Below, in pieces: positions 1-64,000 of a stretch of DNA of 64,000 bases (position 1 is the first letter of the stretch; the number at the start of each line of letters is the position of its first letter). The notes under the pieces were generated by a model that saw only the letters and a list, made by a program, of their open reading frames with translations, was not told the origin of the DNA and did no database searches. Source of the stretch: a virus; IMG/VR virus record IMGVR_UViG_3300035703_000062, positions 1-64,000 of that record; one strand, 5' to 3'. Position numbers and translations under genes: made by a program.

Positions 1-19
1 CCGAATTGGAGGGCATTGA

Positions 20-211
20 GTGAAACTTGAGCATAAACGAGCTCTCCGCTGCTTCATCCTTGAGAAACTCAAAGAGGTGACTTGTGTAGACCTTGCATAC
101 GTAGCCTCAGATGCTAACAGCACCCCGTTTGAAATGGCTGAGCAGTTCGACACTGAGTTCGAGCGAATTGAGAAACTATTCAACTACCCAAACTACTCAG
201 ACGACGAATGA
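20..211 (+). CDS. small hypothetical protein (63 aa)
   Basis: GTG start preceded by a good Shine-Dalgarno (GGAGGG at 8-13). The 63-residue product is charged, with a basic N-terminal third and an acidic C-terminal half ending in DDE. The stop codon overlaps the next start (ATGA at 208-211), which implies translational coupling. I do not recognise the family. An upstream gene appears to end at or near the window start. Confidence 0.6.
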   Translation: MKLEHKRALRCFILEKLKEVTCVDLAYVASDANSTPFEMAEQFDTEFERIEKLFNYPNYSDDE

Positions 212-564
212 CTGAGAACCATCCCATCACCCCACCGCCGAAGCTGGTGCTGCAGTGGGCTGACGAGTTCTACAGCGCACCTATTGCGCAAGGTGATGCT
301 CTCCTTGATCTCGCCACCCGCGCCGCCCAATACGGAGCCGACCAGGAGCTGGAGGCGTGCCTCAACTGGCTTACTGATCGAGAACGCTTCCCCGTTGGGC
401 ATGAAGCTATCGAAGATCTCAAAGCAGATCGCCGCCCCAAGCCGCCAAGCTTGAAAAAACAGGCGCTATTAGCTATCGACACCGCTGTTGCTGATTATCG
501 TATAGCAGCAGATGTTGCTGACGTTGTTCGCCGTGCTCTTGAACAACTTCCCGACCACGAGTAG
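208..564 (+). CDS. conserved phage hypothetical protein (118 aa)
   Basis: ATG overlaps the stop of the preceding gene. The protein carries a central segment AAQYGADQELEACLNWL and an alanine-rich C-terminal helix ending LEQLPDHE. I recall similar short proteins from cyanophage and cyanobacterial genomes but know no function. No membrane segment or catalytic motif is visible. Confidence 0.65.
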   Translation: MTENHPITPPPKLVLQWADEFYSAPIAQGDALLDLATRAAQYGADQELEACLNWLTDRERFPVGHEAIEDLKADRRPKPPSLKKQALLAIDTAVADYRIAADVADVVRRALEQLPDHE

Positions 565-578
565 TCGCTTCCACTTCT

Positions 579-785
579 ATGTCTGAACTTTCACCACAAG
601 CCTGGGCTGTATTAGAGGCAGCCTATCAAGCACCTGACGACGGCAATGCCACTCGCCAATCCGTTGCCGCCGCCCTGCGAGCTGCTGCAGAGCAAGGAGA
701 AACCCTTTATTTGGAAGGCTGTCCGGTCCATGCAGTGACAGTGGGTAATCTCTTCGCCATTGCCACCGAGCTTGATGCCCAGTAG
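579..785 (+). CDS. small helical protein, paralogue A (68 aa)
   Basis: The product begins MSELSPQAWAVLEAAYQAP and ends with an IATELDAQ helix. It is a tandem paralogue of the next gene: both share the pattern LSPxAxAVLEA, a central (A)AALRAAA helix and a terminal AIAxELxx. The two genes have the same length and are 12 bp apart, so a local duplication is likely. Function unknown; a similar ELSPxxxAVL motif occurs in other cyanophage small proteins. Confidence 0.6.
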   Translation: MSELSPQAWAVLEAAYQAPDDGNATRQSVAAALRAAAEQGETLYLEGCPVHAVTVGNLFAIATELDAQ

Positions 786-797
786 TCCGATCAACTA

Positions 798-1004
798 ATG
801 ACCAAAGAGCTTTCACCCGCTGCTAGGGCAGTTTTGGAAGCCGTAACTTGGAAAAAGTACGACGTGCCTCCAGAAGGACTGCCTGCTTTTGCCGAGGAGA
901 TGTCGCCTTTGCTTGCCACCGCCCTGCGGGCCGCTGCGGATCATTTGGACAATCCAAATTCAGCCCACACGCTCTACGCCATTGCCGATGAGCTTGAAAG
1001 GTAG
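798..1004 (+). CDS. small helical protein, paralogue B (68 aa)
   Basis: Begins MTKELSPAARAVLEAV, contains LLATALRAAADHL and ends YAIADELER. It is the diverged tandem copy of the gene just upstream, with the same length and the same three-block layout. No catalytic motif is seen. It is followed by a GC-rich hairpin. Confidence 0.6.
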   Translation: MTKELSPAARAVLEAVTWKKYDVPPEGLPAFAEEMSPLLATALRAAADHLDNPNSAHTLYAIADELER

Positions 1005-1005
1005 A

Positions 1006-1032
1006 GCTGGGCTGAGCTTCACGAGGCCCAGC
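1006..1032 (+). terminator. GC-rich hairpin after the paralogue pair
   Basis: GCTGGGC (1006-1012) pairs with GCCCAGC (1026-1032). No run of T follows, so it is a weak intrinsic terminator at best and may only be a processing or stability hairpin. Confidence 0.35.
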
Positions 1033-1111
1033 CCTCACCGTCTGCTCCGTAACGGGTAACGCCCCATGAAGAAATCATTGGGAACCTTCATCCTATAGCA
1101 ATTATTAAGCC

Positions 1112-1324
1112 ATGCCCTTCTCCATTGGTGATCTCGTCGATCTCTACGACGTGGGCTTTAGGCAATGGCGGGGCGAATACACCGTGATCAAACTGCCGCA
1201 CGAAACTGGCGGCCTCTACTACAAAATCCGTAACACCCGCACGAACAGTCAGCAGTTCGTTCGCGAGAAAGCCTTGCGCCGCAGTCGATTAGGGCCATTC
1301 CGCATTGAAAGCTTGCAGCCCTGA
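1112..1324 (+). CDS. hypothetical protein (70 aa)
   Basis: A basic beta-rich protein (MPFSIGDLVDLYDVG...) with a KIRNTRT segment and an arginine-rich C-terminus. The opening IGDLVDLYD pattern resembles small SH3-like barrels, but this is only a shape impression. It is preceded by an AT-rich stretch with TATAGC (about 1094-1099) that could be a -10 box. No SD is visible. Confidence 0.5.
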   Translation: MPFSIGDLVDLYDVGFRQWRGEYTVIKLPHETGGLYYKIRNTRTNSQQFVREKALRRSRLGPFRIESLQP

Positions 1325-1348
1325 CGACCACGGTGTAGGATGACGCTC

Positions 1349-1381
1349 ACGGGGCGAGAGCCTCACCACCTTCTGACCGTC
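1349..1381 (+). promoter_or_regulatory. repeated leader element, copy 1
   Basis: ACGGGGCGAGAGCCTCACC followed by CTGACCGTC directly abutting the ATG at 1382. The same block recurs at 1826-1873, 2283-2330 and 3290-3332. The upstream part (GTGTAGGATGAC) is the most diverged of the set. Confidence 0.55.
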
Positions 1382-1768
1382 ATGACCCTCATCGCTCCTC
1401 CCCTCCAGGGCACCCAGCTTCAGCCCGGCACCATCCTCAGTTCGTCATGGGGCTATTCCATGACCATCGTGGATTTCTATGTGGTGGTCCGCTGCACTGA
1501 GAAGACTGCCTGGGTGCAGCAAATCGAAAGCTGTGAAGAAGATCACGGTCCTGCTGGTGGCCACGCTGTGCCTGAGCTGTCCCGCAAGCCTCTAATGGTG
1601 TTCCAGAACCGTGCCGACAACCAAGGCGGCGAGCTGGTGGAAGCGCCCATCAAGAGCTTCCGCATCAAGCGCAACGCTGATGGCAGCGAGTGGCTCTGGA
1701 ACAGCAAGCTGCAGCGCACCATGCGCATCTGGGACGGACGCCAGCAGCGCATCAACCACTGGGACTGA
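1382..1768 (+). CDS. conserved phage hypothetical protein (128 aa)
   Basis: I use the ATG at 1382, not the upstream in-frame start at 1340, because the repeated leader (CTGACNGTC-ATG) ends exactly there. The N-terminal half has SWGYSMTIVDFYVVV, a variant of the 'GYDQTNVDFYxVV' motif common in small phage proteins of unknown function. The C-terminal half is basic and aromatic (FRIKRNADG, WNSKLQRTMRIWDGRQQ). Confidence 0.65.
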   Translation: MTLIAPPLQGTQLQPGTILSSSWGYSMTIVDFYVVVRCTEKTAWVQQIESCEEDHGPAGGHAVPELSRKPLMVFQNRADNQGGELVEAPIKSFRIKRNADGSEWLWNSKLQRTMRIWDGRQQRINHWD

Positions 1769-1793
1769 CCCTCTGTAACGATATATGTCGTCA

Positions 1794-1821
1794 GAAGCGG
1801 GGCTCCCAAAGCCCCCGCTTC
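1794..1821 (+). terminator. hairpin between cassettes
   Basis: GAAGCGGGG pairs with CCCCGCTTC across a short loop containing CTCCCAAAG. It lies between the stop of one gene and the promoter-like leader of the next, so each gene of this stretch sits in its own terminator-promoter unit. Confidence 0.55.
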
Positions 1822-1825
1822 GCTG

Positions 1826-1873
1826 TGCTGTATAGTTCTGTCATCGGGGCGAGAGCCTCACCTCCTGACAGTC
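1826..1873 (+). promoter_or_regulatory. repeated promoter/leader element, copy 2
   Basis: TGCTGTATAGTTCTG (extended -10 like, TG-n-TATAGT), then CGGGGCGAGAGCCTCACC and CTGACAGTC immediately before the ATG at 1874. It is nearly identical to 2283-2330. The conserved blocks fit a promoter plus a short 5' UTR. Confidence 0.6.
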
Positions 1874-2239
1874 ATGACCACCACCATCAACGAAACCGTC
1901 ACCTGCCCCAACTGCGACGGCACCGGCAGGCTCCCCCACTACAGCCACATCGCCAACGGCGCCTGCTTCGCCTGTGGCGGCACCGGCACGATCACCTTCA
2001 AGACTTTCATTGGCGATAACAGCGATGTGATCCTGGAAGTGTCCATGTGGAAAGGCAAGTTCTATGACGCCCATCTGCGTTGCCGCACCTGGAAGTGCTA
2101 CACCAGCCCCTCCCATGGTCAGATGAAGGAATGGGGCAAGGACAAGTGGGTGAAGCGCATCACCGATGTAGAAGAGGCTCGTGAGCTGTGGCGCAATGCC
2201 AAGGCCCATGGAATCAAGACCACCCTCTGTGATGACTGA
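1874..2239 (+). CDS. DnaJ-type zinc-finger protein (121 aa)
   Basis: The first 40 residues hold two CxxCxGxG-type knuckles, CPNCDGTG and CFACGGTG, spaced as in the DnaJ cysteine-rich domain, so a zinc-binding domain is likely. The remainder (about 45-121) contains no J-domain and resembles nothing I know. Small proteins with this knuckle pair are frequent in phages and may bind nucleic acid or a host protein. The start follows the repeated leader directly. Confidence 0.65.
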   Translation: MTTTINETVTCPNCDGTGRLPHYSHIANGACFACGGTGTITFKTFIGDNSDVILEVSMWKGKFYDAHLRCRTWKCYTSPSHGQMKEWGKDKWVKRITDVEEARELWRNAKAHGIKTTLCDD

Positions 2240-2249
2240 TTGTTAAGAC

Positions 2250-2280
2250 GGAAGCGGGGCCACCAAAGGCCCCGCCTTCC
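2250..2280 (+). terminator. hairpin between cassettes
   Basis: GGAAG-CGGGGCC pairs with GGCCCCG-CTTCC (one bulge) across an ACCAAA loop. It sits in the same position relative to the flanking gene and promoter/leader as the hairpin at 1794-1821, and shares the AAGCGGGG core. Confidence 0.55.
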
Positions 2281-2282
2281 CA

Positions 2283-2330
2283 TGCTGTATAGTTCTTCTC
2301 ACGGGGCGCGAGCCTCATCTTCTGACGATC
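2283..2330 (+). promoter_or_regulatory. repeated promoter/leader element, copy 3
   Basis: TGCTGTATAGTTCTTC, then CACGGGGCGCGAGCCTCATC and CTGACGATC directly before the ATG at 2331. The -10-like box, the GGGGCGNGAGCCTCA block and the CTGACNNTC-ATG junction match copy 2. Confidence 0.6.
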
Positions 2331-2534
2331 ATGGCCCTTCAAATCAACGTCGATTACACATCGCCCTGGGACAAGCGCTACTGGGCGAAGGACTACGCCG
2401 AAATGGCCCTGGCCATCCTGAACAAAAGCGAGCGCTGGCCCGTAGGCTCGCTGAAGGTGGTGCATGTGGACCCCGAGAGCCCTACGCACTGGCGCCTGAT
2501 GCCCACCAAGGGCATTCAGCAGCCTGGCTGGTGA
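2331..2534 (+). CDS. hypothetical protein (67 aa)
   Basis: A short soluble protein with an aromatic-rich N-terminal half (YTSPWDKRYWAKDYAEMAL) and a C-terminal VVHVDPESPTHWRLMP strand region. Start fixed by the upstream repeated leader. Family not recognised. Confidence 0.55.
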   Translation: MALQINVDYTSPWDKRYWAKDYAEMALAILNKSERWPVGSLKVVHVDPESPTHWRLMPTKGIQQPGW

Positions 2535-2548
2535 GCCCGATATATATT

Positions 2549-2571
2549 CCCCTCCCCATCGCTTCCTGATC
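2549..2571 (+). promoter_or_regulatory. pyrimidine-rich leader
   Basis: CCCCTCCCCATCGCTTCCTG lies just before the ATG at 2572, preceded by TATATATT (2541-2548), which could be a -10. The leader matches 2847-2868 (CCCTCCATCGCTTCCTAAG) and relatives elsewhere. No Shine-Dalgarno is present; CCTCC is instead identical to the anti-SD of 16S rRNA. Confidence 0.45.
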
Positions 2572-2829
2572 ATGACCACCATCCCCACCATTCACCTCAA
2601 TGGCACTGGTGCCACCACGCTGCGTGATGAATACGCCGCTGCATACGACGCCATCAGCAAAGCCGTAGGTGCTCTTGTGGCTGCGACGTGCAATGCTCGT
2701 GATTTCTACCCGCAGGGCTCTGATGCCTACTACAAAGCCCGTGATGAACGTGCAACAGCCTTTGACCAGCTCCGTCAGGCCCAGCACTATGTGGGAGAAG
2801 TGCTGATGGGCATCTGCGATCAAATGTGA
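2572..2829 (+). CDS. conserved phage protein, IHLNGT family (85 aa)
   Basis: Starts MTTIPTIHLNGTGATTL and continues with two helices containing NARDFYPQG and DERATAFDQLRQ. This architecture (IHLNGTxxxxL...ARDYYPQGxxAxxxA) is one I know from many tailed phages as a conserved hypothetical of about 90 residues. No function has been assigned as far as I know. It has its own leader but no SD. Confidence 0.7.
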   Translation: MTTIPTIHLNGTGATTLRDEYAAAYDAISKAVGALVAATCNARDFYPQGSDAYYKARDERATAFDQLRQAQHYVGEVLMGICDQM

Positions 2830-2846
2830 CTCTGCCCCTAACTCTG

Positions 2847-2868
2847 CCCTCCATCGCTTCCTAAGACC
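2847..2868 (+). promoter_or_regulatory. pyrimidine-rich leader
   Basis: CCCTCCATCGCTTCCTAAG directly upstream of the ATG at 2869, a close match to 2549-2571 and to CCCTCCATTGTTTCCTCT at 9369-9386. Confidence 0.4.
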
Positions 2869-3258
2869 ATGCTGCCCATCCTGCTCGCCACTGCACTGCC
2901 TGAACTGCCTCCCGTAGTGCAGCCCAAGCCCGTTCAGTCCCGCCAGCAAGCCATTCTTGAGCAGATCATGCAGCAGGCTCCTGCTGCCGCCTCTGAGCGC
3001 TCCTTTGGTGAATGCACATATATGTGGGACCAATGGAAGCTCAACTCTGAGGGCGTCAGAACCACCTTCCGCACCTGCAAAGGTGAATCTGTGCAAACGC
3101 CCGTCAGCGTAGCCGTGAGCTGCTCGCTGTTGAAGGTGAACACCACCAGCTCCACCGAGCCTGGCAAATGGCAAGGTTGGCGTAGCCCCATCGCTAAAGG
3201 CTCAAAACCAGGCGAGGCCATGATGGTGGCCAGTCTTTGCGCCAATGTGGCCGAATAG
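2869..3258 (+). CDS. hypothetical protein, possibly exported (129 aa)
   Basis: The N-terminus MLPILLATALPELPPVV is a short hydrophobic stretch followed by prolines and could be a weak signal sequence. The body has three cysteines (GECTYMW, TFRTCKG, VSCSLL), consistent with an exported domain. Not recognised. It is followed by a clear terminator. Confidence 0.5.
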   Translation: MLPILLATALPELPPVVQPKPVQSRQQAILEQIMQQAPAAASERSFGECTYMWDQWKLNSEGVRTTFRTCKGESVQTPVSVAVSCSLLKVNTTSSTEPGKWQGWRSPIAKGSKPGEAMMVASLCANVAE

Positions 3259-3264
3259 CTTGAC

Positions 3265-3289
3265 AAGCCCCGCAAGGGGCTTTATCTTT
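3265..3289 (+). terminator. intrinsic terminator
   Basis: AAGCCCC-GCAA-GGGGCTT followed by TATCTTT. A compact stem with a GNRA tetraloop and a T-rich tail, placed 6 bp after the preceding stop. Confidence 0.75.
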
Positions 3290-3332
3290 GCTCATGTCCG
3301 GGGCGGCGACGCTCCACAGCTTTCTGACAGTC
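3290..3332 (+). promoter_or_regulatory. repeated leader element, copy 4
   Basis: TCCGGGGCGGCGACGCTCCAC and CTGACAGTC abut the ATG at 3333. It is the most diverged copy in the GGGGCG block, but the CTGACAGTC-ATG junction is identical to copy 2. Confidence 0.45.
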
Positions 3333-3596
3333 ATGACCATCAACTCTCTCACCCTCGTTGGCCGCAACAGCGAAGTGGCCGTAGAGCGCACTGAAAGTGG
3401 CTCTGCTTTTGCTTCCTTCTCCATCACCGTCAAGCGTGGTGAGCAGACTGCCACCATCCCTTGCGAAGCTTGGGGCAAAATGGCCGAGAAGGCAGAAGCA
3501 ATGGAGAGCGGCATGCTGATCGGCCTGATCGGCACCCTCACCAAAGAGAAGAAGGTGCGCCTTGACTGCCTGGAGATCCTGGCCAGCGCCGCCTGA
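3333..3596 (+). CDS. ssb: single-stranded DNA-binding protein, short OB-fold (87 aa)
   Basis: MTINSLTLVGRNSEVAVE opens a typical SSB OB-fold, followed by FASFSITVKRGEQTATIPCEAWGKMAEKAE, which matches the SSB pattern FxxAxxR...WIxCxxWGKxAE. The protein stops at EILASAA, straight after the OB-fold, so the flexible linker and acidic C-terminal tip of cellular SSBs are absent. I start at 3333, not at the in-frame codon at 3288, because the repeated leader ends there. Role inferred: coating ssDNA during phage replication and recombination. Confidence 0.8.
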   Translation: MTINSLTLVGRNSEVAVERTESGSAFASFSITVKRGEQTATIPCEAWGKMAEKAEAMESGMLIGLIGTLTKEKKVRLDCLEILASAA

Positions 3597-3603
3597 TCAA
3601 CTA

Positions 3604-3625
3604 GGGGCCGCCCCAAAGCGGCCCC
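3604..3625 (+). terminator. GC-rich hairpin after ssb
   Basis: GGGGCCGC (3604-3611) pairs with GCGGCCCC (3618-3625) across CCCAAA. No T-tract follows, so termination is uncertain. Confidence 0.45.
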
Positions 3626-3651
3626 GCCCACCTTTGATACATCCCAGAACC

Positions 3652-3837
3652 ATGCAAGACATTGTGAACGTGCTGGCCATCAGCAAGAAGGGCAAGAGCC
3701 GCATCGGCACCCAGCTCACCACTGCCATCGTCGAACAAAACCACCAGGACAAGCTATTTCTGGTGTTTCCTGAGCTAAACCAGTGCCGATGGATCAAAAA
3801 GGACAACGATCCTGATTTTCGTATCATCGAAGCCTGA
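3652..3837 (+). CDS. small beta-rich hypothetical protein (61 aa)
   Basis: MQDIVNVLAISKKGKSRIGTQ then FLVFPELNQCRWIKKDND. I use the ATG at 3652, since the preceding 90 bp in the same frame include the hairpin after ssb. The short strand-rich protein resembles small phage proteins lying beside SSBs, but no function can be assigned. Confidence 0.6.
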   Translation: MQDIVNVLAISKKGKSRIGTQLTTAIVEQNHQDKLFLVFPELNQCRWIKKDNDPDFRIIEA

Positions 3838-3841
3838 AATC

Positions 3842-4147
3842 ATGCATTTCGTCTGCAACTACAACAGCAACGGCCCCTATTTCGCTCCCACACAGAGCCA
3901 ATACCATGCCGCCCGCCTCAAAGACATCATTTTCCATGTGCGCACCTGCATGGAAGACGGAGACTTCCAGATTGGTGTGTTTGATGACGATGGGGAATGC
4001 AAGGGCATTTGGATTGATGAAAGTGAGCCCGTGAGCGATGGAGAAGGTGATTTTGTGCTCGGCAAGCCTGAATACGTGCTTTATCGCCCAGGCACCATGA
4101 GCGCAGGCATGTGGAACATGCACTTGCGTAAATTCAAGAGGCCCTGA
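3842..4147 (+). CDS. hypothetical protein (101 aa)
   Basis: Acidic, beta-rich protein (MHFVCNYNSNGPYF...; FQIGVFDDDGECKGIWIDE) ending in a short basic tail (LRKFKRP). It lies 4 bp after the preceding stop, so it is probably co-transcribed with it. Not recognised. Confidence 0.55.
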   Translation: MHFVCNYNSNGPYFAPTQSQYHAARLKDIIFHVRTCMEDGDFQIGVFDDDGECKGIWIDESEPVSDGEGDFVLGKPEYVLYRPGTMSAGMWNMHLRKFKRP

Positions 4148-4149
4148 TC

Positions 4150-4308
4150 ATGATTCTCATCGATTTCTTCAATGCTGATTCCTGCAAAGGCACTGAACTT
4201 ATCGAAGGCTGGTATTTCTACGACGATTCAGACGAAACCGTTGTGGGAGGCCCGTTTGATGATGAAGAAGCGGCCATCAAGGCCGCGTTCGATGGTCATG
4301 GCTGGTGA
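4150..4308 (+). CDS. small acidic hypothetical protein (52 aa)
   Basis: ATG two bases after the preceding stop. The translation runs MILIDFFNADSCKG ... AAIKAAFDGHGW. It shares the strand-turn-acidic character of its neighbour (GWYFYDDSDET, FDDEEAA), suggesting the two belong together. Coding is supported by tight spacing and an uninterrupted frame to the hairpin beyond it. Confidence 0.55.
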   Translation: MILIDFFNADSCKGTELIEGWYFYDDSDETVVGGPFDDEEAAIKAAFDGHGW

Positions 4309-4313
4309 GCATG

Positions 4314-4337
4314 AAAAAGCCGGGCTCAAGGCCCGGC
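4314..4337 (-). terminator. hairpin with T-tail on the minus strand
   Basis: GCCGGGC (4319-4325) pairs with GCCCGGC (4331-4337) across TCAAG. A run of five A precedes it on the + strand, so on the minus strand the stem is followed by TTTTT. It may stop transcripts coming leftward out of the repeat region as well as ending the rightward genes. Confidence 0.5.
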
Positions 4338-4437
4338 TAGGCATGTATCAGGCGGGCCAGGGTCCGGCTAGGGTCGTATCTGAAAAAAAATTGGACCCGG
4401 CTAGGGGTGTATCTAGGGTCCGGCTAGGGTCGTATCT
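4333..4437. repeat. four direct copies of an 18-bp repeat
   Basis: CCGGCTAGGGTCGTATCT at 4364-4381 and 4420-4437, CCGGCTAGGGGTGTATCT at 4397-4414 and CCGGCTAGGCATGTATCA at 4333-4350. Spacings are 31, 33 and 23 bp (about 3, 3 and 2 helical turns), as for a protein-binding cluster. The first copy shares its CCGGC with the hairpin at 4319-4337. It immediately precedes two palindromes. Confidence 0.7.
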
Positions 4438-4466
4438 GGGGTGGTACATGCGTACTCCTTGAAAAC

Positions 4467-4498
4467 GAGAATCATTCTCAATAGTACTTTTGTACTAT
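4467..4498. promoter_or_regulatory. two adjacent palindromes, operator-like
   Basis: GAGAAT-C-ATTCTC (4467-4479) is a perfect 13-bp palindrome. One base later ATAGTAC-TTTT-GTACTAT (4481-4498) is a perfect 7-bp inverted repeat running into an AT-rich TATAAG stretch. They look like regulator sites over a promoter. The second contains CAATAGTA, which also occurs (inverted) at 23298-23305 beside the XRE repressor gene. Confidence 0.5.
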
Positions 4499-4538
4499 AT
4501 AAGCAAAACTTATCATTCCGAGCCAAACGATAAGCATC

Positions 4539-4601
4539 CCTTATCAGATAAGGCATCCTGATGATTCCCGGACCTTCCATCAGCATCCCTTATCAGATAA
4601 G
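4539..4601. repeat. paired TTATCAGATAA palindromes
   Basis: CCTTATCAGATAAGG at 4539-4553 and CTTATCAGATAAG at 4589-4601 are the same palindrome, each preceded by AGCATCC. Half-sites occur nearby (ACTTATC near 4508, CGATAAG near 4529). The arrangement fits a sequence-specific initiator or partition protein site next to the iterons. Confidence 0.65.
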
Positions 4602-4604
4602 CGA

Positions 4605-4832
4605 TCCTTTTGTGATGCTTACTCGTGCGGGCCTTAAGTAATGCAAACTCGTGGCCGGTAGTTTGTGATGCTTACTTTTGCGCCGTAGTTTGTGATGCGA
4701 ACTGTGCCGGCTTGATAGATGCAAACTGTGCGCCGCTGTGTGGTGCTCACCGTGGCCGGTAGTTCGTGATGCTTTCTTTCTGTGGCAGTTTGTGATGCTT
4801 TCCACGGCCTCTAGTTTGTGATGCTTTCCGTT
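4605..4832. repeat. iteron array: nine ~26-bp repeats
   Basis: A core GTGATGC, usually within TAGTTTGTGATGCTTnC, starts at 4612, 4638, 4665, 4692, 4716, 4740, 4766, 4792 and 4818. Copies at 4638, 4716 and 4740 are diverged. The period of 24-27 bp is regular, unlike a CRISPR, because the intervening bases are short and partly similar (TGGCCGG recurs). Such arrays are typical of replication origins, centromeres (parS) or copy-control sites. Inferred role: phage origin or partition site. Confidence 0.75.
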
Positions 4833-5266
4833 TGCCCTTGATCGATTCTTTCCCAAACGATAAAGAGCGCTAATCACGCCGGAGAGGCCCCTAGAAGCCG
4901 CTAGAAGCTGCGCGGCCCCCTTTCCGCTATGGGGACACCTAGCGGCGCTTTCCGCAGCTTTCAAGCTATAACTAAAGTTTGGGCCTTCCAGTGTTCGCGG
5001 CGCTACAAAAGCGCCGCCGCTTGACCTTTTGGCCGTTGTGCTGTATTTCACGCGCACGCGCTTTCTTTCTTTACTGCTGACAGCTTCCCGCTGTCAGTGG
5101 TTGCCGTGAAAGGTGCCAACGGCAGAAAGCGGCGCACAGCGCCGCACAGTGTGCCAATCGGCGCACCGGCCTAGCTTGTGGCATTGTGGGCCAGTTATGG
5201 CCCATACTTCTATCAACGGCGAAAGGGAAGCGATTCCCGGCCGGGCTTTCCTGATTCTTTCCTCTC
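4833..5266. other. non-coding stretch with small hairpins
   Basis: Contains another GATAAAG half-site (4858-4864), a perfect hairpin CTGACAGC-TTCCC-GCTGTCAG (5077-5097) and several CGGCGC-rich inverted segments. The minus strand is open across 4593-5057, but its translation is KHHKL repeats created by the iterons, so I do not call it a gene. CTTTC pentamers become very frequent from about 5060. Confidence 0.4.
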
Positions 5267-5422
5267 ATGCTCGCTTTCTCAAAAGGCCTTGGCTTTCTTT
5301 CCTGCGGATTGGCTGCGCTGATTGTCGCCAGTCTCGCGATAGAAGATCAACGACACTTTCTCTCCTGCCGTGCTAGCGGCGCAACTGTGGACGCTTGCTT
5401 GCTACAGATCAACGGCCGCTGA
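5267..5422 (+). CDS. small membrane protein (51 aa)
   Basis: MLAFSKGLGFLSCGLAALIVASLAIEDQ: a hydrophobic segment at residues 8-25 is probably a transmembrane helix or signal anchor, followed by a short soluble part with two cysteines. It starts after a CTGATTCTTTCCTCTC leader like those of its neighbours, with no SD. An alternative frame from 5203 overlaps it and gives a less protein-like product. Function unknown. Confidence 0.5.
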   Translation: MLAFSKGLGFLSCGLAALIVASLAIEDQRHFLSCRASGATVDACLLQINGR

Positions 5423-5460
5423 TTCTTTCTTTCTTTCCTGATTCCCTCGCATCTTTCACC

Positions 5461-6147
5461 GTGAAACTTTCCGACCTTTCTTTCCACCTTTCAATCAAAA
5501 GCGGCAACAAAAAAACCGGGGAGATGGCAGTAAGCACATCTTCAAAAGCTACATGCTCGCCTAGTTGCCCTTTCCTTAACAACGGTTGTTATGCGGGATC
5601 AGGTCCACTCAACCTCCACTGGCTTAAAGTTACCAGCGGTGAGCGTGGCGATATATTCTCGGTCTTTCTGCAAAAGTTAAAAGCACTCCCGGAAAGTTCC
5701 GCTTTCCGCCATAACCAGGCCGGGGATCTTTGCCATAACAATGGAAAGATCAGCAGAACTTTCATCCGCCGGATGGTAGAAAGCGTGGCCCACTTGCGCG
5801 CCTACACTTACACTCATCACAACTTACAACTGGGCGAGAATCTTTCCCTCTTAAAGTACGCTAACCGTAACGGCTTCACAATCAACGTAAGCTGTGAAAG
5901 TGAAGCGCAGGTTGATGATGCAATCGCTGCAGATCTGCCGGCCGTGCTAGTTGTACCCTCCGATGAGAAACGTACAACGTGGCGCACTGAATCAGGAAAT
6001 GCGGTGCTAGTTTGCCCGGCACAACGCAGCGATACTGTAACTTGCGCCGATTGCATGCTATGTCATAAGCGTGGCAAGAAAGTGGCGATAGCCTTTCTCG
6101 CCCATGGCACAAGTAAGCGTAAGGCTGAAGCACAACTTTCTGCCTGA
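5461..6147 (+). CDS. DUF7227-like cysteine-rich protein (228 aa)
   Basis: After the GTG the sequence has SGNKKTGEMAVSTSSKATC, then CSPSCPFLNNGCYAGSGP, a RHNQAGDLCHN segment, YTHHN, a GFTINVSCESEAQVD region and a C-terminal VTCADCMLCHKRGKKVAIAFLAHGTSKRKAE. This block order matches a phage/cyanobacterial family I know as DUF7227. The two cysteine clusters suggest a metal site or Fe-S cluster; function is not established. GTG 5461 is chosen over 5395 because the leader CCCTCGCATCTTTCACC matches the one before 6177 and family members begin shortly before the SGN motif. It is the first larger gene after the iterons. Confidence 0.7.
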   Translation: MKLSDLSFHLSIKSGNKKTGEMAVSTSSKATCSPSCPFLNNGCYAGSGPLNLHWLKVTSGERGDIFSVFLQKLKALPESSAFRHNQAGDLCHNNGKISRTFIRRMVESVAHLRAYTYTHHNLQLGENLSLLKYANRNGFTINVSCESEAQVDDAIAADLPAVLVVPSDEKRTTWRTESGNAVLVCPAQRSDTVTCADCMLCHKRGKKVAIAFLAHGTSKRKAEAQLSA

Positions 6148-6176
6148 TTCTCTCCACTTCCCTCGCAATCTTTCCG

Positions 6177-6332
6177 ATGCCTGAACTTTCCATTTCTGCA
6201 CTTTCTCTTCTGGCAGAACTTCTAGAAGATGCCGAGCAAACGCAATCTATCTGTGAAGACGTGGCCCCATGGCGTGACAGAAAGCCTCAGATAGAAGAAC
6301 TCTGGACCCTCTATTCTTCCCTTCTAAAGTGA
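6177..6332 (+). CDS. small acidic protein (51 aa)
   Basis: MPELSISALSLLAELLEDAEQ...LWTLYSSLLK: almost entirely helical. It is preceded by TTCCCTCGCAATCTTTCCG, the same leader type as the gene upstream, and its stop overlaps the next start (TGATG at 6330-6334). The tight overlap supports coding. Not recognised. Confidence 0.6.
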   Translation: MPELSISALSLLAELLEDAEQTQSICEDVAPWRDRKPQIEELWTLYSSLLK

Positions 6333-6538
6333 TGCCCACTTTCTATCTTTCTGCCGTTGATGAATACGGCCACAGCTACGATGCTCAAACTTTCCACTCT
6401 ACAGAAGATGCCCTTTCCTTTATCAATGCCCTAGAAGATGCCCTAGAAGATGCAACCGTCGGCCAGCACTATGCAATCAGCGCAGCTATTGAAAGCTTGA
6501 AAGATCAGCTCGCTGATTGTGAAGAACTGCCAGAGTAG
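6332..6538 (+). CDS. small acidic hypothetical protein (68 aa)
   Basis: MPTFYLSAVDEYGHSYDAQTF then FINALEDALEDA and SLKDQLADCEELPE. An N-terminal strand pair is followed by two acidic helices. It is translationally coupled to the preceding gene through TGATG. Inside it GCCCTAGAAGAT is tandemly repeated and encodes ALEDALEDA. Confidence 0.6.
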   Translation: MPTFYLSAVDEYGHSYDAQTFHSTEDALSFINALEDALEDATVGQHYAISAAIESLKDQLADCEELPE

Positions 6539-6567
6539 CCCAGAAGCCTCTAGAAGCCCTCACCATA

Positions 6568-6601
6568 GAAAGCCCGCTAGCCTCTCACCTAGCGGGCTTT
6601 C
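6568..6601 (+). terminator. strong hairpin terminator
   Basis: GAAAGCCCGCTAG and CTAGCGGGCTTTC form a perfect 13-bp stem with an 8-nt loop. It ends the operon that starts near 5267. The long symmetrical stem may also block leftward transcription. Confidence 0.75.
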
Positions 6602-6751
6602 TGCTGCCCTTCTAGCCTGTCAGGGCGGCCGGTGCTGATGGCCGGGAATCGCTGCAGCATCTGGGGATCCGGGAGACTAGGGAATCAGCCACCATCTAAA
6701 AGCCGACTTTATAGGTCGGGATTTGACTGATTAGCATTCCTGATGGCCACA

Positions 6752-6866
6752 GGGCTTGACGGCCGGCGCGATGCCGTGAGAGAATGGGGCAAAGCCCTGG
6801 CGCGGTAACGCCGGGGTTGCGGCCGAGAGGCGGCGGGCTACCCCTCCGAAAAACGGCGCCATTTTT
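6752..6866 (+). ncRNA. candidate structured RNA
   Basis: Four stems can be drawn in order. GGGCTT (6752-6757) pairs with AAGCCC (6792-6797). GGCG-CGGTAA-CGCC spans 6799-6812. GGGGT (6813-6817) pairs with ACCCC (6840-6844) and encloses GCC-GAGA-GGC. CCG-AAAAA-CGG (6846-6856) runs into GGCGCC-ATTTTT, which looks like a terminator. No convincing ORF covers it. It lies downstream of the IS110-like gene (on the opposite strand), where some IS110/IS1111 elements keep their guide RNA. Strand and function are not certain. Confidence 0.35.
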
Positions 6867-6913
6867 GATCTAGCCCTTCACTATATGCATAGCCGCATAG
6901 CTTCTTGACAAGC

Positions 6914-6957
6914 TGAACGATGCGCTAGGCGTCGTGATGAGCTGAAAGAAGCGTTTG
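6914..6957 (+). other. conserved hairpin element, copy 1
   Basis: TGAACGATG-CGCTAGG-CGTCGTG followed by TGAAAGAAGCGTTTGC. The stem is ACGAtG/CgTCGT. The same layout, TGAACGAYG-loop-CRTCGTG then TGAAAnAnGCG, recurs at 6989 and 13735, with compensating stem changes. Confidence 0.5.
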
Positions 6958-6988
6958 CAGCGATGGTGAGCAGGGCGTCTTGAGGCTG

Positions 6989-7033
6989 TGAACGATGTGT
7001 CAAACATCGTGTCCCTTTGAAAGACGCGCCTGC
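6989..7033 (+). other. conserved hairpin element, copy 2
   Basis: TGAACGATGT-GTCAA-ACATCGTG, then TTTGAAAGACGCGCCTGC. The 7-bp stem is perfect. It lies 32 bp downstream of copy 1 and immediately before the 3' end of the minus-strand IS110-like gene. Confidence 0.5.
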
Positions 7034-7053
7034 TTGTGAACTATAACAATGGA

Positions 7054-8067
7054 TTAGCGCAGGGCCAGTTCCCCATTGTCAAGCTTTTCCTGCACAAGGT
7101 CACGAATGGTTTGCATGGTTTCCGTGATGCCGTCCATAAAGTCCTTACGGCATGTGCGGAATTGCTCTTGTTGCTCTGCATCAAAGTTGTAATGCGAAAG
7201 CACCTTCCCATTGGGACCAGCTTTGCGCGTGCCCATAGCATTCATTGCTTCATTACGAAAGCCATGCCATTTCAAATTGGAGCGGGCAATGCCGCCTTTT
7301 AAATGGAACGGGCTGAAATGAAGCACGTAGCGCTGTAGCCAATTGATACCGGGCAGGTTGCCTGTGTCAGGGCGCTTACGGGCGTAGCCTTTGGGATGGA
7401 GGAACAATGCAGCGAGAGTGTAAAGGCGTGACGTGCGTGGTTTGCTTTGATTCCACGTTTTGCCTTTTTTCTTGCTGCGATAGTCGTCTGACAGATGCAT
7501 GAATTGTTTTGCATTGTCAGAAAGGCGCGAGGCTAGTTCGTCAATGTTGTCATTGACGAACGATGTAACGAAATCGTCTTTCAGGGCATAGTTATAACGA
7601 CGGGCAACGTTCAGAATGCCATCGTTTTCTTTTTTGAAAGACCAGCCTGCTTCAACGCGACGCTCCACGGTGAACGATGTGGGCGGTTTGCGCAGGGATG
7701 CTTGCGGGAAGGTTTGAACGTAGTGAGCAATGGCGCGAAGATCGCCTTCATCACTTTTCCCATCGATTCCTGCAATGGCACGAGCTTTAGCTGTGACGCC
7801 TTGTGGGAACAAGCGAAGCTCGCAGCCTTTAGCTGCGAGCGCATCGTAAAGAGAAAGCAATTCTTGCTCTGTATAGACTTGCGCAAGGCTGAAATCGGTG
7901 CGTGGCGTGCCGAGGTGCGCTGATTCGCAGATCAAGAGAGCGCCAGAAGGGAGCCAGGAGAGAGTGCGGAATTGCTCTGGCGTGAGTTGCGTGACATCAT
8001 CAGAGGCCACATCAAAGATGTGCCAGACAAGCTTGCCGAAGTCGGCAATGTAAAGGGGACGGCGCAT
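7054..8067 (-). CDS. IS110/RuvC-type DEDD nuclease-like protein (337 aa)
   Basis: Not a family I can name exactly, but the N-terminal 120 residues match the layout of the IS110 transposase DEDD domain. That layout is an acidic residue in the first strand (LYIADFGK, D9), an acidic residue after a hydrophobic strand (LLICESAHLG, E48), a strand plus basic region (ELRLFPQGVTAKARAIAG) and a KSDEGDLRAIAHY helix with D106/D109, the IS110 'KTDxxDAxxLA' motif. The C-terminal 200 residues are basic (KKKGKTW, KPRTSRLY), contain NLPGINW and lack a clear Tnp20 serine motif. A Piv-like recombinase or domesticated transposase is possible. Monocistronic on the minus strand between + strand genes. No terminal inverted repeats were noticed. 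Confidence 0.5.
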   Translation of the reverse strand: MRRPLYIADFGKLVWHIFDVASDDVTQLTPEQFRTLSWLPSGALLICESAHLGTPRTDFSLAQVYTEQELLSLYDALAAKGCELRLFPQGVTAKARAIAGIDGKSDEGDLRAIAHYVQTFPQASLRKPPTSFTVERRVEAGWSFKKENDGILNVARRYNYALKDDFVTSFVNDNIDELASRLSDNAKQFMHLSDDYRSKKKGKTWNQSKPRTSRLYTLAALFLHPKGYARKRPDTGNLPGINWLQRYVLHFSPFHLKGGIARSNLKWHGFRNEAMNAMGTRKAGPNGKVLSHYNFDAEQQEQFRTCRKDFMDGITETMQTIRDLVQEKLDNGELALR

Positions 8068-8108
8068 TGGCAGTCAAGACGAGTAACGAGAGGGGGTAAT
8101 GCGATGAA

Positions 8109-8183
8109 TTACTGAACAATGCGCGGAGGCACTGTGAATACGTGAATCGCATGTGACGAAATGTTAAGCACGTTTTTTCCCAT
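8109..8183 (-). CDS. possible 24-aa leader peptide upstream of the IS110-like gene
   Basis: ATG with a strong SD (GGAG with spacing of about 4) opens MGKNVLNISSHAIHVFTVPP and ends at TAA 41 bases before the IS110-like start. The SD quality is unusual for this region, but the length gives little statistical support. It could be a translated leader or chance. Confidence 0.25.
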   Translation of the reverse strand: MGKNVLNISSHAIHVFTVPPRIVQ

Positions 8184-8207
8184 CGTCTCCTCTATTTCCA
8201 GCACTAC

Positions 8208-8236
8208 GGAGCGCTCCTCAAAAGAGCGCTCCTTCC
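8208..8236. terminator. long symmetrical hairpin
   Basis: GGAGCGCTC (8208-8216) pairs with GAGCGCTCC (8224-8232) across CTCAAAA. It lies upstream of the minus-strand gene, so it probably insulates that gene from transcription reading in from the right. Confidence 0.45.
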
Positions 8237-8731
8237 AGGACAAAAGACTATTTAGAAGGTGCCGAAGGCATTGAGCCAACACCATCCCCCTCCATTGTTT
8301 CTTCTGGCTGTTGTTCCAGCAGAAAGGCGGCCCTCAAAGGCCGCCTGTGTTCAGAACGATATTGTTTTCACTTGTTTTTTCTTATTCCCGGCGGTTGCAC
8401 GCATTTTTCCCTTGCATTCACCAAGCGTTCTGGAGCGACGCCGCTTTTGGGGCGGCGTCTCAGAGCTGGAAGGACATTTGCCAGTCCTTTCTGGAAGTTC
8501 CAGAATCGATGGTCGTTCTGGAGGCTGCGTGTCCGCTTGGGGCGGCCACTTGCAAGTGCTGGATGGGAAGGCGTCGCTCTGGCAGCGTTGCCTATTCCTG
8601 ATCAGCAGTTGCACAATGCCTAGCATAACGTCTATTGCGAGCTTACTGATTTACTTTTCGTGCTACGCTGCTCCCGTACAGGAGTGTTTCGGTAAGTTCT
8701 CGCTGAAATGCTCCGATTTTCTTAAGGATTC
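8237..8731. other. non-coding stretch with two more hairpins
   Basis: Holds a pyrimidine leader-like CCCTCCATTGTTTCTTCT (8288-8305) without an evident gene. It also holds AGGCGGCC-CTCAAA-GGCCGCCT (8325-8346) and GACGCCGC/GCGGCGTC (8437-8459), and around 8490-8525 repeated TTCTGGA/TCCAGAA segments that can pair. Several overlapping frames are open, but none has a believable start or protein-like composition. A gene may have decayed here, leaving its leader and terminator. Confidence 0.4.
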
Positions 8732-9358
8732 ATGGCACGCGGGCTCATCTACTTCGTCTCCTGGGAGGATGATCTGGACAACGTAAAAATTGGCTACACC
8801 ACGGGCCTGCAAAAGCGTCTTAGTGATTTTCTTGTTGCCAACTGGCGCCACTTGGTAGTCAGAAAGGTCATATCAGCTCCCAATGGAAAAGATGATGAGA
8901 CATTGCTTCATCAACAGTTCGCGGAGCATCGCATCGCTGGCGAATGGTTTCGCCTCCACTCATCCATAGTTGATCTCCTGGAGAAGGAGAGCGACGCCTT
9001 AACGTGGCAGGCCAAGGACAGGCTGAGCCTCTTGCGCTTGAAGTGGGATGTGATTACCAATCCGAGTGATGCATTCTTTGTTCCAGTGGTGCCTAAGGAC
9101 AACATCAAGAAATGTCGTCATTACATCTTGTGGCTGCTGGAGTTGTGCGAGAGCGACGGCGTGAAGCTCTCTCCTGCCCTGCTCAAAGATCATGCGATGA
9201 ACAGGGGGCGTTTCAAAATTCAGACCATCTACAACGAGATGCAAGCCTTGCGAGACCGTGAAATGATTGTCAAGGACGAAACTGGCACCTATCGACTCAC
9301 CTTGTTTGGGCGCAAGGAATTGTTGCGATTCAATAACTTAAACGGAAGAGAGTATTAA
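8732..9358 (+). CDS. T5orf172/MUG113-type GIY-YIG nuclease with C-terminal winged helix (208 aa)
   Basis: MARGLIYFVSWEDDLDNVKIGYTTGLQKRLSDF matches the T5orf172/MUG113 variant of the GIY-YIG fold (LIYFV...KIGYT...R). EWFRL near residue 72 is the typical later block, with the catalytic glutamate candidate in GEWF. Residues ~130-205 form a separate helical unit (KIQTIYNEMQALRDREMIVKD...YRLTLFGRKELLRF) resembling a winged helix, so DNA binding is probable. SD AAGGA lies 4-5 bp before the ATG. It could be a homing-type endonuclease or a regulator using a GIY-YIG-like domain. Confidence 0.65.
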   Translation: MARGLIYFVSWEDDLDNVKIGYTTGLQKRLSDFLVANWRHLVVRKVISAPNGKDDETLLHQQFAEHRIAGEWFRLHSSIVDLLEKESDALTWQAKDRLSLLRLKWDVITNPSDAFFVPVVPKDNIKKCRHYILWLLELCESDGVKLSPALLKDHAMNRGRFKIQTIYNEMQALRDREMIVKDETGTYRLTLFGRKELLRFNNLNGREY

Positions 9359-9365
9359 CAATCAC

Positions 9366-9386
9366 TTTCCCTCCATTGTTTCCTCT
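9366..9386 (+). promoter_or_regulatory. pyrimidine-rich leader element
   Basis: TTTCCCTCCATTGTTTCCTCT, nearly the same as 8288-8305 and close to 2549-2571, 2847-2868 and 27187-27203. It lies 30 bp before the start of the next gene, which also has an SD. Confidence 0.4.
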
Positions 9387-9416
9387 CTAGCGTGAAGAAA
9401 TACAGCGGAGGCCACT

Positions 9417-9605
9417 ATGTGGGACGATCTGCCAGCGCCCTTCATGGTGGGCGCCATCAAGATTTGGCCAGCCCATAGCAGGCCAGGCATGCAATGGTTC
9501 ATCGCTCACGAGGGCTGTCCGTACTACTTCCCTAGCAAGAGCGCTGCAGTGCTATTTGCGAAAGATCGTCAATCCATCGAAGATCCAGAAATGCTTTGCG
9601 ATTGA
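9417..9605 (+). CDS. small hypothetical protein (62 aa)
   Basis: Good SD (GGAGG, 6 bp spacing). MWDDLPAPFMVGAIKIWPAHSR then WFIAHEGCPYYFPSKSAAVLFAKD. The latter half reads like a short beta-beta-alpha unit. Not recognised. Confidence 0.55.
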   Translation: MWDDLPAPFMVGAIKIWPAHSRPGMQWFIAHEGCPYYFPSKSAAVLFAKDRQSIEDPEMLCD

Positions 9606-9660
9606 TCCTGAATTTTTGATTAAGGCGCCGTAGGCCGTAGCTAAGCTGGTTCCGTTGTAG

Positions 9661-9687
9661 AGCCGCCTTTGAGGGCGGCTCTTTCGT
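9661..9687 (+). terminator. intrinsic terminator before the reductase genes
   Basis: AGCCGCC-TTTGAG-GGCGGCT followed by CTTTCGTC. It separates the 62-aa gene from the reductase large subunit. Confidence 0.6.
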
Positions 9688-9701
9688 CTCAAGATTTTCC
9701 A

Positions 9702-11117
9702 ATGGCAGCAGAGAAGATTGCTCGCACTGGCAGAGTGCAGAGCTGGATTGACGACCCCTCTGGGCGGCTTCCAGTGAGCTGCACAGTATTTAATGTGCTC
9801 GATTCAATGGAGGGTGAAGATGGCATTGAAGCTTCGTGGCGCTTCGTCAGCCATGGTCTCAGAAATGGTGCTGGCGTGGCTGTCCACCTGTCTGATTTGC
9901 GTCCTAAGGGGGCGGAGAATGGCAAAGGACTGGTGGCGAGCGGTCCTGTCAGCTTTGGCAAAATCTATTCCACATTGAATGAAATACTTCGCCGGGGTGG
10001 GCGTTACAAAAACGGTGCAATTGTTTTGCACATTGACTATACGCATGAAGATGCGCTTGATTTCATCAAAGCATCGCGAAGTGAGCTGCCTTGGGTGAAG
10101 CGTTGCGTCAATGTGGACGATGCGCTTTTTGAGAATGCTTCGCAAGAGCTGATTGGCGAGCTTCTGAAGGGCATCGCCTCGGGCGATATCTGGCTCAATA
10201 AGATTCGTTACAACGAGCGCGGCGAGCGCATCCGTGCGAACGTGTGTTTAGAAGTGTATTTGCCCCATCGCGGCACTTGCCTGCTGCAGCACGTCAACAT
10301 GGGCGCTTGCACCATTGAAGATCTGCCTGAGGCATTTGCAGTGGGCATGCTGCAGCTCTGTGAGCTGCATGCCACCACTGGCGTTGGTGACACTGGAGAG
10401 TATTTGCCCGCTTCCATTGATCGTCAAGTGGGCCTCGGCATGTTGGGCCTGGCTAATTTCCTCGCGCAGGAAGGCATCTCCTATAAGGATTTCGGCCTGG
10501 CCCTGAAGGATGTGAACGATGGGAAGGAAGTGGCGTTGGCCCCTGGCCGTGCTGCTGCCGTGATGCTGAAGCGCTCCATCATGGAAGCCGCGTCGATTGC
10601 CCGTGAATACAACATGGACCGGGCGTTCTGCATTGCACCCACTGCATCCTGCTCCTACCGCTACCAGGATCTCAATGGTTTCACTACAACGCCTGAGATT
10701 GCTCCTCCTATTGCTCGCCATGTCGACCGCGATAGCGGCACATTTGGCGTGGAAAGCTTTGACTATGGCAATGTCGAAACGGCGGCAGATGTGGGCTGGG
10801 AGGATTACAAGCGCGTCGCTGACGAGCTGGTACGCATGTATCAATCAACAGGCCTCTTCCATGGATATAGCTTCAATTCTTGGAGCGATGTGGTTATTTA
10901 TGACGAAGCCTTCCTTCGCGATTGGCTAGCATCTCCTCAGACGAGCCTCTACTACTCGCTGCAAGTTCTCCCGGACACGCAGCGTAAAGATGACGCCTAC
11001 GCGGCGCTAGATGACGACTTTAAGAGCATGTTTGGTCTCGACGAAGAGTCTGAGGCCAGTCAGAGTTCTGCGGCCTGTGATCTAGAGGCTGGCTTCTGCG
11101 CGGCCTGCGCTGAATGA
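9702..11117 (+). CDS. nrdA: ribonucleotide reductase large (alpha) subunit, compact class I-like (471 aa)
   Basis: Reduces ribonucleotides to deoxyribonucleotides. All expected catalytic elements are visible: redox cysteine C27 in LPVSC, the N180-x-C182-x-E184 radical/active-site triad (NVCLE), the partner cysteine C203 (NMGAC), a PTASCS substrate loop near 313-318, the YY pair at 417-418 on the radical-transfer path, and C-terminal shuttle cysteines (C459, C466, C469). At 471 residues it lacks the ATP cone and much of the N-terminal region of cellular NrdA (700+ residues). Cyanophage reductases of this compact type have been reassigned in the literature from class II to class I because of an adjacent small subunit. 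ATG 9702 is used, not the TTG at 9669, which lies in the terminator. Confidence 0.85.
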   Translation: MAAEKIARTGRVQSWIDDPSGRLPVSCTVFNVLDSMEGEDGIEASWRFVSHGLRNGAGVAVHLSDLRPKGAENGKGLVASGPVSFGKIYSTLNEILRRGGRYKNGAIVLHIDYTHEDALDFIKASRSELPWVKRCVNVDDALFENASQELIGELLKGIASGDIWLNKIRYNERGERIRANVCLEVYLPHRGTCLLQHVNMGACTIEDLPEAFAVGMLQLCELHATTGVGDTGEYLPASIDRQVGLGMLGLANFLAQEGISYKDFGLALKDVNDGKEVALAPGRAAAVMLKRSIMEAASIAREYNMDRAFCIAPTASCSYRYQDLNGFTTTPEIAPPIARHVDRDSGTFGVESFDYGNVETAADVGWEDYKRVADELVRMYQSTGLFHGYSFNSWSDVVIYDEAFLRDWLASPQTSLYYSLQVLPDTQRKDDAYAALDDDFKSMFGLDEESEASQSSAACDLEAGFCAACAE

Positions 11118-11144
11118 GGAGCTATTCCTCCCATTGATAAAGAA

Positions 11145-11174
11145 AAAGGGGAGCTTTAGGGCTCCCCTTTGTTT
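11145..11174 (+). terminator. intrinsic terminator between the reductase genes
   Basis: AAAGGGGAGC-TTTAGG-GCTCCCCTTT followed by GTTTCC. A strong stem between the alpha and beta genes, implying separate control or attenuation of the downstream gene. Confidence 0.7.
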
Positions 11175-11210
11175 CCATCACACCAAACCATCGAACTATA
11201 CCATCCTCCG

Positions 11211-11948
11211 ATGAGCACTGCAGTGAAGAGCCCCTATTTGGATACCATCGCTAAAAAGCGCCCGTGGCAAGCGGTGCCCGTTAGCAAAGGTGCCGTCGTT
11301 TCTGGTAGTGAAGAGACGATTTTCCGCGCATTGGCACTGCGTCACCTTGAACTGCCCGTAAAAGATCTGCTTCAGCAGGGCCTAGAGCGTGACCTGCCTT
11401 CCACACATGGAGTGGTTGAAGCACTGATGTCAAACATGGAAGATGAGGAGCGCCATGATCAAGCTCTGAACTACGTTGCCGCAGCTCATGGTGTTGACGA
11501 GAAGGCAGAGCGTGACGTGATGAACATTCTCAAGGTATGGAATGAGCATCCGGCCCACCCTGTTCACAAGGCTGCCATCCTTGAGCGTTCCATTTTCTTT
11601 GTTGCATTGCCCTTCTTCCGTCAGAACGGCGATATTGGCATGCGCACCGTTAGCGCGGACATTAGCCGCGACGAGCGTGTTCATACTGCCATCCATGGAA
11701 TGGTTGCCAAGGAGCTGAACCAGGAGGACTCTGCGAGCTTGAACAAGCTGCGTGCTGCCACTGCTGCATGGCTGTTTGAACGGCTTGGCCGCAGCGAAAA
11801 CCAATGGCTTGATAAGGACTTTTGGATGCGCCAGTCCGAGAATTTGTTCTATACGGGCAAGGCTCCTGAGATGGTCGAAACGCGCCGCGCCCGCCAGATT
11901 GCTTTCTTTGAAGCAGCCAACACCGACCTTCCTAGTTACGGTCGCTGA
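11211..11948 (+). CDS. nrdB: ribonucleotide reductase small (beta) subunit, atypical class I (245 aa)
   Basis: Short ferritin-like helical protein. Metal-ligand helices are recognisable: E79-x-x-H82 (MEDEERHDQ), a glutamate in AAILERSIFFVALPF and E-x-x-H in SRDERVHTAIH, with E47 or a neighbour as a possible first carboxylate. The position four residues after H82, a tyrosine (Y122) in E. coli-type class Ia subunits, is leucine (L86); Y88 lies two residues further. The cofactor is therefore unlikely to be a standard tyrosyl radical. At 245 residues it is much shorter than cellular NrdB (about 375). Start ATG 11211 follows the terminator and a CCATCCTCCG leader. Confidence 0.75.
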   Translation: MSTAVKSPYLDTIAKKRPWQAVPVSKGAVVSGSEETIFRALALRHLELPVKDLLQQGLERDLPSTHGVVEALMSNMEDEERHDQALNYVAAAHGVDEKAERDVMNILKVWNEHPAHPVHKAAILERSIFFVALPFFRQNGDIGMRTVSADISRDERVHTAIHGMVAKELNQEDSASLNKLRAATAAWLFERLGRSENQWLDKDFWMRQSENLFYTGKAPEMVETRRARQIAFFEAANTDLPSYGR

Positions 11949-11973
11949 AGAACACACGCCACCACTGCTTTTA

Positions 11974-12015
11974 GAAAGGCGCTAGGCTTGTCGTCTAGCG
12001 CCTTTCTTATTCTTT
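11974..12015 (+). terminator. strong intrinsic terminator
   Basis: GAAAGGCGCTAG and CTAGCGCCTTTC form a perfect 12-bp stem, followed by TTATTCTTT. The stem sequence resembles the one at 6568-6601 (GAAAG...GCTAG). Confidence 0.8.
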
Positions 12016-12017
12016 GA

Positions 12018-12557
12018 ATGAAACAGTGTATTAAATGCGGCGAAACGAAGGCGCCGTCAGAGTTCTACAAAGAAAAGAGGGTGATCGATGGACTCACTGC
12101 TCGATGCAAGACGTGCATGAAGGGCGATGCGTCCTCTAGTTATGCAGGGAGACGTGAGGCTGTGGCAGCGAGAAACAAGGCAAACTATTCAGCTCAAAAG
12201 GAAAAAGACAAATCATTGCGTCTCAACTACGGAATCACGCTCGATCAGTGGAATGAGATGTTTGATTTGCAGGGCCGCCAATGCGCAATTTGCGGAAGCG
12301 CCAAGCCAAATCATGCGAGTGGTCAATTTGTCGTTGATCATTGTCATGAGTTTGGCCAAGTGCGCGGCATTTTGTGCGGGAATTGCAACATCATGCTCGG
12401 GCACGCCAAAGACGACGTGAACACGCTGTTCGCTGCGGCGATGTACCTTGTTAGCAATTCCACGCCTGAGTCCATCCAGGAGCGCAAGAACCGCCTCAAG
12501 GCCGCGCCTGAGGCTATAGTTACTAGCGATAGAGGCCAAGCCTCTGAAGCGATTTAG
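12018..12557 (+). CDS. recombination endonuclease VII-like HNH protein (179 aa)
   Basis: N-terminal zinc knuckle CIKCGETK...CKTC (residues 4-33). Then comes the endonuclease VII core: CAICGS, VVDHCHEFGQVRGILCGNCNIMLGHAKD, matching the DHxH...RGxLCxxCN pattern of the T4 gp49 / phage endonuclease VII family. Members resolve branched DNA before packaging or act as homing-like nucleases. The ATG lies within the terminator tail (12018). No SD is visible. Confidence 0.8.
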   Translation: MKQCIKCGETKAPSEFYKEKRVIDGLTARCKTCMKGDASSSYAGRREAVAARNKANYSAQKEKDKSLRLNYGITLDQWNEMFDLQGRQCAICGSAKPNHASGQFVVDHCHEFGQVRGILCGNCNIMLGHAKDDVNTLFAAAMYLVSNSTPESIQERKNRLKAAPEAIVTSDRGQASEAI

Positions 12558-12645
12558 TATTTCTAATTGCTTCACGCTTGGTCCATCACCCCCGCTCTGC
12601 TTCCGTAGCATCGGGCTGAACGCTCCTCAGGCTTAGCTCTCAGAC

Positions 12646-12680
12646 GGGGACCATTTTGTTGGCGCCAACAATATGGTCTC
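12646..12680. repeat. 30-bp near-perfect palindrome
   Basis: TTGTTGGCGCCAACAA (12656-12671) is a perfect 16-bp palindrome. Outside one T-T mismatch it is extended by GACCAT (12649-12654) and ATGGTC (12673-12678). The outermost GGGGACC (12646-12652) is also complementary to GGTCCCC at 12772-12778, the 3' end of the tRNA-like element. Possible roles are a hairpin RNA, a recombinase site or an operator. Confidence 0.6.
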
Positions 12681-12710
12681 TAGAGATGATGCCCAAACAG
12701 AGGAGCCTCT

Positions 12711-12779
12711 GGATCCGAGGTGTTGGCACACGCCGTGCAAATAGCATGGAATACTGGGTTCGATTCCCAGCGGTCCCCA
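12711..12779 (+). tRNA. tRNA-like element, probably degenerate
   Basis: The 3' part is a convincing T-arm plus acceptor strand: CTGGG-TTCGATT-CCCAG (12754-12770) then CGGTCCC. A cloverleaf of ~68 nt can be drawn with GGATCCG as 5' acceptor strand (two mismatches), GTG-TTGGCA-CAC as a minimal D-arm and CCGTG-CAAATAG-CATGG as anticodon arm, but the loop lacks U33. An alternative 5' strand, GGGGACC at 12646, pairs perfectly with GGTCCCC but would make a 133-nt molecule. It may be a decayed tRNA, a tRNA mimic or an attP copy of a host tRNA 3' end. Confidence 0.4.
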
Positions 12780-12795
12780 TTTTCACGGCACTCTC

Positions 12796-13347
12796 GTGAG
12801 CCTCTTCATCACGTCAGATACGCATTTTGGTCACACCAAGATGCTTACTTTTCTGCATACTGACGGTACTCCCGTGCGTCCGTTCTCTTCTGTGGAGGAA
12901 ATGCACGAGACAATGGTGGAAAGGTGGAATAAGACAGTCAATCCTGGTGACACTGTTTACCACCTAGGAGACGTGGCCATCCCGCGCAGTGGACTGCGCG
13001 TGCTGGAGCGTCTCAATGGAAGGAAGATTTTGATTCGCGGCAATCACGACATCTTCAAGATGGCTGACTATGCGAAGTATTTCTATGACATTCGCGGATG
13101 TCATTACAGGGATGGCTTAGTGTTTAGTCACATTCCCCTCCATCGTGATTGTTTCATTTCAGAGCGCTATTGGGGCAATGTGCATGGCCACCTTCATCGT
13201 CACACTGTGATGTATCAGGGAATGCCCGATCCCTTCTATTTCAATGCCTGCGTTGAAGTAAATGGCTTTACGCCAGTAGCATATGAGGAGATAAAGGCGC
13301 ATTTCGCGGATGTCCGAGCGTCGAACGTTCAACACGCCGCTGCGTGA
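12796..13347 (+). CDS. calcineurin-like metallophosphoesterase (183 aa)
   Basis: All metal-binding motifs of the metallophosphatase superfamily are visible in order: SDTHFGH (7-13), YHLGDVA (~55-61), RGNHD (~82-86), FSHIPLH (~114-120) and GHLHRH (~132-137). Substrate unknown; small phage members act on phosphodiesters or nucleotide-type substrates. The start lies 15 bp after the tRNA-like element. Confidence 0.85.
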   Translation: MSLFITSDTHFGHTKMLTFLHTDGTPVRPFSSVEEMHETMVERWNKTVNPGDTVYHLGDVAIPRSGLRVLERLNGRKILIRGNHDIFKMADYAKYFYDIRGCHYRDGLVFSHIPLHRDCFISERYWGNVHGHLHRHTVMYQGMPDPFYFNACVEVNGFTPVAYEEIKAHFADVRASNVQHAAA

Positions 13348-13555
13348 GCCGCTCAACCCAATCATCCATCGCCTCTTGCAGGCTGTGGATTGGCATAACT
13401 CTCAGTATTTCAAAGACCACAATCCTTGGCACCTACAGAAGGCCGATATCATCAGACAATACGTGAGAGAACTGAAGGCTTGGGTGTATGAGCAAGAGAA
13501 AAACAGCGTGGAGACTTTGGGCTCTAGCTCTGGGGGAGAAAGCAGGGAAGCATGA
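13310..13555 (+). CDS. hypothetical protein (81 aa)
   Basis: Overlaps the end of the phosphoesterase gene by 38 bp. MSERRTFNTPLREPLNPIIHRLL is followed by a helical, aromatic-rich middle (WHNSQYFKDHNPWHLQKADIIRQYV) and a Ser/Gly/Glu tail. A helical soluble protein of unknown role; the overlap suggests coupled translation. Confidence 0.5.
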   Translation: MSERRTFNTPLREPLNPIIHRLLQAVDWHNSQYFKDHNPWHLQKADIIRQYVRELKAWVYEQEKNSVETLGSSSGGESREA

Positions 13556-13700
13556 AAAAGAGGCAGATATTATTGCTTTAGTGCGAACTTTTATCTTGTT
13601 TTCATACATGGCCACCAATGTGTTTATTGTGGCTGGCGTTATTCGACACTGGAACAAGCAACTGCCTAGCTGTGTGCAGACACTAAGAAAGGGGGCCTGA
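13488..13700 (+). CDS. small membrane protein (70 aa)
   Basis: Basic N-terminus (MSKRKTAWRLW...) followed by one hydrophobic helix around residues 28-53 (IIALVRTFILFSYMATNVFIVAGVI) and a basic end. The LVRTFILFxYMATNxFIVAGVIRHW stretch seems familiar from cyanophage small membrane proteins. The 68-bp overlap with the preceding gene makes the exact start uncertain. Could be holin-like, but lysis genes are found elsewhere. Confidence 0.5.
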   Translation: MSKRKTAWRLWALALGEKAGKHEKEADIIALVRTFILFSYMATNVFIVAGVIRHWNKQLPSCVQTLRKGA

Positions 13701-13713
13701 GCCCCCTTTCCCT
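13691..13713 (+). terminator. intrinsic terminator
   Basis: GGGGGC-CTGA-GCCCCC followed by TTTCCCTTT. The stem begins inside the last codons of the membrane protein gene. It closes the rightward 12-13.7 kb cluster. Confidence 0.75.
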
Positions 13714-13734
13714 TTGCCTAGCGCTTTGATCATC

Positions 13735-13776
13735 TGAACGACGAGCAAACGTCGTGAGAGAGTGAAAAGCGCGTCA
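13735..13776 (+). other. conserved hairpin element, copy 3
   Basis: TGAACGACG-AGCAAA-CGTCGTG followed by AGTGAAAAGCGCGTC. Relative to copies 1 and 2 the stem changes ATG/CAT to ACG/CGT on both sides, so pairing is preserved by covariation. It sits between the rightward terminator and the leftward 13.8-16.8 kb operon. Confidence 0.5.
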
Positions 13777-13818
13777 GCTCGCCAAGCTTACCACAGTGGC
13801 TCAAAACCAGTGACAGGT

Positions 13819-13938
13819 TCAGAACCAATGGGGCTTGGGAACGTAGGCAACGCCTCGATAAACGAGCGACGCCATTTGTGCTTCACGCAAACGAGCAGCT
13901 TTTTCAAGCTGTTGCTTGATCAGAGCGAGAGGGTTCAT
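13819..13938 (-). CDS. YRGVxY (DUF4278-like) small protein (39 aa)
   Basis: Start ATG at 13938 with SD GGAG 9 bases upstream. The product begins MNPLALIKQQLEKAARLREA and contains LVYRGVAYVP. YRGVxY is the hallmark of the cyanobacterial DUF4278 family, whose function is unknown. It supports a cyanobacterial host. It is the last gene of the leftward terminase operon. Confidence 0.6.
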   Translation of the reverse strand: MNPLALIKQQLEKAARLREAQMASLVYRGVAYVPKPHWF

Positions 13939-14215
13939 GGTTGTTCTCCATGATGCTGGCCCCGTTCCGTGCCAGCGCGTCATGCGCCCCTTGCGGGGTG
14001 AACGTACCTTCAGTGTATCAAAGCTTGCGCAAGGGTAGGAGCGGGGCGCATTAGCCCCATAACGTCCGTGCGGCGGACCTCCTACTTGCTTCATCGTCGC
14101 CTGGTACGGCAACAGCAGAAAGGACTTCCCCACCCTTTCTGCAACCGAGGATGCCTGATACATCCTCTAAACCACTCGGGCGTCCCCTCGTGGCTGCATC
14201 GCGAATGCCCAGAAA
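13939..14215 (-). other. structured untranslated region
   Basis: About 280 bp without a gene. Contains CAGAAAGG/CCTTTCTG (14116-14141), GAGGATG/CATCCTC (14147-14167) and CCCC-GCAA-GGGG (about 13990-14001). On the minus strand the stems are followed by the SD and start of the DUF4278-like gene, so a structured 5' leader is plausible. No known riboswitch signature is seen. Confidence 0.35.
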
Positions 14216-14329
14216 CTATAGCGGTTTTTTCAGCTTTTCGTAATATTCGCCGGGAATGAAAATTTGCCAATACTTGGCAGCTATTGGCGCCAGGACCAAT
14301 ACACCACGCCACCTTGCTCGATCACCCAT
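14216..14329 (-). CDS. possible 37-aa protein
   Basis: Overlaps the preceding gene's end out of frame by 49 bp. The tail IAAKYWQIFIPGEYYEKLKKPL looks protein-like, while the first part (MGDRARWRGVLVLAP) lies within the overlap and may be incidental. The true start could be internal. Low support. Confidence 0.3.
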   Translation of the reverse strand: MGDRARWRGVLVLAPIAAKYWQIFIPGEYYEKLKKPL

Positions 14330-14400
14330 CGATGGTGGTGCCTAGCTTCCCGGAGCGGGACGCAAGCTTGGTGCTTGCGCCCCTTGAGGAAGTATTGCAT
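14281..14400 (-). CDS. small basic protein (39 aa)
   Basis: Starts MQYFLKGRKHQACVPLREAR and ends VVYWSWRQ. It lies 17 bp downstream of the 80-aa gene in the same direction. No SD. Plausible but not strongly supported. Confidence 0.35.
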   Translation of the reverse strand: MQYFLKGRKHQACVPLREARHHHRWVIEQGGVVYWSWRQ

Positions 14401-14417
14401 GCAGACTGTATCGCCGT

Positions 14418-14660
14418 TCACACGTCGTAAATGCGGCACTCCAGTGCGCTGGGATTGAGGCTGCAGAAACTGCCCCAGTGTGTTGCAGCGTCGAAAGGGC
14501 GCTTTGCATCCCTTTGATAGTCAGCCATGGCCTTTTCGTAGGCCCTCATGGCCTGATGGGCCTCTTCGCTGTCGGCGCCATGCGTATTGAAGGCCATGGT
14601 GAAATCGAAGGAAGCGTCTACCACTTTGGCGAATGCCTGATGGAGAGTTTCGTCGTCCAT
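14418..14660 (-). CDS. hypothetical helical protein (80 aa)
   Basis: MDDETLHQAFAKVVDASFDF then EEAHQAMRAYEKAMADYQ, mostly helical, with a short C-terminal strand region (CRIYDV). Co-directional with and 19 bp after the 65-aa gene. Not recognised. Confidence 0.55.
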   Translation of the reverse strand: MDDETLHQAFAKVVDASFDFTMAFNTHGADSEEAHQAMRAYEKAMADYQRDAKRPFDAATHWGSFCSLNPSALECRIYDV

Positions 14661-14679
14661 TGAAGAACTGCGAACACCT

Positions 14680-14877
14680 TCAGGCTACTTCTGTTTCGGA
14701 AGATTGTTGTAGTTTTTGTTGTTTTTTCAACACTTGATAAACTTTACGCAAACGCGGCAGTAGAGAAGGCTGATAGAAATGCTCTGCGGCAAGAAGTTGC
14801 AGGGCTGTTTGACGATCGCCTTCAAAGATGGCTAGCAGGAACTGTGCTTCCTGAAGATTAAGCTCAAGTGTTTCCAC
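14680..14877 (-). CDS. hypothetical helical protein (65 aa)
   Basis: GTG start. METLELNLQEAQFLLAIFEGDR then LLAAEHFYQPSLLPRLRKVYQVLKKQQK, a helical hairpin with a basic second helix. It lies 37 bp after the large terminase. Small helical proteins beside terminases can be small subunits, but there is no specific evidence here. Confidence 0.5.
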   Translation of the reverse strand: METLELNLQEAQFLLAIFEGDRQTALQLLAAEHFYQPSLLPRLRKVYQVLKKQQKLQQSSETEVA

Positions 14878-14914
14878 TTCATGGTGAAGATAAATTCTTG
14901 AACATACTAGAGGC

Positions 14915-16279
14915 TCACAAGAAATTTTCTAGCCAATTGGACTCATCGTCTTTATTAGCTGCATGAATTGCCGCGGCCAGGGCGAAAGCATGGTCGTCAA
15001 TACCAGTTTGTTTGCCGCCAGTGACACTCCATTGTCCTCCTGCTTTGTATACAACAGTGAGCCCTTTAATTTCACTAATAGCCTTCTCGTGATTGTAAAT
15101 GTTCACTTGTCCTGCGTTGAACAGTTCACGCATCTTTGAGAATGCTTTTGTTTTAGAAGAAATGGTCCAAGTGAGTTCTTCAATGGGGTAGTCGCCAGTG
15201 AGGGCCTGGATTGTGCCCGCACTGTTGTACTGGTCCATCACAATCTTTTCAAACACATAGAGCTTATGTTGCTCCCTTATCCAATCTTCAACGGCGTTAA
15301 TGTTAACTTCCTTCCTGCCGTTAATTTCAAAATCCGCCACGAACGTGTGGAACTTGTCCACAACTAATATTCCATTGTCAAAGTGAACAATACAGGCGGT
15401 GTAATTATCTCTTCCAATGCCGCCACGGGCAGGGTCAAGCGATAGCACGTAGGAGCCAACGAAGCGCTCCTCTGGGGGGAGCGCTTTGCGTTTGTCATCA
15501 ATGCAGGCCTCAACCACATCGGGGGAGATGAGGGCTGAAAGGTTGGCGGAGAACTGCGCTCCGTATTCAACGTTGAACTTATCGGGATCGCGCTGGCGCT
15601 CCAGTTCCAGGAAATCGCGAGAGATGGTTGGGTTCATCTCCCACGTTGGGAGGTTGACCGCTTGTAGGTGTGGAAAGCGACCGGAGGCTGCCTCCTTGAA
15701 ATGTTGGTAGAAGAGACCGTCAGTCAGCCATGGTGAAGACAGCTCAAGGATTTTGCCGTCGCTGCCGAACTGTGCCACTGCAGGAGAGAGTGCCTGATAG
15801 ATGCCGTTGGCGCCAGAGTTTGCGTCGCCGTCCACGGCGAACGCAAGCTCGTCGAACACACAGGCGCAGCAGGCAAGACCACGAGCAGCACGACCCGATG
15901 TAGGAATAGCCTTGAACACACATCCATTGCTCATCTCAATTTGATCAGCGGTTTCGCGGGAGATTTCCTGCGCGAATGGGCTATCAAGAATGAGCTGGCG
16001 AATGTTATTAAGAGCAATGCGGCTCTGGTCCTGACTGTTTGCAACAGTAAGCACGTACCACTTCTCTCCTTTCCGTACTTTTGCTTTGTACTTGTCTTCT
16101 AGGACAAAGCAGATGTAGACGCACGCAACGGCGGCCATGAGCGTTTTGCCGCTACGGCGGCCCAACGCCCACGTCGCCTGTGAAAACCCCCCTTCAAAGA
16201 ACGAATCGAGGATTTCAGCCTGTTTGGGATAGAGGGCTAATCGAAGGGCGTGCTTTGCGAAGTCTGAACATCTAAGCAT
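14915..16279 (-). CDS. terL: terminase large subunit (454 aa)
   Basis: DNA-packaging motor. The ATPase N-half has the Walker A variant GRRSGKT (40-46) and Walker B ACVFDE (139-144). The RNase H-like nuclease half has LSLDPARGG, a second acidic motif in IVMDQYNSAG and a third in GIDDHAFA. It packages DNA through the portal encoded just beyond on the opposite strand. Its start lies inside the upstream nuclease-like gene (43-bp overlap), suggesting coupling. Length is normal for the family. Confidence 0.92.
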   Translation of the reverse strand: MLRCSDFAKHALRLALYPKQAEILDSFFEGGFSQATWALGRRSGKTLMAAVACVYICFVLEDKYKAKVRKGEKWYVLTVANSQDQSRIALNNIRQLILDSPFAQEISRETADQIEMSNGCVFKAIPTSGRAARGLACCACVFDELAFAVDGDANSGANGIYQALSPAVAQFGSDGKILELSSPWLTDGLFYQHFKEAASGRFPHLQAVNLPTWEMNPTISRDFLELERQRDPDKFNVEYGAQFSANLSALISPDVVEACIDDKRKALPPEERFVGSYVLSLDPARGGIGRDNYTACIVHFDNGILVVDKFHTFVADFEINGRKEVNINAVEDWIREQHKLYVFEKIVMDQYNSAGTIQALTGDYPIEELTWTISSKTKAFSKMRELFNAGQVNIYNHEKAISEIKGLTVVYKAGGQWSVTGGKQTGIDDHAFALAAAIHAANKDDESNWLENFL

Positions 16280-16794
16280 TGTTTCAGCTCCTCCATGGAG
16301 CGAAGATTGTCTTTAGGAACGAAATAACACGGGCGCCCCGGCACATGCTCTTTCTTCCATTGTTTTTGCTTGGCTTGATGGGCATGTAGCCAACCATGGA
16401 GCCTAATTTCCTGGTTTTGTATCGTAACCAATACCAGGGTCTTGTCTTCACTTTCATCGAGAAGGCAGATTAGATCATAGTAATGGCGTGAACGTGTTTT
16501 CACATCAATATTGAAGGGCAGGTCGCAGCTTCCTCTGGTGGCTTCTGTTTCTTGAAATACGAAATCTTTTAGGCCAAGAAAGCTCGCCACTGCCATTTCG
16601 CCACCGGCACCAAGGATGTGCATGCGGAGGGCGTCGTCGCCCAAGGCTGGGCCGTTATTTCGGCCCAGCTTCCCTTGTTTTGCGTTGGTTTCTTGCCGGC
16701 GTTCGCCTTCGGCTATGGCCAACGCCTTCTCTGAAGGGGACAACTGCCACACAATGTGTTGGGGCATGTTGAGGAATGTTTCAGTACACGACAA
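16237..16794 (-). CDS. PD-(D/E)XK restriction-like protein (185 aa)
   Basis: Contains GAGGEMAVASFLG (helix with the early glutamate), then GSCDLPFNIDVKTRSR, which fits the D...(D/E)xK core as D...DVK with a following basic residue. Similar small PD-(D/E)XK proteins neighbour terminases in phages and may process DNA ends or degrade host DNA. It is the first gene of the leftward operon. A small terminase subunit is not otherwise visible in the window, but this fold does not fit that role. Confidence 0.55.
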   Translation of the reverse strand: MSCTETFLNMPQHIVWQLSPSEKALAIAEGERRQETNAKQGKLGRNNGPALGDDALRMHILGAGGEMAVASFLGLKDFVFQETEATRGSCDLPFNIDVKTRSRHYYDLICLLDESEDKTLVLVTIQNQEIRLHGWLHAHQAKQKQWKKEHVPGRPCYFVPKDNLRSMEELKQCLDVQTSQSTPFD

Positions 16795-16838
16795 TGTACC
16801 CAGTTCTAGAATGATTGCAATATCAGGATTCCTTATGC
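16795..16838. promoter_or_regulatory. divergent intergenic region
   Basis: Only 44 bp separate the leftward nuclease/terminase operon from the rightward portal operon. It contains a GTACA/TGTAC inverted repeat overlapping the end of the leftward start region (about 16785-16800) and an AT-rich TGCAATATCAGG. Both operons presumably start here or by read-through. No clear -10/-35 pairs can be assigned. Confidence 0.35.
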
Positions 16839-18941
16839 ATGGCTGACGTTACACAAGGTGGGGATATGGTGTCGCTCGGGCATGCCACAGCGGGTGGTAT
16901 TCGCGCCGATGGCCTGCAAAATGTGTTCACCGGGATGGGCACGAGCCGTGATAAGACCACCCGCACCACTGTTAAGCCGGTGTCTTTCATGGGCCATGAA
17001 GACCTTGAAGGTCTTTATGCACATTGGCTCATGCGGCGCATTGTTGACCTCGTGGCGGACGAATGCACCCGCGAGGGCTTTGAGATTTTGTTTGGCGGGG
17101 AGGGCGTCAATGCTGAAACGCTTTCTGGCGTTGAACAGGCCATTGAAGACCTGGAAATTCTGTCCTTCTTCAACGAGGCGGCCAAAACTTCTCGCTTATA
17201 TGGCGGCAGCGCGTTGCTGCTCTACATCGACGATGGGCGTCCGTCCGATATGCCCGTTGACAAGAATAATATTCGCGCTGTGGAGGGTATGGACTGCCTG
17301 GATCGGCATCAGATTGCGCCGATCATTAGTGAAGAAAGTCTGTACGACTATTCCAAGGCAACTTACTACCAAATCATTTCTGGCGATCTAATTCAGCAGC
17401 CCAACCTCCGTGCCATCCATAAGGACAGAATTCTGCGGTTTGACGGCATTTGGCTGCCGTATCGCACGCGGCAGAAGAACTATGGCTGGGGCATGAGCGT
17501 GCTGCAGAGCGTCTATGACAGCTTCAAGCACTACTACAGCGGCACCGCATCCATTGCCACCCTTCTTACTGAGTTTGACATCTTTGTGCATAAGGTGAGG
17601 GGCTTGGCTTCCATGCTGGCCGCTGGCAAGGAAGGGCAGGTAAGAGATCGCCTGCAACTGAATGACATGAGCAAGAGCATCTATCGCGGCTACGCGATTG
17701 ATGCGGAGAAGGAAGAGCTGGCCTTTGTTAGCCGGCAGTTTGGCGGCGTGAGCGAAATCCTGGAGAAGCTGCGCATCGATGTGATTGCCGCTGCTGGCAT
17801 TCCCCATACATTGCTATTTGGCCAGTCACCGTCTGGCTTGGGCGCTACGGGCCGTAGTGAAGAGCGTGACTTTGCCAAGACTTGCCATCACTACCAAGAA
17901 ACTAATTTCCGAAAGCCTCTGACAAAGCTGATGGAATACATCATGCTGAGTAAGACTGGCCCCACTGGCGGAAAAGTGCCTGATAACTGGCGCGTGAGCT
18001 TCAAGCCTCTGTTTGAAATGAACGAGCGTGAGCTGGCTGACGTGCGTGCGCGGGTGGCTGCGGTGGATGCTCGTTACATCCAGGTGGGTGTGCTTACGCC
18101 GCAGGAAGTGGCAGATTCGCGGTTCGGAAAGAGCGAATACAGCATTGAAACCACCATTGATCCATCGATCAAGCGGGAAATGCCGCAGAAGCCTGGCGAC
18201 GGCAAGATGGCCGTTCCTCCGGGTGGTCGCGATCCGCTGGATCAGCAGAACGGCAGCCTGCCTATGGATGGATCTCGCGAGGCTTCGGAAAGCGCAGCGG
18301 AAGAGACGATGGATGAAGCGGGCCTCTACATGTCTCGCGATCTAGAGAAGGTGCGTGGCGACGTGACATTCACCGACAAAACCCTGCATTCACGAGCCGT
18401 TAGCGCTGCCAAATCGAAGTTCAAGGTGTGGCCTTCTGCCTACGCCAGTGGTTATGTCGTGCAGAAATACAAGCAAATGTACAAGGAGAAGCATGGCTCT
18501 CTGAGCGGCGCCTTCAAAGGCGACGGCGAAGAGCTTCATGCCGACGACCTTGATAAGTGGTTTAAGGAGAAGTGGGTGAGGATTGGGGCTAATGGCGAAA
18601 TCATGGGGCCTTGTGGAGCCCGTGAGAAGGGCGAAGGCAAGCCGAAATGCTTGCCCCAGGCAAAAGCACAAGGGATGTCGAAGGAAGAGCGGCAGCGCAT
18701 TGTTGCCCGCAAACGTAAGGCCGATCCCAATCCTGAGCGTCGCGGTCCGGCCAAGATGGTGAGCAGTAAAACTGATGCCATTGAACCGCTCAAAGCGGAA
18801 GGCCTCATCCTGGGTGACATTGACGAAGCCGCGCTGATCACGCAGGCTGATATTGACGCAGCTTTGAACCAGTGGAAGCAGGAAGCTCCTGAGCGCTTCA
18901 AGGACATTCTGGAGGCCGGCAATGTTGAGCCCACTGAGTGA
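16839..18941 (+). CDS. portal protein (DUF1073 type) with C-terminal DUF5872 domain (700 aa)
   Basis: The dodecameric portal forms the DNA channel and docks the terminase. Residues ~30-450 match the DUF1073 portal family (WLMRRIVDLVADECTREGFEI; SRLYGGSALLLYIDDG; IPHTLLFGQSPSGLGATGRSEERDF). Residues ~500-635 are a separate basic module (SKFKVWPSAYASGYVVQKY; LDKWFKEKWV; CGAREKGEGKPKCLP; ERRGPAKMVSS), which I recognise as DUF5872, known from cyanophages and large DNA viruses. ATG 16839 (MADVTQ) is chosen, not the TTG at 16815. The fusion is unusual in length. Confidence 0.85.
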   Translation: MADVTQGGDMVSLGHATAGGIRADGLQNVFTGMGTSRDKTTRTTVKPVSFMGHEDLEGLYAHWLMRRIVDLVADECTREGFEILFGGEGVNAETLSGVEQAIEDLEILSFFNEAAKTSRLYGGSALLLYIDDGRPSDMPVDKNNIRAVEGMDCLDRHQIAPIISEESLYDYSKATYYQIISGDLIQQPNLRAIHKDRILRFDGIWLPYRTRQKNYGWGMSVLQSVYDSFKHYYSGTASIATLLTEFDIFVHKVRGLASMLAAGKEGQVRDRLQLNDMSKSIYRGYAIDAEKEELAFVSRQFGGVSEILEKLRIDVIAAAGIPHTLLFGQSPSGLGATGRSEERDFAKTCHHYQETNFRKPLTKLMEYIMLSKTGPTGGKVPDNWRVSFKPLFEMNERELADVRARVAAVDARYIQVGVLTPQEVADSRFGKSEYSIETTIDPSIKREMPQKPGDGKMAVPPGGRDPLDQQNGSLPMDGSREASESAAEETMDEAGLYMSRDLEKVRGDVTFTDKTLHSRAVSAAKSKFKVWPSAYASGYVVQKYKQMYKEKHGSLSGAFKGDGEELHADDLDKWFKEKWVRIGANGEIMGPCGAREKGEGKPKCLPQAKAQGMSKEERQRIVARKRKADPNPERRGPAKMVSSKTDAIEPLKAEGLILGDIDEAALITQADIDAALNQWKQEAPERFKDILEAGNVEPTE

Positions 18942-19584
18942 TCCGTGGCCCCGCTTTGATGCGGAGTGGGGCTATGACGCCAACCTGGGGCGCTATAGGC
19001 GCCCCTCTGGGCAGTTCATGAGTCAGAAGGCCGTGATGGCGCTTGTGGATGGTCGCATTGACAAACTCGGCCAGAATCTACGGCGATTCACGCAGATGCT
19101 GGCTGATGGCAACATCACAATTGACCAATGGCAAGGGAGTGTCCGCGAGGCAATTAAGGCTGCTCATATTCAGGCAACAGTGCTTGGGCACGGTGGTAAG
19201 GATGGTATGGGCAGCGCAGAGTATGGCCGCATCGGCCAGAGGCTTCGTGCGGAATACACTTTCCTTCAGGGCTTTGCTAGCGATATTTTGGCTGGCCGCG
19301 TTTCTCCTGCCATGGCTCTTGCTCGTGTGCAGCTATATGCTGAAAGCGTGCGAAGCTCTTACTGGGAAGGTGCCAGTCTTCGTCAAGGCAAGCAGGGATA
19401 CTCTCTGATGCGACGCATTTTGGACCCGCAGGCAAAGCATTGTGATGACTGTCTTCGTTATGCGAGGGCTGGTTTAGTCGCGATGGGGAGTTTGCCGATG
19501 CCGGGACAGCGTTGTGAATGTCGGGCGAGGTGTCGCTGTTCTGTCGAATACAAGCGCAACGCTATACCGACAAGTCCCGTGTGA
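18922..19584 (+). CDS. minor head / head morphogenesis protein (220 aa)
   Basis: ATG with a strong SD (GGAGG, 6-bp spacing) lies inside the end of the portal gene. The middle is helical; the end has a cysteine-rich motif CDDCLRYARAG...LPMPGQRCECRARCRCSVEY typical of SPP1 gp7-like minor head proteins (C-x2-C ... PG-x2-C-x-C-x3-CRC). The position directly after the portal fits that family. Confidence 0.65.
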   Translation: MLSPLSDPWPRFDAEWGYDANLGRYRRPSGQFMSQKAVMALVDGRIDKLGQNLRRFTQMLADGNITIDQWQGSVREAIKAAHIQATVLGHGGKDGMGSAEYGRIGQRLRAEYTFLQGFASDILAGRVSPAMALARVQLYAESVRSSYWEGASLRQGKQGYSLMRRILDPQAKHCDDCLRYARAGLVAMGSLPMPGQRCECRARCRCSVEYKRNAIPTSPV

Positions 19585-19622
19585 AAACTGGGCCTAACAT
19601 TGCGCAAGACATTGCGCTTTGT

Positions 19623-20819
19623 ATGGCCAAGATTCTTTACTGCGGAGACGCAGCAGTGCAAACGGGCTTCGGACGAGTGGCGGAAAGCCTGCTTCCTGAG
19701 CTTGCGAAAGAGCATGAGATTGTCGTTCTTGCCGTGAACTGGTGGGGCGATCCTCATGAGCTGCCGTACAAGATGTATCCGGCTATTGCTGGCGGCTCCG
19801 ATCCGTTTGGATCCCATCGCATACAGGAGCTGCTGGTCAAGGAGCGCCCTGACCTTGTGTTTGCGGTGAATGATATTTGGATTTTGAATAGGCTTTGGCA
19901 GGTGGCCAAGCCCCTGAAGGAACAGCTTGGTTTTAAGTGGTACGGCTATTTCCCCACTGATAGCTATGGCTTCTTCCCTGAGGTGTTTGAAGACTGCAAA
20001 GAATGGGATGGCATGGGCACTTATACACAGTTTGGCCTTGAGGAGGTACGCAAGGCTGGCTGTGAAATGCCGTGCGATGTGATTCCCCATGGTATTGACA
20101 CATCGACATTCTTCCCTGTGAAGAAGGAAGAAGCGCGGGAGGCTATGGGCCTTCCGCAGGATGTGTTCTTTGTATTTAATGGCAATCGAAATCAACCGCG
20201 TAAGCGAATTGATTTGACTATTAAGGCCTTCATTGAATTTGCCCTTGACAAGCCTGATGCTCGCCTATGGCTCAATATGGGCAAGAAGGACCAAGGATGG
20301 GATTTGATTCCACTGTTTAAGCGCATTGCTCGTGACATGGGCTATGACGCTACTGGCAAGTTGGTGCTGACAAGCAAAGACTTTGACGTGACCAATTGCC
20401 TACCTGTTGATCGCCTTAATCTTGTTTATAACTCAGTGGATGTAGGCATTAACACTTGCATCGGCGAGGGCTGGGGACTTGTTAATTTTGAGCACGCCGC
20501 CACGGCTACTGCTCAGATTGTTCCAGACCACACATCGCTGAAAGAAATCTTCTACGAAATTCCGCGCATTCCCATTGAGAGCTGGGAAGTGGATTGCAAT
20601 TATGGCCTTGATCGTGGAGTGCCTTCTGTTGAAGGGCTAGTGACAATCTTGAATCACTATTACAACAATCGCGAAGACCTCGACAAAGTGGCTGGATGGT
20701 GCTATGAACGTCTTCAGGCAGATGAATATAAGTGGGAAAACATCGGCGCCTTGGTGAACGGTATTATTAAGCGCACGCTTGAAGAGCCCACTGCTGGCAA
20801 GGGATTTGGCGATGACTAA
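19623..20819 (+). CDS. GT4-type glycosyltransferase (398 aa)
   Basis: MAKILYCGDAAVQTGFGRVAESLLPEL is the glycine-rich N-terminal Rossmann motif of retaining GT4 enzymes. The C-terminal half has FNGNRNQPRKRIDLTIKAF (acceptor/donor loop with R/K residues), VDVGINTCIGEGWGLVNFEHAA (the EGWGL variant of the GT4 E-x7-E motif) and a C-terminal crossover helix. Start 19623 is used because the preceding in-frame codons lie in the previous gene's tail. It heads a sugar-transfer cassette placed between head genes. Target unknown. Confidence 0.8.
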   Translation: MAKILYCGDAAVQTGFGRVAESLLPELAKEHEIVVLAVNWWGDPHELPYKMYPAIAGGSDPFGSHRIQELLVKERPDLVFAVNDIWILNRLWQVAKPLKEQLGFKWYGYFPTDSYGFFPEVFEDCKEWDGMGTYTQFGLEEVRKAGCEMPCDVIPHGIDTSTFFPVKKEEAREAMGLPQDVFFVFNGNRNQPRKRIDLTIKAFIEFALDKPDARLWLNMGKKDQGWDLIPLFKRIARDMGYDATGKLVLTSKDFDVTNCLPVDRLNLVYNSVDVGINTCIGEGWGLVNFEHAATATAQIVPDHTSLKEIFYEIPRIPIESWEVDCNYGLDRGVPSVEGLVTILNHYYNNREDLDKVAGWCYERLQADEYKWENIGALVNGIIKRTLEEPTAGKGFGDD

Positions 20820-21498
20820 ACGTCGTATTAGCGTGGGAATTCCCACGCTTTCTTGTTATGACAAGCTTATTCGTTTGTGCAATCATTTATTGAATGATGA
20901 ACACCCTTGCATTGAAGCAGAGGTGTTGATTCTCGACAATGGTGGGCGGATGAAAGATAGTTCAGCAGTGGATGCACTGGCTGAATGTTGCGACTTGTCG
21001 AAATGGAAAGTGGCTGTGCCGCCATATAACCTTGGCGTGGCAAAGTCTTGGAACTATCTCATCCATCAACTTGGACAATGCATTATTGCCAATGACGATG
21101 TGGTGTTTGGTCTGAACGACATTGCGGCATTTTTAGATGCCGCAACTGCCAATCCTGGATGCATTTTGCTGGAGACAAATCATTCAGTGGGAGGATTCTC
21201 TACGTTCTATGTAAATCGCCCCGAAAGGTGGCTTGACATGGGAGGTTTTGACGAGCTATTTGCGCCAGCTTATTTTGAAGACAACGATTGCCGCTGGAGG
21301 CTATTAGTTGCCGATAATCCGGCGGTCAAGGTGAATCTCCCATCGTGGTCGCATGACAACAGCAGCACACTAGAAAGCGGTGATGATCGCTATAAGCGCA
21401 TGCATTGGTGTTGCTTTGAGCGCAACAAAGCTTATTACAAGACGAAGTGGGGCGGATTGCCTGGGCATGAAGAATTCACTGTTCCTTTTGATAAATAG
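20812..21498 (+). CDS. GT2-type glycosyltransferase (228 aa)
   Basis: MTKRRISVGIPTLSCYDKL is a GT2 GT-A N-terminus. AEVLILDNGG and NLGVAKSWN follow, then IIANDDVVF, the DxD-like motif, and a later GGFDELFAPAYFEDNDCRWRL, the ED-type catalytic-base region of GT2 enzymes. Its ATG overlaps the GT4 stop region by 8 bp. An inverting sugar transfer on a virion protein or cell-surface glycan is inferred. Confidence 0.8.
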   Translation: MTKRRISVGIPTLSCYDKLIRLCNHLLNDEHPCIEAEVLILDNGGRMKDSSAVDALAECCDLSKWKVAVPPYNLGVAKSWNYLIHQLGQCIIANDDVVFGLNDIAAFLDAATANPGCILLETNHSVGGFSTFYVNRPERWLDMGGFDELFAPAYFEDNDCRWRLLVADNPAVKVNLPSWSHDNSSTLESGDDRYKRMHWCCFERNKAYYKTKWGGLPGHEEFTVPFDK

Positions 21499-21500
21499 TT

Positions 21501-22043
21501 ATGGCTCACGCTGAGCAGCAACAATTCGTTCAGAGCGTCAAGGCTTCTTTCTCATCGTTCTTTAAGGGTGGGCGGATTGTCGAAATTGGCAGCCTTGACA
21601 TCAACGGCACCGTGCGCGGGTTCTTTGAAGAACCCGCTGAATACATTGGCGTGGATCTTGGTCCTGGCCGTGGCGTAGACGTGGTATGCGAAGGGCAAGA
21701 TTATGACGGCGCTACAGATGGCTTCGACGTGGCTATTTCGGTGGAGTGCTTTGAGCACAACCCGCATTGGAAAGAGACCTTTGCAAATATGTTTCGCATG
21801 GTTCGCGACGAAGGGCTCATCGTGATGACTTGTGCAACTACGGGCAGGCCGGAGCATGGCACTTCTCGCAGTGATGCGGGCAGCAGCCCTCTAACGGTGG
21901 GCAAAGGCTGGGAATACTACAAAAATCTCACTGAAAACGATTTTCATGCTGCGTTTGAACTGAATAGCATGTTCTCGGATTATTGTTTTAGTGTGAATAC
22001 AAGTAGTCACGATCTTTATTTCTGGGGGCTCGTCGAGAAATGA
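21501..22043 (+). CDS. SAM-dependent methyltransferase, class I (180 aa)
   Basis: Motif I GGRIVEIGSLDINGTVR, motif II/III EYIGVDLGPGRGVDVV and a motif IV-like FDVAISVECFEHNPHWKETFANMFRMVRDEGLIVMT are those of Methyltransf_11/23 proteins. Such enzymes commonly accompany glycosyltransferases to cap or modify sugars, so I place it in the same cassette. It starts 2 bp after the GT2 stop. Confidence 0.75.
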   Translation: MAHAEQQQFVQSVKASFSSFFKGGRIVEIGSLDINGTVRGFFEEPAEYIGVDLGPGRGVDVVCEGQDYDGATDGFDVAISVECFEHNPHWKETFANMFRMVRDEGLIVMTCATTGRPEHGTSRSDAGSSPLTVGKGWEYYKNLTENDFHAAFELNSMFSDYCFSVNTSSHDLYFWGLVEK

Positions 22044-22324
22044 CCGCAAAGCAGAAGCAGGCAAAAGTTCGTAAGGTGATGCGTGAATTTAAAGCCGGCA
22101 CCCTTAAGGGCAGCGATGGCAAGCCCGTGAAGAATCGTCAGCAAGCTATTGCCATTGCCTTGAGCGAGGCTGGCATGGCTAAGAAAGATAAGAGCGACGC
22201 TTATTGGGATACCTACATCGACACAATGTGTGGTTCGATGAGCAAAGAGGGCATGGAAGAAGAGGAAGAGGAGGAAGGTGAAGAGGAGGAGATGGAAGAT
22301 GGCTCCTGCGGAAAAAAGCGCTGA
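22040..22324 (+). CDS. DUF6496-like protein, zero-frame product (94 aa)
   Basis: MTAKQKQAKVRKVMREFKAGTLKG...PVKNRQQAIAIALSEAGMAKK is the DUF6496 signature. Residues 70-90 are an acidic run (mostly E with one D), then SCGKKR and stop. The ATG overlaps the methyltransferase stop (ATGA). Just before the stop is A AAA AAG at 22312-22318, followed by a stem-loop. The product is therefore probably made both as this short form and as a longer -1 frameshift fusion. Confidence 0.7.
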   Translation: MTAKQKQAKVRKVMREFKAGTLKGSDGKPVKNRQQAIAIALSEAGMAKKDKSDAYWDTYIDTMCGSMSKEGMEEEEEEEGEEEEMEDGSCGKKR

Positions 22325-22351
22325 GGGGCGACGCTGAAGGCTTCGCCCCTC
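22312..22351 (+). promoter_or_regulatory. -1 ribosomal frameshift signal (slippery heptamer and stem-loop)
   Basis: A AAA AAG lies exactly in the zero frame (GGA AAA AAG CGC TGA), the same heptamer used by E. coli dnaX. Four bases after it, GAGGGGCGA (22323-22331) pairs perfectly with TCGCCCCTC (22343-22351) over an 11-nt loop. A purine-rich GGAGGAG lies ~20 bases upstream, as an SD-like stimulator might, though further away than in dnaX. Confidence 0.75.
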
Positions 22352-22665
22352 CTCGGGCAGTAAGGAATGCTGCGCGGCGCGGACTTGAGCTGCGTCGCAA
22401 GCATGGCAAAGGAGGGCTTACCACTGGCGAAGCCGGTAAGCAAGGGATTGGCAGTGGCGTGGCCAGGGCAACCAGTCTGGCCAATGGCCAGAAAGTGAGT
22501 GAAGCTACATTGCGTCGTATGGTTGCGTTCTTTTCGCGCCACGAAAAGAACAAGAGCGGCGGAGAAGATGACGCTGGTTACATCGCCTGGCAACTATGGG
22601 GAGGCGATGCGGGGAGAGCGTGGGCAAATCGCACGCTTAAGATGTTGGAAAACCGTTCAAAGTAG
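22318..22665 (+). CDS. conserved phage domain in the -1 frame, reached by frameshift (115 aa)
   Basis: Read from the slip site the frame is open to 22665 and gives ALRGDAEGFAPPRAVRNAARRGLELRRKHGKGGL...ATLRRMVAFFSRHEKNK...AGYIAWQLWGGDAGRAWANRTL. The blocks RGLELRRKHGxGG, RRMxxFFxRHE and IAWxLWGGDAGxxWA are a known conserved phage module of unknown function found near head genes. No ATG, GTG or TTG precedes the conserved start of the domain in this frame; the first (GTG 22459) would remove half of it. The fused product would be about 208 aa. Confidence 0.7.
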   Translation, partial: ALRGDAEGFAPPRAVRNAARRGLELRRKHGKGGLTTGEAGKQGIGSGVARATSLANGQKVSEATLRRMVAFFSRHEKNKSGGEDDAGYIAWQLWGGDAGRAWANRTLKMLENRSK

Positions 22666-22667
22666 CG

Positions 22668-22982
22668 ATGGAAGGGATCAGGATCGTGCGCGAAGAAGAG
22701 GACGGTATCAGTGTGATGCAAGCGCTGCAGATCCTGTCTCGCAACGCCCATCGCAATACTTCCCGTTGGGAGCTGGTGGAAAAGCAGGTGTTCAAGAATG
22801 GACGCCTTGAAGAAACGCATGAATACGTAGTGAGTGTCTATGACATTCCTGATCCGCAGTTTGAGCCAGCCAAGTTTCTTGTTTTTGAGGCTGTAGCAAT
22901 GGCGAAGGCCTATGTGATGGAAGGCATTGAAGAGCAGCTTGCTTCCATCCGTGACGAAGACGAAGAAGAAGACGAAGATTAA
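22668..22982 (+). CDS. hypothetical protein with acidic tail (104 aa)
   Basis: Starts 2 bp after the preceding stop. It has a basic/hydrophobic N-terminal part (MEGIRIVREEEDG; LSRNAHRNTSRWELVEKQVF), a YVVSVYDIPDPQFEPAKFLVFEA core and a final DEDEEEDED run. Unknown function; the acidic tail recalls its neighbour's acidic stretch. Confidence 0.55.
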   Translation: MEGIRIVREEEDGISVMQALQILSRNAHRNTSRWELVEKQVFKNGRLEETHEYVVSVYDIPDPQFEPAKFLVFEAVAMAKAYVMEGIEEQLASIRDEDEEEDED

Positions 22983-23269
22983 TCTTGCGTGGCGTGAACA
23001 ACGAATGATGGGTAGCCCATCAGCCACAGTACACTGAGTTGAAATACGCCGCTCATTACTTTGATTTGAGCAATGTCCGGGGCCAGGATACCGTTTTCAA
23101 TGCGAGATATTGTTGCTTGATCGCAATAAAGAATTTCTGCAAGGGCTCGCTGCGAAAGTCCGCAGCTAAGACGAGCTTCCCGCACTCGGGAACCTATTAG
23201 AAGCTTGGCTTCGGAGAGGGAGCTTTGCGGGCTTTTTACTTTACGAGCCGTTAGATTCTTTTGTGTCAT
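22979..23269 (-). CDS. XRE-family helix-turn-helix repressor (96 aa)
   Basis: GSRVREARLSCGLSQRALAEILYCDQATISRIENGILAPDIAQIKVMSGVFQL is a complete HTH_3 domain (residues ~27-80) with the Q-xx-L-A ... D-x-xTISRIE-G recognition helix. It is encoded antisense to the head operon, its 3' end overlaps the preceding gene by 4 bp, and its start is 61 bp from the divergent protease gene. This is the organisation of a moron or lysogeny-type regulator inserted in a late operon. The likely operator is in the divergent gap. Confidence 0.8.
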   Translation of the reverse strand: MTQKNLTARKVKSPQSSLSEAKLLIGSRVREARLSCGLSQRALAEILYCDQATISRIENGILAPDIAQIKVMSGVFQLSVLWLMGYPSFVVHATQD

Positions 23270-23329
23270 TTCATGCAGAATAGCATAATGACTACTATAC
23301 TATTGAATTGAAGCCCTTACAGTATATGT
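23270..23329. promoter_or_regulatory. divergent promoter/operator between XRE repressor and protease gene
   Basis: AT-rich gap with ACTACTATACTATTGAATTG; read on the minus strand it gives CAATAGTATAGTAGTC, which includes a TATAGT box. CAATAGTA is shared with the palindrome at 4480-4498. TTACAGTATATGT before the ATG at 23330 could be the -10 region for the rightward genes. Autoregulation is inferred. Confidence 0.4.
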
Positions 23330-24526
23330 ATGAGCACCACATCTTGTCGGTACGACGTTTCTCCTATTGAGAAATATGAAATGACGCCTGAAGGTTATCT
23401 TCGGGTGTGGGCTTCAATTGCTCGTACTGGCATTCAGCATTACACCGATGCTGACGGTTCAATCAGGAAGGAATTCCGTCCTGAAACTGAAGTGGCGTCT
23501 CCAGAAAGCCTTGCCTCATTTGCGGGGAAGGCAATCACGATGGAACATCCTCCTGTTCTTTTGGACAGTGAGAACACCAAGGATTACCAAATCGGTTTCA
23601 CTGGCTCAGAAATTGTTTATGACAATGGCTTTGTTAAAGCCGTCATGACCGTGACTGACCGCGAAACCATTGATAAGGTGATGCGCGGCGATGTTCGTGA
23701 AGTGAGCGCTGGCTATAGGGTCAATTATGATCCGACGCCTGGCGTTACCGATAGCGGTGAGCATTACGACGGCATCCAAAAGGAGATCAGTGGTAATCAC
23801 GTCGCTATCGTTCGTCGAGGCCGAGCTGGCCCGCAGGTGAGGTTGCATTTGGATCGTCTAGATGCCGCTGATCCATCTCTAATTTCCACAGAGGAAAACC
23901 AAACCATGAGCGCAAAAGTCAATTTTGACGGCGCTGAGTTTGAGGTGAGCGAGAGCGTTGCTCTGGCGATCACCAAAGAACGAGAAGACGCCAAGATGTC
24001 CTACGAGGACATGAAGAAGAAGTACGACGAGCTGCAGGCCGCTGCTGATTCCATGAAGTCCGAAATGGACGCCATGGCTGAGGAAATGAAGGGCAAAATG
24101 GATTCCGCCGAAGGGCGGGCCGATGCTCTGGCCGAGCAGGTTGACTCCCTGAAGGCTGAACTGGAAGAAGCCAAGCAAATCAACGTTGATTCCATCGTTG
24201 AAGATCGTCTGGCTCTGATTTCCAAGGCCAAGCCTGTGCTGGATTCTGCTTATGAATTCAGCGGCAAGAGCGCCCGCGAGGTGATGGTGGATGCCATCAA
24301 GGCAGTTCGCGGTGATTCTGTTGCTCTGGACGAGCGTTCCGACGATTACGTTCAAGCAATGTTCGACACCATCTCTGAAGACGCTGCCGGTCGCGCTGAT
24401 TCCACCGAGGATCTGCGTAAGGCCGTGGCTTCCATTGCCACCCCTGCTTCCGCACCTTCTTCCTACATGGAGAAGCTGCAGAATGCCTGGAAGTCCCCTC
24501 TCTCCATTTCTAAGGAGGCTAAGTAA
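23330..24526 (+). CDS. prohead protease (DUF2213) fused to scaffold (398 aa)
   Basis: Residues ~10-170 match DUF2213 (EGYLRVWASIARTGIQHY; FAGKAITMEHPP; VSAGYRVNYDPTPG; NHVAIVRRGRAGPQVRL), the maturation protease-type protein found with DUF1073 portals. SAGY and NHVA supply the usual Ser/His-containing strands. Residues ~215-290 are a long charged coiled coil (MSYEDMKKKYDEL..., ALAEQVDSLKAELEEA), the scaffold. The C-terminal ~100 residues are helical. An internal start at 23906 could produce the scaffold alone. Confidence 0.8.
   Translation: MSTTSCRYDVSPIEKYEMTPEGYLRVWASIARTGIQHYTDADGSIRKEFRPETEVASPESLASFAGKAITMEHPPVLLDSENTKDYQIGFTGSEIVYDNGFVKAVMTVTDRETIDKVMRGDVREVSAGYRVNYDPTPGVTDSGEHYDGIQKEISGNHVAIVRRGRAGPQVRLHLDRLDAADPSLISTEENQTMSAKVNFDGAEFEVSESVALAITKEREDAKMSYEDMKKKYDELQAAADSMKSEMDAMAEEMKGKMDSAEGRADALAEQVDSLKAELEEAKQINVDSIVEDRLALISKAKPVLDSAYEFSGKSAREVMVDAIKAVRGDSVALDERSDDYVQAMFDTISEDAAGRADSTEDLRKAVASIATPASAPSSYMEKLQNAWKSPLSISKEAK
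23906..24526 (+). CDS. possible nested scaffold protein from an internal start (206 aa)
   Basis: In-frame ATG (MSAKVNFDGAEFEV) at residue 193 of the protease, 15 bases after GAGGAAAA, a usable SD at slightly long distance. The nested product would consist of the coiled coil and C-terminal part only, as for lambda C/Nu3. Inference from arrangement; the long form alone would also work if processed. Confidence 0.4.
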   Translation: MSAKVNFDGAEFEVSESVALAITKEREDAKMSYEDMKKKYDELQAAADSMKSEMDAMAEEMKGKMDSAEGRADALAEQVDSLKAELEEAKQINVDSIVEDRLALISKAKPVLDSAYEFSGKSAREVMVDAIKAVRGDSVALDERSDDYVQAMFDTISEDAAGRADSTEDLRKAVASIATPASAPSSYMEKLQNAWKSPLSISKEAK

Positions 24527-24529
24527 TCC

Positions 24530-25102
24530 ATGGCCGTAACTTTTACCACCACTGTCACTGGCGTTGCCGGCGGCGTGCAGTCCAGCTACGAGCTGGAACT
24601 GACTGCTGCTCTGGAAGGTCAGTTTGCTGACATTGCCGACAATAATGTCGCCACTTTCGTGAATGAAACTGGCGCTGGCGTTGCTTTTGGTGATCTGCTG
24701 GTTGTTAACACCGCAGGCACCGTGGGCAATTCTGCCAAGACTATCGCTGCTACTGGCGACACCGTGGTGGGCGTTAACGCTCTCACCTACATCGAAGAGA
24801 AGGCCACCGACGCTAATGGTCGCCCCGCTGCTTCTGATAAGCAGGCTCTGAATGTTGTGAATCAAGGCGTGGTTGCCGTTTACGTGACTGGCGCTGTTGA
24901 TCTCACTTCCCCTGTGCGCGTGTACTACGCCACTCACACTGGCACCACTGCTGGCGCACATCCTGGCCGTTTCTCGCATGCATTTGTGAGCGGCAAAACC
25001 CGCCGTCTGAGCAGCGCCCGCTGGGTGTCGAAGACAACTGGCGCTGGCATCGCCCTGCTGGAGCTGAATGGCCCCAGCTTCACCCTTGACGCTGATTCCT
25101 GA
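24530..25102 (+). CDS. head decoration / cement protein (190 aa)
   Basis: Gly/Ala/Thr/Val-rich beta protein (MAVTFTTTVTGVAGGVQSSY; FADIADNNVATFVNETGAG; VGVNALTYIEEKATD; QGVVAVYVTGAVDLTSPV). The 'F-GDLL-V' and 'QGVVAVYV' pattern resembles the DUF2190-type structural cement proteins that precede DUF2184 capsids. It lies 3 bp after the protease gene. Confidence 0.65.
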   Translation: MAVTFTTTVTGVAGGVQSSYELELTAALEGQFADIADNNVATFVNETGAGVAFGDLLVVNTAGTVGNSAKTIAATGDTVVGVNALTYIEEKATDANGRPAASDKQALNVVNQGVVAVYVTGAVDLTSPVRVYYATHTGTTAGAHPGRFSHAFVSGKTRRLSSARWVSKTTGAGIALLELNGPSFTLDADS

Positions 25103-25113
25103 TAGGAGGCACC

Positions 25114-26028
25114 ATGAGCGAATTTCGTATGGATGAAGCGGGTCTGTTTCTTGAGCGCCAGCTTGAGTACATCCGCCCTCAAGTATTTGAAGTCGAATAT
25201 GCCGACATCAAATACCCCACAATCCTGCCTGTAACCAGCGAAGCTGGTCCTGGCGCACAAACCTTCACCTATCGCATCATGGATGCGACTGGTGACTTCA
25301 AGCTCATCTCGGACGCTGCAGACGATCTGCCGCGTGCTGATGTGAGCCAAACCGAGAAGAGCCTCAACATCCGCTCCTTCGGTGGTTCCTTCGGTTACAC
25401 CGTCCAGGAACTGCGTGCCGCTCAAATGGCCAACGTGGCTCTTGAGCAGCGTCGTGCCGCCGCTGTGCGTCGCGCTTACGAAGAGAAAGTGGAGCAAGTT
25501 GCTCTGTTCGGTGAGGCTTCGGTGAGCCTGGCTGGTTTCTTCAACAACGCAACTGTTGACGTGCTGGCTGCTGATAAGTGGTTCACTGGCGCTACCGCCA
25601 CTGGCACCACTGCACAGGACATGCTGGAGCTGCTGAACCAGGGTGTTACTGCCATCATCAATGGCTCCAACATGAAGGAGCAGCCCGACACCATCCTGAT
25701 GGCTTGGGAAGATTACAACGTGGTTTCCACCACTCGTAACTCTGACTCTTCGGATGTGACTGTGCTGGAGTACTTCCTGCGCACCAACCCCTTCATCCGT
25801 AACGTTGAACCCATCAATCAGCTCGATGCCGACAAGAGCGAGCTGAGCAAGAACCGGATGGTCATCTACAAGCGTGATCCCGGCAAGGTGCAACTGCACA
25901 TTCCTCAACCCCTGGAACTCTTCCCGCCCCAACAGCGCGGTCTTGAGTTCATCGTTCCCGCCCATGCTCGCGTGGGTGGTGTCGCTCTGTACTATCCGAA
26001 GAGCGTCATCTACGTTCAGGCTCCCTGA
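25114..26028 (+). CDS. major capsid protein (DUF2184 type, 304 aa)
   Basis: Strong SD (GGAGG-caccATG). Sequence blocks FLERQLEYIRPQVFEVEYADIKYPTILPV, RSFGGSFGYTVQELRAAQMAN, ALEQRRAAAVRRAYEEKVEQVALFG and the C-terminal LELFPPQQRGLEFIVPAHARVGGVALYYPKSV are diagnostic of the DUF2184 HK97-fold capsid family. Its SD is among the best in the window, fitting very high expression. Confidence 0.9.
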   Translation: MSEFRMDEAGLFLERQLEYIRPQVFEVEYADIKYPTILPVTSEAGPGAQTFTYRIMDATGDFKLISDAADDLPRADVSQTEKSLNIRSFGGSFGYTVQELRAAQMANVALEQRRAAAVRRAYEEKVEQVALFGEASVSLAGFFNNATVDVLAADKWFTGATATGTTAQDMLELLNQGVTAIINGSNMKEQPDTILMAWEDYNVVSTTRNSDSSDVTVLEYFLRTNPFIRNVEPINQLDADKSELSKNRMVIYKRDPGKVQLHIPQPLELFPPQQRGLEFIVPAHARVGGVALYYPKSVIYVQAP

Positions 26029-26096
26029 GGAAGCCCCTAGGTAGTTCATCAAGAAAAGGGTGGTTAAGCTAATTTGCAGTTCTTTTTGAACACACA

Positions 26097-26483
26097 ATGC
26101 TTATTGCTTACCGCCCTGAACTTGAGAATCCGCCGCGAGAGGCCAGTTTCGGAGTGATTACAAAGCGAGGCATGATTAGCCTCGCTCCCGGTCTTAATCA
26201 GGAAATTCCTGATGAACAATGGGAAGAAGCAAAACTGAACCCAACGGTGCAGGGTCTTCTTCGTATTGGGGCCATTGAGGAAATGAAAGAGAGGGTGGAG
26301 ATTGAGACCATTCCCAAATCCGCCGAAAATCTTTCACAACTTCCTCTTAGTCAGGCCATCCAGGCCATCGAACTTCTCCACGATGAGGACAAACTCGGGG
26401 ATTGGAAGAAGATTGAAGGTCGCGTGAGGGTGCGCAACGCGATTAACCGTCGCCTTGAAGCTATTCGCACAGGAAAGGCATGA
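26097..26483 (+). CDS. head-completion region hypothetical protein (128 aa)
   Basis: MLIAYRPELENPPREASFGVITKRGMISLAPGLNQEIPDEQWEEAK followed by helical segments. Its position between capsid and the DUF4054 adaptor, with a stop overlapping the next start (ATGA), suggests a connector or capsid accessory. The N-terminal strands followed by PDEQWEEAKLNP recall small KOW/SH3-like head proteins. Function not recognised. Confidence 0.55.
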   Translation: MLIAYRPELENPPREASFGVITKRGMISLAPGLNQEIPDEQWEEAKLNPTVQGLLRIGAIEEMKERVEIETIPKSAENLSQLPLSQAIQAIELLHDEDKLGDWKKIEGRVRVRNAINRRLEAIRTGKA

Positions 26484-26791
26484 CAGTCACTTACTCTGGT
26501 TTCCTTGAGCGTTTTCCTGAGTTCAGTCCCCATCCATCGGGAATTGTGAACGGCGCCATTGAAAGCGCTTCTGCAGACGTATCGTCCGACATCTTTGGTG
26601 ATCAGACTGACCGAGCTGTACGTTTTCTAGCTGCTCACATTATTTCCATCCAGCTTGCTCAAATGGGCGTTCAAATTGGCGCTACAGACGGCAAGGTGTA
26701 TGGCAAGGGACTAGAAGCCACATTGTATGGCCAGGAGTTCAAGCGTCTCACTGAAGCGGCATCATCTTCTCTGCTTGGTTTTGTTGTCTGA
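26480..26791 (+). CDS. head-tail adaptor protein (DUF4054 type, 103 aa)
   Basis: MTVTYSGFLERFPEFSPHPSGIVNGAIESASADVS, then TDRAVRFLAAHIISIQLAQ and a C-terminal YGQEFKRLTEAASS. This is the DUF4054 pattern (F...FPEF..., helical bundle with AAHxL) of Gp6/Gp15-like connectors that bind the portal. Overlaps both neighbours by 1-4 bp. Confidence 0.75.
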   Translation: MTVTYSGFLERFPEFSPHPSGIVNGAIESASADVSSDIFGDQTDRAVRFLAAHIISIQLAQMGVQIGATDGKVYGKGLEATLYGQEFKRLTEAASSSLLGFVV

Positions 26792-27180
26792 TGACTAATC
26801 CTGCCCCGCCACTAGCTAATGCCACCCTGGTATTTGCAGTGGCGAGCGGATATGCAACAGATTCGGCCACTGGTAATTACGTGGAACTCACAGGAGACGC
26901 TACGTACTACGCCACATTGAAGCAGAGCAGGGATCCTCGGTATGATCAGCGGCTTGGGGCTGATGAAACTGCCGTCTATATGAAAGGCAGATTAGTTGGC
27001 CCGTTAGCTTTTTCGGGAGTGCCCCCTGGAAGTGTGGCAGCAGCCACCATTGAAAATCAGGAGGGGCGTTTTGAACTACTCCCTACGACCGAAATGACTG
27101 ACCACTACCGTCAGTTTTTGGGCACCCCTATCCACGGCTACTTTAGAGTTGTGGGAGCAGGAAGTGTCCTTAATCGTTAA
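26791..27180 (+). CDS. head-tail joining hypothetical protein (129 aa)
   Basis: Beta-rich (LVFAVASGYATDSATGNYVELTGDATYYATLKQ; YMKGRLVGPLAFSGVPPG; FELLPTTEMTDHYRQFLGTPIHGYFRVVG). It shares a base with the preceding stop/start. The position between adaptor and tail tube matches a stopper/head-closure protein of the Gp16/FII type, but no motif proves it. Confidence 0.55.
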   Translation: MTNPAPPLANATLVFAVASGYATDSATGNYVELTGDATYYATLKQSRDPRYDQRLGADETAVYMKGRLVGPLAFSGVPPGSVAAATIENQEGRFELLPTTEMTDHYRQFLGTPIHGYFRVVGAGSVLNR

Positions 27181-27186
27181 TCACGC

Positions 27187-27203
27187 TCCTTCGCATTGTT
27201 TCA
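27187..27203 (+). promoter_or_regulatory. pyrimidine-type leader before the tail tube gene
   Basis: CTCCTTCGCATTGTTTCA directly abuts the ATG at 27204. It resembles CCCTCCATTGTTTCC at 9369 and 8288 and replaces a Shine-Dalgarno. Confidence 0.35.
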
Positions 27204-27782
27204 ATGGCCATTCAACATCCCACTCAGATCATCAAGAGTCAGGACACCATCGTGTATGTGGGTGCCCTGTCTGGCGCCACTCGTCCTGTGATCACCCCGG
27301 CTTCTGCCGGCGTCCTGTCCCGCCCCACTTCTGGCGTTCCCGCCAATATGTATTTCCTGGGCGGCGTGACCAATGCCACCGTTTCGTTTAACGATGGCGA
27401 ACAAGAATACTACCTGCTTGGTGGTGGCGGTTTCGCTGATAGCGTGAAAGTTACTCAGCGTTGCCAGGCTTCCATCACTTCTTACTTCCAGAAAGATCTG
27501 GATGGTAGCTCCATCGACAACACTGCTTTCGATGAAGCCATGGATGTGATCCTGCGTGGTCGCACCGAGAAGGACTTTGAAATCTACGTGGAGATCTTCA
27601 AGTTTCTGGGCGGTCAGACTTATGACCTCACCTGCTTTGCCGGCACTGTGATGAACTACAACGAGAGCTATCCCGCAGATAACCTCGTTGAGACCACCTT
27701 TGATCTGATGAGCCGCAGCACTTATGGTGCTGGTCGTTGCACCATCTCCGGCGCAATCCTGCCCACCGCTCCTAACTCCTGA
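27204..27782 (+). CDS. major tail tube protein (192 aa)
   Basis: MAIQHPTQIIKSQDTIVYVGALSG, then a beta-rich body (YFLGGVTNATVSFNDGEQEYYLLGGGGFADSV; FEIYVEIFKFLGGQTYDLTCFAGTVMNY) ending in FDLMSRSTYGAGRCTISG. The size, beta content, strong expression context and position before the tail chaperones identify it as the tail tube subunit; the family name is not certain. An intrinsic terminator follows. Confidence 0.7.
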   Translation: MAIQHPTQIIKSQDTIVYVGALSGATRPVITPASAGVLSRPTSGVPANMYFLGGVTNATVSFNDGEQEYYLLGGGGFADSVKVTQRCQASITSYFQKDLDGSSIDNTAFDEAMDVILRGRTEKDFEIYVEIFKFLGGQTYDLTCFAGTVMNYNESYPADNLVETTFDLMSRSTYGAGRCTISGAILPTAPNS

Positions 27783-27807
27783 TCCTTTCCATAGAGAAAG
27801 TCCCGCA

Positions 27808-27835
27808 AGCCCCCGAAAGGGGGCTATTTTATTGA
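27808..27835 (+). terminator. intrinsic terminator after the tail tube gene
   Basis: AGCCCCC-GAAA-GGGGGCT then ATTTTATT. A textbook GNRA-capped stem with T-rich tail. Confidence 0.85.
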
Positions 27836-27836
27836 T

Positions 27837-28247
27837 ATGAACATCCTGCAAGTTAGGGATACAGTTTCGCAGTTACTGGCAGATTTGTTGGGCAGTTATA
27901 CACTGCCCAACGGCACGACAGTGCCAGCACTATGGGTGGATGGCAGGAGCGGCGTGCCGAAGGGGTGGAAGGTGCGTGGTATGGAAGCATCCATCAAGCA
28001 GTATCCAACGCGCCGTAGCCGGCCCCTGATGGGCATGGTGGAGATGCGGAAGGCATGGGAAGTTGTGCTTTCACAATACGATCCGTCGAGCGAAGACATG
28101 GATGACGCTGTTGATCGCATATTGAGACATTTCCCTGACGCTACATTGCAGGGATTTCCGTCAAGCGATAGAGAGTATCAATACGCTCGCTTTATTATTC
28201 CTGACATTGAAATTGCCACGCAGTACCGTCCGGTAGCAAACGAATAG
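27837..28247 (+). CDS. probable tail terminator/completion protein (136 aa)
   Basis: MNILQVRDTVSQLLADLLGSYTLPNGTTVPALWVDG, then WEVVLSQYDPSSEDMDDAVDRILRHFPDATLQGFPSSDREYQYARFIIPDIE. An N-terminal helix followed by beta strands and a helix resembles the gpU/tail-terminator fold. Position just before the Gp10-like gene supports this. Inference only. Confidence 0.5.
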   Translation: MNILQVRDTVSQLLADLLGSYTLPNGTTVPALWVDGRSGVPKGWKVRGMEASIKQYPTRRSRPLMGMVEMRKAWEVVLSQYDPSSEDMDDAVDRILRHFPDATLQGFPSSDREYQYARFIIPDIEIATQYRPVANE

Positions 28248-28255
28248 AGGGCGCC

Positions 28256-28708
28256 ATGGCTGGTATTGCAAGGATTGTTGGCACTAAAGCATTAGAGCGG
28301 GCGCTTTTAAGCGCCTTCCAGCAATGGACAGAGGATGACGTGAATGGGGAGTATTGGAGGGAACGATTTGAAGAAAAGTATCCTTATGCTGATCGGATTA
28401 CGGACAGAAAAGAAAAACCGCCGGCCGGAAATCCTCGCGACATCCTTGACACGGAAGAACTGTATGAGAGCGGAGTGAGATCTTACGATTATTCCGAAAA
28501 TAATACTGGCGCTCGCGCTGATTGGCATTGGGATGCGAAAAACAGCAGTGGCCAAGAATATGCTTGGTATGTTCATGAAGCAGAAGAAGGCCCAAGCCGT
28601 GGCTATCCTCGTCGATGGACAGACGAACTCGCGTCAGAGTATTTGTTTGAAGGCAGCGAGATCAAAGGTAGACTAATGGCCCGCATCGATCAAAGTCTTA
28701 ATGGTTGA
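28256..28708 (+). CDS. tail-region hypothetical, possibly HK97 gp10-like (150 aa)
   Basis: Contains DTEELYESGVRSYDYSENN, WHWDAKNSSGQEYAWYVHEAEEGP and RRWTDELASEYLF. The order 'LxxSG...Y-x-W...YA-x-YVHEG...RPW' is that of HK97 gp10 / tail-completion proteins, here in variant form. Follows the likely tail terminator by 8 bp. Confidence 0.5.
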   Translation: MAGIARIVGTKALERALLSAFQQWTEDDVNGEYWRERFEEKYPYADRITDRKEKPPAGNPRDILDTEELYESGVRSYDYSENNTGARADWHWDAKNSSGQEYAWYVHEAEEGPSRGYPRRWTDELASEYLFEGSEIKGRLMARIDQSLNG

Positions 28709-28967
28709 CGGCCCCATTGACTATCTGCAGAGCGACTCTGGAGAGGTGCATGTTATTAATGCCCAAGTGGATGGCCCCACTCTTGAGGCCGGCATTCTCT
28801 GCGTTATTTCTTTTTCCGAAACCACCATTAGAATCTCAAACGAGCAACATTCGTTTCTGATTGAACTGCCGGAAGACGTGCGAACAAAAGGCGAACGTCT
28901 TAAAGCGTTTAATGTGCCATTGGCAATTCTGAGTTATGAGCAAGTACAGCTTCCTACTGGCATCTGA
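28701..28967 (+). CDS. small beta-rich hypothetical protein (88 aa)
   Basis: MVDGPIDYLQSDSGEVHVINAQ... with a central ILCVISFSETTIRISNEQHSFLIELPED. It overlaps the previous gene by 8 bp and the next by 32 bp, so it belongs to a coupled tail operon. No family recognised. Confidence 0.5.
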   Translation: MVDGPIDYLQSDSGEVHVINAQVDGPTLEAGILCVISFSETTIRISNEQHSFLIELPEDVRTKGERLKAFNVPLAILSYEQVQLPTGI

Positions 28968-29481
28968 AGAAGTCAGTTACTTTGAACTCACTCCGACGCT
29001 GCGTTTGCAGCGTCATGGTGGCTGGCTCGTTGCTGAAAGCATTGAGCAGGAGGAGATTTCCAAGTCTCAAAGCCAGAGCACTATTAAGGCAGTGCAACTT
29101 GCAAAGAAAATTGCAGCGGCCAAGGATATTCCCCTGGATGAAGCCTTTGAAATGCTTCAGGGTGGTGGCGGCTTCTCTGAGGCTGAGCTTCTGTCGGAAT
29201 ACACCGAAGAAACTCTTTCCATGGTCACATCTGGCGGCTCTGCAGAGCTTGGCAATGCCAAGCTCATCACGGCATTTATGCGTTGCCGTGGTGAAGGCAA
29301 GATTGGCGAAAACTGGAAGCGCCTTGATGACTGGTCTATTGATGACACCAAGACCATGACTCGTGAGATGCAAACCAGGATGCTGGAATTTATTGCAGAA
29401 GAGCAAGATGCGGAGGTGAAAGCAGCACAAGCAAAAAAATCGAAGAGGAAGGCGAGGCAGGAAGCCTCGCCGAACGAGTAG
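28936..29481 (+). CDS. tail assembly chaperone, short form (G-like, 181 aa)
   Basis: Acidic/helical protein (YFELTPTLRLQRHGGWLVAE; ALxx-type helix; EEQDAEVKAAQAKKSKRKARQEASPNE). It lies just before the tape measure, the fixed position of the lambda G/GT chaperones. A AAA AAA at 29433-29439 plus a stem-loop near its end allows -1 frameshifting into the next frame. Chaperone function is inferred from position and frameshift. Confidence 0.7.
   Translation: MSKYSFLLASEEVSYFELTPTLRLQRHGGWLVAESIEQEEISKSQSQSTIKAVQLAKKIAAAKDIPLDEAFEMLQGGGGFSEAELLSEYTEETLSMVTSGGSAELGNAKLITAFMRCRGEGKIGENWKRLDDWSIDDTKTMTREMQTRMLEFIAEEQDAEVKAAQAKKSKRKARQEASPNE
29433..29471 (+). promoter_or_regulatory. -1 frameshift signal of the tail chaperone
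   Basis: A AAA AAA in the zero frame (GCA AAA AAA TCG), followed after 11 nt by a perfect 8-bp stem GGCGAGGC-AGGAA-GCCTCGCC (29451-29471). The zero frame stops at TAG 29479-29481. Confidence 0.75.
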
Positions 29482-29906
29482 AGAAGAAGGCGCGGGCGTT
29501 TCTGAAAGGACTCACTGACTGGAACGCCATTTTTTTCCGGCTTAATGCATCGTGCCTTAAGGATGATCGATGGGGGCCTGAAAATTTTTCTAAGCAAAAA
29601 GTGAAGGATGTGCTAGCCGCCCTCAAATTCCTAGAGCGGCACGATCACACACAATTCAATTTGCAGAGCGTTTCAGTGGCCAAGATGGCCACGATGGTTG
29701 CTCATGCATTAGGCGGAAAGAAGGTGTCGGTAACTGCCGACGACTTCTTGCCATTTGACACTCGTAAGCTCAAAAAAGAAACTGGCATTACAGAAGAAAG
29801 CGCTGCCGTACTGAAGCGTCTGATGAAGACGCGCAAGATGGACTCACGAGTGGTTTCCATGCTGGCAGAAGAGCTTAAAAACTCTTCAATGCGCAGTGAT
29901 GAGTAA
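29439..29906 (+). CDS. tail assembly chaperone, T extension reached by frameshift (155 aa)
   Basis: From the slip the -1 frame reads IEEEGEAGSLAERVEKKARAFLKGLTDWNAIFF...KQKVKDVLAALKFLERHDHTQFN and continues to 29906. The frame has no start of its own until GTG 29601, and the part before that is clearly protein-like. The GT fusion would be about 323 aa. In lambda-like phages the T part recruits the tail tube subunit to the tape measure. Confidence 0.7.
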   Translation: MEEEGEAGSLAERVEKKARAFLKGLTDWNAIFFRLNASCLKDDRWGPENFSKQKVKDVLAALKFLERHDHTQFNLQSVSVAKMATMVAHALGGKKVSVTADDFLPFDTRKLKKETGITEESAAVLKRLMKTRKMDSRVVSMLAEELKNSSMRSDE

Positions 29907-29958
29907 TATGATGCGGCGTAAAGGCTACACTTAATAGAAGAATGCTGTAAGCGCAGTA

Positions 29959-32900
29959 ATGGCGGCGGAACTCCGGCTTGGCGTATCGTTTGATCTTGTA
30001 TATTTCCGCCAGCAGCTTCAAAAGCTTGGCCGAATTGCCGCGTCGGAATTTACTGCGCCTATCAAGATCAAGCTTGATCGGCAGGTTGTTGACCGAGAGC
30101 TGAATAATTTACAAAAGTCGATAAAAAGACGTAAATACAATATTGAGCTAAACATTGCCGGTAATTTAAGCAAAAAAAGCTTTGACGAGCTTCAAGAGCG
30201 TTTAGACACTCTTAGTCAGCGTAAAAAAATCGAGGTGCCTGTCAGCATTAAAAATGCTGCCACCGGCAAAGAAATCTCCGATGCTATTGCGGCGCTGCGA
30301 TCACGCATTACTCAAAATCAGTCGGTCAAGCAAGGCGGAGGGAAGCTGCGCATTGGTGTCAGCATTCAGGCATCCATTTCAAATGACGATATTGCAAAAT
30401 TTAAGAATGCAGTCAAAGAAAAATTTGCCGGGATAACCAATAAGGCTGATGTATCTATCGGTGTTAAAAATGCCGCTAGCGGGAAGGATGTCGCGGATAC
30501 CATCGCTGGGATTAGGAGCCGAATAAATCAGAATCAAGGAGTCAAGCAAGGTGGAGGCAAGCTCCGCGTTGGACTTAGTATCAAGCCTGCAATCACGAAT
30601 GCAGACATTGCTGGATTCAAGAGGACTGTAGAGGAGAAATTCTCGGGACTTAGCGTCAAAATCAAGGCAGACGTACAAGCCGGTTTTGCATCAGGACCGA
30701 CTGGCGCCGCTGGTTTGTATGAATACATGCGGAACGAAGGGCTTTCGGGGGGCAACGTGCCCGGAGCCGCACAGGCTGGTCGTCGCGCTCAATTTGAAGC
30801 TCGCGTAGCGCAAGCCAATACCGAGCAATTGCAGAGCATGTTGCGGCGAGCAGATGTTCCTGGCAGGAGCGGACTTCGCACGAAAGCTGCAATGCAGGAG
30901 CGTTTGCGGCAGTTAGATGATGCCGCGATGGAAGGCCTTCTCGGCAACCTTGAGATGAGAATGCGTGAGCCTAGGAAGGTCGAGCGCTCGTTTTTGGACA
31001 AGGTGGCACGAGCCGTCTTCTGGATGGCTGGTGTTGATCCCGAATATTTGCGTCAACAAGCAGCACAACGACGAGCGCTACCAAATGTTAGCTTTCCTGC
31101 GACTGTCCCACCTGGCCCTTCCATTGGCCCCTCTTCCACAGGAAGAGCACTGCCCCCTGGGGCGATCCCTGGCGCACTTCCTGGATCAGCATTTGCACGT
31201 CAGCGCTTTCTCCCTCCGCAGATAGGACAAGACCTCAACAATATCTTGCGCAATGCAGCGTTTGCGTTTGTTGACTCGCTGAATTCTCGCATTCGTCAAG
31301 TGAGCGTGAGGGAGGTCGGCAGGCAGGCTCTCCCCCCATCGATGATTCGCGGGCTATTGCCGGCAGGTGTAGGTAGAGAGCCTTCCATCTATGGTGGACC
31401 GGCAGAGACTGATCGCACATCCTTCTTGCAGCGTCGCATTGATGAAGCGTTGGCAAGATCGGCAGAACGCGGCGCCGCCATCATGGCCAACGAGCCCAGG
31501 AAAGGCGTGCTTGGTGCTGGCGGCAGTGGTACCGCTGGTCCTTACAGGCCCTTTGCTCAGCCTCCCAGGGGAGGGGCGATTGTCCCATATCAGCCCCAGC
31601 CATCTCGGCCTTCTGCCGCCTCGCCGATTGACTTTTCCTTCTTTCAGCAATCAAAGCTGCCATTAACTGGTGCCATTAGGGAGCTAGGCGATGAATTTGG
31701 TACTGCAGTTAAACAGGTTTTGCTATTTGGCACAGCTTACAAAGCATTAGCTTTTGTCACAAGTCTGCCCAGCGAAGCGTTAAATGCAGCGACAGCGCTT
31801 CAAACGTTTAGGAACCAGCTTGAAGCCGTTACAGGAGGAACCGCGCAGGCCGAGCAAGCGTTTGCTTTTGTTAGCGATGTTGTATCGCAACTAAATATCC
31901 CTCTGGAAAGCGCACGCGCCGGTTTTATTCGGATGTATGCCTCGATGGAGCCAGCAGGGATCGCAAAGGGTGACATTGAAAATCTGTTTGTGGGCATCTC
32001 CAAGGCTGCTGCCACCTTTGGCATGAGCACCGACGAGGTGAATCGCGTGACGAATGCCTTTGCTCAAATGGCAAGCAAGGGGCAATTGTCGGCAGAAGAG
32101 GTGAAGAACCAGCTTGGCGACGTGATGCCTGGCGCTTTGTCTTTGTTCGCAAGGGCCGCGCAGATGGACATCGGAACGTTCTTGAAGGCCATGGAAGATG
32201 GCGCATTCAAGGCGGATGCGATGGGGCAGGTGCTTCGCAACGTAGGTAAGTTACTGAACACCGAATACGGGGGCGCTGCTACCAACGCTGCCAACACATT
32301 GCAGGGGGCACTGAATGGCCTGACAACGGCGGTGAAGCTGATGTACGAAAGCTTTGAGCCGCTTGTCAGTGTTGTCGCTTCCACTCTTTTCCCTCAAATT
32401 GAAACGGTTGTTATCGATGCGGCGGAAGCGGTAAAGGCTTTTGCTGCCGGAATGCAAGGAGCGGCTAATCCGACGGCAGAGCTTAGCTCTAATGGCCTTG
32501 CCATGTACAATGCACTGGGGCAGGTTGTTGAAATTGCGAAATCTTTAGAAGGCATTATCACTGGAGAACTGGGCACTGCGCTAGTAAGACTTGGCGGGCT
32601 GTTTTTAACAGTAACTGAATATATTGCCCGCTTGTTTAATACTGGCCTTGGTCAATGGTTGACGCGAATTGCCATTGAAGTGGGCTTGCTAACAGCGGCG
32701 TGGGGCTTGCTTAGCGCATCTGGAATTATTCCTGCAACAGTGGCGTTGCTGCGTTTTGTTGCGACTCTGAACATCGCGCAACTTCGCGTGTACATTGCAG
32801 GCATCATGTCAATGGTGAGTGCATTCCTTAGCCTGATCAATACAACAAACCTTGCAAAGGTTGCAGTGCTTGGCTTTAAGACTGTTGTATTAGGGGCGGT

Positions 32901-34713
32901 TGGTGCCGGCGTGTTGTTTGCTATTGATGCACTGGTTCAGCGGTTCATGAATGTCGGTAGCGCCATTCGTGACGTGGCGGCAGAAGCCAGAAGGGCAAAA
33001 GTAGATCTGGACTCTCTTGCCGCCGCCGGCCAGATTGCTGAAATCCAAGGCAAAAAACAGCTTGTTGAGCCACAGCTACAGTCCATTGAAAAAGCGCAAA
33101 GCATTCTTCAGAGGATGCAACAAGCTCGCGGTCAAGGACAAGCGCTGCAAATATCCCAGCAGGAATTTGAGACACTTCAAAGAACCGGGCTTGCATCGGG
33201 GGTTGATTACAGAGGTGGAGTTGCAAGAGCTGGCCGCGGTCAAATTGAGGCCAATCTTGAAGCGGCGCGTCGTGGTCGGGTTTCTCTTCTTAATCAACTT
33301 GGCGACTTAGACGAAGCCGAGCAGGAAGCATCGCGGCAAGCGATTATGGCAAGCGAGCGAAATCAAAGGCTTGAAAAAATAACTCTTGCCCCTGGAAAAG
33401 AGAAAAAAGATAAAAAACAAAGCATGTCTGATTTAATTGGAGGAGATATCGAAAGGTGGCTTGATGAAAGCCTTGCGGCGTTGGAACAGAATATACAAAC
33501 GCAACTTACTAACGTTGTCCGTGGAACAGACCTCACAGGAAAAATCAAGTACGGCGAAAACACGGAAGATGCCGAGCGTATGATCAAATACGCCGGCCAA
33601 TATCAAGAGGTGAGCCTTAAGGTGCTGGCTATTGATGAAACAATCAAGAAAGTCAGGGAGCAAGCTTCTGCTTTAGTCGCAAATGGCATCGACCCGGCAG
33701 AAAAGCTTGCAGCTCTTGAGTCAAAGAGACGAAATCTTGCATGGGAAGCTGCGACTATCTTCCAAAAGCATTCTGCCGATGCCATTGTGGCCGCAAAGAA
33801 AAGGGATGAGGAGCTTGAAAAAGAAAAGCAAAAACGCATGCAAATTGTTGAGCTTATCGAAGAGGCTGAAGTTGCTGCGGGCCTGCTCAGTCCCTTGGAA
33901 GCCGCTCGCCGCAAGCAGCAAAGGGGATTTGAGACGAACTTGGCAGAGGCCAAAAAGAATGGAACGCCAGAGCAAGTAGCGCGGCTAGAGGCGCTACAGG
34001 CAGCCACTCCAGTGGTCGGAAGCCTTGGTGAGGCCTATCAAAAGGCAAAGAATGAGCTTGATTTACTCCTGGATGGGACGACCGTAATTACTAGCGCTGC
34101 ACAAGGGTTTGGCGATGCGTTTAGCAAGGCATTCACTGACATCATTACAGGCGCACAAAGTTGGAAAGAAGGGCTTGGCAATGCGTTCAAAAGCGTTGCC
34201 AATATGTTTGCTGACATGGTTGCTCAAATGCTTGCCAAATGGGCTTTCATGCAAATCGTTGGTATGTTCTTGCCTGGTGCAGGTTCTTTTGCTGGTGGAA
34301 CGAAGCTTGGCGGATCGGTAGCAATGCCTTCAAGTGTGGGCATAGGCGCTGGCGGCGGCATCCTTCAGAACACTGGAGGTCAAGGATTTGGTACATTTGG
34401 TCCGAACTTTGGCATTCGTCAATTTGCAACCGGAGGCCTTGTAACTGGTCCCACCCTGGGTCTTGTGGGCGAAGGGCGCTTTAATGAGGCTGTGGTGCCG
34501 CTGCCTAACGGCAAGAGCATTCCCGTGGATCTTGGCCAGGGTGCTGGCAATAACATTTCTACTAACATTGTTGTCAATATGAACAATGGCCAATCGAACA
34601 GTCAGATGAGCGGACGCGGTGGTCAAGCACTGGGTCGCGAACTTGAAGGCGCTGTTCGTAATGTCATCCTGAAAGAAACCCGCCCAGGCGGCCTCATCTA
34701 CAGCGCACGCTAA
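29959..34713 (+). CDS. tape measure protein (1584 aa)
   Basis: Sets tail length. The N-terminal ~260 residues are basic and contain two tandem ~75-residue repeats (IKNAATGKEISDAIAALRSRI... and VKNAASGKDVADTIAGIRSRI...). Residues ~570-830 match the tape-measure domain (ATALQTFRNQLEAVTGG; SARAGFIRMYASMEP; ITNAFAQMASKGQLSAEEVKNQLGDVMPGA). Hydrophobic segments follow (~880-1010), then a long coiled coil. The C-terminus has MVAQMLAKWAFMQIVGMFLPGAG and GGLVTGPTLGLVGEGRFNEAVVPL, typical of lambda gpH-like tails. At ~1.5 A per residue the tail would be about 240 nm. Confidence 0.92.
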   Translation: MAAELRLGVSFDLVYFRQQLQKLGRIAASEFTAPIKIKLDRQVVDRELNNLQKSIKRRKYNIELNIAGNLSKKSFDELQERLDTLSQRKKIEVPVSIKNAATGKEISDAIAALRSRITQNQSVKQGGGKLRIGVSIQASISNDDIAKFKNAVKEKFAGITNKADVSIGVKNAASGKDVADTIAGIRSRINQNQGVKQGGGKLRVGLSIKPAITNADIAGFKRTVEEKFSGLSVKIKADVQAGFASGPTGAAGLYEYMRNEGLSGGNVPGAAQAGRRAQFEARVAQANTEQLQSMLRRADVPGRSGLRTKAAMQERLRQLDDAAMEGLLGNLEMRMREPRKVERSFLDKVARAVFWMAGVDPEYLRQQAAQRRALPNVSFPATVPPGPSIGPSSTGRALPPGAIPGALPGSAFARQRFLPPQIGQDLNNILRNAAFAFVDSLNSRIRQVSVREVGRQALPPSMIRGLLPAGVGREPSIYGGPAETDRTSFLQRRIDEALARSAERGAAIMANEPRKGVLGAGGSGTAGPYRPFAQPPRGGAIVPYQPQPSRPSAASPIDFSFFQQSKLPLTGAIRELGDEFGTAVKQVLLFGTAYKALAFVTSLPSEALNAATALQTFRNQLEAVTGGTAQAEQAFAFVSDVVSQLNIPLESARAGFIRMYASMEPAGIAKGDIENLFVGISKAAATFGMSTDEVNRVTNAFAQMASKGQLSAEEVKNQLGDVMPGALSLFARAAQMDIGTFLKAMEDGAFKADAMGQVLRNVGKLLNTEYGGAATNAANTLQGALNGLTTAVKLMYESFEPLVSVVASTLFPQIETVVIDAAEAVKAFAAGMQGAANPTAELSSNGLAMYNALGQVVEIAKSLEGIITGELGTALVRLGGLFLTVTEYIARLFNTGLGQWLTRIAIEVGLLTAAWGLLSASGIIPATVALLRFVATLNIAQLRVYIAGIMSMVSAFLSLINTTNLAKVAVLGFKTVVLGAVGAGVLFAIDALVQRFMNVGSAIRDVAAEARRAKVDLDSLAAAGQIAEIQGKKQLVEPQLQSIEKAQSILQRMQQARGQGQALQISQQEFETLQRTGLASGVDYRGGVARAGRGQIEANLEAARRGRVSLLNQLGDLDEAEQEASRQAIMASERNQRLEKITLAPGKEKKDKKQSMSDLIGGDIERWLDESLAALEQNIQTQLTNVVRGTDLTGKIKYGENTEDAERMIKYAGQYQEVSLKVLAIDETIKKVREQASALVANGIDPAEKLAALESKRRNLAWEAATIFQKHSADAIVAAKKRDEELEKEKQKRMQIVELIEEAEVAAGLLSPLEAARRKQQRGFETNLAEAKKNGTPEQVARLEALQAATPVVGSLGEAYQKAKNELDLLLDGTTVITSAAQGFGDAFSKAFTDIITGAQSWKEGLGNAFKSVANMFADMVAQMLAKWAFMQIVGMFLPGAGSFAGGTKLGGSVAMPSSVGIGAGGGILQNTGGQGFGTFGPNFGIRQFATGGLVTGPTLGLVGEGRFNEAVVPLPNGKSIPVDLGQGAGNNISTNIVVNMNNGQSNSQMSGRGGQALGRELEGAVRNVILKETRPGGLIYSAR

Positions 34714-34718
34714 TCACC

Positions 34719-35072
34719 ATGGCACAACCCACTCTCACTCTTGAAGTTGAATATGGCCTTACAGCGCGTAGAGGCACGCGCGTCAGGCGCGTGCAATTTG
34801 GCGATGGCTATGAACAGGTGGTACCTGATGGCGCAAACACTGACATCAGACGCTACGACATTAGGACTGTGCCAATCACTGATGCACAGGCGAGTGCATT
34901 AGACGATGATCTTTCCTCGTTGTCTGGTGATTTCTTCTATGCCCAATTCTTTCAAGATGATGCTAAGTACAAATACAGGCTCGATCCAAATGAATGGGCA
35001 TGGGAAAGCGTCGGTCCCGATGTGAATATAATTTCATTCTCTTGTAAGCGCGTGTACGACTCTAGGGATTGA
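34719..35072 (+). CDS. minor tail protein, lambda gpM-like (117 aa)
   Basis: VEYGLTARRGTRVRRVQFGDGYEQVVPDGAN matches the gpM family motif 'V-x-FGDGYEQ-x-x-x-DG-N'. DDDLSSLSGDFFYAQFFQDDAKYKYR and a final CKRVYD follow. Belongs to the tail-tip assembly operon M-L-K-I-J. Starts 6 bp after the tape measure. Confidence 0.8.
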   Translation: MAQPTLTLEVEYGLTARRGTRVRRVQFGDGYEQVVPDGANTDIRRYDIRTVPITDAQASALDDDLSSLSGDFFYAQFFQDDAKYKYRLDPNEWAWESVGPDVNIISFSCKRVYDSRD

Positions 35073-35074
35073 CG

Positions 35075-36475
35075 ATGACTATTGAAGCTGATGTAGCACA
35101 AACATGGCATGACGCCATCATTGAGCTGTTTGAACTTGATCTAAAGCCAATTACTGGTAGCTCGACGGATAAGTATTATTTCACGGCCAATTTGATGCCA
35201 GATAATACGAAGATCAAGTGGAAAGGAATCACGTATGAGCCACTTCCCATTGCTGCTGCTGGCTTTGAGCGCACGACCAAAGGACAGATTCCGGCGCCTG
35301 AATTGACAGTGGCCAACGTCTTAGGGACGTTGGCTTCAGTGGTTAATACGCTCGACGACTTGGTAGGAGCAAAGGTTACCAGGCGTCGTACATTGTTGAA
35401 ATATCTTGATGGCGGAAGCACTCCCGATCAGTCGCAAGAGTTCCCTGATGACGTATTTTACATTGAACGCAAAGTAGCGGAAAGCAGTATCACTATTACG
35501 TGGCAACTTGCTAGCAAAATTGATCTGGAAGGGGTGCAGCTTCCAAGGCGAATTATCACGCAAAACTATTGCCTCTGGGAATATCGCGGGTCTGAATGCG
35601 GATATAACGGACCAGCAGTGGCCAATGAATTTGACAGGCCAATCACTGTCAGCGGGGCATCGTCTGCATCAGGACAGGCATATTTAGCTGCATACGAAGC
35701 ATATGATGCGGCAAAGAAAAAACTTGCAACGGCGGAAGCAAAAAAGAATAACTTGCTTGGACAAAAAAATGCCGCCTGCGATGAGAATGCCGCAGATACT
35801 GAGCAGGTAAGTTTTGTATTTAAATCAGGAGGATTTCAAGATTATTCTTTCGTCATTCAAGACGGTGATGGAAACAATATTGTTGCAGTGTGGGACGGAG
35901 AAAAAGCTCGCATAAGCGGCACGCAACCTCCTTATCGCCCAGACTTCAAGCAGAACACAGGTAGAGGCCCCGGTAGCGACCGCAACGGCACAGGGCCTGC
36001 GTACAAGGTTGTTCAATACGTTGCAGCCAGTGGCGGCACTCTCGACAAAGTAGATGTTGGGTTTAGTAGCGACACGTTTGGCATTAAAGACCTCAATAAC
36101 GTCGCATTGCTTTTTGTCAATGGATCTCCTGTGCAAGTAAGGGCTAATTCGTTTTCTGCTGGATATGACCTCGGCAGTCAAGGTAGCGACGGTTTTGCAC
36201 CGATGAGAAGCATTGCCAAGTTGGATTACGGTGGCTCTAGTTGTTCAACAATTAGTGATCAATACGACAGCGCCTTGGCCGCTTATAACACTGCGGTGTC
36301 TGAGCTTGCCGCTGCTGAAGCAGCGCTAGATGCCGCCTATGCAGCATTGCCATCAAGTGATGAAGTGAAAAAACGTGACAAATGTGGCAAGCGTCTTCAA
36401 AGTTGTCAGCTACGTTTTGGAATTAAAAGCTCACTTCCATTTGGTGGGTTCCCAGGAGCCAACCTCACACGATGA
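35075..36475 (+). CDS. minor tail protein, lambda gpL-like with large insertion (466 aa)
   Basis: N-terminal ~180 residues match gpL (ELFELDLKPITG; IKWKGITYEPLPIAAAGFE; PELTVANVLGTLASVV; QNYCLWEYRGSECGYNG). The C-terminus has DKCGKRLQSCQLRFG...LPFGGFPGA. The four cysteines (YC, EC, KC, SC) are those that bind an Fe-S cluster in lambda gpL. Between the second and third lies an extra ~250-residue domain with an alanine-rich coiled coil and a beta-rich part (SFVFKSGGFQDYSFVIQDGDGN). Start ATG 35075 lies 2 bp after the previous stop. Confidence 0.8.
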   Translation: MTIEADVAQTWHDAIIELFELDLKPITGSSTDKYYFTANLMPDNTKIKWKGITYEPLPIAAAGFERTTKGQIPAPELTVANVLGTLASVVNTLDDLVGAKVTRRRTLLKYLDGGSTPDQSQEFPDDVFYIERKVAESSITITWQLASKIDLEGVQLPRRIITQNYCLWEYRGSECGYNGPAVANEFDRPITVSGASSASGQAYLAAYEAYDAAKKKLATAEAKKNNLLGQKNAACDENAADTEQVSFVFKSGGFQDYSFVIQDGDGNNIVAVWDGEKARISGTQPPYRPDFKQNTGRGPGSDRNGTGPAYKVVQYVAASGGTLDKVDVGFSSDTFGIKDLNNVALLFVNGSPVQVRANSFSAGYDLGSQGSDGFAPMRSIAKLDYGGSSCSTISDQYDSALAAYNTAVSELAAAEAALDAAYAALPSSDEVKKRDKCGKRLQSCQLRFGIKSSLPFGGFPGANLTR

Positions 36476-37179
36476 TTAGCCTTTCTATCAAGCAGGCAAT
36501 AGCAGGAGAAGCCCGTAAGGCTTCTCCTGAGGAATGTTGTGGCTTTGTCGTGAATGGTGAGATAGTGCCATGCCACAACACCTCTCCATGTCCTGAGGAT
36601 CATTTCACCATTGCTGCAGAGGATTACGCGAGGGCGTCGGCCATGGGAGATATTGAAGCTGTATATCATTCGCATGTGAATGGCGTCAGGGGATTTTCAC
36701 GCCCCGACATTGCTGCGTGCAAGCAAAGTAATTTGCCGTGGATTGTTTTTCATGCTCCATCGGCAGATTTCTTCTACGCCAACCCCACCGGCGACGCCCC
36801 GTATGTAGGAAGGCAGTGGAGTTATGGCATCCACGATTGCTATGGTATTCTGCGTGATTTTTATAAGCGTGAATTTGGAATAGAGCTAGACGATTTTGAA
36901 CGCGGCGAAGAAAACGAATGGGAAAGTAAAAGTTGGACGATGTTTGTTGACAATTACTCCGAGCAGGGCTTCTATGAAATTGAAACGCCGGAGCGGAAGG
37001 GGGATTTCCTGTTGATGCAAATTGGGGCTCCGTCTCCAAATCATGCGGGAGTGATGAGCGGAGACGGCAATTGTTTTTACCACCATCTCATGGATAGGCT
37101 GTCAGAGAAGAGTGTCTATGGAGGATATTGGGCTAAAGTAACAACTAAAGTGCTGCGACATAAGGACGTAAAGGAATGA
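36472..37179 (+). CDS. tail-tip peptidase, lambda gpK-like: JAMM plus NlpC/P60 (235 aa)
   Basis: N-half is a JAMM/MPN metalloprotease: EECCGFVV, YHSHVNG and FSRPD supply E, HxH and S/D. C-half is an NlpC/P60 cysteine peptidase: WSYGIHDCYGILRDFY with the nucleophile Cys and PNHAGVMSG with the His. In lambda this protein acts in tail-tip assembly and may open peptidoglycan. ATGA overlap with gpL. Confidence 0.85.
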   Translation: MISLSIKQAIAGEARKASPEECCGFVVNGEIVPCHNTSPCPEDHFTIAAEDYARASAMGDIEAVYHSHVNGVRGFSRPDIAACKQSNLPWIVFHAPSADFFYANPTGDAPYVGRQWSYGIHDCYGILRDFYKREFGIELDDFERGEENEWESKSWTMFVDNYSEQGFYEIETPERKGDFLLMQIGAPSPNHAGVMSGDGNCFYHHLMDRLSEKSVYGGYWAKVTTKVLRHKDVKE

Positions 37180-37787
37180 AGCGGCGAATGGTGCAAGTGA
37201 AGCTCCTAGGGGAGCTTGGACGGCGTTTTGGACGTTCGTATAGCTTTATGGTGCGCAACCCTCGTGATGTCATTTCGGCGCTAGCCAACCAGCTTGATGG
37301 ATTTAAGGAGTATCTTTGCGGGGCTCACGAGAACGGAATGGGCTTCAAGTTGGTGGACAATGATCCAACTGGCATGAGCTACGAGGAGATGATGATGAGC
37401 TGCCAGCAGTTAATTATTGCTCCTGTGATTAGCGGATCTGGCGGCAAGGGTTTTTCAATTGGACAGATCTTGGTTGGTGCTTTGTTGATTGGCCTGGCAT
37501 TTATTCCAGGCGTTGGCGCTGCTGCTGCAACAGGGGCGCTAACAAAAGTTGGCACGGTTTTATTTGGACTTGGTGCAAGCTTAGTCCTTACTGGTATTGC
37601 GGGCCTTCTCACGCCTCCCGTACAAACGCCAAGTTCCGACTCCAAGAAAAAGGATAGCTTCATGTTTGATCGGGCAGTGGAGCTTACCACTCAGGGCTAT
37701 CCCATCCCATTGCTGTACGGGCGTTATCTGGCCGTTTCCCCATTGACCATTTCTTCTGCCATTAGCACTGAAAGCATTCCTGTTTGA
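37176..37787 (+). CDS. tail assembly protein, lambda gpI-like (203 aa)
   Basis: VQVKLLGELGRRFGRSYSFMVRNPRDVISALANQLDGFKEYL is the gpI N-terminal ubiquitin-like domain. A hydrophobic Gly/Ala segment follows (GQILVGALLIGLAFIPGVGAAAATG, VLFGLGASLVLTGIAGLLTPPV) and then YPIPLLYGRYLAVSPLTISSAISTE. Overlaps gpK by 4 bp. Confidence 0.85.
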   Translation: MKRRMVQVKLLGELGRRFGRSYSFMVRNPRDVISALANQLDGFKEYLCGAHENGMGFKLVDNDPTGMSYEEMMMSCQQLIIAPVISGSGGKGFSIGQILVGALLIGLAFIPGVGAAAATGALTKVGTVLFGLGASLVLTGIAGLLTPPVQTPSSDSKKKDSFMFDRAVELTTQGYPIPLLYGRYLAVSPLTISSAISTESIPV

Positions 37788-37789
37788 CG

Positions 37790-39775
37790 ATGGAAGAAAA
37801 CCTTGCTGGCGATGTTCAATATTGGTCTCTCAGCGGATCCGGTGGCGGCAAGAGCGGCGGTGACGCGCCAACGGAAGACCCAGATTCTCTACGGAGCAAG
37901 GCGAAGGCTAGTGTGTTGTCCTTGTTTTGCGAAGGAGAGATTCAAGGGTTTCCAGATGATTTCACTGCAAATCAAAGAAATCAGCGCATCTTCCTAAACG
38001 ACACAGCTTTAGTTGGAAAGGATGGAAAAGAAAATTTTGAAGACGTGGAAGTTGTCTTTGCTCGTGGGACACAAAACCAGGCGTCCCTGCGGGGCTTCAA
38101 TGAAATTCGCGTTGAGCAATCAATTGGCACAAAAGTAACAAAAGATATTGGCCCTGTAGTTGCTACCACTAGCAGCTCAAGTCTTGATCGCCTTAATGTG
38201 CGAATTGGCGTGGCCTCCTTGTTTCAAGTGGAGGATGACGGCGACACAAAGGGAACGGAAGTGGAGTTTAATATTCAAATATTTTCCTCTACTGACGATA
38301 GTACTCCCATCGTTGACAAGAACGAAAAGATCAAGGGAAAGTCGCGTGGCCCATATGATGTGGAATACAATTTTAATCTTTCTGGTACTGGCCCATGGAC
38401 AGTGAAGGTCAAAAGATTGACCAAGGATCCCGAAAACCTAAGGACTAATAGCGATCTTTATTTCAAAGCAATCGTCGGCATTATTCAAGAAACATTGCGC
38501 TATCCAAACTCGGCGCTTATTGGATTCACTGTTTCCTCTGAGTTTTTCCAAAGCGTGCCCGACATTTCGGCAGAATTGCTTGGATTAAAAATAAAGGTGC
38601 CGGTCAACTATGACAGAGCAGCAAATAAATACTCTGGAGTTTGGAATGGGCAATTCAAGACTGAATACAACAATAATCCAGTGTGGGTTTTCTATGATTT
38701 GTTGACTAATCCTCGTTATGGATGTGGTCAGTTCATCGAGAAAAAGGATATTGATATTTATTCGCTTCTTCCCATTGCAAAATATTGCGACGAAAAAGTA
38801 AGCGATGGAAAAGGTGGCGAGGAAAAGCGCTTTGAATTCAATGCCTACATTAATAATCGTGGCGAGGCCTATGAAGTACTGAACTCTTTAGCCGCAGCAT
38901 TTCGCGGAATGATTTATTACGCACAGGGACAGATTGTCGCCACACAAGACCGCCCTGCTTCCGTTGTCAAGCAATTTTCACCAGCCAATGTGATCGTAGA
39001 AGTGGCGGAAGGCGGAGAATTAACTCAACCTGCTTTTGTGTACGAAGGCACGGGGCTTAAAGCACGCAAAACTGTGGCCTTGGTTTCGTGGAATGACAAG
39101 AATGATCGATATAGGAGCAAGATTGAATATGTGGAAGATAGGAATGCAATTGAACGCTATGGCATTCGTGAATTGGAAGTCAGGGCATTGGGCTGCACTT
39201 CACAAGGGCAAGCTCAGCGCGTAGGGCGCTGGGCGCTTGTTACCAATTTGAATGAAACGGAAACTGTTACGTTCAAAGTGGCAGCAGAAGGCTTTTTCTT
39301 GATGCCTGGCGAAGTTATTGAAATTGCTGATCCTTACAAAAATGTTGGCATTTACGCAGGAACGCTTGCTGCCGCAGGCACGAGTGCAGTAGTTCTTGAC
39401 AGGGAAGTTCCACTAGAGGCAGGCAAGACTTATGAAATTATCATTCGCACTGCTGACGGACTGGATCTCACTTCAACTATTACCAGTAGCCCAGGCTCCG
39501 TTGACAATATCAGCTTTTCACCATCATTTACTGAAGAGCCAGACCTCCCTGCTGCATGGATTATTCGAGAGGCTGGCGCAGAGCCAAGAAAATACCGCGT
39601 AATTGCGTTGAATGAAGACGACAACGTGGTAACAGTGCTGGCTTCTGCTTACTATGAAGACAAGTATGACATTGTTGATGACTCAACGATACTGTCATCA
39701 CAGACCACTTCCATCGCTGGATTTGTCGTCACGCCAACAGTGAGCGTCGGAAGTATTGTTTTACGAGGAACGTAA
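37790..39775 (+). CDS. tail tip attachment protein, lambda gpJ-like core (661 aa)
   Basis: SKAKASVLSLFCEGEIQGF; IFLNDTALVGKDGKENFEDVEVVFARGTQNQ and LYFKAIVGIIQETLRYPNSALIGFTV are the gpJ N-terminal domains. VWVFYDLLTNPRYGCGQFI...AYINNRGEAYEVLNSLAAAFRGMIYYAQGQI is the phage-tail_3 core. It ends soon after the hub domains, so receptor-binding parts are on later, separate proteins. ATG 37790 is preferred over the TTG at 37784. Confidence 0.88.
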   Translation: MEENLAGDVQYWSLSGSGGGKSGGDAPTEDPDSLRSKAKASVLSLFCEGEIQGFPDDFTANQRNQRIFLNDTALVGKDGKENFEDVEVVFARGTQNQASLRGFNEIRVEQSIGTKVTKDIGPVVATTSSSSLDRLNVRIGVASLFQVEDDGDTKGTEVEFNIQIFSSTDDSTPIVDKNEKIKGKSRGPYDVEYNFNLSGTGPWTVKVKRLTKDPENLRTNSDLYFKAIVGIIQETLRYPNSALIGFTVSSEFFQSVPDISAELLGLKIKVPVNYDRAANKYSGVWNGQFKTEYNNNPVWVFYDLLTNPRYGCGQFIEKKDIDIYSLLPIAKYCDEKVSDGKGGEEKRFEFNAYINNRGEAYEVLNSLAAAFRGMIYYAQGQIVATQDRPASVVKQFSPANVIVEVAEGGELTQPAFVYEGTGLKARKTVALVSWNDKNDRYRSKIEYVEDRNAIERYGIRELEVRALGCTSQGQAQRVGRWALVTNLNETETVTFKVAAEGFFLMPGEVIEIADPYKNVGIYAGTLAAAGTSAVVLDREVPLEAGKTYEIIIRTADGLDLTSTITSSPGSVDNISFSPSFTEEPDLPAAWIIREAGAEPRKYRVIALNEDDNVVTVLASAYYEDKYDIVDDSTILSSQTTSIAGFVVTPTVSVGSIVLRGT

Positions 39776-40170
39776 TGGCGCAAATTGACGCAACTTGGCA
39801 GTGGCCACAGTACACGGGCTATTCAGTGCTCAATGCGATCAATCCCGCCATCTGTTGGCAGGAACCTCGCAACAATCCTTTGATTAAGGAGTTTGCAGTA
39901 GAACTGTATCGCGAAGAAGACGACCACTGGGTGGATCTTGGTCATACAACTAACGACTACGTAAAGATTGACACTGGCGATTACGACATTAGATCTTCTT
40001 ATCAGATCAGGATTGCTACAATCGGGGTAAATAGACGGCAATCCCCGTGGTCTTATAGCCAGCGGTTCATTGCATCGCCATTGAGGTTTGACTTCACGTC
40101 GTCCAATACGGTACGACTTCCCGATGGCTCCTCTAAATTAAACCAGCGTCTGTTGTTTTTGCTTTTTTAA
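39775..40170 (+). CDS. fibronectin-like tail-tip extension (131 aa)
   Basis: Start overlaps the gpJ stop (TAATG). The pattern INPAICWQEPRNNPLIKEFAVELYREEDDHWVDLGHTTNDYVKIDTG...YQIRIATIGVNRRQSPWS is that of an FN3-type repeat as found in C-terminal gpJ, so this looks like a gpJ domain encoded separately. Confidence 0.55.
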   Translation: MAQIDATWQWPQYTGYSVLNAINPAICWQEPRNNPLIKEFAVELYREEDDHWVDLGHTTNDYVKIDTGDYDIRSSYQIRIATIGVNRRQSPWSYSQRFIASPLRFDFTSSNTVRLPDGSSKLNQRLLFLLF

Positions 40171-40172
40171 TC

Positions 40173-40577
40173 ATGGCACTGTTTGGTCTTGATGCCGCTG
40201 GTAACTCTGCTTACGTGCAGGCCGTTGGCAATGGCGCGGAAGAAACTCCCTATATTTTGCAGCACGATATTTTGCCTTCCGGCATCAAGAGCGCGTGGGT
40301 GGCTAGCACGAGCGGAGAAATTGTAGTTTCTGGCGTGGCTACCAAAGCGCTGCGAGTATTGAACGTGGCCATTACGGCAACAAGCGGCGGCACCGTCCAG
40401 TTCCGTAGCGGCGCATCTGGAATTACTCTCACCCCTCCTTTTCTCATTCCATCGTCTGGTCAGTTCATCCTGTCCAACCCCATGGGCATCATTTCTACCA
40501 CTGCAGGCGAAGCATTGCAGACAGTGGTGAGCAGCGGAATTGAATATCAAGCTTTTGTCACCTATCGCGAGGTGTGA
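40173..40577 (+). CDS. structural hypothetical protein (134 aa)
   Basis: Beta-rich, low-charge protein (GLDAAGNSAYVQAVGNGAEETPYILQHDI; ALRVLNVAITATSGGTVQFRSGASGITLTPPF; GQFILSNPMGIISTTAGEAL). The pattern resembles a small virion jelly-roll type component. It overlaps the next gene's control region (GTGAGCATG). Confidence 0.5.
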   Translation: MALFGLDAAGNSAYVQAVGNGAEETPYILQHDILPSGIKSAWVASTSGEIVVSGVATKALRVLNVAITATSGGTVQFRSGASGITLTPPFLIPSSGQFILSNPMGIISTTAGEALQTVVSSGIEYQAFVTYREV

Positions 40578-40579
40578 GC

Positions 40580-41404
40580 ATGACACGTATTGTCGGCAGG
40601 CTTGACGGCCCTGAGGGGCCATTGAATGGCCGTTTGTTTGTCAAGGCTGGGGGCGCCTTCATTGGCGCCCCTGCTGGCGATTTGGTGTTCAAGATTGCCG
40701 ATGGCATTGTTGACATTGAACTGCCTCCATGTCCTGCGGGATTGCCGTATGCCGTGGACTGGCGGGCGATTGGCGACACGCGCCGCCTCTCCTATGTAGA
40801 GCGATGGAGGGTGGCTCCAGTGGAAGAGATGAGCCTTGACGAGGCTCGTGGGCTTATCAGAGCAGATGGCCGGCGTGTTGCCAGAGCAAGCAAGGGTGAT
40901 TTAATCGAGGCCACTATGCTTCGTAACGAGGCGGAAGAGCTTAAGCGCAGGGTGGCTGAGCTTGAAAGCGAAAACAGCTCTCTCCTTCGTCAACTAAGCC
41001 AGTCTGAAGGCGGGGCCGCCGCAGCACAAGCGCAGGCGGCTTCGCTGTCTGCAGAGCTTGGCAAAGTGAAGCAACAACTGGCTGCAGCACCTAAGCCACA
41101 AGTCATCGAAACCGAGCGCGTGATTGAGCGCGTTGTGTCTGATGGTGAGAAAGCGGAAGAAATTGCAGGCTACGTGCAAAAGATTGCACTGCTGGAAGAA
41201 GAAAACCAGCGACTAGCGGAAGGGTTTAACGAAACGCTTTCTCTTAGCACGCATTTTGCGAACCTGCATGCACAGATTGATAGACTGAGCAATGAGAAGC
41301 AGCAACTTCTTCTTCGCATTGAAGAGCTGAAGGCGCCCATGCGTACCACGTCTTCACTGCGCAGTGAAGCCATTGCAAACCTCGACAAATTAACTAACGG
41401 CTAA
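40580..41404 (+). CDS. tail protein with long coiled coil (274 aa)
   Basis: N-terminal ~95 residues are beta-rich (IVGRLDGPEGPLNGRLFVKAGGAFIG; GIVDIELPPCPAGLPYAVDWRAIGD). From ~115 to the end it is coiled coil (NEAEELKRRVAELESENSSLLRQL; VQKIALLEEENQRLAEGFNE; LSNEKQQLLLRIEELKAPMR). Probably an extended trimeric or dimeric stalk in the tail tip. The stop overlaps the next ATG by one base. Confidence 0.55.
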   Translation: MTRIVGRLDGPEGPLNGRLFVKAGGAFIGAPAGDLVFKIADGIVDIELPPCPAGLPYAVDWRAIGDTRRLSYVERWRVAPVEEMSLDEARGLIRADGRRVARASKGDLIEATMLRNEAEELKRRVAELESENSSLLRQLSQSEGGAAAAQAQAASLSAELGKVKQQLAAAPKPQVIETERVIERVVSDGEKAEEIAGYVQKIALLEEENQRLAEGFNETLSLSTHFANLHAQIDRLSNEKQQLLLRIEELKAPMRTTSSLRSEAIANLDKLTNG

Positions 41405-42081
41405 TGGAAAGCATTAACGTCACAGTTCGCGAAGGGGACAGCTTTGACGAGCTGTATCTTGCTTTCCAGAAGCCAGTTGGCACTCCTCGTAACTTTACGA
41501 GCAGCGAAGTAGTTGCTCAAATCAAAGAAACTTTTGGCGGGAACGTAGTTGATACTTTTGGTATCACAAAACTACCGACGACAGGTCATCTGAAACTCGC
41601 GCTCACTTCTTCTCAAACTGAAGCGCTTCGTCGCAACATTGCCACTGGTTACGACGAGCGTGCCATCACTTATGACGTGGGCCGTCAAGCTGCAGACCCC
41701 GCTGATATTGGTGCTCTCTATCTATGGGATTTGAAAGAGCTGTACTACGTCGATGAGGGCAGTGGAATTGCTTCTATCACTCAAGGCACTGTCGTGGATG
41801 TGGGGCTCGGCACCTATCGCATGCGGGTTACAACCAGTGGCAATCATAATTTGACCTCCACTGACATTGTTCGCCTTTCTGGGACTAGCGTTTCTGGCTA
41901 CAATCTCACTTACACCGCTAACACTTTGAATATTGTTTCTAACACAGTGTTTGAAGTGGTGCCAAGTGGTGGTACTCCCTTGTTTAGTTCCGTTGCCTCT
42001 GGTGGCACTCTAAAAGTGCTGAAAGAGGATACGATTGTATTAGGAACACTGCAAGTGAAGCCTCGCATCACTTCAATCTGA
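41404..42081 (+). CDS. baseplate/fibre adaptor-like protein (225 aa)
   Basis: INVTVREGDSFDELYLAFQKPVGTPRNFTSSEVVAQIKETFGGNVVDTF...GHLKLALTSSQTEALRRNIATGYDERAITYDV is the beta-sandwich type N-terminal domain seen in upper-baseplate and fibre adaptors. The gene at 52096 has a related fold. The C-terminal part (LTSTDIVRLSGTSVSGYNLTYTANTL) is a separate beta domain also suggestive of fibre attachment. Confidence 0.5.
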   Translation: MESINVTVREGDSFDELYLAFQKPVGTPRNFTSSEVVAQIKETFGGNVVDTFGITKLPTTGHLKLALTSSQTEALRRNIATGYDERAITYDVGRQAADPADIGALYLWDLKELYYVDEGSGIASITQGTVVDVGLGTYRMRVTTSGNHNLTSTDIVRLSGTSVSGYNLTYTANTLNIVSNTVFEVVPSGGTPLFSSVASGGTLKVLKEDTIVLGTLQVKPRITSI

Positions 42082-42109
42082 GCCTCGCATTACAACGACT
42101 TAAGGAACA

Positions 42110-43660
42110 ATGCCTGACATCGAAGAAGGTAAACAGGTAGTAACGGTTGGCCGCAGTGAGCCGATTGCTGCCGGTCAGGCCACGATGGCCAACTCGCTGC
42201 CGGTTGTAATTGCGAGCGATCAAAGTCCAGTGCCCATCCTGGACAATCTCAGTGCGCCTTCCGAGGTGCATGATGACCTGCTGGGCAACCCTCGCGTGCA
42301 GAGCAGTCTGCAACTGTGGGACAGCACAAACATCCTTGCCATCGATCCAAAGGCATGGAAGATCACTGCTGACCCCACGGGCACGCCTGATTATTCCAGC
42401 GTGACGCACCTGCCGCAGGAAAGCGGTGCGCAGTTGCTGATTAACACAAACGCACCGAACAGCACTATTGCTCGGATGCAAAGCCGTCTGGTATTTCCGT
42501 ATCAGACAGGCCGCATTACTGACGCCAGCTTTGGCGTGAGCATGCTGAAGGACACAAATGCCACTATTGAGTTTGGCATTTTCGATGGAAGCAACGGTTA
42601 TATCATTCGCATTATTGGCAACGATTTGTATTTCGTTCGCCGCACTAATTCTGGCGAAAGCCCGCAGAATCACGGCGCACCAGTGGGTAGCACTGACTTC
42701 ACAGTGAGCGACCCCAGCAGCCTGTACAACAACCATCGTTATCGCGTGCTGCCTTCTGATCCTTCCGTGATGGAAGAGATTGTTCCGCGCAGTGCTTTTA
42801 ATGGTGACAAGCTCGATGGCGCAGCTCCCAGCGTTCACACGCTGAGTCTGTCCAACGTGACGATGTTCCGCATCATGATGGGCTGGTACGGCGGCTCTGC
42901 GGCGCGTCTGATGGCCTATGTGCCGGTGGATGAGAATCTGCCCGCTGGCGCTACTGCTAAGAATGCACGTTGGGTGACCATTCACCAGCTCAACACTTGC
43001 GACCGCATTCCATTCCCCAGCCTGGGCAATCCCAATTTGCCCATGACCTTTGAGGTGACTAAGACTGGCAATATTGCACAGGCTGTCTATCTCAAGGTGT
43101 ATGGCACCAAGGCTGAAATCGATGGTGGTGACGCTAGTAAGTACGACATTTTCTCTCAGGAAAGCGCCGCTGCCAGCATCAACCCTGGAACAGTGCGTCC
43201 GCTGCTGACCATCCGTTGCAAGGAGAACATCACCAACGATGATGGCAATAGCAAGCAGAACATCATGCGGGTGGTGCCACTTATGGCCAACCTCTCCTCG
43301 CAATATCGTGCCAAGTTTGCGCTTGTAAAAAATCCCACTGCGCTGCTGATTAGTGGCAGCACTGTTAATCCAGCCACTGCTTCTGGCGTGTTCACGTCGA
43401 CTGCATCACTGTCCGCCATTGAATACAACACCACTGCTACTGGCCTGACTGGCGGCGAGCCTGTTGCGACGTTCTTTACTGGTGATGATGACGGTCAAAA
43501 CATTATCCTTGAAGAAATTTTCCGTTACAACCGTGAATTCCTCACTCGTCCCATCTCTAATGACACTGGCGAAAGTGGAGACATTCTCGTTCTGACTGCT
43601 CAGTCTGTTGCCGACAGCGGCAACACTGTCGCCGGCTCCATTACCTGGGGCGAACGTTAA
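42110..43660 (+). CDS. virion fibre protein, paralogue 1 (516 aa)
   Basis: Shares a core with the next gene and with 54445-55656: PYQTGRITDASFGVSM, EEIVPRSAFNGDKLDG, FRIMMGWYGGSAARLMAYV, HQLNTCDRIPFPSLGNPNLPMTFEV. I know this RFPYQTGR...NGDxLDG...GWYGA core from cyanophage structural proteins. The ends differ among the copies, consistent with domain exchange. Function: probably lateral or distal tail fibre. Confidence 0.6.
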   Translation: MPDIEEGKQVVTVGRSEPIAAGQATMANSLPVVIASDQSPVPILDNLSAPSEVHDDLLGNPRVQSSLQLWDSTNILAIDPKAWKITADPTGTPDYSSVTHLPQESGAQLLINTNAPNSTIARMQSRLVFPYQTGRITDASFGVSMLKDTNATIEFGIFDGSNGYIIRIIGNDLYFVRRTNSGESPQNHGAPVGSTDFTVSDPSSLYNNHRYRVLPSDPSVMEEIVPRSAFNGDKLDGAAPSVHTLSLSNVTMFRIMMGWYGGSAARLMAYVPVDENLPAGATAKNARWVTIHQLNTCDRIPFPSLGNPNLPMTFEVTKTGNIAQAVYLKVYGTKAEIDGGDASKYDIFSQESAAASINPGTVRPLLTIRCKENITNDDGNSKQNIMRVVPLMANLSSQYRAKFALVKNPTALLISGSTVNPATASGVFTSTASLSAIEYNTTATGLTGGEPVATFFTGDDDGQNIILEEIFRYNREFLTRPISNDTGESGDILVLTAQSVADSGNTVAGSITWGER

Positions 43661-43669
43661 TTAAAAGAC

Positions 43670-45754
43670 ATGGCTTATTACCAGCTTCCCCATGAGGTGG
43701 GGCAACGACGTGTTGTCGTTGCCAGTGGCGCTAATGCAGGTACAGTCCTCCAGGAGGCTGGTGATTTTCCTTTCGGTCAGGACGTAAAGGCATCAGGCCT
43801 TCCCATTGTCCTGCCACGATTTGGTGGCGACATGGCAGTGAGCTTCTATAAAGAGAAGCCCACTGAAATCAGAGGTGATATTTTTGGCAATCAAAGGGTT
43901 GAGAAAAGCCTCAGCCTGTTTAACTACACGGATGATTACGACCTCCGTGAAGACATTTATGTCAGTGAAATTCAAGGTTTGAATGAAACTGGCGAGGATG
44001 ATCTAGAAAGCGCAAAGTGGAGCCAGCTTCAAGATGTGCTAGTGGAATACAGCCCGCTGCCAACGGGCTACATTCAGCACGATCCTGACCGTCGCGCTGT
44101 TCGCATTGAACTAGCAAAAGCAGGCGGCGGCTTCCAGCGCGTAAGGATTAGCACGAAGAAACGTTTCCGCTACCAAACTGGTCGCGTCATTCGCTCTTCA
44201 GTGTGCTTGCAGATGAGCTTGGCAGATTTGCCAGCCTGTGAGAAGCTATGGGGAATTGGCGACACGCTGGATGGATTCTTCTTCCAGATTATTGCCGATG
44301 GTAGTGGAGACAATTTCCGCATTGTTCATCGTCGCTCTTCGGGCGACGGCCTGCCCAAGGAAATCATTGTTCCGCGCAGTCTGTTTAATGGTGACAAGCT
44401 TGATGGCACCGGCAGCAGCAATGCCGCTATCGACTTCACCAAGAACTGCATGTATCTGGTGGAGTGGGGCTGGTACGGCGCCAGTTCTGCTAGGTTCTAT
44501 GCCTTTGTCGTAGACGAGGCTACAGACCTCCCTGCAACCGTTTCAGGCATCCCTCGTGGGCGCTGGGTGCTGATGCACGAGCTGCTCATTCCTGACAGTC
44601 TGGATGCCCCTAGTCTCGGCACTCCCGCGCTGCCTTTCACCATTGAAATTAGCAATAGCGGCTACCTCGTCGAGCCTCAGTACATCATCAAATATGGACT
44701 GAGCCTGCAGATTGATGGTGGTGAAAGTGAAAAAGCTGATATGCATGGCCTCGACCTTTCAGAAGGTCGCGATATTGGTCCCGTGCTGGGCGGCTCTGAA
44801 GCCGCCCACTATTTCCCGTTGTTTGCACTGAGAGCAAAAGACTTTGCCCCAGGGCGTATCCTGAACACACTCCAGGGCCTGCCAAAGTCCATGGATGTGA
44901 TGAGCAATTATCGCACCGAGCTTGCCATCATTCGTGATCCTGAGTTTGGCTCGATCAACGAGGAAGTGGGCCATATTAATGGCACGCTTCCTGCCGGTAG
45001 CGAAGGCAGCTATGGTTTGGCTGAATCCATCCTGCAAGGGCTTGATGAATTTGGCGATGTAATTGATTTGGTTACAGAAGCGCCAGAGGAGCTTCCCATC
45101 TCAGTGGAGGATGCCTATTCGGCCACTGACATGGGAACTCTGGAGGGCAACTTTGTTCTCAAGCAGACCGTTAATGGTAAGAAGCTTGGCACGTTCTTCA
45201 TGGCTGCGAACAAGCCAGAGCGTGTTGATCTGACAAAGATTTATGACTTGGTGCGTGAAGCTATTACCACTGAATACGACAGTAAGTTCGATTTCCCCAT
45301 TGTCAATGAAAAATATGAAATTACAAACATTGGTGGCGATGGCACGCTGACACTGGGGCGTAAGCACACGCTTGAAATTGGCTTCCGCTTTGTTATTGGT
45401 CTCACCACTTATTACATTGTTGCCACGCCAGGCGTAAGCACCATTCGCGTTAGTACATCTCGTGGAGGGGCGGTGTTTACCGGCTTCACTGGAGCTGGTA
45501 TCACCGCTGGGGACTTTGGTACTGCTTTTTACGATTTGGTGATTAATCAGGCTATTGCATCTCGCGCTCGCCCCATTGATCAAGGCGCTGTTGTATTTGC
45601 AGCTCGTCGTGTTGATGATGCATTGCTGACAACATCACTGGCCGAGAAGGATGCTGAATGGATGAAGCTCTATAACTGCACTACCACAAACACGTATAAT
45701 GTGGTTAGCCCAGCGCCCGAAACGCGAGTGTTCTTGAACTACGGGCTGCGATAG
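43670..45754 (+). CDS. virion fibre protein, paralogue 2 (694 aa)
   Basis: Core KKRFRYQTGRVIRSSVCLQM, EIIVPRSLFNGDKLDGTGSSN, YLVEWGWYGASSARFYAFV, HELLIPDSLDAPSLGTPALPFTIEI aligns with the preceding gene. It is extended by an N-terminal ~130 residues and by a C-terminal ~250-residue beta-rich region (LTLGRKHTLEIGFRFVIGLTTYYIVATPGVSTIRV). The two genes are separated by 9 bp. Confidence 0.6.
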   Translation: MAYYQLPHEVGQRRVVVASGANAGTVLQEAGDFPFGQDVKASGLPIVLPRFGGDMAVSFYKEKPTEIRGDIFGNQRVEKSLSLFNYTDDYDLREDIYVSEIQGLNETGEDDLESAKWSQLQDVLVEYSPLPTGYIQHDPDRRAVRIELAKAGGGFQRVRISTKKRFRYQTGRVIRSSVCLQMSLADLPACEKLWGIGDTLDGFFFQIIADGSGDNFRIVHRRSSGDGLPKEIIVPRSLFNGDKLDGTGSSNAAIDFTKNCMYLVEWGWYGASSARFYAFVVDEATDLPATVSGIPRGRWVLMHELLIPDSLDAPSLGTPALPFTIEISNSGYLVEPQYIIKYGLSLQIDGGESEKADMHGLDLSEGRDIGPVLGGSEAAHYFPLFALRAKDFAPGRILNTLQGLPKSMDVMSNYRTELAIIRDPEFGSINEEVGHINGTLPAGSEGSYGLAESILQGLDEFGDVIDLVTEAPEELPISVEDAYSATDMGTLEGNFVLKQTVNGKKLGTFFMAANKPERVDLTKIYDLVREAITTEYDSKFDFPIVNEKYEITNIGGDGTLTLGRKHTLEIGFRFVIGLTTYYIVATPGVSTIRVSTSRGGAVFTGFTGAGITAGDFGTAFYDLVINQAIASRARPIDQGAVVFAARRVDDALLTTSLAEKDAEWMKLYNCTTTNTYNVVSPAPETRVFLNYGLR

Positions 45755-45763
45755 AGCAAAAGC

Positions 45764-46573
45764 ATGGCAAACGGCAGTTCCATTATTAACACGTCTCCTA
45801 GCGGCCTTCCCGTGGAGCTGGAAGATCGTGCTTATGCCTTCTGCATTGGCACGCAAATCTTTCAAAACCCATCACAAGAACCGCGAAATGGTAGGTTCAG
45901 TTTTAAGATTGAACCCCAACTGTTTGACGTGACAGTGAGCGGTGATGCTGTAGGCACCACCGCCATTGGCCTTGCCACTTCGACCAACATTTCAACGGTG
46001 TCCACGTGGACTGCCGCCAATGAGATTAGGGACAATGGTTCTAACTACGGCATCTATTCCGTAAGCTTTGCCGAAAGCACAAGCAACAATAAAAAAGTGA
46101 ACGTGTGCTGCGCCGGCAGCACCGTTGCATCAGTGGTGAAGAACACTGTTAGTTCTTCCACTGACATTGCCTTTGATACGCTGACCATTTCTGGGCATGG
46201 CTATGCCACTGGTGATGCAGTGGTTATTTACAGCGGCTCCACTCCCACCCCATTGCAAAGTGGCGTTACTTACTACGCCATCCCTTCGGGTGCTGACAAG
46301 ATTAGGCTTGCATCTTCTCGTGCTAATGCACTTGCAGGAAGTGGCATTGATATTACCGTGAGTGGTGGCCCTGTCTATTTGAAGAGCGACGATGTGTTTG
46401 AACTGCGTCGCGACGGTCTTACTGGAGCCGTTGATTTATATAGGAACAATACTGCTGTCTATGCATTTAGCGGCACCACTGCAACCCTGAGGCCGTTTTT
46501 TTGGACGAGGGAGTCTAGCAATAGTGCTACGATACCAGTATTCAAGGAAATTAAAGTTAGCGGGGCTTCCTGA
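45764..46573 (+). CDS. virion structural protein (269 aa)
   Basis: Ser/Thr/Gly-rich beta protein. SSSTDIAFDTLTISGHGYATGDAVVIYSGSTPTPLQSGVTYYAIPSGADKIRLASSRANALAGSGIDITVSGG is a 'H-G-x-x-T-G-D-x-V' unit frequent in cyanophage fibres and resembles the C-terminal domain of the 41404 gene. It ends VFKEIKVSGAS. Confidence 0.55.
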   Translation: MANGSSIINTSPSGLPVELEDRAYAFCIGTQIFQNPSQEPRNGRFSFKIEPQLFDVTVSGDAVGTTAIGLATSTNISTVSTWTAANEIRDNGSNYGIYSVSFAESTSNNKKVNVCCAGSTVASVVKNTVSSSTDIAFDTLTISGHGYATGDAVVIYSGSTPTPLQSGVTYYAIPSGADKIRLASSRANALAGSGIDITVSGGPVYLKSDDVFELRRDGLTGAVDLYRNNTAVYAFSGTTATLRPFFWTRESSNSATIPVFKEIKVSGAS

Positions 46574-46576
46574 TCC

Positions 46577-48424
46577 ATGGCGCAAACGCGATTGATTTCG
46601 GATCTTGTTGAGCTTGTAACGCCCAACAATGACGATGTGTTTGTCGTTGTAGATAATACGACCAACCCCTCGCTTTCTGTTACAAAGCGCATCACTTATG
46701 CCAATCTGAAGGAAGGTCTTCAGGACATGATTGATCTGCTCGTGTCTGGTGGCACGGGCATCAATGCATCGTATAACGACGGCAGCAATACTCTTACATT
46801 GTCAGTTGTTGCTGATACTACTGTTCAGCAAAGTGTTATTTCGTCTGGCGGCACCACCATTGGTACGCGGCGCGAAATCAATTTTATTCCTGGTGCATCA
46901 ATCCTGCTTTCTGGTACTGATAATCCTGGAAGCAACCGTGTTGATCTTGCCATTCGCACTAATGCAGTTTCGACTGCTAGCAATCTGGTAGGCGCTGGCA
47001 CCACTTATAACGTGCTGTCCAGCATTTCAACGCTGGGCGATGGCACGCAGGATCTGCGCTTCCGCACTCTCAAGGCTGGTAGCGCGAAAGTATCGCTTGG
47101 CTTGGCCGATGGTGGTAACTCTGTAACGGTTGACATTGTTCCCAGTGGCATCAGTATTAACGATCTGAACACTGCATCGCCTCTTGCTATTGGCCTTGGT
47201 GGCACAAATGCCACCACGGCCTCGGATGCACGAAGCAATCTTGGTGCAGCCAAGGCTGGTGACAATACGGACATCACAAGCCTGTCTGGCCTGACCACTG
47301 CCTTGTCAGTGAACCAAGGCGGCACGGGCGGCAATACTGCTCAAGTGGCACTGCGTAACTTGCAGGGCCTCAACAGCGTGGCAAACGTCGCCACTGCTGG
47401 TCAGAGCATTGTTGCCAATGCTTCTACGCTTGTTGCTGGCAATTATCGAGCTGAACTGCGCGGCATTCGCGCTGGTAGCAGCAAGATCACTGTCGGCGTG
47501 GTGAGCAATGACATTAGTATCAATGCCAACTCCGATTTGATTCTTGCTGGCGCCACGCAAGATGTCAATTTCAATGGCTACAAGCTGACTAATATTGGTT
47601 CGCCTGTGTCATCTACTGACGCAGCCACTAAAGATTATGTGGACAGCGTTGCACAGGGTCTGGTTGTTAAAGAGGCTGTGCTGCTGGCTACGACTAGCGG
47701 GCAAGTTGGTACGTATGCAGCTAGCGGCCAAACCTTCACTTATACAGCCACTGGCACTCCCTCCATCGATGGCGTGAGCGTTACCGCCACTGGCACGCGA
47801 GTGCTGTTTAAGAACCAGGCGACGGCCAGCGAGAATGGTATTTATGAGCTGACCACTTCTGGTGATACTGGCATTAGCGCCATCTTCACTCGCGCATTGG
47901 ACTACAACACCGATGTGGAAGTAGAAGCTGGTAGCTTCGCCTTTGTACTGAGCGGCGCAACAAATGCTGGTAAGCAATATGTGCAGACCACTCAAGCAGC
48001 AGTGCTTGATACCGACCCATTGGTCTTCACTGTTCTGAATGATCTTGTCATTCCAGACGACAGTATTTCTAATAGCAAGCTGGAGCATATGCCAGCATTG
48101 CGCGTTAAGGGCACGGTTGTTAGCGGCACGCCGCAAGATCTGACGGCAGATCAAATTATTGAAATTGTGAACAGTGGTGGTACTACTGCCATTGATCAAG
48201 CTCGCGTGACCATCACTGGTGCGCTGGATAGCAATGCACGAGTGGGCGTGAGCGTCACGGGCGTGACTGCCGGAACCCGCCGTAAGATCAACTTTATCCC
48301 CAGCGGCATTGCAGAGATTAGTGCTGCAGATGATGCTGGCAATGAAGAAATTGATGTGGTGATTAACGTGCCTGCACCAACTGCAGGAGGCGTCAGTCTC
48401 GGTTTGGCCGTTGCACTCGGCTAA
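46577..48424 (+). CDS. tail fibre protein with C-terminal nonapeptide (615 aa)
   Basis: Repetitive beta-rich fibre: several 'GTxRxINFIPGxxIxLS...DxPGxxxVDLAI'-type repeats, a GTNATTASDARSNLGAAKAGDNTDITSLSGL segment typical of phage fibre shafts, and NIGSPVSSTDAATKDYVDSVAQG, a T4-cyanophage fibre motif. The last residues GVSLGLAVALG are shared with the product of 53488-53862. Confidence 0.65.
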   Translation: MAQTRLISDLVELVTPNNDDVFVVVDNTTNPSLSVTKRITYANLKEGLQDMIDLLVSGGTGINASYNDGSNTLTLSVVADTTVQQSVISSGGTTIGTRREINFIPGASILLSGTDNPGSNRVDLAIRTNAVSTASNLVGAGTTYNVLSSISTLGDGTQDLRFRTLKAGSAKVSLGLADGGNSVTVDIVPSGISINDLNTASPLAIGLGGTNATTASDARSNLGAAKAGDNTDITSLSGLTTALSVNQGGTGGNTAQVALRNLQGLNSVANVATAGQSIVANASTLVAGNYRAELRGIRAGSSKITVGVVSNDISINANSDLILAGATQDVNFNGYKLTNIGSPVSSTDAATKDYVDSVAQGLVVKEAVLLATTSGQVGTYAASGQTFTYTATGTPSIDGVSVTATGTRVLFKNQATASENGIYELTTSGDTGISAIFTRALDYNTDVEVEAGSFAFVLSGATNAGKQYVQTTQAAVLDTDPLVFTVLNDLVIPDDSISNSKLEHMPALRVKGTVVSGTPQDLTADQIIEIVNSGGTTAIDQARVTITGALDSNARVGVSVTGVTAGTRRKINFIPSGIAEISAADDAGNEEIDVVINVPAPTAGGVSLGLAVALG

Positions 48425-48457
48425 TCCTTTTATACTAAACAAAGCACACGAACGATC

Positions 48458-48850
48458 ATGGCCGAGCGTTTCCAGGCAAAAAGCACAAAACTTAGCAGTG
48501 CTAATAGCGTCACTGACATTTTCAATCCCACCAGCGGAGCTGACGGCCTGTTGGATAGCAGCGATGACCGTTCAGTGGTACTATCTATTCTTGGTGCCAA
48601 TGCTGACGGTTCCAGTGCAGTGGATGTAAGCGTGTTCGTTACTGCTACTGGCTCCACGTCTACGACAGTGGCCACTGTGGAAGGAGAGGCTACTAGCTTC
48701 TATCTTGCGAAGACCATTACTATTCCCGCTGATGCATCGCTGGAATTCGTGGCGAACAAGGTGATTTTGAAGCATGGCCAGAAGCTTCGTGCTTATGCAT
48801 CGGCGGCCAGTGACTGTGAAATCACAGTGAGCGCACTGGACATCTATTGA
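48458..48850 (+). CDS. virion structural protein (130 aa)
   Basis: MAERFQAKSTKLSSANSVTDIFNPTSG followed by beta-sandwich-like strands (VVLSILGANADGSSAVDVSVFVTATG; FYLAKTITIPADASLEFVANKVILKHGQKLRAYAS). This 'K-L-x-LKxGxxLRAxAS' ending is common in cyanophage head/tail decoration proteins. Followed by a terminator. Confidence 0.55.
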   Translation: MAERFQAKSTKLSSANSVTDIFNPTSGADGLLDSSDDRSVVLSILGANADGSSAVDVSVFVTATGSTSTTVATVEGEATSFYLAKTITIPADASLEFVANKVILKHGQKLRAYASAASDCEITVSALDIY

Positions 48851-48855
48851 GAAAC

Positions 48856-48880
48856 GGCCCCTGAAGGGGCCACTTATAAT
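48856..48880 (+). terminator. hairpin terminator with possible promoter
   Basis: GGCCCCT-GA-AGGGGCC then ACTTATAATTG. The TATAAT inside the tail could serve as -10 for the adhesin gene at 48903, whose SD (AGGAAGG) is strong. Confidence 0.6.
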
Positions 48881-48902
48881 TGATTACGACTTAGGAAGGA
48901 TT

Positions 48903-50879
48903 ATGGCTCGCAACACCTTGGCCCCTGGTGGATATATTGGTGGCGAGCCGCCGAGGCGGCCATATTTAAATCAGCTTAGTGGCGTATGGAAGCTGGAAGA
49001 CGCAGTGGAGCGTCAGAAGGCTGGTACGTGGACCAACCCGCTAGGCATTGAAGACCTGTTTTCCACCTATCTTTACACAGGCAACGGCAGCACGCAGACG
49101 ATCACGAATGGGATTGATCTGGCAGGTAAGGGTGGGTTGGTTTGGATTAAAAGCCGAAGCACAGTAACTGACAACGCTCTTTTTGACACTGCGCGAGGAG
49201 CATCTAATGGGTTTCTGCGTTCAAACACCACAGACACGCCTTATGCAAACCCAAGCAGTGACCTGACCAGTTTTGACGCGTCCGGTTTCTCGATCACTAA
49301 TAGCACAGGAAATGTCAACGTAAGCCCTCGCACCTACGCCTCCTGGACCTTCCGCAAGGCCGCGAAGTTCTTTGATGTAGTGACGTGGACGGGGGATGGT
49401 GCATCTTCTCGCAACATCTCTCACGCTCTTGGTTCTACGCCCGGCTTCATCGTTGTTAAACGAACAAGCGCATCCTCAGACTGGTGGTGTTGGCATAGGT
49501 CCATATCAACTGGTGATCTTTCTGGCAACAACTTGATTGTATTAAACACAACAGCAGCCCAAACTAATATTGGCACAGTAATCGGAACGGCATCTTCCAC
49601 GTCGTTCCAAGTTGGTGGTGATAGCTCTGTCAACGCCTCTGGCGCCACCTACGTCGCCTACCTATTCGCGCACGACGCTGGCGGGTTTGGCGATAGCGGC
49701 AATGACAGCGTGGTGAGTTGCGGTACATTTACAGGTGATTCCACTGTTACTCTTGGTTGGGAGCCGCAGTGGCTTCTTTTTAAGCGTACTGATTCAACGG
49801 GTAACTGGAGAATTCTTGATAATATGAGGGGGATGCCAGTAATTGCAAGTTCTACTGGTAGTCAACAAGTTCTTTTTCCCAATACATCAGGAGCAGAATC
49901 AACTGATGGCGTAGCCAGTCCGACGCCAACAGGTTTTCAGGCGTTTTTAGGTGCTGGCACCTACATCTACATCGCCATCCGCCGTGGGCCGATGAAGACG
50001 CCTACGGATGCGACGAAGGTGTTTTCTCCTTACATTGCAGCAGGCAATACGGCTACTGGCTTTGTTACTGATTTGCAGTTTGCCTTAGAACGAGCCGGTA
50101 GCGCCAATAATGCCCAGACGTATGATCGTCTTCGCGGTGGCAAAACCTTAAGAACAAGCAGCACGGGTGCTGAGTTTAACTTCGATGTAGGTTTTGCGAC
50201 AAATGACGGCACGACATATTCATGGACATCCGGTTATCTACGGTATTCTTTCCGCCGCGCCCCCGGCTTCTTCGACGTGGTGGCTTATACGGGCACGGGC
50301 AGCGATCAGACTATCACTCATAATCTCGGCGTTACGCCGGAGCTAATAATTGTAAAATGCAGAAGCGCAGTCGATGATTGGTATGTTTATAGTCAGAGTT
50401 TGCCAACCGCTACGCAGAACTGGGTAAGGCTTAGTACTAACGCTTCTGCAAATGGCGCTATTGGACAAGATCTTTGGGGGCCGCCAACTTCGACAACGTT
50501 CAAGGTGGATACTTATTTAGCACTGTCCACTTCTGCTGGCACCTACATCGCCTACCTCTTCGCCTCCTGCCCCGGGGTCAGCAAGGTCGGCAGCTATACC
50601 GGCACTGGCACCACGCTGAGCATCGACTGCGGCTTCACAGCAGGCGCACGGTTCGTTCTGATCAAGCGCACTGACAGCACCGGTGACTGGTACGTCTGGG
50701 ACACCGCTCGCGGCATCATCAGTGGTAACGATCCATCACTTTTATTGAACTCTACTGCTGCGGAAGTGACGAACACTGACTACATCGACCCGCTGAATGC
50801 TGGCTTCCAAATTAGCTCTACTGCCCCTGCCGCCATCAATGCAAACGGCGGAAGCTTCATCTTTTTTGCAGTGGCTTAG
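48903..50879 (+). CDS. modular tail adhesin with DUF7483-type repeats (658 aa)
   Basis: N-terminus APGGYIGGEPPRRPYLNQLSGVWKLEDAVERQKAGTW is an anchor shared with the next gene. After it the protein is built from repeats of the type FRKAAKFFDVVTWTGDGASSRNISHALGSTPGFIVVKRT (also ~450 and ~570), known from cyanophage fibres as DUF7483. At least three complete units and two partial ones are visible (FTGDSTVTLGWEPQWLLFKRTDSTGNW). Likely host-recognition protein. SD AGGAAGG precedes the ATG. Confidence 0.7.
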   Translation: MARNTLAPGGYIGGEPPRRPYLNQLSGVWKLEDAVERQKAGTWTNPLGIEDLFSTYLYTGNGSTQTITNGIDLAGKGGLVWIKSRSTVTDNALFDTARGASNGFLRSNTTDTPYANPSSDLTSFDASGFSITNSTGNVNVSPRTYASWTFRKAAKFFDVVTWTGDGASSRNISHALGSTPGFIVVKRTSASSDWWCWHRSISTGDLSGNNLIVLNTTAAQTNIGTVIGTASSTSFQVGGDSSVNASGATYVAYLFAHDAGGFGDSGNDSVVSCGTFTGDSTVTLGWEPQWLLFKRTDSTGNWRILDNMRGMPVIASSTGSQQVLFPNTSGAESTDGVASPTPTGFQAFLGAGTYIYIAIRRGPMKTPTDATKVFSPYIAAGNTATGFVTDLQFALERAGSANNAQTYDRLRGGKTLRTSSTGAEFNFDVGFATNDGTTYSWTSGYLRYSFRRAPGFFDVVAYTGTGSDQTITHNLGVTPELIIVKCRSAVDDWYVYSQSLPTATQNWVRLSTNASANGAIGQDLWGPPTSTTFKVDTYLALSTSAGTYIAYLFASCPGVSKVGSYTGTGTTLSIDCGFTAGARFVLIKRTDSTGDWYVWDTARGIISGNDPSLLLNSTAAEVTNTDYIDPLNAGFQISSTAPAAINANGGSFIFFAVA

Positions 50880-50925
50880 AGCTAGTCCTTTCCATTGCTA
50901 CCATTAGTTTACTGACGATTTAACC

Positions 50926-51678
50926 ATGGGACAAGGCGGATACATCGGCGCAAGCCCTGCTTGGCAAGGAGGACCTACTAATCCCTATCCCTATCTGCCT
51001 GGTGCATGGCAAATTCAGGAAGCGTATCGCAGAGGGCGCAGTGGCACTTGGACTCGGGCAGGTATTCCAGTGATTGGTGAGCCTTATCAAGGCGGCTTTT
51101 TTGCTGGATTTATTAGTCATACTGCTGACGGCAACGCCACGCACGCATTAATTGTGGCGCCACGTGCCACCGGGGGCATGGGTGGCTCTTATCCGCGTGA
51201 CTCGCGGTGGAAGACCAGTCAAACCACGACAGTTGGCACTACAAGCCCGTTTGATGGCGCCGCAAATACCGCTGCAATAGTTACTGCTGGGATTGCCGCT
51301 CATCCCGCTGCTCAATTTTGCGTCAGCCTTAGCATTGGCGGATATACAGATTGGTATCTTCCCTCGCGGTATGAGCTTGATATTGCCTATCAAAACTTAA
51401 AGCCAACAACCTACAATAACGACACATCTTGGGGCGTCAACCCTTATTCAGTGCCAGCGCGTACAGTCAATCGCACCACTGGAACCCCCTTGAGAACGTC
51501 AGTAGCCGCCTTTCAAGATGGCGGAACAGAATCCTTTGTTACGAGCTACCACTGGTCATCCACTGAGGGCAGCGCCGCGAATGCGTGGACAGTGTACTTC
51601 ATTGATGGCTCCCATCTAAGTACTACCAAGACCGACACCACATGGTACGTTCGTGCCTTCCGCAAAGTAGCGCTTTAA
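50926..51678 (+). CDS. DGR-type variable protein: shared anchor plus C-type lectin-like domain (250 aa)
   Basis: MGQGGYIGASPAWQGGPTNPYPYLPGAWQIQEAYRRGRSGTW is the anchor also seen upstream. Residues ~60-250 match the DUF1566/CLec fold: GYTDWYLPSRYELDIAY, then HWSSTEGSAANAWTVYF-x-DGS...K...YVRAFRKV. This is the scaffold that diversity-generating retroelements diversify; variable positions would be the residues between invariant W-SSTE, AW, V-F, G, K and YVRA. Many of those codons end in C or T, as expected from mutated AAY. A remnant of a DGR reverse transcriptase follows at 51781. Confidence 0.65.
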   Translation: MGQGGYIGASPAWQGGPTNPYPYLPGAWQIQEAYRRGRSGTWTRAGIPVIGEPYQGGFFAGFISHTADGNATHALIVAPRATGGMGGSYPRDSRWKTSQTTTVGTTSPFDGAANTAAIVTAGIAAHPAAQFCVSLSIGGYTDWYLPSRYELDIAYQNLKPTTYNNDTSWGVNPYSVPARTVNRTTGTPLRTSVAAFQDGGTESFVTSYHWSSTEGSAANAWTVYFIDGSHLSTTKTDTTWYVRAFRKVAL

Positions 51679-51700
51679 TACTTTCGTTCTTTAGACAGCA

Positions 51701-51741
51701 AGCGAGCATGCCCTAAACTAAGACTTTCTCGCTTTTTTCTT
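51701..51741 (+). terminator. terminator after the variable protein
   Basis: AGCGAG (51701-51706) pairs with CTCGCT (51728-51733) across a 21-nt loop, followed by TTTTTCTTT. The long loop weakens the call; in DGRs a hairpin after the variable region is also part of the retrohoming site. Confidence 0.45.
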
Positions 51742-51780
51742 TGGCTAAATACAAGCATCTGCCAATATACAAATCAACCT

Positions 51781-51915
51781 ATGACCTTGGTGAATAGCTA
51801 TTTAGGATTTTTGCGGCACATGAACAGCTATGGCGCCAGAGAAAAGATATGCAGAAGGTTTTCTTGGCTAGGCTATGAATCAAATGCAGAAATGACAAAA
51901 ATTATTTCGCTTTAG
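51781..51915 (+). pseudogene. C-terminal remnant of a DGR-type reverse transcriptase (44 codons)
   Basis: The frame reads TLVNSYLGFLRHMNSYGAREK then ICRRFSWLGYESNAEM and stops. 'VNSYLGxxxHxNSYxxRxK...F-WL' is the conserved C-terminal end of DGR reverse transcriptases. The catalytic region (YxDD/YMDD) and all N-terminal motifs are missing. The same frame is open back to the variable-protein stop at 51678, but that part is not RT-like. It directly follows a lectin-fold variable protein. Probably a deletion remnant; it might still be translated as a short peptide. Confidence 0.6.
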
Positions 51916-51926
51916 GAGGGTAAGAA

Positions 51927-52067
51927 ATGGCAGCAAAAAGCAAAGTAGGGCTGTCTGGTGGCAGGCGCTTGATTATTGGCAAGCCCAAGCGCACCCGACA
52001 GGGAGAGGGCAAAAACAGCAAGCCTTCTCATGGTCGCAAGCCATCACGAGGGCAGGGCAAGAGCTGA
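51927..52067 (+). CDS. small basic conserved cyanophage protein (46 aa)
   Basis: Strong SD (GGAGG, spacing ~8). MAAKSKVGLSGGRRLIIGKPKRTRQGEG...KPSHGRKPSRGQGKS. I recall closely similar ~45-residue proteins (K-GLTxGxRxxIGKPKKTRQGxxxxTKxG) throughout T4-like and other cyanophages; function unknown. Highly basic, so nucleic acid or virion binding is plausible. Its SD overlaps the reverse transcriptase remnant. Confidence 0.7.
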   Translation: MAAKSKVGLSGGRRLIIGKPKRTRQGEGKNSKPSHGRKPSRGQGKS

Positions 52068-52095
52068 TTATCATTAAGAAAAGCCTTGATACACC

Positions 52096-52437
52096 GTGAT
52101 TGATCCCGCTAAATACGACATCACTATTCATCAGGGTGCCACATTTGAGCTGAATTTACAGCTTAAAGATGGCAATGGCAGTCCAGTGGCAATGTCAGGC
52201 TACACAGTGGCTGGCAAAGTGTACGACAGATATGGCGCCACATTATTGGCCACGTTTGTCCAAGAATGGACCACCCAAGCAAGCGGCTTGTTCAAACTTT
52301 CCATTCCAGCATCAGGCACTGCCACTTTGAGTGGCAGCGCCCAATATGACGTGCTAGTTACAGAGCCCACTGGTCGAAAATACTACCTCCTTGAAGGGGC
52401 TGCCATTATCAATCCAGGCCTTACAGGGAGGGCGTGA
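52096..52437 (+). CDS. baseplate/fibre adaptor-like protein (113 aa)
   Basis: GTG start. IDPAKYDITIHQGATFELNLQLKDGNGSPVAMSGYTVAGKVYDRYG...GLFKLSIPASGTATLSGSAQYDVLVTEPTGRKYYLLEGAAIINPGLT is the BppU-N-like beta sandwich that often begins fibre operons in cyanophages. Related in layout to the N-terminus of the 41404 gene. Confidence 0.6.
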   Translation: MIDPAKYDITIHQGATFELNLQLKDGNGSPVAMSGYTVAGKVYDRYGATLLATFVQEWTTQASGLFKLSIPASGTATLSGSAQYDVLVTEPTGRKYYLLEGAAIINPGLTGRA

Positions 52438-52712
52438 TGGAAGTTGTTATTAGTGGAGCATCATCTCCGCAGGTGCAAATTGTAGAGAGTGGTAATACTG
52501 TCGTCGTCACTCGTCCAATAATTTCTACTGTTTCGCTGACTATGGCTGGCCCTCAGGGGCCAGCCTTCACAGGACAGCAACTATTTAACATTGGAGCAAT
52601 TGAGCAGCTTACTGTAGCAAATAGCGGCTCCACGCTACAGTGGAATGGCACGCAATATGTGCCAGCCTCAGAACTTGGCACAAACTTAACGATTAACGGG
52701 GGAGCGTTTTAA
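52437..52712 (+). CDS. small fibre-associated protein (91 aa)
   Basis: MEVVISGASSPQVQIVESGNTVVVTRPIISTVSL then a short collagen-like AGPQGPAF and GSTLQWNGTQYVPAS. It resembles the small linker proteins placed between baseplate adaptors and fibres in cyanophages. TGATG overlap with the preceding gene; one-base overlap with the next. Confidence 0.5.
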   Translation: MEVVISGASSPQVQIVESGNTVVVTRPIISTVSLTMAGPQGPAFTGQQLFNIGAIEQLTVANSGSTLQWNGTQYVPASELGTNLTINGGAF

Positions 52713-53452
52713 TGAGCGGCAGCATTATTAAACTGAAAAGGCGAGCTGCAACTGGAGCAACTGGCGCCCCTGCTTCTCTAAAGAGTGGCGAACTTGCCTT
52801 TAACGAAAACGTTTCCGACAAGAGCCTGTACTATGGCTATGGCGATGATGGCAGCGGCAATGCCACGTCGATCATTTCCATTGGTGGCGAAGGTGCCTTT
52901 GCTACTCTAAGCACCAACCAAACGCTCACTGGCAATAAAACTTTTACTGGCACAGTCACGCTTACAGGCGCCACTGTTGCATTGAATACAAGCCAGCTCA
53001 CTGAGAGCGGCAGCTTGTTCTTTACAAACGCTCGCGCTCGTGCTGCTCTTTCTGGGAGCAGCACTGTTTCGTTTGATCAAAATACAGGCATTATTAGCCT
53101 GCCAAATGATCTCACCATTGCAAGCGGCCTTACCGTAGGCGGCGACCTCGCTGTTAATGGCACACTGACAACAATTAACAGTACCACTGTTACTGTTGAC
53201 GACAAGAATATTGAGCTTGGCTCCACTGCATCGCCCACGGATGAAACTGCCGATGGTGGTGGTATCACGCTCAAAGGCGCCACTGACAAAGAAATTAAGT
53301 GGTTGAATGCCACTGACTCTTGGACTTTTAATCAAAATGTCAACATTTCATCTGGCGGCCTCAGAATTGGCGGCACTGAAGTGATTAGTTCTGCTCGCGT
53401 GTTGAGCAATGTGACGGTTAGCGGCGTCACCATCGATGGAGGAGAATACTAA
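52712..53452 (+). CDS. tail fibre protein (246 aa)
   Basis: MSGSIIKLKRRAATGATGAPASLKSGELAFNE is the typical N-terminal motif of cyanophage fibres ('LKSGELAxNE'). The shaft holds TGNKTFTGTVTLTGATV and VGGDLAVNGTLTTINSTTVTVDDKNIELGSTAS, a repeat I know from T4-like cyanophage fibres. It ends VTVSGVTIDGGEY. Confidence 0.7.
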   Translation: MSGSIIKLKRRAATGATGAPASLKSGELAFNENVSDKSLYYGYGDDGSGNATSIISIGGEGAFATLSTNQTLTGNKTFTGTVTLTGATVALNTSQLTESGSLFFTNARARAALSGSSTVSFDQNTGIISLPNDLTIASGLTVGGDLAVNGTLTTINSTTVTVDDKNIELGSTASPTDETADGGGITLKGATDKEIKWLNATDSWTFNQNVNISSGGLRIGGTEVISSARVLSNVTVSGVTIDGGEY

Positions 53453-53487
53453 TCCATCGTCAGGCTATATAGCCAATTGGAGGCCAA

Positions 53488-53862
53488 ATGGCAAATCGCA
53501 TTCGCATTCGCAGGAGTGCAGTTCCAGGGAAGATTCCCGCTGTTAGCGACATTGAGCTTGGCGAACTTGCTGTCAACACTTTTGACGGAAGAGCATTCCT
53601 CAAAAGGGACAATGGCGCAGAAAGTATTGTTGCTCTCGGCACTGTCACGTCAGTAAGTGGCGGCACTGGCATTTCAGTGGCCAGTGGAACAACCACTGCT
53701 GTTGTTTCGCTGAATAATACTGGCGTGGCGTCTGGCGTCTACGGAAGTAGTAGTCAAGTGCCTGTAATTACAGTGGATGCTCAAGGGCGCATCATTGCAG
53801 TGTCTGGCGTTGCAATTAGTGCTGGCGGCACTAGCTTGGGCCTTGCAGTTGCATTGGGCTAA
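53488..53862 (+). CDS. short fibre protein with C-terminal nonapeptide (124 aa)
   Basis: MANRIRIRRSAVPGKIPAVSDIELGELAVNTFDGRAFLKRDN is the same N-terminal type as many fibres. It continues with a TVTSVSGGTGISVASGTTTAVVSLNNT unit and ends GGTSLGLAVALG. The terminal SLGLAVALG is identical to that of the 46577 gene although the codons differ. Confidence 0.6.
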   Translation: MANRIRIRRSAVPGKIPAVSDIELGELAVNTFDGRAFLKRDNGAESIVALGTVTSVSGGTGISVASGTTTAVVSLNNTGVASGVYGSSSQVPVITVDAQGRIIAVSGVAISAGGTSLGLAVALG

Positions 53863-53896
53863 GTCTTTCTACAATTAAAACAATCACCTTCCGACC

Positions 53897-54442
53897 ATGG
53901 CTCTTTACAGCTTTCTCAATGGCTACCCTCAGCCTCTGCCATTTCGCATTGAAGTGGATGGACTGCCGCGCACTGATCCGTCCACTTTTACTGCTGAGGA
54001 GATTTACCGCGCCGGTTATCGCGGTCCCATCGGATTTCCTGGCTACGACGGCGCGACGGAGCGCTTGCTGTGGAATGGTGATGAATTTGAAGTGGTGCCA
54101 CTGACGCAAGAGGAGCTGAATGCCGCCGCAGAACAAGCTCGCCGTGGTCGCGTAAATTACGAGCAATTGTGGCAAGTGCTGAAGACTACCAGCGTCTATC
54201 AGACTTTACGGCAGGCAGCAGCAAGTGATTTGCCGGCCAACATGATCTGCACCGAACTACTGGTGGCACTATCGGACGCACGCGCTGGTAAGGCCGACGA
54301 AGAAGCAATTGGTGCTCTCTTGGGGCAGTTGCTTGAAGCACTGTCCCTTACGAAGGAAGATAAAGATGGTTTGTACGCTGCGCTGAAGGCTGGTGGCGTT
54401 GAATGGCTCTATGTTATTCCTGGCTATGTTCCTGCTGATTGA
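53897..54442 (+). CDS. hypothetical tail-region protein (181 aa)
   Basis: MALYSFLNGYPQPLPFRIEVDGLPRTDPSTFTAEEIYRAGYRGP (beta/turn rich) and WNGDEFEVVPLTQEEL, followed by two helical segments (VNYEQLWQVLKTTSVYQTLRQ...; LLVALSDARAGKADEEAIGALLGQLLEAL). The mixed fold with a C-terminal helical bundle resembles fibre-assembly chaperones of cyanophages. Inference only. Confidence 0.45.
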   Translation: MALYSFLNGYPQPLPFRIEVDGLPRTDPSTFTAEEIYRAGYRGPIGFPGYDGATERLLWNGDEFEVVPLTQEELNAAAEQARRGRVNYEQLWQVLKTTSVYQTLRQAAASDLPANMICTELLVALSDARAGKADEEAIGALLGQLLEALSLTKEDKDGLYAALKAGGVEWLYVIPGYVPAD

Positions 54443-54444
54443 TC

Positions 54445-55656
54445 ATGGGACAAATTAGAGTTAATGATGAACAGTTTGAAACTGGCATTCTCGCTGATCA
54501 TCGAGGCCAGCTTCTTTCAGTGGGGCCTGATAGTGGCCGCGTAGATGCTTTTGGCCGGGCTCGCATGAGCGAGCCTTATACGCTGTTTGATTCCACATTG
54601 CGTTATGACGAACGCAGTGATCAATGGAACACCATTCTTGGCGGGACTGGCGGCACTACGTTCTTGTCCAATCAAAGCTCGTTGCAGCTTTCAGTGAGTG
54701 GCAATGGTGATAGTGTGCTGCGCCGCACCAAGCGGCGCTTCCCTTATCAGCCTGGCAAAAGTCTCCAGCTCATTCAAAGCTTTGTAGGCACCACGCCCAC
54801 TGCTGGTCTTATTCAGGAAGTTGGCTTCTTCGATGATGACAATGGCGTCATACTTCGCGCTAATGGCGCCACCATTGAATTTGTTATTCGCGGCAAATAC
54901 AGCGGGAGTGTAACTGAGGCTGTCATTCCACAGAGCCAGTGGAATATTGATCGCTTTGAAGATTTAGATTTTTCCAAGGCCAATCTATTCACTGCTGATA
55001 TTGAATGGCTTGGAGCTGGTCGAACAAGACTTGGTTTCATCATCGACGGCGAATATTTGTATTGCCATGAGCAAAATCATGCCAATGCTATTGATCACGT
55101 TTATATGAGTACGGCTATTTTGCCGTGCTCTTATAGGATTGCTAGCACTGGCCCTGCTGGCACGATGAAGCAGATATGTACGACTGTTATTAGCGAAGGT
55201 GGCTACGAACCCACTGGGCCTATTTACACTGCTGGACCTTCTGCAGTAGGCGTATCGTCAATTAGTGCCGAGCAGCCAATCGTTGGCATTCGCATGGCTA
55301 GTGGTCGCACTGGCAATGTGATCATTCCATCGCAAATTGAAGCAACCATTGAAGGAAACACCACTGCCAAGTGGCGGCTTCGTCTCAATCCGACGATTAC
55401 CAGTGGCACATGGAGTCCCGCCCTTAACGGTCGCGGTAATGTGGAAATGATCACATCTGCAACCATTTCTGGTGGCACAGTGATCGGCGCAGGCCTTGTC
55501 GGCACGCGATCTAGTTCTTCGCTGCCCGCAGAGGCTGCATTATCTTTGAGCTTAGGGACAAAGGCTGATGGCACCTCTGACATTCTTGTGCTCACCATGG
55601 AAGCAGACACATCCACGAAGGGCACTGGCTTGATTGGATGGCGTGAAGTGGTGTAG
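54445..55656 (+). CDS. virion fibre protein, paralogue 3 (403 aa)
   Basis: ATG 54445 (MGQIRVNDEQF) is preferred over the upstream TTG. It shares RRTKRRFPYQPGKSLQLIQSFVG and the VIPQSQWNIDRFED...ADIEWLGAGRTRLGFII core with the 42110 and 43670 genes, in the form best known from T4-like cyanophages (SVLRRTKKRFPYQPGKSL). It ends with a short beta domain and GLIGWREVV. Confidence 0.65.
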   Translation: MGQIRVNDEQFETGILADHRGQLLSVGPDSGRVDAFGRARMSEPYTLFDSTLRYDERSDQWNTILGGTGGTTFLSNQSSLQLSVSGNGDSVLRRTKRRFPYQPGKSLQLIQSFVGTTPTAGLIQEVGFFDDDNGVILRANGATIEFVIRGKYSGSVTEAVIPQSQWNIDRFEDLDFSKANLFTADIEWLGAGRTRLGFIIDGEYLYCHEQNHANAIDHVYMSTAILPCSYRIASTGPAGTMKQICTTVISEGGYEPTGPIYTAGPSAVGVSSISAEQPIVGIRMASGRTGNVIIPSQIEATIEGNTTAKWRLRLNPTITSGTWSPALNGRGNVEMITSATISGGTVIGAGLVGTRSSSSLPAEAALSLSLGTKADGTSDILVLTMEADTSTKGTGLIGWREVV

Positions 55657-55691
55657 GGCGTTAAGCTTCCTTCATCCTTTGTGGCTTCCCT

Positions 55692-55841
55692 ATGGAGCCC
55701 GTTAGTCGAGACGATGTGCAGGAGATGATTGATGCCGCCATTAGGCGGCACAATCGCAATGCAGGCATCATTTCAATGGTGGTGGGATGGGCCGTGTTGG
55801 CTTTCTATGCTGATGGCCTGTTTCGCATTGTGGCCCCATGA
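55692..55841 (+). CDS. small membrane protein (49 aa)
   Basis: MEPVSRDDVQEMIDAAIRRHNRNAGIISMVVGWAVLAFYADGLFRIV: an amphipathic N-terminal helix and one transmembrane helix at residues 24-42. The last four bases ATGA overlap the next start. It could be a holin or tail/membrane accessory; the pattern is familiar from cyanophage genomes. Confidence 0.55.
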   Translation: MEPVSRDDVQEMIDAAIRRHNRNAGIISMVVGWAVLAFYADGLFRIVAP

Positions 55842-56077
55842 TTAAAGATGCTTGGCGGACACAGCACGTTGATCACATTGCAGAAAGTCTGCATGAGTTC
55901 ATCACGGATGGCGGAGCTGATGCTGCGCACGAGGCATTGTGCGACGCCATAATGACTTGGATTGACTACCACCAGAAAGAACTAAACGAATGGCGCTATT
56001 TGGCGGCACGTCTAAACCTTCCATTACCAAGCGACTCTTCAACCTATTCAGGATCGAGCAGCAAGAAAAGCAGCTAG
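55838..56077 (+). CDS. hypothetical helical protein (79 aa)
   Basis: MIKDAWRTQHVDHIAESLHEFITDGGADAAHEALCDAIMTWIDYHQKE... ending in a Ser-rich tail. The ATGA overlap with the preceding gene supports its start. It shares its last 88 bp with the next gene in another frame. Not recognised. Confidence 0.5.
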   Translation: MIKDAWRTQHVDHIAESLHEFITDGGADAAHEALCDAIMTWIDYHQKELNEWRYLAARLNLPLPSDSSTYSGSSSKKSS

Positions 56078-56364
56078 AGGAGCTGCGGCAAAGCGCTCAC
56101 GAGCGCACGAAGAAGATTGCTCAGGAAGACTACGAATGGTGGAATGCCTTGCCTTATGAAGAGAAGCTGAAGGCCTTTCGCAGCGTATGCCGGCGCATTC
56201 AACAGGGTGACGTTGTAGAGCGTGGATCGTATCGCCACGTCCTGTATGAAGTGTTTGGCTTTGATGCCGATGCTTACGTTGATGGGATGGACTGTGGCTA
56301 TATGGACATTCACAATCTCATCGCTCGTGGGCACGAGGAGGCTCCCCATCGAGAGTCCATGTAA
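55990..56364 (+). CDS. hypothetical helical protein (124 aa)
   Basis: MALFGGTSKPSITKRLFNLFRIEQQEKQLEELRQSAHERTKKIAQEDYEWWN... Helical and charged, with CRRIQQGDVV and VFGFDADAYVDGMDCGYMD near the end. Its start lies 88 bp inside the upstream gene and its 3' end overlaps a convergent minus-strand gene by 47 bp. It closes the rightward late region. Confidence 0.5.
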   Translation: MALFGGTSKPSITKRLFNLFRIEQQEKQLEELRQSAHERTKKIAQEDYEWWNALPYEEKLKAFRSVCRRIQQGDVVERGSYRHVLYEVFGFDADAYVDGMDCGYMDIHNLIARGHEEAPHRESM

Positions 56365-56734
56365 TCCTCATCTCGCCGCCCAGGGCCTTCACTGCATCGC
56401 TCGCATCCACTGGTGGTGGATGCTCAATCATTACCGATGGCACGATTGCATTTGGAAGCGGCGTTATTTTTGCCTTTGGGAATAGCTCCTGTGCTTTATC
56501 AGCTAACTTATCAGCTACATCATGCCGATGTTCAGCTTCCCATTGCTGAACTAATTCTTTCGCTTGCTTATCTACTTTTTGGAGGGTGAGAGAAGTTTTC
56601 CACTCTGTCCAGTCTGGGCGACACCATTCCAGAAGCCGTTTCATCAATGGATGGAAAGCCAGAGAAGGCCTCTTCCTGATGAGGAAGAGGCCCAGCTCGT
56701 AGCACAACGCATTGAAGATGGCTTGATTGCTCAT
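56318..56734 (-). CDS. hypothetical helical protein (138 aa)
   Basis: MSNQAIFNALCYELGLFLIRKRPSLAFHPLMKRLLEWCRPDWTEWK followed by a long charged helix (VQQWEAEHRHDVADKLADKAQELF). Its start overlaps the stop of the lysin gene (TGA/ATG), so it is in the lysis operon. Not recognised. Confidence 0.5.
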   Translation of the reverse strand: MSNQAIFNALCYELGLFLIRKRPSLAFHPLMKRLLEWCRPDWTEWKTSLTLQKVDKQAKELVQQWEAEHRHDVADKLADKAQELFPKAKITPLPNAIVPSVMIEHPPPVDASDAVKALGGEMRITWTLDGEPPRAHER

Positions 56735-57678
56735 CCTTCCTGGTAGACGCTGATGAACAGAGCGCCAGAGCGAAGCAATGGGATGACGTGATCACGCAGG
56801 TGAGCATTGTGCATACGCACACAACCGTGGGTAGCCAGGAGGGGCTGCATGGGCGCCCACGCACCAGGCCAACCATTGCCGCTGCCACCACCGTGGAGCA
56901 TGATCCCTGCCCTTCCATTGCCACTCTCTTGACCCTCTAAGTCAATCATGTCAAGGCTGTACCAGCCATAGGCCATGAGCGTGCGGTCGTATGCAGGCTT
57001 GTCTCCATTGATCTCATAATCACGGTAGACAGTGCCTACTTTGTACAGACCAGGCGGCGTGTCAGTGTTGCGCAGCTTCCATTCGTAATCGCTTCCCTGG
57101 CCGCGTGCCAAAGCAGGAAGCTCCCAAAGGAGCTTCCCTTCGGAATTGAAACACTTAGCAGTCTCTACGGCGTCATTCACGATGATGTGATGGTCGCCTT
57201 TCTTGAAGCCAAATTCTTGAGGACGTTTCTTGGGGCCGATCATGGGAGAAATGCGCGAAGACTCAGGAGCATATTCCTTCATCAGTCGCGATAATTTAGC
57301 TGGATATTCGGGATCAGTAGCATACGACTGCTCCTTCAGCATGCGTGCTGCAGCGTAACGATTAGGTGCATGATTAACGCCTTTGAACTGGCGATAATCT
57401 TTGTACCAGCGCGTTACAAGATATTCAATGCAGGCAGCAAGGCTAGGGAAGTCAATGAAGCCCGCCTTAATCGTCACCCATTGTCCGTCGTACCATTCCT
57501 GAGTAGTAGTGGTGGCGCCACTACCTTTCAAGCCAAGGTAGTTATGGGTGCCAGAAACGTGTCGCCCGAATCCACTCTCAAGGCAGCATTGTGCTGCAGC
57601 AAGTTCAGGATATCGAGCGCCACATCTACGTGCAATCTGAAAGCATTCGTCCCAGAATGCCCGATTAGTGGGCCACAT
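56731..57678 (-). CDS. endolysin: glucosaminidase-type domain plus L,D-transpeptidase (YkuD) domain (315 aa)
   Basis: N-terminal ~150 residues match the FlgJ/GH73 mannosyl-glycoprotein glucosaminidase fold (PELAAAQCCLESGFGRHVSGTHNYLGLKG; FIDFPSLAACIEYLVTRWYKDY; AARMLKEQSYATDPEYPAKLSRLM), with E34 as the candidate catalytic acid. The C-terminal ~120 residues end in GIMLHGGGSGNGW...THGCVRMHNAHL, the H-x...S/THGCVR-x-x-N signature of YkuD L,D-transpeptidases with the catalytic Cys. Together they should cut and remodel peptidoglycan for lysis. The holin-like gene lies directly upstream. Confidence 0.8.
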   Translation of the reverse strand: MWPTNRAFWDECFQIARRCGARYPELAAAQCCLESGFGRHVSGTHNYLGLKGSGATTTTQEWYDGQWVTIKAGFIDFPSLAACIEYLVTRWYKDYRQFKGVNHAPNRYAAARMLKEQSYATDPEYPAKLSRLMKEYAPESSRISPMIGPKKRPQEFGFKKGDHHIIVNDAVETAKCFNSEGKLLWELPALARGQGSDYEWKLRNTDTPPGLYKVGTVYRDYEINGDKPAYDRTLMAYGWYSLDMIDLEGQESGNGRAGIMLHGGGSGNGWPGAWAPMQPLLATHGCVRMHNAHLRDHVIPLLRSGALFISVYQEG

Positions 57679-57682
57679 GGCC

Positions 57683-57826
57683 TCAGTCCTTCACACGGAA
57701 GATAGCCTTCAAGCCTGTCAGAACAAGCTGAAGAACGTTGTTTTCCTTATAGGGAGTGCGCTCGATAATTTGATCAAGAGCTGCGACGATGATGCCACCA
57801 ATAACGAACCACTCAATGCCGCTCAT
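57683..57826 (-). CDS. holin-like small membrane protein (47 aa)
   Basis: MSGIEWFVIGGIIVAALDQIIERTPYKENN...LQLVLTGLKAIFRVKD, with a transmembrane helix at residues 5-20. SD GGAG is 8 bp upstream. Similar small proteins (MSGIEWIVIGGIxxAAxDQIIE) are widespread in cyanophages. The position just before the lysin suggests a holin, although that has not been shown as far as I know. Confidence 0.65.
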   Translation of the reverse strand: MSGIEWFVIGGIIVAALDQIIERTPYKENNVLQLVLTGLKAIFRVKD

Positions 57827-57856
57827 GGTAATTCTCCTAGAGAGTTTACTTTCAGC

Positions 57857-58057
57857 TTAGCGCCGAATCTCCAAGCTTCTCACTCGCGCTTCTAGCTGCT
57901 GAACGTTTTCAGTGAGGGCCTCAAGATTCTTGGTTATTCCTTCTACTTGCGTGGTAATGCGAATTTGCTGATTTCCCACGGCAATCATCATGCCGCCAGA
58001 TGCCAATAGCATCCCGGCAGTGACCGTAGCCACAAAGTTAGCTAGCCCTTCCTTCAC
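57857..58057 (-). CDS. membrane protein with coiled coil (66 aa)
   Basis: GTG start; MKEGLANFVATVTAGMLLASGGMMIAVGNQQI is an N-terminal transmembrane anchor (residues ~8-27). Residues 30-66 are a coiled coil (QVEGITKNLEALTENVQQLEARVRSLEIRR). The layout fits an i-spanin or holin accessory in the lysis cassette. Confidence 0.55.
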   Translation of the reverse strand: MKEGLANFVATVTAGMLLASGGMMIAVGNQQIRITTQVEGITKNLEALTENVQQLEARVRSLEIRR

Positions 58058-58150
58058 TGCTCGCTTTGCGGCATTTTTATAAAGTATAGCACTGTCTCAT
58101 CGTTCATATTTTGAAGGTAGATTAGGGACAGCCAATTGAAGATAGGCGTC
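58058..58150. promoter_or_regulatory. divergent promoter region
   Basis: AT-rich: on the minus strand GTGCTATACTTTATAAAAATG provides TATACT (about 58086-58091) as a likely -10 for the lysis operon. On the + strand TATAGC and CATATTTTGAAGG lie before the HNH gene. No recognised operator. Confidence 0.4.
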
Positions 58151-58657
58151 ATGTTTGTGGCGTTTGAGCCTGATGATTACATCACTGGACTCATTGAACT
58201 GCGCAAGTCGGATGCCACACGACGCTTTAGGAAATCTATCTTCGATGACTATCCCCTTCGTGGGCCGTTAAACCAGGCAGCCTGTGCATATTGCGGGCGA
58301 TGGAATGAGAAGCTGACCATCGACCACATTGTTCCCAAGAGCAAAGGTGGGCCGCATTTCGCTCGTTGGAACATGGTGCCCGCGTGTAAGCGTTGCAACC
58401 TGGCGAAAACTGATCTACCAGTGTTTGAATGGTGGCGGCCAATGCAGCAATGGAGTCAGCAGCGGGAGGAGATTCTGATGGCATGGACCTACGCCAACAG
58501 CTTCATCGACGCTCACACTGACTCCGCCGAATACTGGCGGTTCCTGGCTGAGAAGCGGGTGGTGCAGCAGGAAGTATCGCGTCGCATGAGAAAAGGGCCA
58601 TTTCGTGGCCCTTTTTCTTTAGCCGATTTGGGAGACGTTGGCTGGGCTGCTGCTTAG
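58151..58657 (+). CDS. HNH endonuclease (168 aa)
   Basis: CAYCGRWNEKLTIDHIVPKSKGGPHFARWNMVPACKRCNLAKTDL is a complete HNH/McrA-type motif with zinc-binding C-x2-C...C-x2-C and catalytic DH. ATG 58151 (MFVAFEPDD) is chosen over the TTG at 58136. The final ~20 codons lie beyond a clear terminator, so the original stop may have been lost. Could be a homing nuclease or a packaging-associated HNH. Confidence 0.8.
   Translation: MFVAFEPDDYITGLIELRKSDATRRFRKSIFDDYPLRGPLNQAACAYCGRWNEKLTIDHIVPKSKGGPHFARWNMVPACKRCNLAKTDLPVFEWWRPMQQWSQQREEILMAWTYANSFIDAHTDSAEYWRFLAEKRVVQQEVSRRMRKGPFRGPFSLADLGDVGWAAA
58592..58620 (+). terminator. intrinsic terminator inside the end of the HNH ORF
   Basis: AAAGGGCCA-TTTCG-TGGCCCTTT then TTCTTT. 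A perfect 9-bp stem with T-tail, in frame with and ~40 bases before the HNH stop codon. Confidence 0.75.
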
Positions 58658-58804
58658 TCGTAGCAATTGTATTTTCCGCTCTTCGACGAGATGAGCGGAA
58701 CTTACGCAAGATACGAGCCCAAGTTCGGGATAGGAGATTTCGTACACTTCTTGATCGTGCGAGTCCACGTAGAAGCGCACCTGTGCGTCATTGATGGATG
58801 TCAT
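58619..58804 (-). CDS. hypothetical protein (61 aa)
   Basis: MTSINDAQVRFYVDSHDQEVYEISYPELGLVSCVSSAHLVEERK...: a two-strand plus helix protein of unknown family. I use the ATG at 58804 rather than the upstream in-frame start, because it overlaps only slightly with the preceding gene (17 bp), like its neighbours. The 3' end abuts the HNH terminator. Confidence 0.5.
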   Translation of the reverse strand: MTSINDAQVRFYVDSHDQEVYEISYPELGLVSCVSSAHLVEERKIQLLRLSSSPANVSQIG

Positions 58805-59030
58805 TGATGGCAGCCAGAGCTTTGTCCATGTTGACGATCTGACGCTGCGGCCACTCACGGGCGTAAATGATCGCCTTTTTCAGATCGCGAATTAAAGGCT
58901 CAGCGCCGCAGTCTTCCCCATCGTCACAGAGATACTCATCAACAGTGTCGAGGAGCCGCTCATAGCGGCTTTCAGACCACTTCTTACGCCAGTCTGCGTC
59001 AAAGCCTGGAGGGGTGCCTTCAATCGTCAT
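58788..59030 (-). CDS. hypothetical protein (80 aa)
   Basis: MTIEGTPPGFDADWRKKWSESRYERLLDTVDEYLCDDGEDCGAEPLIRDLKKAIIYAREWPQRQIVNMDKALAAI: acidic helical protein with two cysteines. The ATG at 59030 overlaps the end of the DUF3310 gene by 11 bp. Not recognised. Confidence 0.5.
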   Translation of the reverse strand: MTIEGTPPGFDADWRKKWSESRYERLLDTVDEYLCDDGEDCGAEPLIRDLKKAIIYAREWPQRQIVNMDKALAAINDIHQ

Positions 59031-59322
59031 TGGAAGTGCGTGGGTAGCGGCGGTCGAGACGAACGGCATCATCGATGAGATCGTCGGCAACGGCCATGGC
59101 CGCGTCCAGTTTATTAAGCCTGTCCAGATACCACGCAGCCTTCTTAAGACTATCTTTCCCTTTGTGTCGTTCTCGCCACACGTATTTGGCGATGTTGCCC
59201 TTAAGGAACCCGCGATACTCCTCGATGGTGAGCTGGGCCTCGATGGCCTCAATACATTCCACTCCCGTGCCGCTTGTGTAGTGCGGCGGGTGATTCACCA
59301 TGAGGTCAGAAAGTTTGTCCAT
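59020..59322 (-). CDS. DUF3310 (SaV-like) protein (100 aa)
   Basis: VNHPPHYTSGTGVECIEAIEAQLTIEEYRGFLKGNIAKYVWRERHKGKDSLKKAAWYLDRL is the DUF3310 signature (NHPxHY...IEVID...FxxGNxxKYxxRxxxKxGxxxDLxKAxxYLxxL). It is frequent in phages near nucleotide-metabolism genes and sometimes annotated as a nucleotide kinase-like protein, though activity is unproven. Start at ATG 59322, overlapping thyX by 17 bp. Confidence 0.85.
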   Translation of the reverse strand: MDKLSDLMVNHPPHYTSGTGVECIEAIEAQLTIEEYRGFLKGNIAKYVWRERHKGKDSLKKAAWYLDRLNKLDAAMAVADDLIDDAVRLDRRYPRTSNDD

Positions 59323-60034
59323 TAGCTTTGAAGGCTGCAAAGGATTCGGCCACGATAGGCTCAGCAAGCTCAGCCATACAGTCTGCATAGGCACGGATTT
59401 CCCATTGTGAATCTGCTGGCTGACGCAGGCTCAGAAAGTGCAACAGGGCCTGGAGGCTGCACGTCCAAACGAACGATGTGTAGTGGCACGTCGGCAGAAT
59501 GCCTCGTGCCTGCTCCTTGCTCACGCCCACTGCGAGCAGCGTGGCATAGGCTTCCTTGACTGCCTGCAGAGCCTCTGCGTATTTCAGCTCGGCCACACGG
59601 GCGCTGCCCACATCGAGCGGGCCTGCGGAGGCTTGCTTGTTGCTTTCGCTCTGCTTCCTGAATTCCTTCGGGAAATAAAATTCCTCGCTATCAGCGGCGC
59701 AATAGCGGAAGCTCTTCTCGTTCCAGCCCAGTTGATCGTTGGCATAGGTGCCGCCGATGACGTGTTTCCACCATTGCCGCGCCACAAATAGTGGCGCTTT
59801 CACTTGCCATTTGAAGACAACGCCTCGGAACGGGCTGGTGTGGCGATGGGCGACAAGGTAATTGAGAAGCTTCTTCTCCCTTGGGCCGAAGTCAGGCGTC
59901 TCAAGGTCAAAGCTTTGCCTGGCATCACAAACGATGTCAATGTCACTTCCCATCCAATCGAGAAGCCGAACAGAGCTAATGCCGTCACCGAGGGGATCAT
60001 GCACCTTAAAGGTTTCAGAAGGGAGGGCGATCAT
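59306..60034 (-). CDS. thyX: flavin-dependent thymidylate synthase ThyX (242 aa)
   Basis: Makes dTMP from dUMP with FAD. HRHTSPFRGVVFKWQVKAPLFVARQWWKH is the N-terminal FAD/dUMP region. The classical RHRxxSxNxxSxRY motif appears as RQWWKHVIGGTYANDQ-LGWNEKSFRY, an expanded form with extra residues in the loop, as seen in other phage ThyX. GILPTCHYTSFVWTCSLQALLHFLSLR is the C-terminal substrate-binding helix. Complements the reductase and MazG genes in nucleotide supply. Confidence 0.88.
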   Translation of the reverse strand: MIALPSETFKVHDPLGDGISSVRLLDWMGSDIDIVCDARQSFDLETPDFGPREKKLLNYLVAHRHTSPFRGVVFKWQVKAPLFVARQWWKHVIGGTYANDQLGWNEKSFRYCAADSEEFYFPKEFRKQSESNKQASAGPLDVGSARVAELKYAEALQAVKEAYATLLAVGVSKEQARGILPTCHYTSFVWTCSLQALLHFLSLRQPADSQWEIRAYADCMAELAEPIVAESFAAFKANGQTF

Positions 60035-60264
60035 TGTTCGTGGCGGAGTCGCGAAAGAGCTGTGTAACCAATGCGGGAAGGATGGTGCTTACATTCATCC
60101 CATACCACCTGTGCTCGTGGGACGGAACGCCCCAGTGAGTCTTGCTTGGTTTCAAGAGCCAATATTTGTCCCCTGAATCCTGAGTCAATCCATCCATCTG
60201 CAGTGAGTGAAAGAAGGACCACTCGCTGCCCGGCTTGGAATTGTCCATGATGATGGGCTTTCAT
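60031..60264 (-). CDS. small hypothetical protein (77 aa)
   Basis: MKAHHHGQFQAGQRVVLLSLTADGWIDSGFRGQILALE...: a beta-rich SH3-like opening. The stop overlaps the thyX start by 4 bp, which favours this frame over the overlapping one at 60015-60248. ATG 60264 is used. Unknown function. Confidence 0.45.
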   Translation of the reverse strand: MKAHHHGQFQAGQRVVLLSLTADGWIDSGFRGQILALETKQDSLGRSVPRAQVVWDECKHHPSRIGYTALSRLRHEQ

Positions 60265-60391
60265 CGAACGACGGAAGGGCACCCTAGGCAAAACCGTAAT
60301 TTTTTGTTCGGCAGTTTCGCCAGATTCCACGGTGCAAACAAAAGTCTTCCGCCTATCGCGCAGGGCTACGCTAGAGGAAAACGAAAGAGTC

Positions 60392-60772
60392 ATGCAGTAC
60401 AGCTTGCCTGTGATCTTGGATTACGATGGGAGGAAAAGAATTGCAACCATGGGACCATTTGAGCGGAGCATGGAGCGGGAGTTCTCATTGGCTGTCAACA
60501 AGAAAGCCATTGATGAATGCACCGATCTCAAGCAGCTCAAGGAAGTGGCGACTAACTTGCTCGTCGGTTGGAGCAATATGCAGGGCGCCGTAGGCGAGCT
60601 GATCAAAGAAAACATGAACCTGCGTCATGCCATCGGCCTGCGAGAGGCTGATTTACAAGCAGCAGAGGAGCTGATGAACCACGCAGCTAGCCTTCTGGAG
60701 AAGCAAGCTGTTGATCGAACCAGCAAGCCTTCCCGATCTTCTCAATCCAAGTGGCGTCTGTGGCCGTGGTAG
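60392..60772 (+). CDS. hypothetical coiled-coil protein (126 aa)
   Basis: MQYSLPVILDYDGRKRIATMGPFERSMEREFSLAVNKKAIDE then LLVGWSNMQGAVGELIKENMNLRHAIGLREADLQAAEELMNHAASLLEKQ. The helical segment ENxNLRxAIxLREADLQAAEELM is a motif I know from cyanophage hypotheticals. The gene is convergent with the nuclease gene downstream (86-bp overlap), and it is the only + strand gene in this arm. Confidence 0.6.
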   Translation: MQYSLPVILDYDGRKRIATMGPFERSMEREFSLAVNKKAIDECTDLKQLKEVATNLLVGWSNMQGAVGELIKENMNLRHAIGLREADLQAAEELMNHAASLLEKQAVDRTSKPSRSSQSKWRLWPW

Positions 60773-61073
60773 ACGTGAGCAAATAAACCTTCCAGCCAGA
60801 GATCATGGCCAGGTTGTATTTACGAGCATCACGGTCATAGCCACTCCCTGACACATGGCGGCCACGCATGTAGGTGCCGCCTTGGATTTCGATGAGGGAC
60901 TGTGCTTGTGGCAGGGCAAAGTCAGCTCTGTAGCGCTTTGATCGCTTGCTTTTGGCGTAGCGCTCTTGAAAATCTTCCTCCCACATCGGCACATCACTGA
61001 ACTCGCGAACAAGTTCTAATTGTGGCCAGTGAAGCTTCCACTCAGCGTGGAACTTATCCTCAAGAGCGCTCAC
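60687..61073 (-). CDS. VSR/DUF559-like PD-(D/E)XK endonuclease (128 aa)
   Basis: YRADFALPQAQSLIEIQGGTYMRGRHVSGSGYDRDARKYNLAMISGWKVYLLTS matches the very-short-patch/DUF559 core: RADF (first acidic residue), E-x-QGG (second acidic and Q), H and K in the following helix. Probably nicks or cuts DNA in repair or recombination. Its 3' end overlaps the convergent + strand gene. Confidence 0.75.
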   Translation of the reverse strand: MSALEDKFHAEWKLHWPQLELVREFSDVPMWEEDFQERYAKSKRSKRYRADFALPQAQSLIEIQGGTYMRGRHVSGSGYDRDARKYNLAMISGWKVYLLTSTTATDATWIEKIGKACWFDQQLASPEG

Positions 61074-61113
61074 TGGAACAACACAAAGTTATTCCACGTT
61101 AAACGGAAAAACG

Positions 61114-61461
61114 TTAACGATTGTCGCCACTGCCTTGAAGTTGCCCGCGTTGAGCGCGGTCAGCAAGCTTATCCAGATTGCCTTGGGCAACATTGGAAAG
61201 GTCAAGGTCTAGCTCGGAAGCAATTTGCGCCACATACCAGAGCACATCACCAAGCTCCTTGGCGATGGCAGTGCGCGTGGCGGCATCAAACACTCCAGCT
61301 TTGTCACGAATGACCTTCTTCACCTTCTCAGCCACTTCACCGGCTTCACCAGCAAGGCCAAGAGTGGGATAGATCATGTTGCGGCCTACATCTGGATAGA
61401 TGGCTGTGCTGCGAGCCGCTTGCTGGTATTCGTTGATGTCCAAAGAGGAACAGTGAGTCAT
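61114..61461 (-). CDS. mazG: MazG-like nucleotide pyrophosphohydrolase (115 aa)
   Basis: LGLAGEAGEVAEKVKK (EAGE-xx-E) followed by AKELGDVLWYVAQIASEL (E-x-x-D) gives the complete MazG ExxE...ExxD metal-binding signature in a single four-helix unit. Hydrolyses NTPs/dNTPs to monophosphates; cyanophages commonly carry MazG, proposed to alter host nucleotide pools or (p)ppGpp. Single-domain length is normal for phage members. Confidence 0.85.
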   Translation of the reverse strand: MTHCSSLDINEYQQAARSTAIYPDVGRNMIYPTLGLAGEAGEVAEKVKKVIRDKAGVFDAATRTAIAKELGDVLWYVAQIASELDLDLSNVAQGNLDKLADRAQRGQLQGSGDNR

Positions 61462-61485
61462 GATCAGAATGAGAAGGGCCAGAAA

Positions 61486-61507
61486 GGGGGCGCTTAAAGG
61501 CGCCCCC
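61486..61507 (-). terminator. intrinsic terminator
   Basis: GGGGGCGC-TTAAAG-GCGCCCCC, with TTTCT following on the minus strand. Ends the transcript of the 61515-61790 gene. Confidence 0.7.
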
Positions 61508-61514
61508 AGACAGA

Positions 61515-61790
61515 TCAGAAGAGATCGTCAGATGCCTTCTTGCTGGAACCACCACCAGCACGGCCAGAGTTGTCCCACATGGACGCATAGCCCTTGGCAC
61601 CATCCATCTTGCCTTTCACCTGCACTTGACCAGTGAAGGCGGGCTGGGAATCATTGGTCTTGCGATCATTGTTCCACAGGGAAGCCTGGAGGCTGTACAT
61701 GCCACGATCATTCGGGCCTGCCTCCTTGGCCTCACGGAACACGTCAGCAGGGATGTCGATGGCGACTTTGTAAAGAGGCTGGGTAGCCAT
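61515..61790 (-). CDS. conserved hypothetical with SSB-like acidic C-terminus (91 aa)
   Basis: MATQPLYKVAIDIPADVFREAKEAGPNDRGMYSLQASLWNNDRKTN...FTGQVQVKGKMDGAKGYASMWDN, then a Gly/Ser linker and SKKASDDLF. The terminal acidic-plus-Phe tip resembles that of SSB proteins (DDIPF), which recruits replication and repair enzymes. The body is not a clear OB-fold. Lies downstream of a recombination exonuclease, so an ssDNA-related role is possible but unproven. Confidence 0.55.
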   Translation of the reverse strand: MATQPLYKVAIDIPADVFREAKEAGPNDRGMYSLQASLWNNDRKTNDSQPAFTGQVQVKGKMDGAKGYASMWDNSGRAGGGSSKKASDDLF

Positions 61791-61838
61791 GGAAAGAAAA
61801 CAGAGAACGGAACAACAGTAGCGACTACGGACGGGGGA

Positions 61839-62600
61839 TCAAGCTCCCTTATCCATAGAAATTGTGAAGGGCACACCACCTGGATAGTGGTCGAAGAAAA
61901 ACTGTTGAGTTTTTTGCACCATCACACCAGCTTGCGCTACAAGCTCGCTGGAATCGAGGCTCACAATTTGAGCCTCCTGCCCTTTCCCTGTATCAGGGTC
62001 GTAAATGGCAATAGCGCAATGTGCTTGCTCGATTTCGATGTCATACATCTGCTCGATGGCTTGCACATAGGCACCAAGCTGCATCCGATAGTCGGCGAGC
62101 TGGTAGTCAGGCTTCTCTTTGTAGCTGGTCTTCCAATCGAGCAGCGCATAGGCGCCGCTCTTCATGGTGGCCAACATGTCAAAGGTGCCTGAGTAGCCAA
62201 TTTGTCTGGAAGGGCAGTACCAGGCGATAGCGCTCTCCACTAACAGAGGCTCATCAATGGAATCAAGAAAATCTTGGATGGATGTGTAGTAGGGGATGTA
62301 TTGAGGAGAATGGTTGAAATGCTCTTCAATGTCTTCCCCATTGAACAGATCCTCTAAGACGCCATGGAGCCAATTGCCGCGTTCCACAGCATTGCGGGTG
62401 CGGCGATTTGCCTCTACATCCCCCACTTTCTTCCGCCAGTTGATCAGCGCCATGGTCTTACCAACGGGGGCAGTGGCCGACGCGACAGTAGTGACGGAAG
62501 GGAGCGCTATCCCAGCAGGTGCATTTGGAAATTCATCAAGAACGTAGAAACGTTTCTTGTTGATTTGCAGCCTGTTTGGTTCAAAGCGGGGGAATTTCAT
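61839..62600 (-). CDS. RecB/Cas4-like PD-(D/E)XK exonuclease (253 aa)
   Basis: RRTRNAVERGNWLHGVLE (RG-x-x-H motif), LVESAIAWYCPSRQIGYSGTFDMLATMKSGAYALLDWKTSYKEKPDYQLADYRMQLGAYVQAIEQMY: the core G-T-x-D...LDWKTS and Q-L-x-AY motifs of PDDEXK_1/RecB nucleases (similar to MGME1). Likely a 5'-3' or ssDNA exonuclease for phage recombination, working with the annealing protein that seems to lie at the window end. Confidence 0.85.
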   Translation of the reverse strand: MKFPRFEPNRLQINKKRFYVLDEFPNAPAGIALPSVTTVASATAPVGKTMALINWRKKVGDVEANRRTRNAVERGNWLHGVLEDLFNGEDIEEHFNHSPQYIPYYTSIQDFLDSIDEPLLVESAIAWYCPSRQIGYSGTFDMLATMKSGAYALLDWKTSYKEKPDYQLADYRMQLGAYVQAIEQMYDIEIEQAHCAIAIYDPDTGKGQEAQIVSLDSSELVAQAGVMVQKTQQFFFDHYPGGVPFTISMDKGA

Positions 62601-62607
62601 CGGAAGG

Positions 62608-62799
62608 CTAGCGGGTTTGTTTGCAGTAGGAGCCGGTGGAGTAGTAGCCGAGTGGGCAGGTGGAGCCTTCCTTGACGATTGCTGGTTTTGCAGTGCGCGA
62701 TGGCACGCAATAGCCAGCGGAGATGTAGTAGCCGATGGGGCAGCTCCCGACGCGCTGAATTGGCTGAGGGAGCTGAGCCAGGAGAATGAAGGAGATCAT
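62608..62799 (-). CDS. small exported cysteine-rich protein, duplicated motif (63 aa)
   Basis: A hydrophobic N-terminus (MISFILLAQLPQPI) is a candidate signal peptide. The rest has two copies of a cysteine pair unit, SCPIGYYISAGYCVPS and TCPLGYYSTGSYCKQT, each with 10 residues between cysteines. The unit CPxGYYxxxxYC is known from cyanobacterial and cyanophage small secreted proteins. Start overlaps the preceding gene's stop (ATGA). Confidence 0.6.
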   Translation of the reverse strand: MISFILLAQLPQPIQRVGSCPIGYYISAGYCVPSRTAKPAIVKEGSTCPLGYYSTGSYCKQTR

Positions 62800-63104
62800 T
62801 TCTCGTTCATGTCCCAGAAATACTCGCAGCCTTCCTCGGTGAATGGCGGCGCCGCGAACTGTGACTGATAACGATCAGGAGGCGCCATGTAACGCCAGCA
62901 GTTTTCCTTGACAGGGCATTCGTCTCCTGTGCACATCGCAATGTCAGGCATGAGATGGCGATTAATAAATGGCTTGAGAAAAGCAGGGTCCAGTAGACCG
63001 GCACCAATAAGAGAAGAAAGCAACGCAGCAACACGTCGTGGACTATCCAGCGTGTCGTCTGGGAAGCTCCAATAAGCTTCATTGGCCTTCTCCCACCACG
63101 TCAT
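62796..63104 (-). CDS. hypothetical protein with cysteine cluster (102 aa)
   Basis: I use ATG 63104 (MTWWEKANEAYWSFPDDTLDS). The C-terminal half CTGDECPVKENCWRYMAPPDRYQSQFAAPPF...CEYFWD has four cysteines that could bind a metal; the 'CPxxxxCWRYxAPPxxxxQSxFxxPPF' pattern is known from phage hypotheticals. It lies in the early minus-strand operon. Confidence 0.6.
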   Translation of the reverse strand: MTWWEKANEAYWSFPDDTLDSPRRVAALLSSLIGAGLLDPAFLKPFINRHLMPDIAMCTGDECPVKENCWRYMAPPDRYQSQFAAPPFTEEGCEYFWDMNEK

Positions 63105-63333
63105 CGAGGCGCTTTGCGCTGTTGATGAAGGCTTGCTTGTGCTCGTCAACATAACTTTCAAATGCCTGAATAATGTTGCTCTGAAAGAAGCCAACTGCCA
63201 TTAAATAGTTAGCTAGCTCTTCTACCACTTCATCGCAAAATACGTGGTGATTCTTGAAGGTCACCTCTGTTTTTGCCTCGTTGTTGTAGATGTAATGCCA
63301 GGTGTGCTGGCCGTATTCATGAAGAGTGGTCAT
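63079..63333 (-). CDS. hypothetical protein (84 aa)
   Basis: MTTLHEYGQHTWHYIYNNEAKTEVTFKNHHVFCDEVVEELANYLMAVGFFQSNIIQAFESYVDEHK: the VVEELANYLMAVGF...IxxAFE segment is conserved in cyanophage small proteins near the early operon. Function unknown. Overlaps both neighbours. Confidence 0.55.
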   Translation of the reverse strand: MTTLHEYGQHTWHYIYNNEAKTEVTFKNHHVFCDEVVEELANYLMAVGFFQSNIIQAFESYVDEHKQAFINSAKRLDDVVGEGQ

Positions 63334-63464
63334 GGCAGGAGGCGACTGGCGATGAAGATGACGAGGAAGCTGGCCATAAGCGCAATTGCGCTAACAACCA
63401 GAAATAAACCAAGCGGGTCATGCTGGAAATAGCTCGGGAGGAAGGAGAGTAATGGGCTGATCAT
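63330..63464 (-). CDS. small membrane protein (44 aa)
   Basis: MISPLLSFLPSYFQHDPLGLFLVVSAIALMASFLVIFIASRLLP: one transmembrane helix (about residues 18-40). Its stop overlaps the next start (ATGA). No SD. Coding is supported by the overlap and the clean hydrophobic profile. Confidence 0.5.
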   Translation of the reverse strand: MISPLLSFLPSYFQHDPLGLFLVVSAIALMASFLVIFIASRLLP

Positions 63465-63521
63465 CGGGGTCAGTACATACGATTCCAGAGAAGGCGGCAG
63501 CTAATGCCGCCGCCGCCAGAT

Positions 63522-64000
63522 CTACTTTTTTGCCTCCGCGAAAGCCTTGACTGCCTCCACAGCGCCCTGTGCATTCACGGCAGCTTCGCGAATGGCATCG
63601 AGTTCTTTGGTCATGGCAGCCTTGGTAATCTTGATGCCGCTGTCCTTTGTCCACGATGAAACAAGGGTGGTGATCACATTGCCAAAATCACCAATGGTTT
63701 TGACATTGGCGCCAGTGGTGAGGCCAACAGTGTCAAGGGCATTCTTCACTGCCACTTGACAAGCCCTCACGTCAGCAAGGCCAAGAGGGTTGGCATTGCA
63801 GAATTCAACGAGGGCTTCTTTGCCATCAAAAGTGCCACCAGTAGTCTCCGGTGCAGCCTGACTGACCGCAGGTGCAGGCTTCGGAGATTCCTGCTGCAAC
63901 GGCAGCTTTGGGCTGCCTTTCTGGTCTTCATCCTTGGGAATGTCTTCGCCTGCATAAAGACGAAGGCCAAGGCCGGTGAAGGTGGCGATGCACTTAACTG
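63522..64000 (-). CDS. possible ERF-type ssDNA annealing protein, 5' end beyond the window
   Basis: The frame is open from the window end (VKCIATFTGLGLRLYAGEDIPKDEDQK...) to 63522, so the gene is partial. The KCIATFTGLGLRLYAGEDIP stretch recalls the C-terminal end of ERF/Rad52-type annealing domains ('A..TY..RY.L..L...GEDIP'). It is followed by a proline/alanine linker and helical tail (ALVEFCNANPLGLADVR...AVEAVKAFAEAKK). The neighbouring RecB-like exonuclease supports a recombination role. An N-terminal search is needed to be sure. Confidence 0.4.
   Translation of the reverse strand, partial: VKCIATFTGLGLRLYAGEDIPKDEDQKGSPKLPLQQESPKPAPAVSQAAPETTGGTFDGKEALVEFCNANPLGLADVRACQVAVKNALDTVGLTTGANVKTIGDFGNVITTLVSSWTKDSGIKITKAAMTKELDAIREAAVNAQGAVEAVKAFAEAKK

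Follow-up and report, generated by a model that had tools for sequence, protein, structure and literature searches.

We found that the locus at positions 50,926 to 51,915 of the window, the 64,000-base stretch analysed here (bases 1-64000 of the 74,337-base, metagenome-derived virus record IMGVR_UViG_3300035703_000062), is probably a scar left where an S-CBS4-like cyanophage lost its diversity-generating retroelement (DGR), with the machinery deleted and the target gene kept and now frozen. The ancestor would have carried the target (variable) protein gene VP, avd, a template repeat (TR) and a reverse transcriptase (RT) gene in this order, and one deletion, reaching from avd codon 16 to approximately codon 331 of the 370-codon RT, would have taken out the machinery without touching the target gene, with the variable face of the presumed adhesin frozen thereafter. 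As a rule, only an orphan target is left to suggest that a DGR was lost; in this case the cassette survives at both of its ends, so that the event, its breakpoints and its direction are directly readable. The affiliation of the phage, already called a cyanophage in the initial annotation, is supported by its nearest cultured relative, Synechococcus phage S-CBS4, which aligns to 48% of a 24.5-kb query of structural genes at 75.8% identity. At 74.3 kb, the record is similar in length to S-CBS4 (69.4 kb) and to further S-CBS4-like records (70-77 kb). No RT was found in any of the S-CBS4-like records searched in this 70-77 kb set, and a DNA search of the locus against annotated phages returned zero matches.

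The target gene occupies 50926..51678 on the plus strand and was identified from its open reading frame, the PF07603 profile, a structure model and its relatives. It is an intact frame of 250 codons, and Lcl_C (PF07603, formerly DUF1566) is found in its C-terminal part at residues 124-244, with a profile score of 36.2 bits that exceeds the curated Pfam cut-off of 34.9 by a small margin, which bears out the DUF1566 protein previously placed at 50926. The AlphaFold model of VP is confident from approximately residue 50 (mean pLDDT 86.5). Among PDB entries the model most resembles 8q4e, the C-terminal domain of Legionella Lcl (E=6e-5; TM 0.66, normalised by target length), which was also recovered by profile search, whereas C-type lectin-like proteins match the model only at E above 1, too weakly to establish a CLec fold. 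VP therefore corresponds to the Legionella domain (PF07603) by both profile and fold, and it differs from Legionella Lcl in being a phage protein of the tail region that carries a former DGR variable region (VR). From its position among tail genes, VP is presumably a tail adhesin. Additionally, the DUF7483 protein encoded at 48903-50879 and VP (50926-51060) have similar N-termini of the form GGYIG...GTWT, and this common N-terminus is perhaps a tail-attachment module.

Upon examining its relatives, we observe that those closest to VP are L171, L003, L001, L072 and L002, with the VP of L003/L004 displaying 64% identity to that of the window. A tree built from 66 VP relatives places the window VP with L003, L072, L170 and L171 (support 92/96); this cluster is nested in a nine-row set (support 100/98), and the window VP falls among RT-positive relatives. 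The closest relatives with enough sequence, namely L003/L004 and L072 (IMGVR 3300023179_000671), retain avd, TR and RT in complete cassettes of the order VP-avd-TR-RT. Between VR and TR, 22/47 template adenines and 0/82 other bases differ in L072, and 25/44 template adenines and 0/85 other bases differ in L003. The avd products of both score above the cut-off for PF22296 (bAvd) and below the whole-protein cut-off for NCBIfam DivGenRetAVD, RVT_1 matches the L072 RT, and when four such RTs were combined into a profile, 8ub7, the RT of the Bordetella phage BPP-1 DGR, came out as the best PDB match (E=1.2e-52). Judged by these sequence features, the L072 and L003 cassettes are true DGRs. They have the target family, the avd head, the RT tail and the gene order in common with the window, but retain the full avd, TR and RT, whereas the window retains 16 avd codons and 39 RT codons. 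Similarly, the BPP-1 DGR (target - avd - TR - RT) matches the layout of the presumed ancestral cassette of the window; in contrast to it, the window is without a working RT, TR or Avd, and its target domain is Lcl_C.

Immediately downstream of VP, an open frame of 44 codons (51781-51915) contains the 3' remnant of a DGR RT gene, whose last 39 aligned codons lie at 51790..51906 on the plus strand and are 67.5% identical to the L072 RT and 64% identical to the L003 RT. The L003/L004 RT, which sits directly downstream of VP, has the C-terminal end VNSYLGMLRHVNGYKARRKVCQRLSWLGYQSDSELTKLLK, and the L072 RT, which was found by a search with the L003 RT and is 70% identical to it, ends in VNSYLGFLKHVNGYGARRKICQRLEWLGHPSNNKMTKLIAK. 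When the full L003 RT was compared with the whole record by tblastn, the RT tail was the sole match (E=3.3e-14); aligned to the L003 RT tail it scores 151, as opposed to 25 for the next place in the 74,337-base record and a maximum of 43 among 100 codon-shuffled genomes. The 44-residue peptide alone found zero matches in Pfam or NCBIfam and matched the PHROGs reverse transcriptase weakly (E=0.12), and since these peptide-alone profile searches gave nothing strong, the identification rests on the close relatives, through which the similarity is far beyond chance. The initial reading of this frame as the C-terminus of a DGR RT is thereby upheld, with 64-68% identity to RTs that complete the same cassette elsewhere. 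Avd had been reported as absent; its remainder is indeed missing, but its first 16 codons are present at 51741..51788 on the plus strand, with a TTG start and the stop of the hybrid frame at 51795-51797, as indicated by the L072 and L003 alignments and by shuffles. This segment encodes LAKYKHLPIYKSTYDL, compared with LAKYKHLPIYKLTYDL at the avd start of L072 and LAQYKHLPIYKLTYDL at that of L003. Of its residues, 15/16 are identical to the L072 avd, its score of 76 compares with 26 for the next place in the record and a shuffle maximum of 40, and window positions 51739-51788 match the L003 DNA at 84%. That the 44-codon frame is open by chance and VP was never in a DGR is hardly credible, even with the lack of Pfam and NCBIfam matches, the PHROGs E-value and the 33/66 Lcl_C relative rows without an RT nearby in its favour; it is already refuted by the two remnants, which represent the expected ends of the expected genes, stand beside the target in cassette order and score far above shuffles.

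The avd head and the RT tail are fused at a deletion junction at 51786..51790 (approximate, plus strand), located from abutting alignments to L003 and L072; in the DNA alignment to L003, the avd match stops at 51788 and the RT match starts at 51789. The missing bases number approximately 1555 relative to L072 (5517-7071) and 1559 relative to L003 (5915-7473), a stretch of ~1.55 kb that in these relatives contains the template repeat flanked by the remainder of avd and ~89% of the RT. Both remnants follow the order of the cassette directly downstream of VP, and because the closest VP relatives have complete VP-avd-TR-RT cassettes and both ends survive here, in order and fused, the sequence comparison demonstrates the loss of the DGR by deletion. 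The two sides of the junction have only a few bases in common, as expected for an illegitimate deletion, and the junction lies within avd and RT, outside the VR/TR repeat. Both of these properties speak against the explanation that the deletion was created in assembly, or is carried by only a minority of a population that retains the cassette, which we consider very unlikely. This explanation would draw on the metagenomic derivation of the record, on the near-identical VR and TR that make DGR loci hard to assemble, and on the contigs L170/L171, which are syntenic with the window (homologues of three upstream window genes, then a VP sharing the N-terminus of the window VP) and both end within that VP, before or inside the VR, L171 inside it. 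The intact cassette is seen in L003/L004 and L072, not at exactly the window locus. The gene that follows RT in the intact cassettes (L003:7612-8067, L072:7184-7651) is a phage tail assembly chaperone (PF16778), and because it differs from the corresponding gene of the window, the cassette occupies different tail loci.

The 39 RT codons are free of stops, and synonymous/non-synonymous differences are 14/12 between the window RT tail and L072, compared with 19/12 between the intact RTs of L072 and L003, and 9/1 for the avd head between the window and L072, compared with 8/1 between the intact relatives. The remnants retain the substitution pattern of intact genes, and from the stop-free RT codons and substitution counts like those of intact pairs the loss looks recent. 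Neither the scar as an exact 21-mer nor a degenerate pattern of avd head fused to RT tail had a match in viral contigs, and the scar was seen in no relative. Between VP and the avd head, an inverted repeat (AAGCGAG...CTCGCTT) that encloses a 21-base loop and precedes a T run was read directly in the sequence at 51700..51734 on the plus strand, in a stretch that is absent from L072 and L003. Phage DGR targets carry a hairpin with a 4-base GRNA loop (PMC3240598), whereas the loop here is 21 bases long and unlike the published ones, and the stability is ordinary, with a fold no better than shuffles (z -0.05). The inverted repeat was therefore not taken as a DGR target hairpin, and it is possibly a terminator.

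The former VR forms the 3' end of the target gene at 51535..51666 on the plus strand and can be aligned with the TRs of both L072 and L003. The template of the window itself being gone, the VR was compared with that of L072, and 20/47 of the template A positions and 15/82 of the remaining bases were found to differ (p=0.003), with the L072 template too diverged from the window VR to tell whether diversification stopped. The remainder of the window VP displays no A bias relative to L072 (p=0.22), and a bias present in the VR and absent from the rest of VP fits a former DGR target. Comparison of VRs between near-identical loci was discarded as a freezing test, with the RT-positive L053-L055 as identical as the RT-negative L047-L049. 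Neither the RVT_1 catalytic domain nor, on either strand, a template-like copy of the VR was found in the entire 74,337-base record, so that the absence of the template repeat and the RT catalytic domain, initially noted for the locus, extends to all 74 kb; of what a functional DGR comprises, the record is without a catalytic RT, a template repeat and a full Avd. Of the two fates proposed earlier, an adhesin frozen by deletion or one served by an RT in trans, the former is favoured, because no RT or TR is present in the record and the diverged TR of L072 is the sole IMG/VR match, and for the latter no donor was found. It is unlikely that the target is still diversified in trans, with the RT and template of a co-infecting phage, a prophage or the host overwriting the VR. 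VP and its VR are intact, complete cassettes exist in related phages and many VPs of the family have no RT nearby, all of which such service would accommodate; against it, a search of IMG/VR with a VR pattern in which the template-A positions were free hit nothing but the contig of L072 itself, and a search of a genome collection with the single L003 RT gave relatives of at most 48% identity, with no cyanobacterium among the matches listed, in addition to the lack of an intact avd, RT or TR in the record. More specifically, that the adhesin is still rewritten by the cassette of a co-infecting relative after the phage shed its own DGR appears quite unlikely; if true, hypermutation would be a shared resource of the cyanophage pool, with cassette-free phages as its users. 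The variable face of VP is probably now frozen, changing only by ordinary mutation and recombination.

When examining the other members of the family, we observe further targets that have lost their cassettes. L001 lacks the entire avd-TR-RT stretch (L003 ~5858-7614), and directly after VP comes the counterpart of the gene located downstream of RT in L003. Comparing L047:5965-7600 with L074:1-5115, the avd-TR-RT stretch (L074 ~1932-3659) is exactly missing, identically in L047-L049, and the L047 VR keeps its A bias relative to the L074 template (15/49 vs 6/77, p=0.001). An avd remnant was also considered in L002 and dismissed, its alignment to L003 reaching only ~6 bases into avd. Across the VP tree the RT-positive label calls for 8 changes, with at least 5 forced by well-supported branches, where a label of no RT often means none on a fragmentary contig. 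In L067, a 108-kb contig (L067:6400-6700 compared with L022:6400-7400), VP is close to that of the RT-positive L022 and no RT was found nearby. Leftover DGR target genes with DGR-type VRs have been described in Treponema denticola genomes without RT and TR and were read as losses (PMC4891356). The window resembles these in having a DGR-type VR without RT or TR, and differs from them in that they are orphan targets in bacterial genomes, whereas here, in a phage, both ends of the lost cassette are in place. In a partial search of the literature we found no description of a DGR scar of this kind in a cyanophage. The locus exemplifies a type of event already known, and its breakpoints are unusually clear. 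Taken with the family's other cassette-free former targets, it suggests that a phage can discard the hypermutation machinery yet retain what that machinery produced, and it allows a test of whether diversification of a receptor-binding face ends in fixation once the face suits a host. Finally, the S-CBS4-like contig L192 carries a complete, different DGR at 10-1350, with the VR at 10 and the TR at 188, which differ at 20/27 A and 1/92 other bases, and with an RT that is 27% identical to that of L072, indicating that DGRs of differing origin enter the S-CBS4-like phage group.
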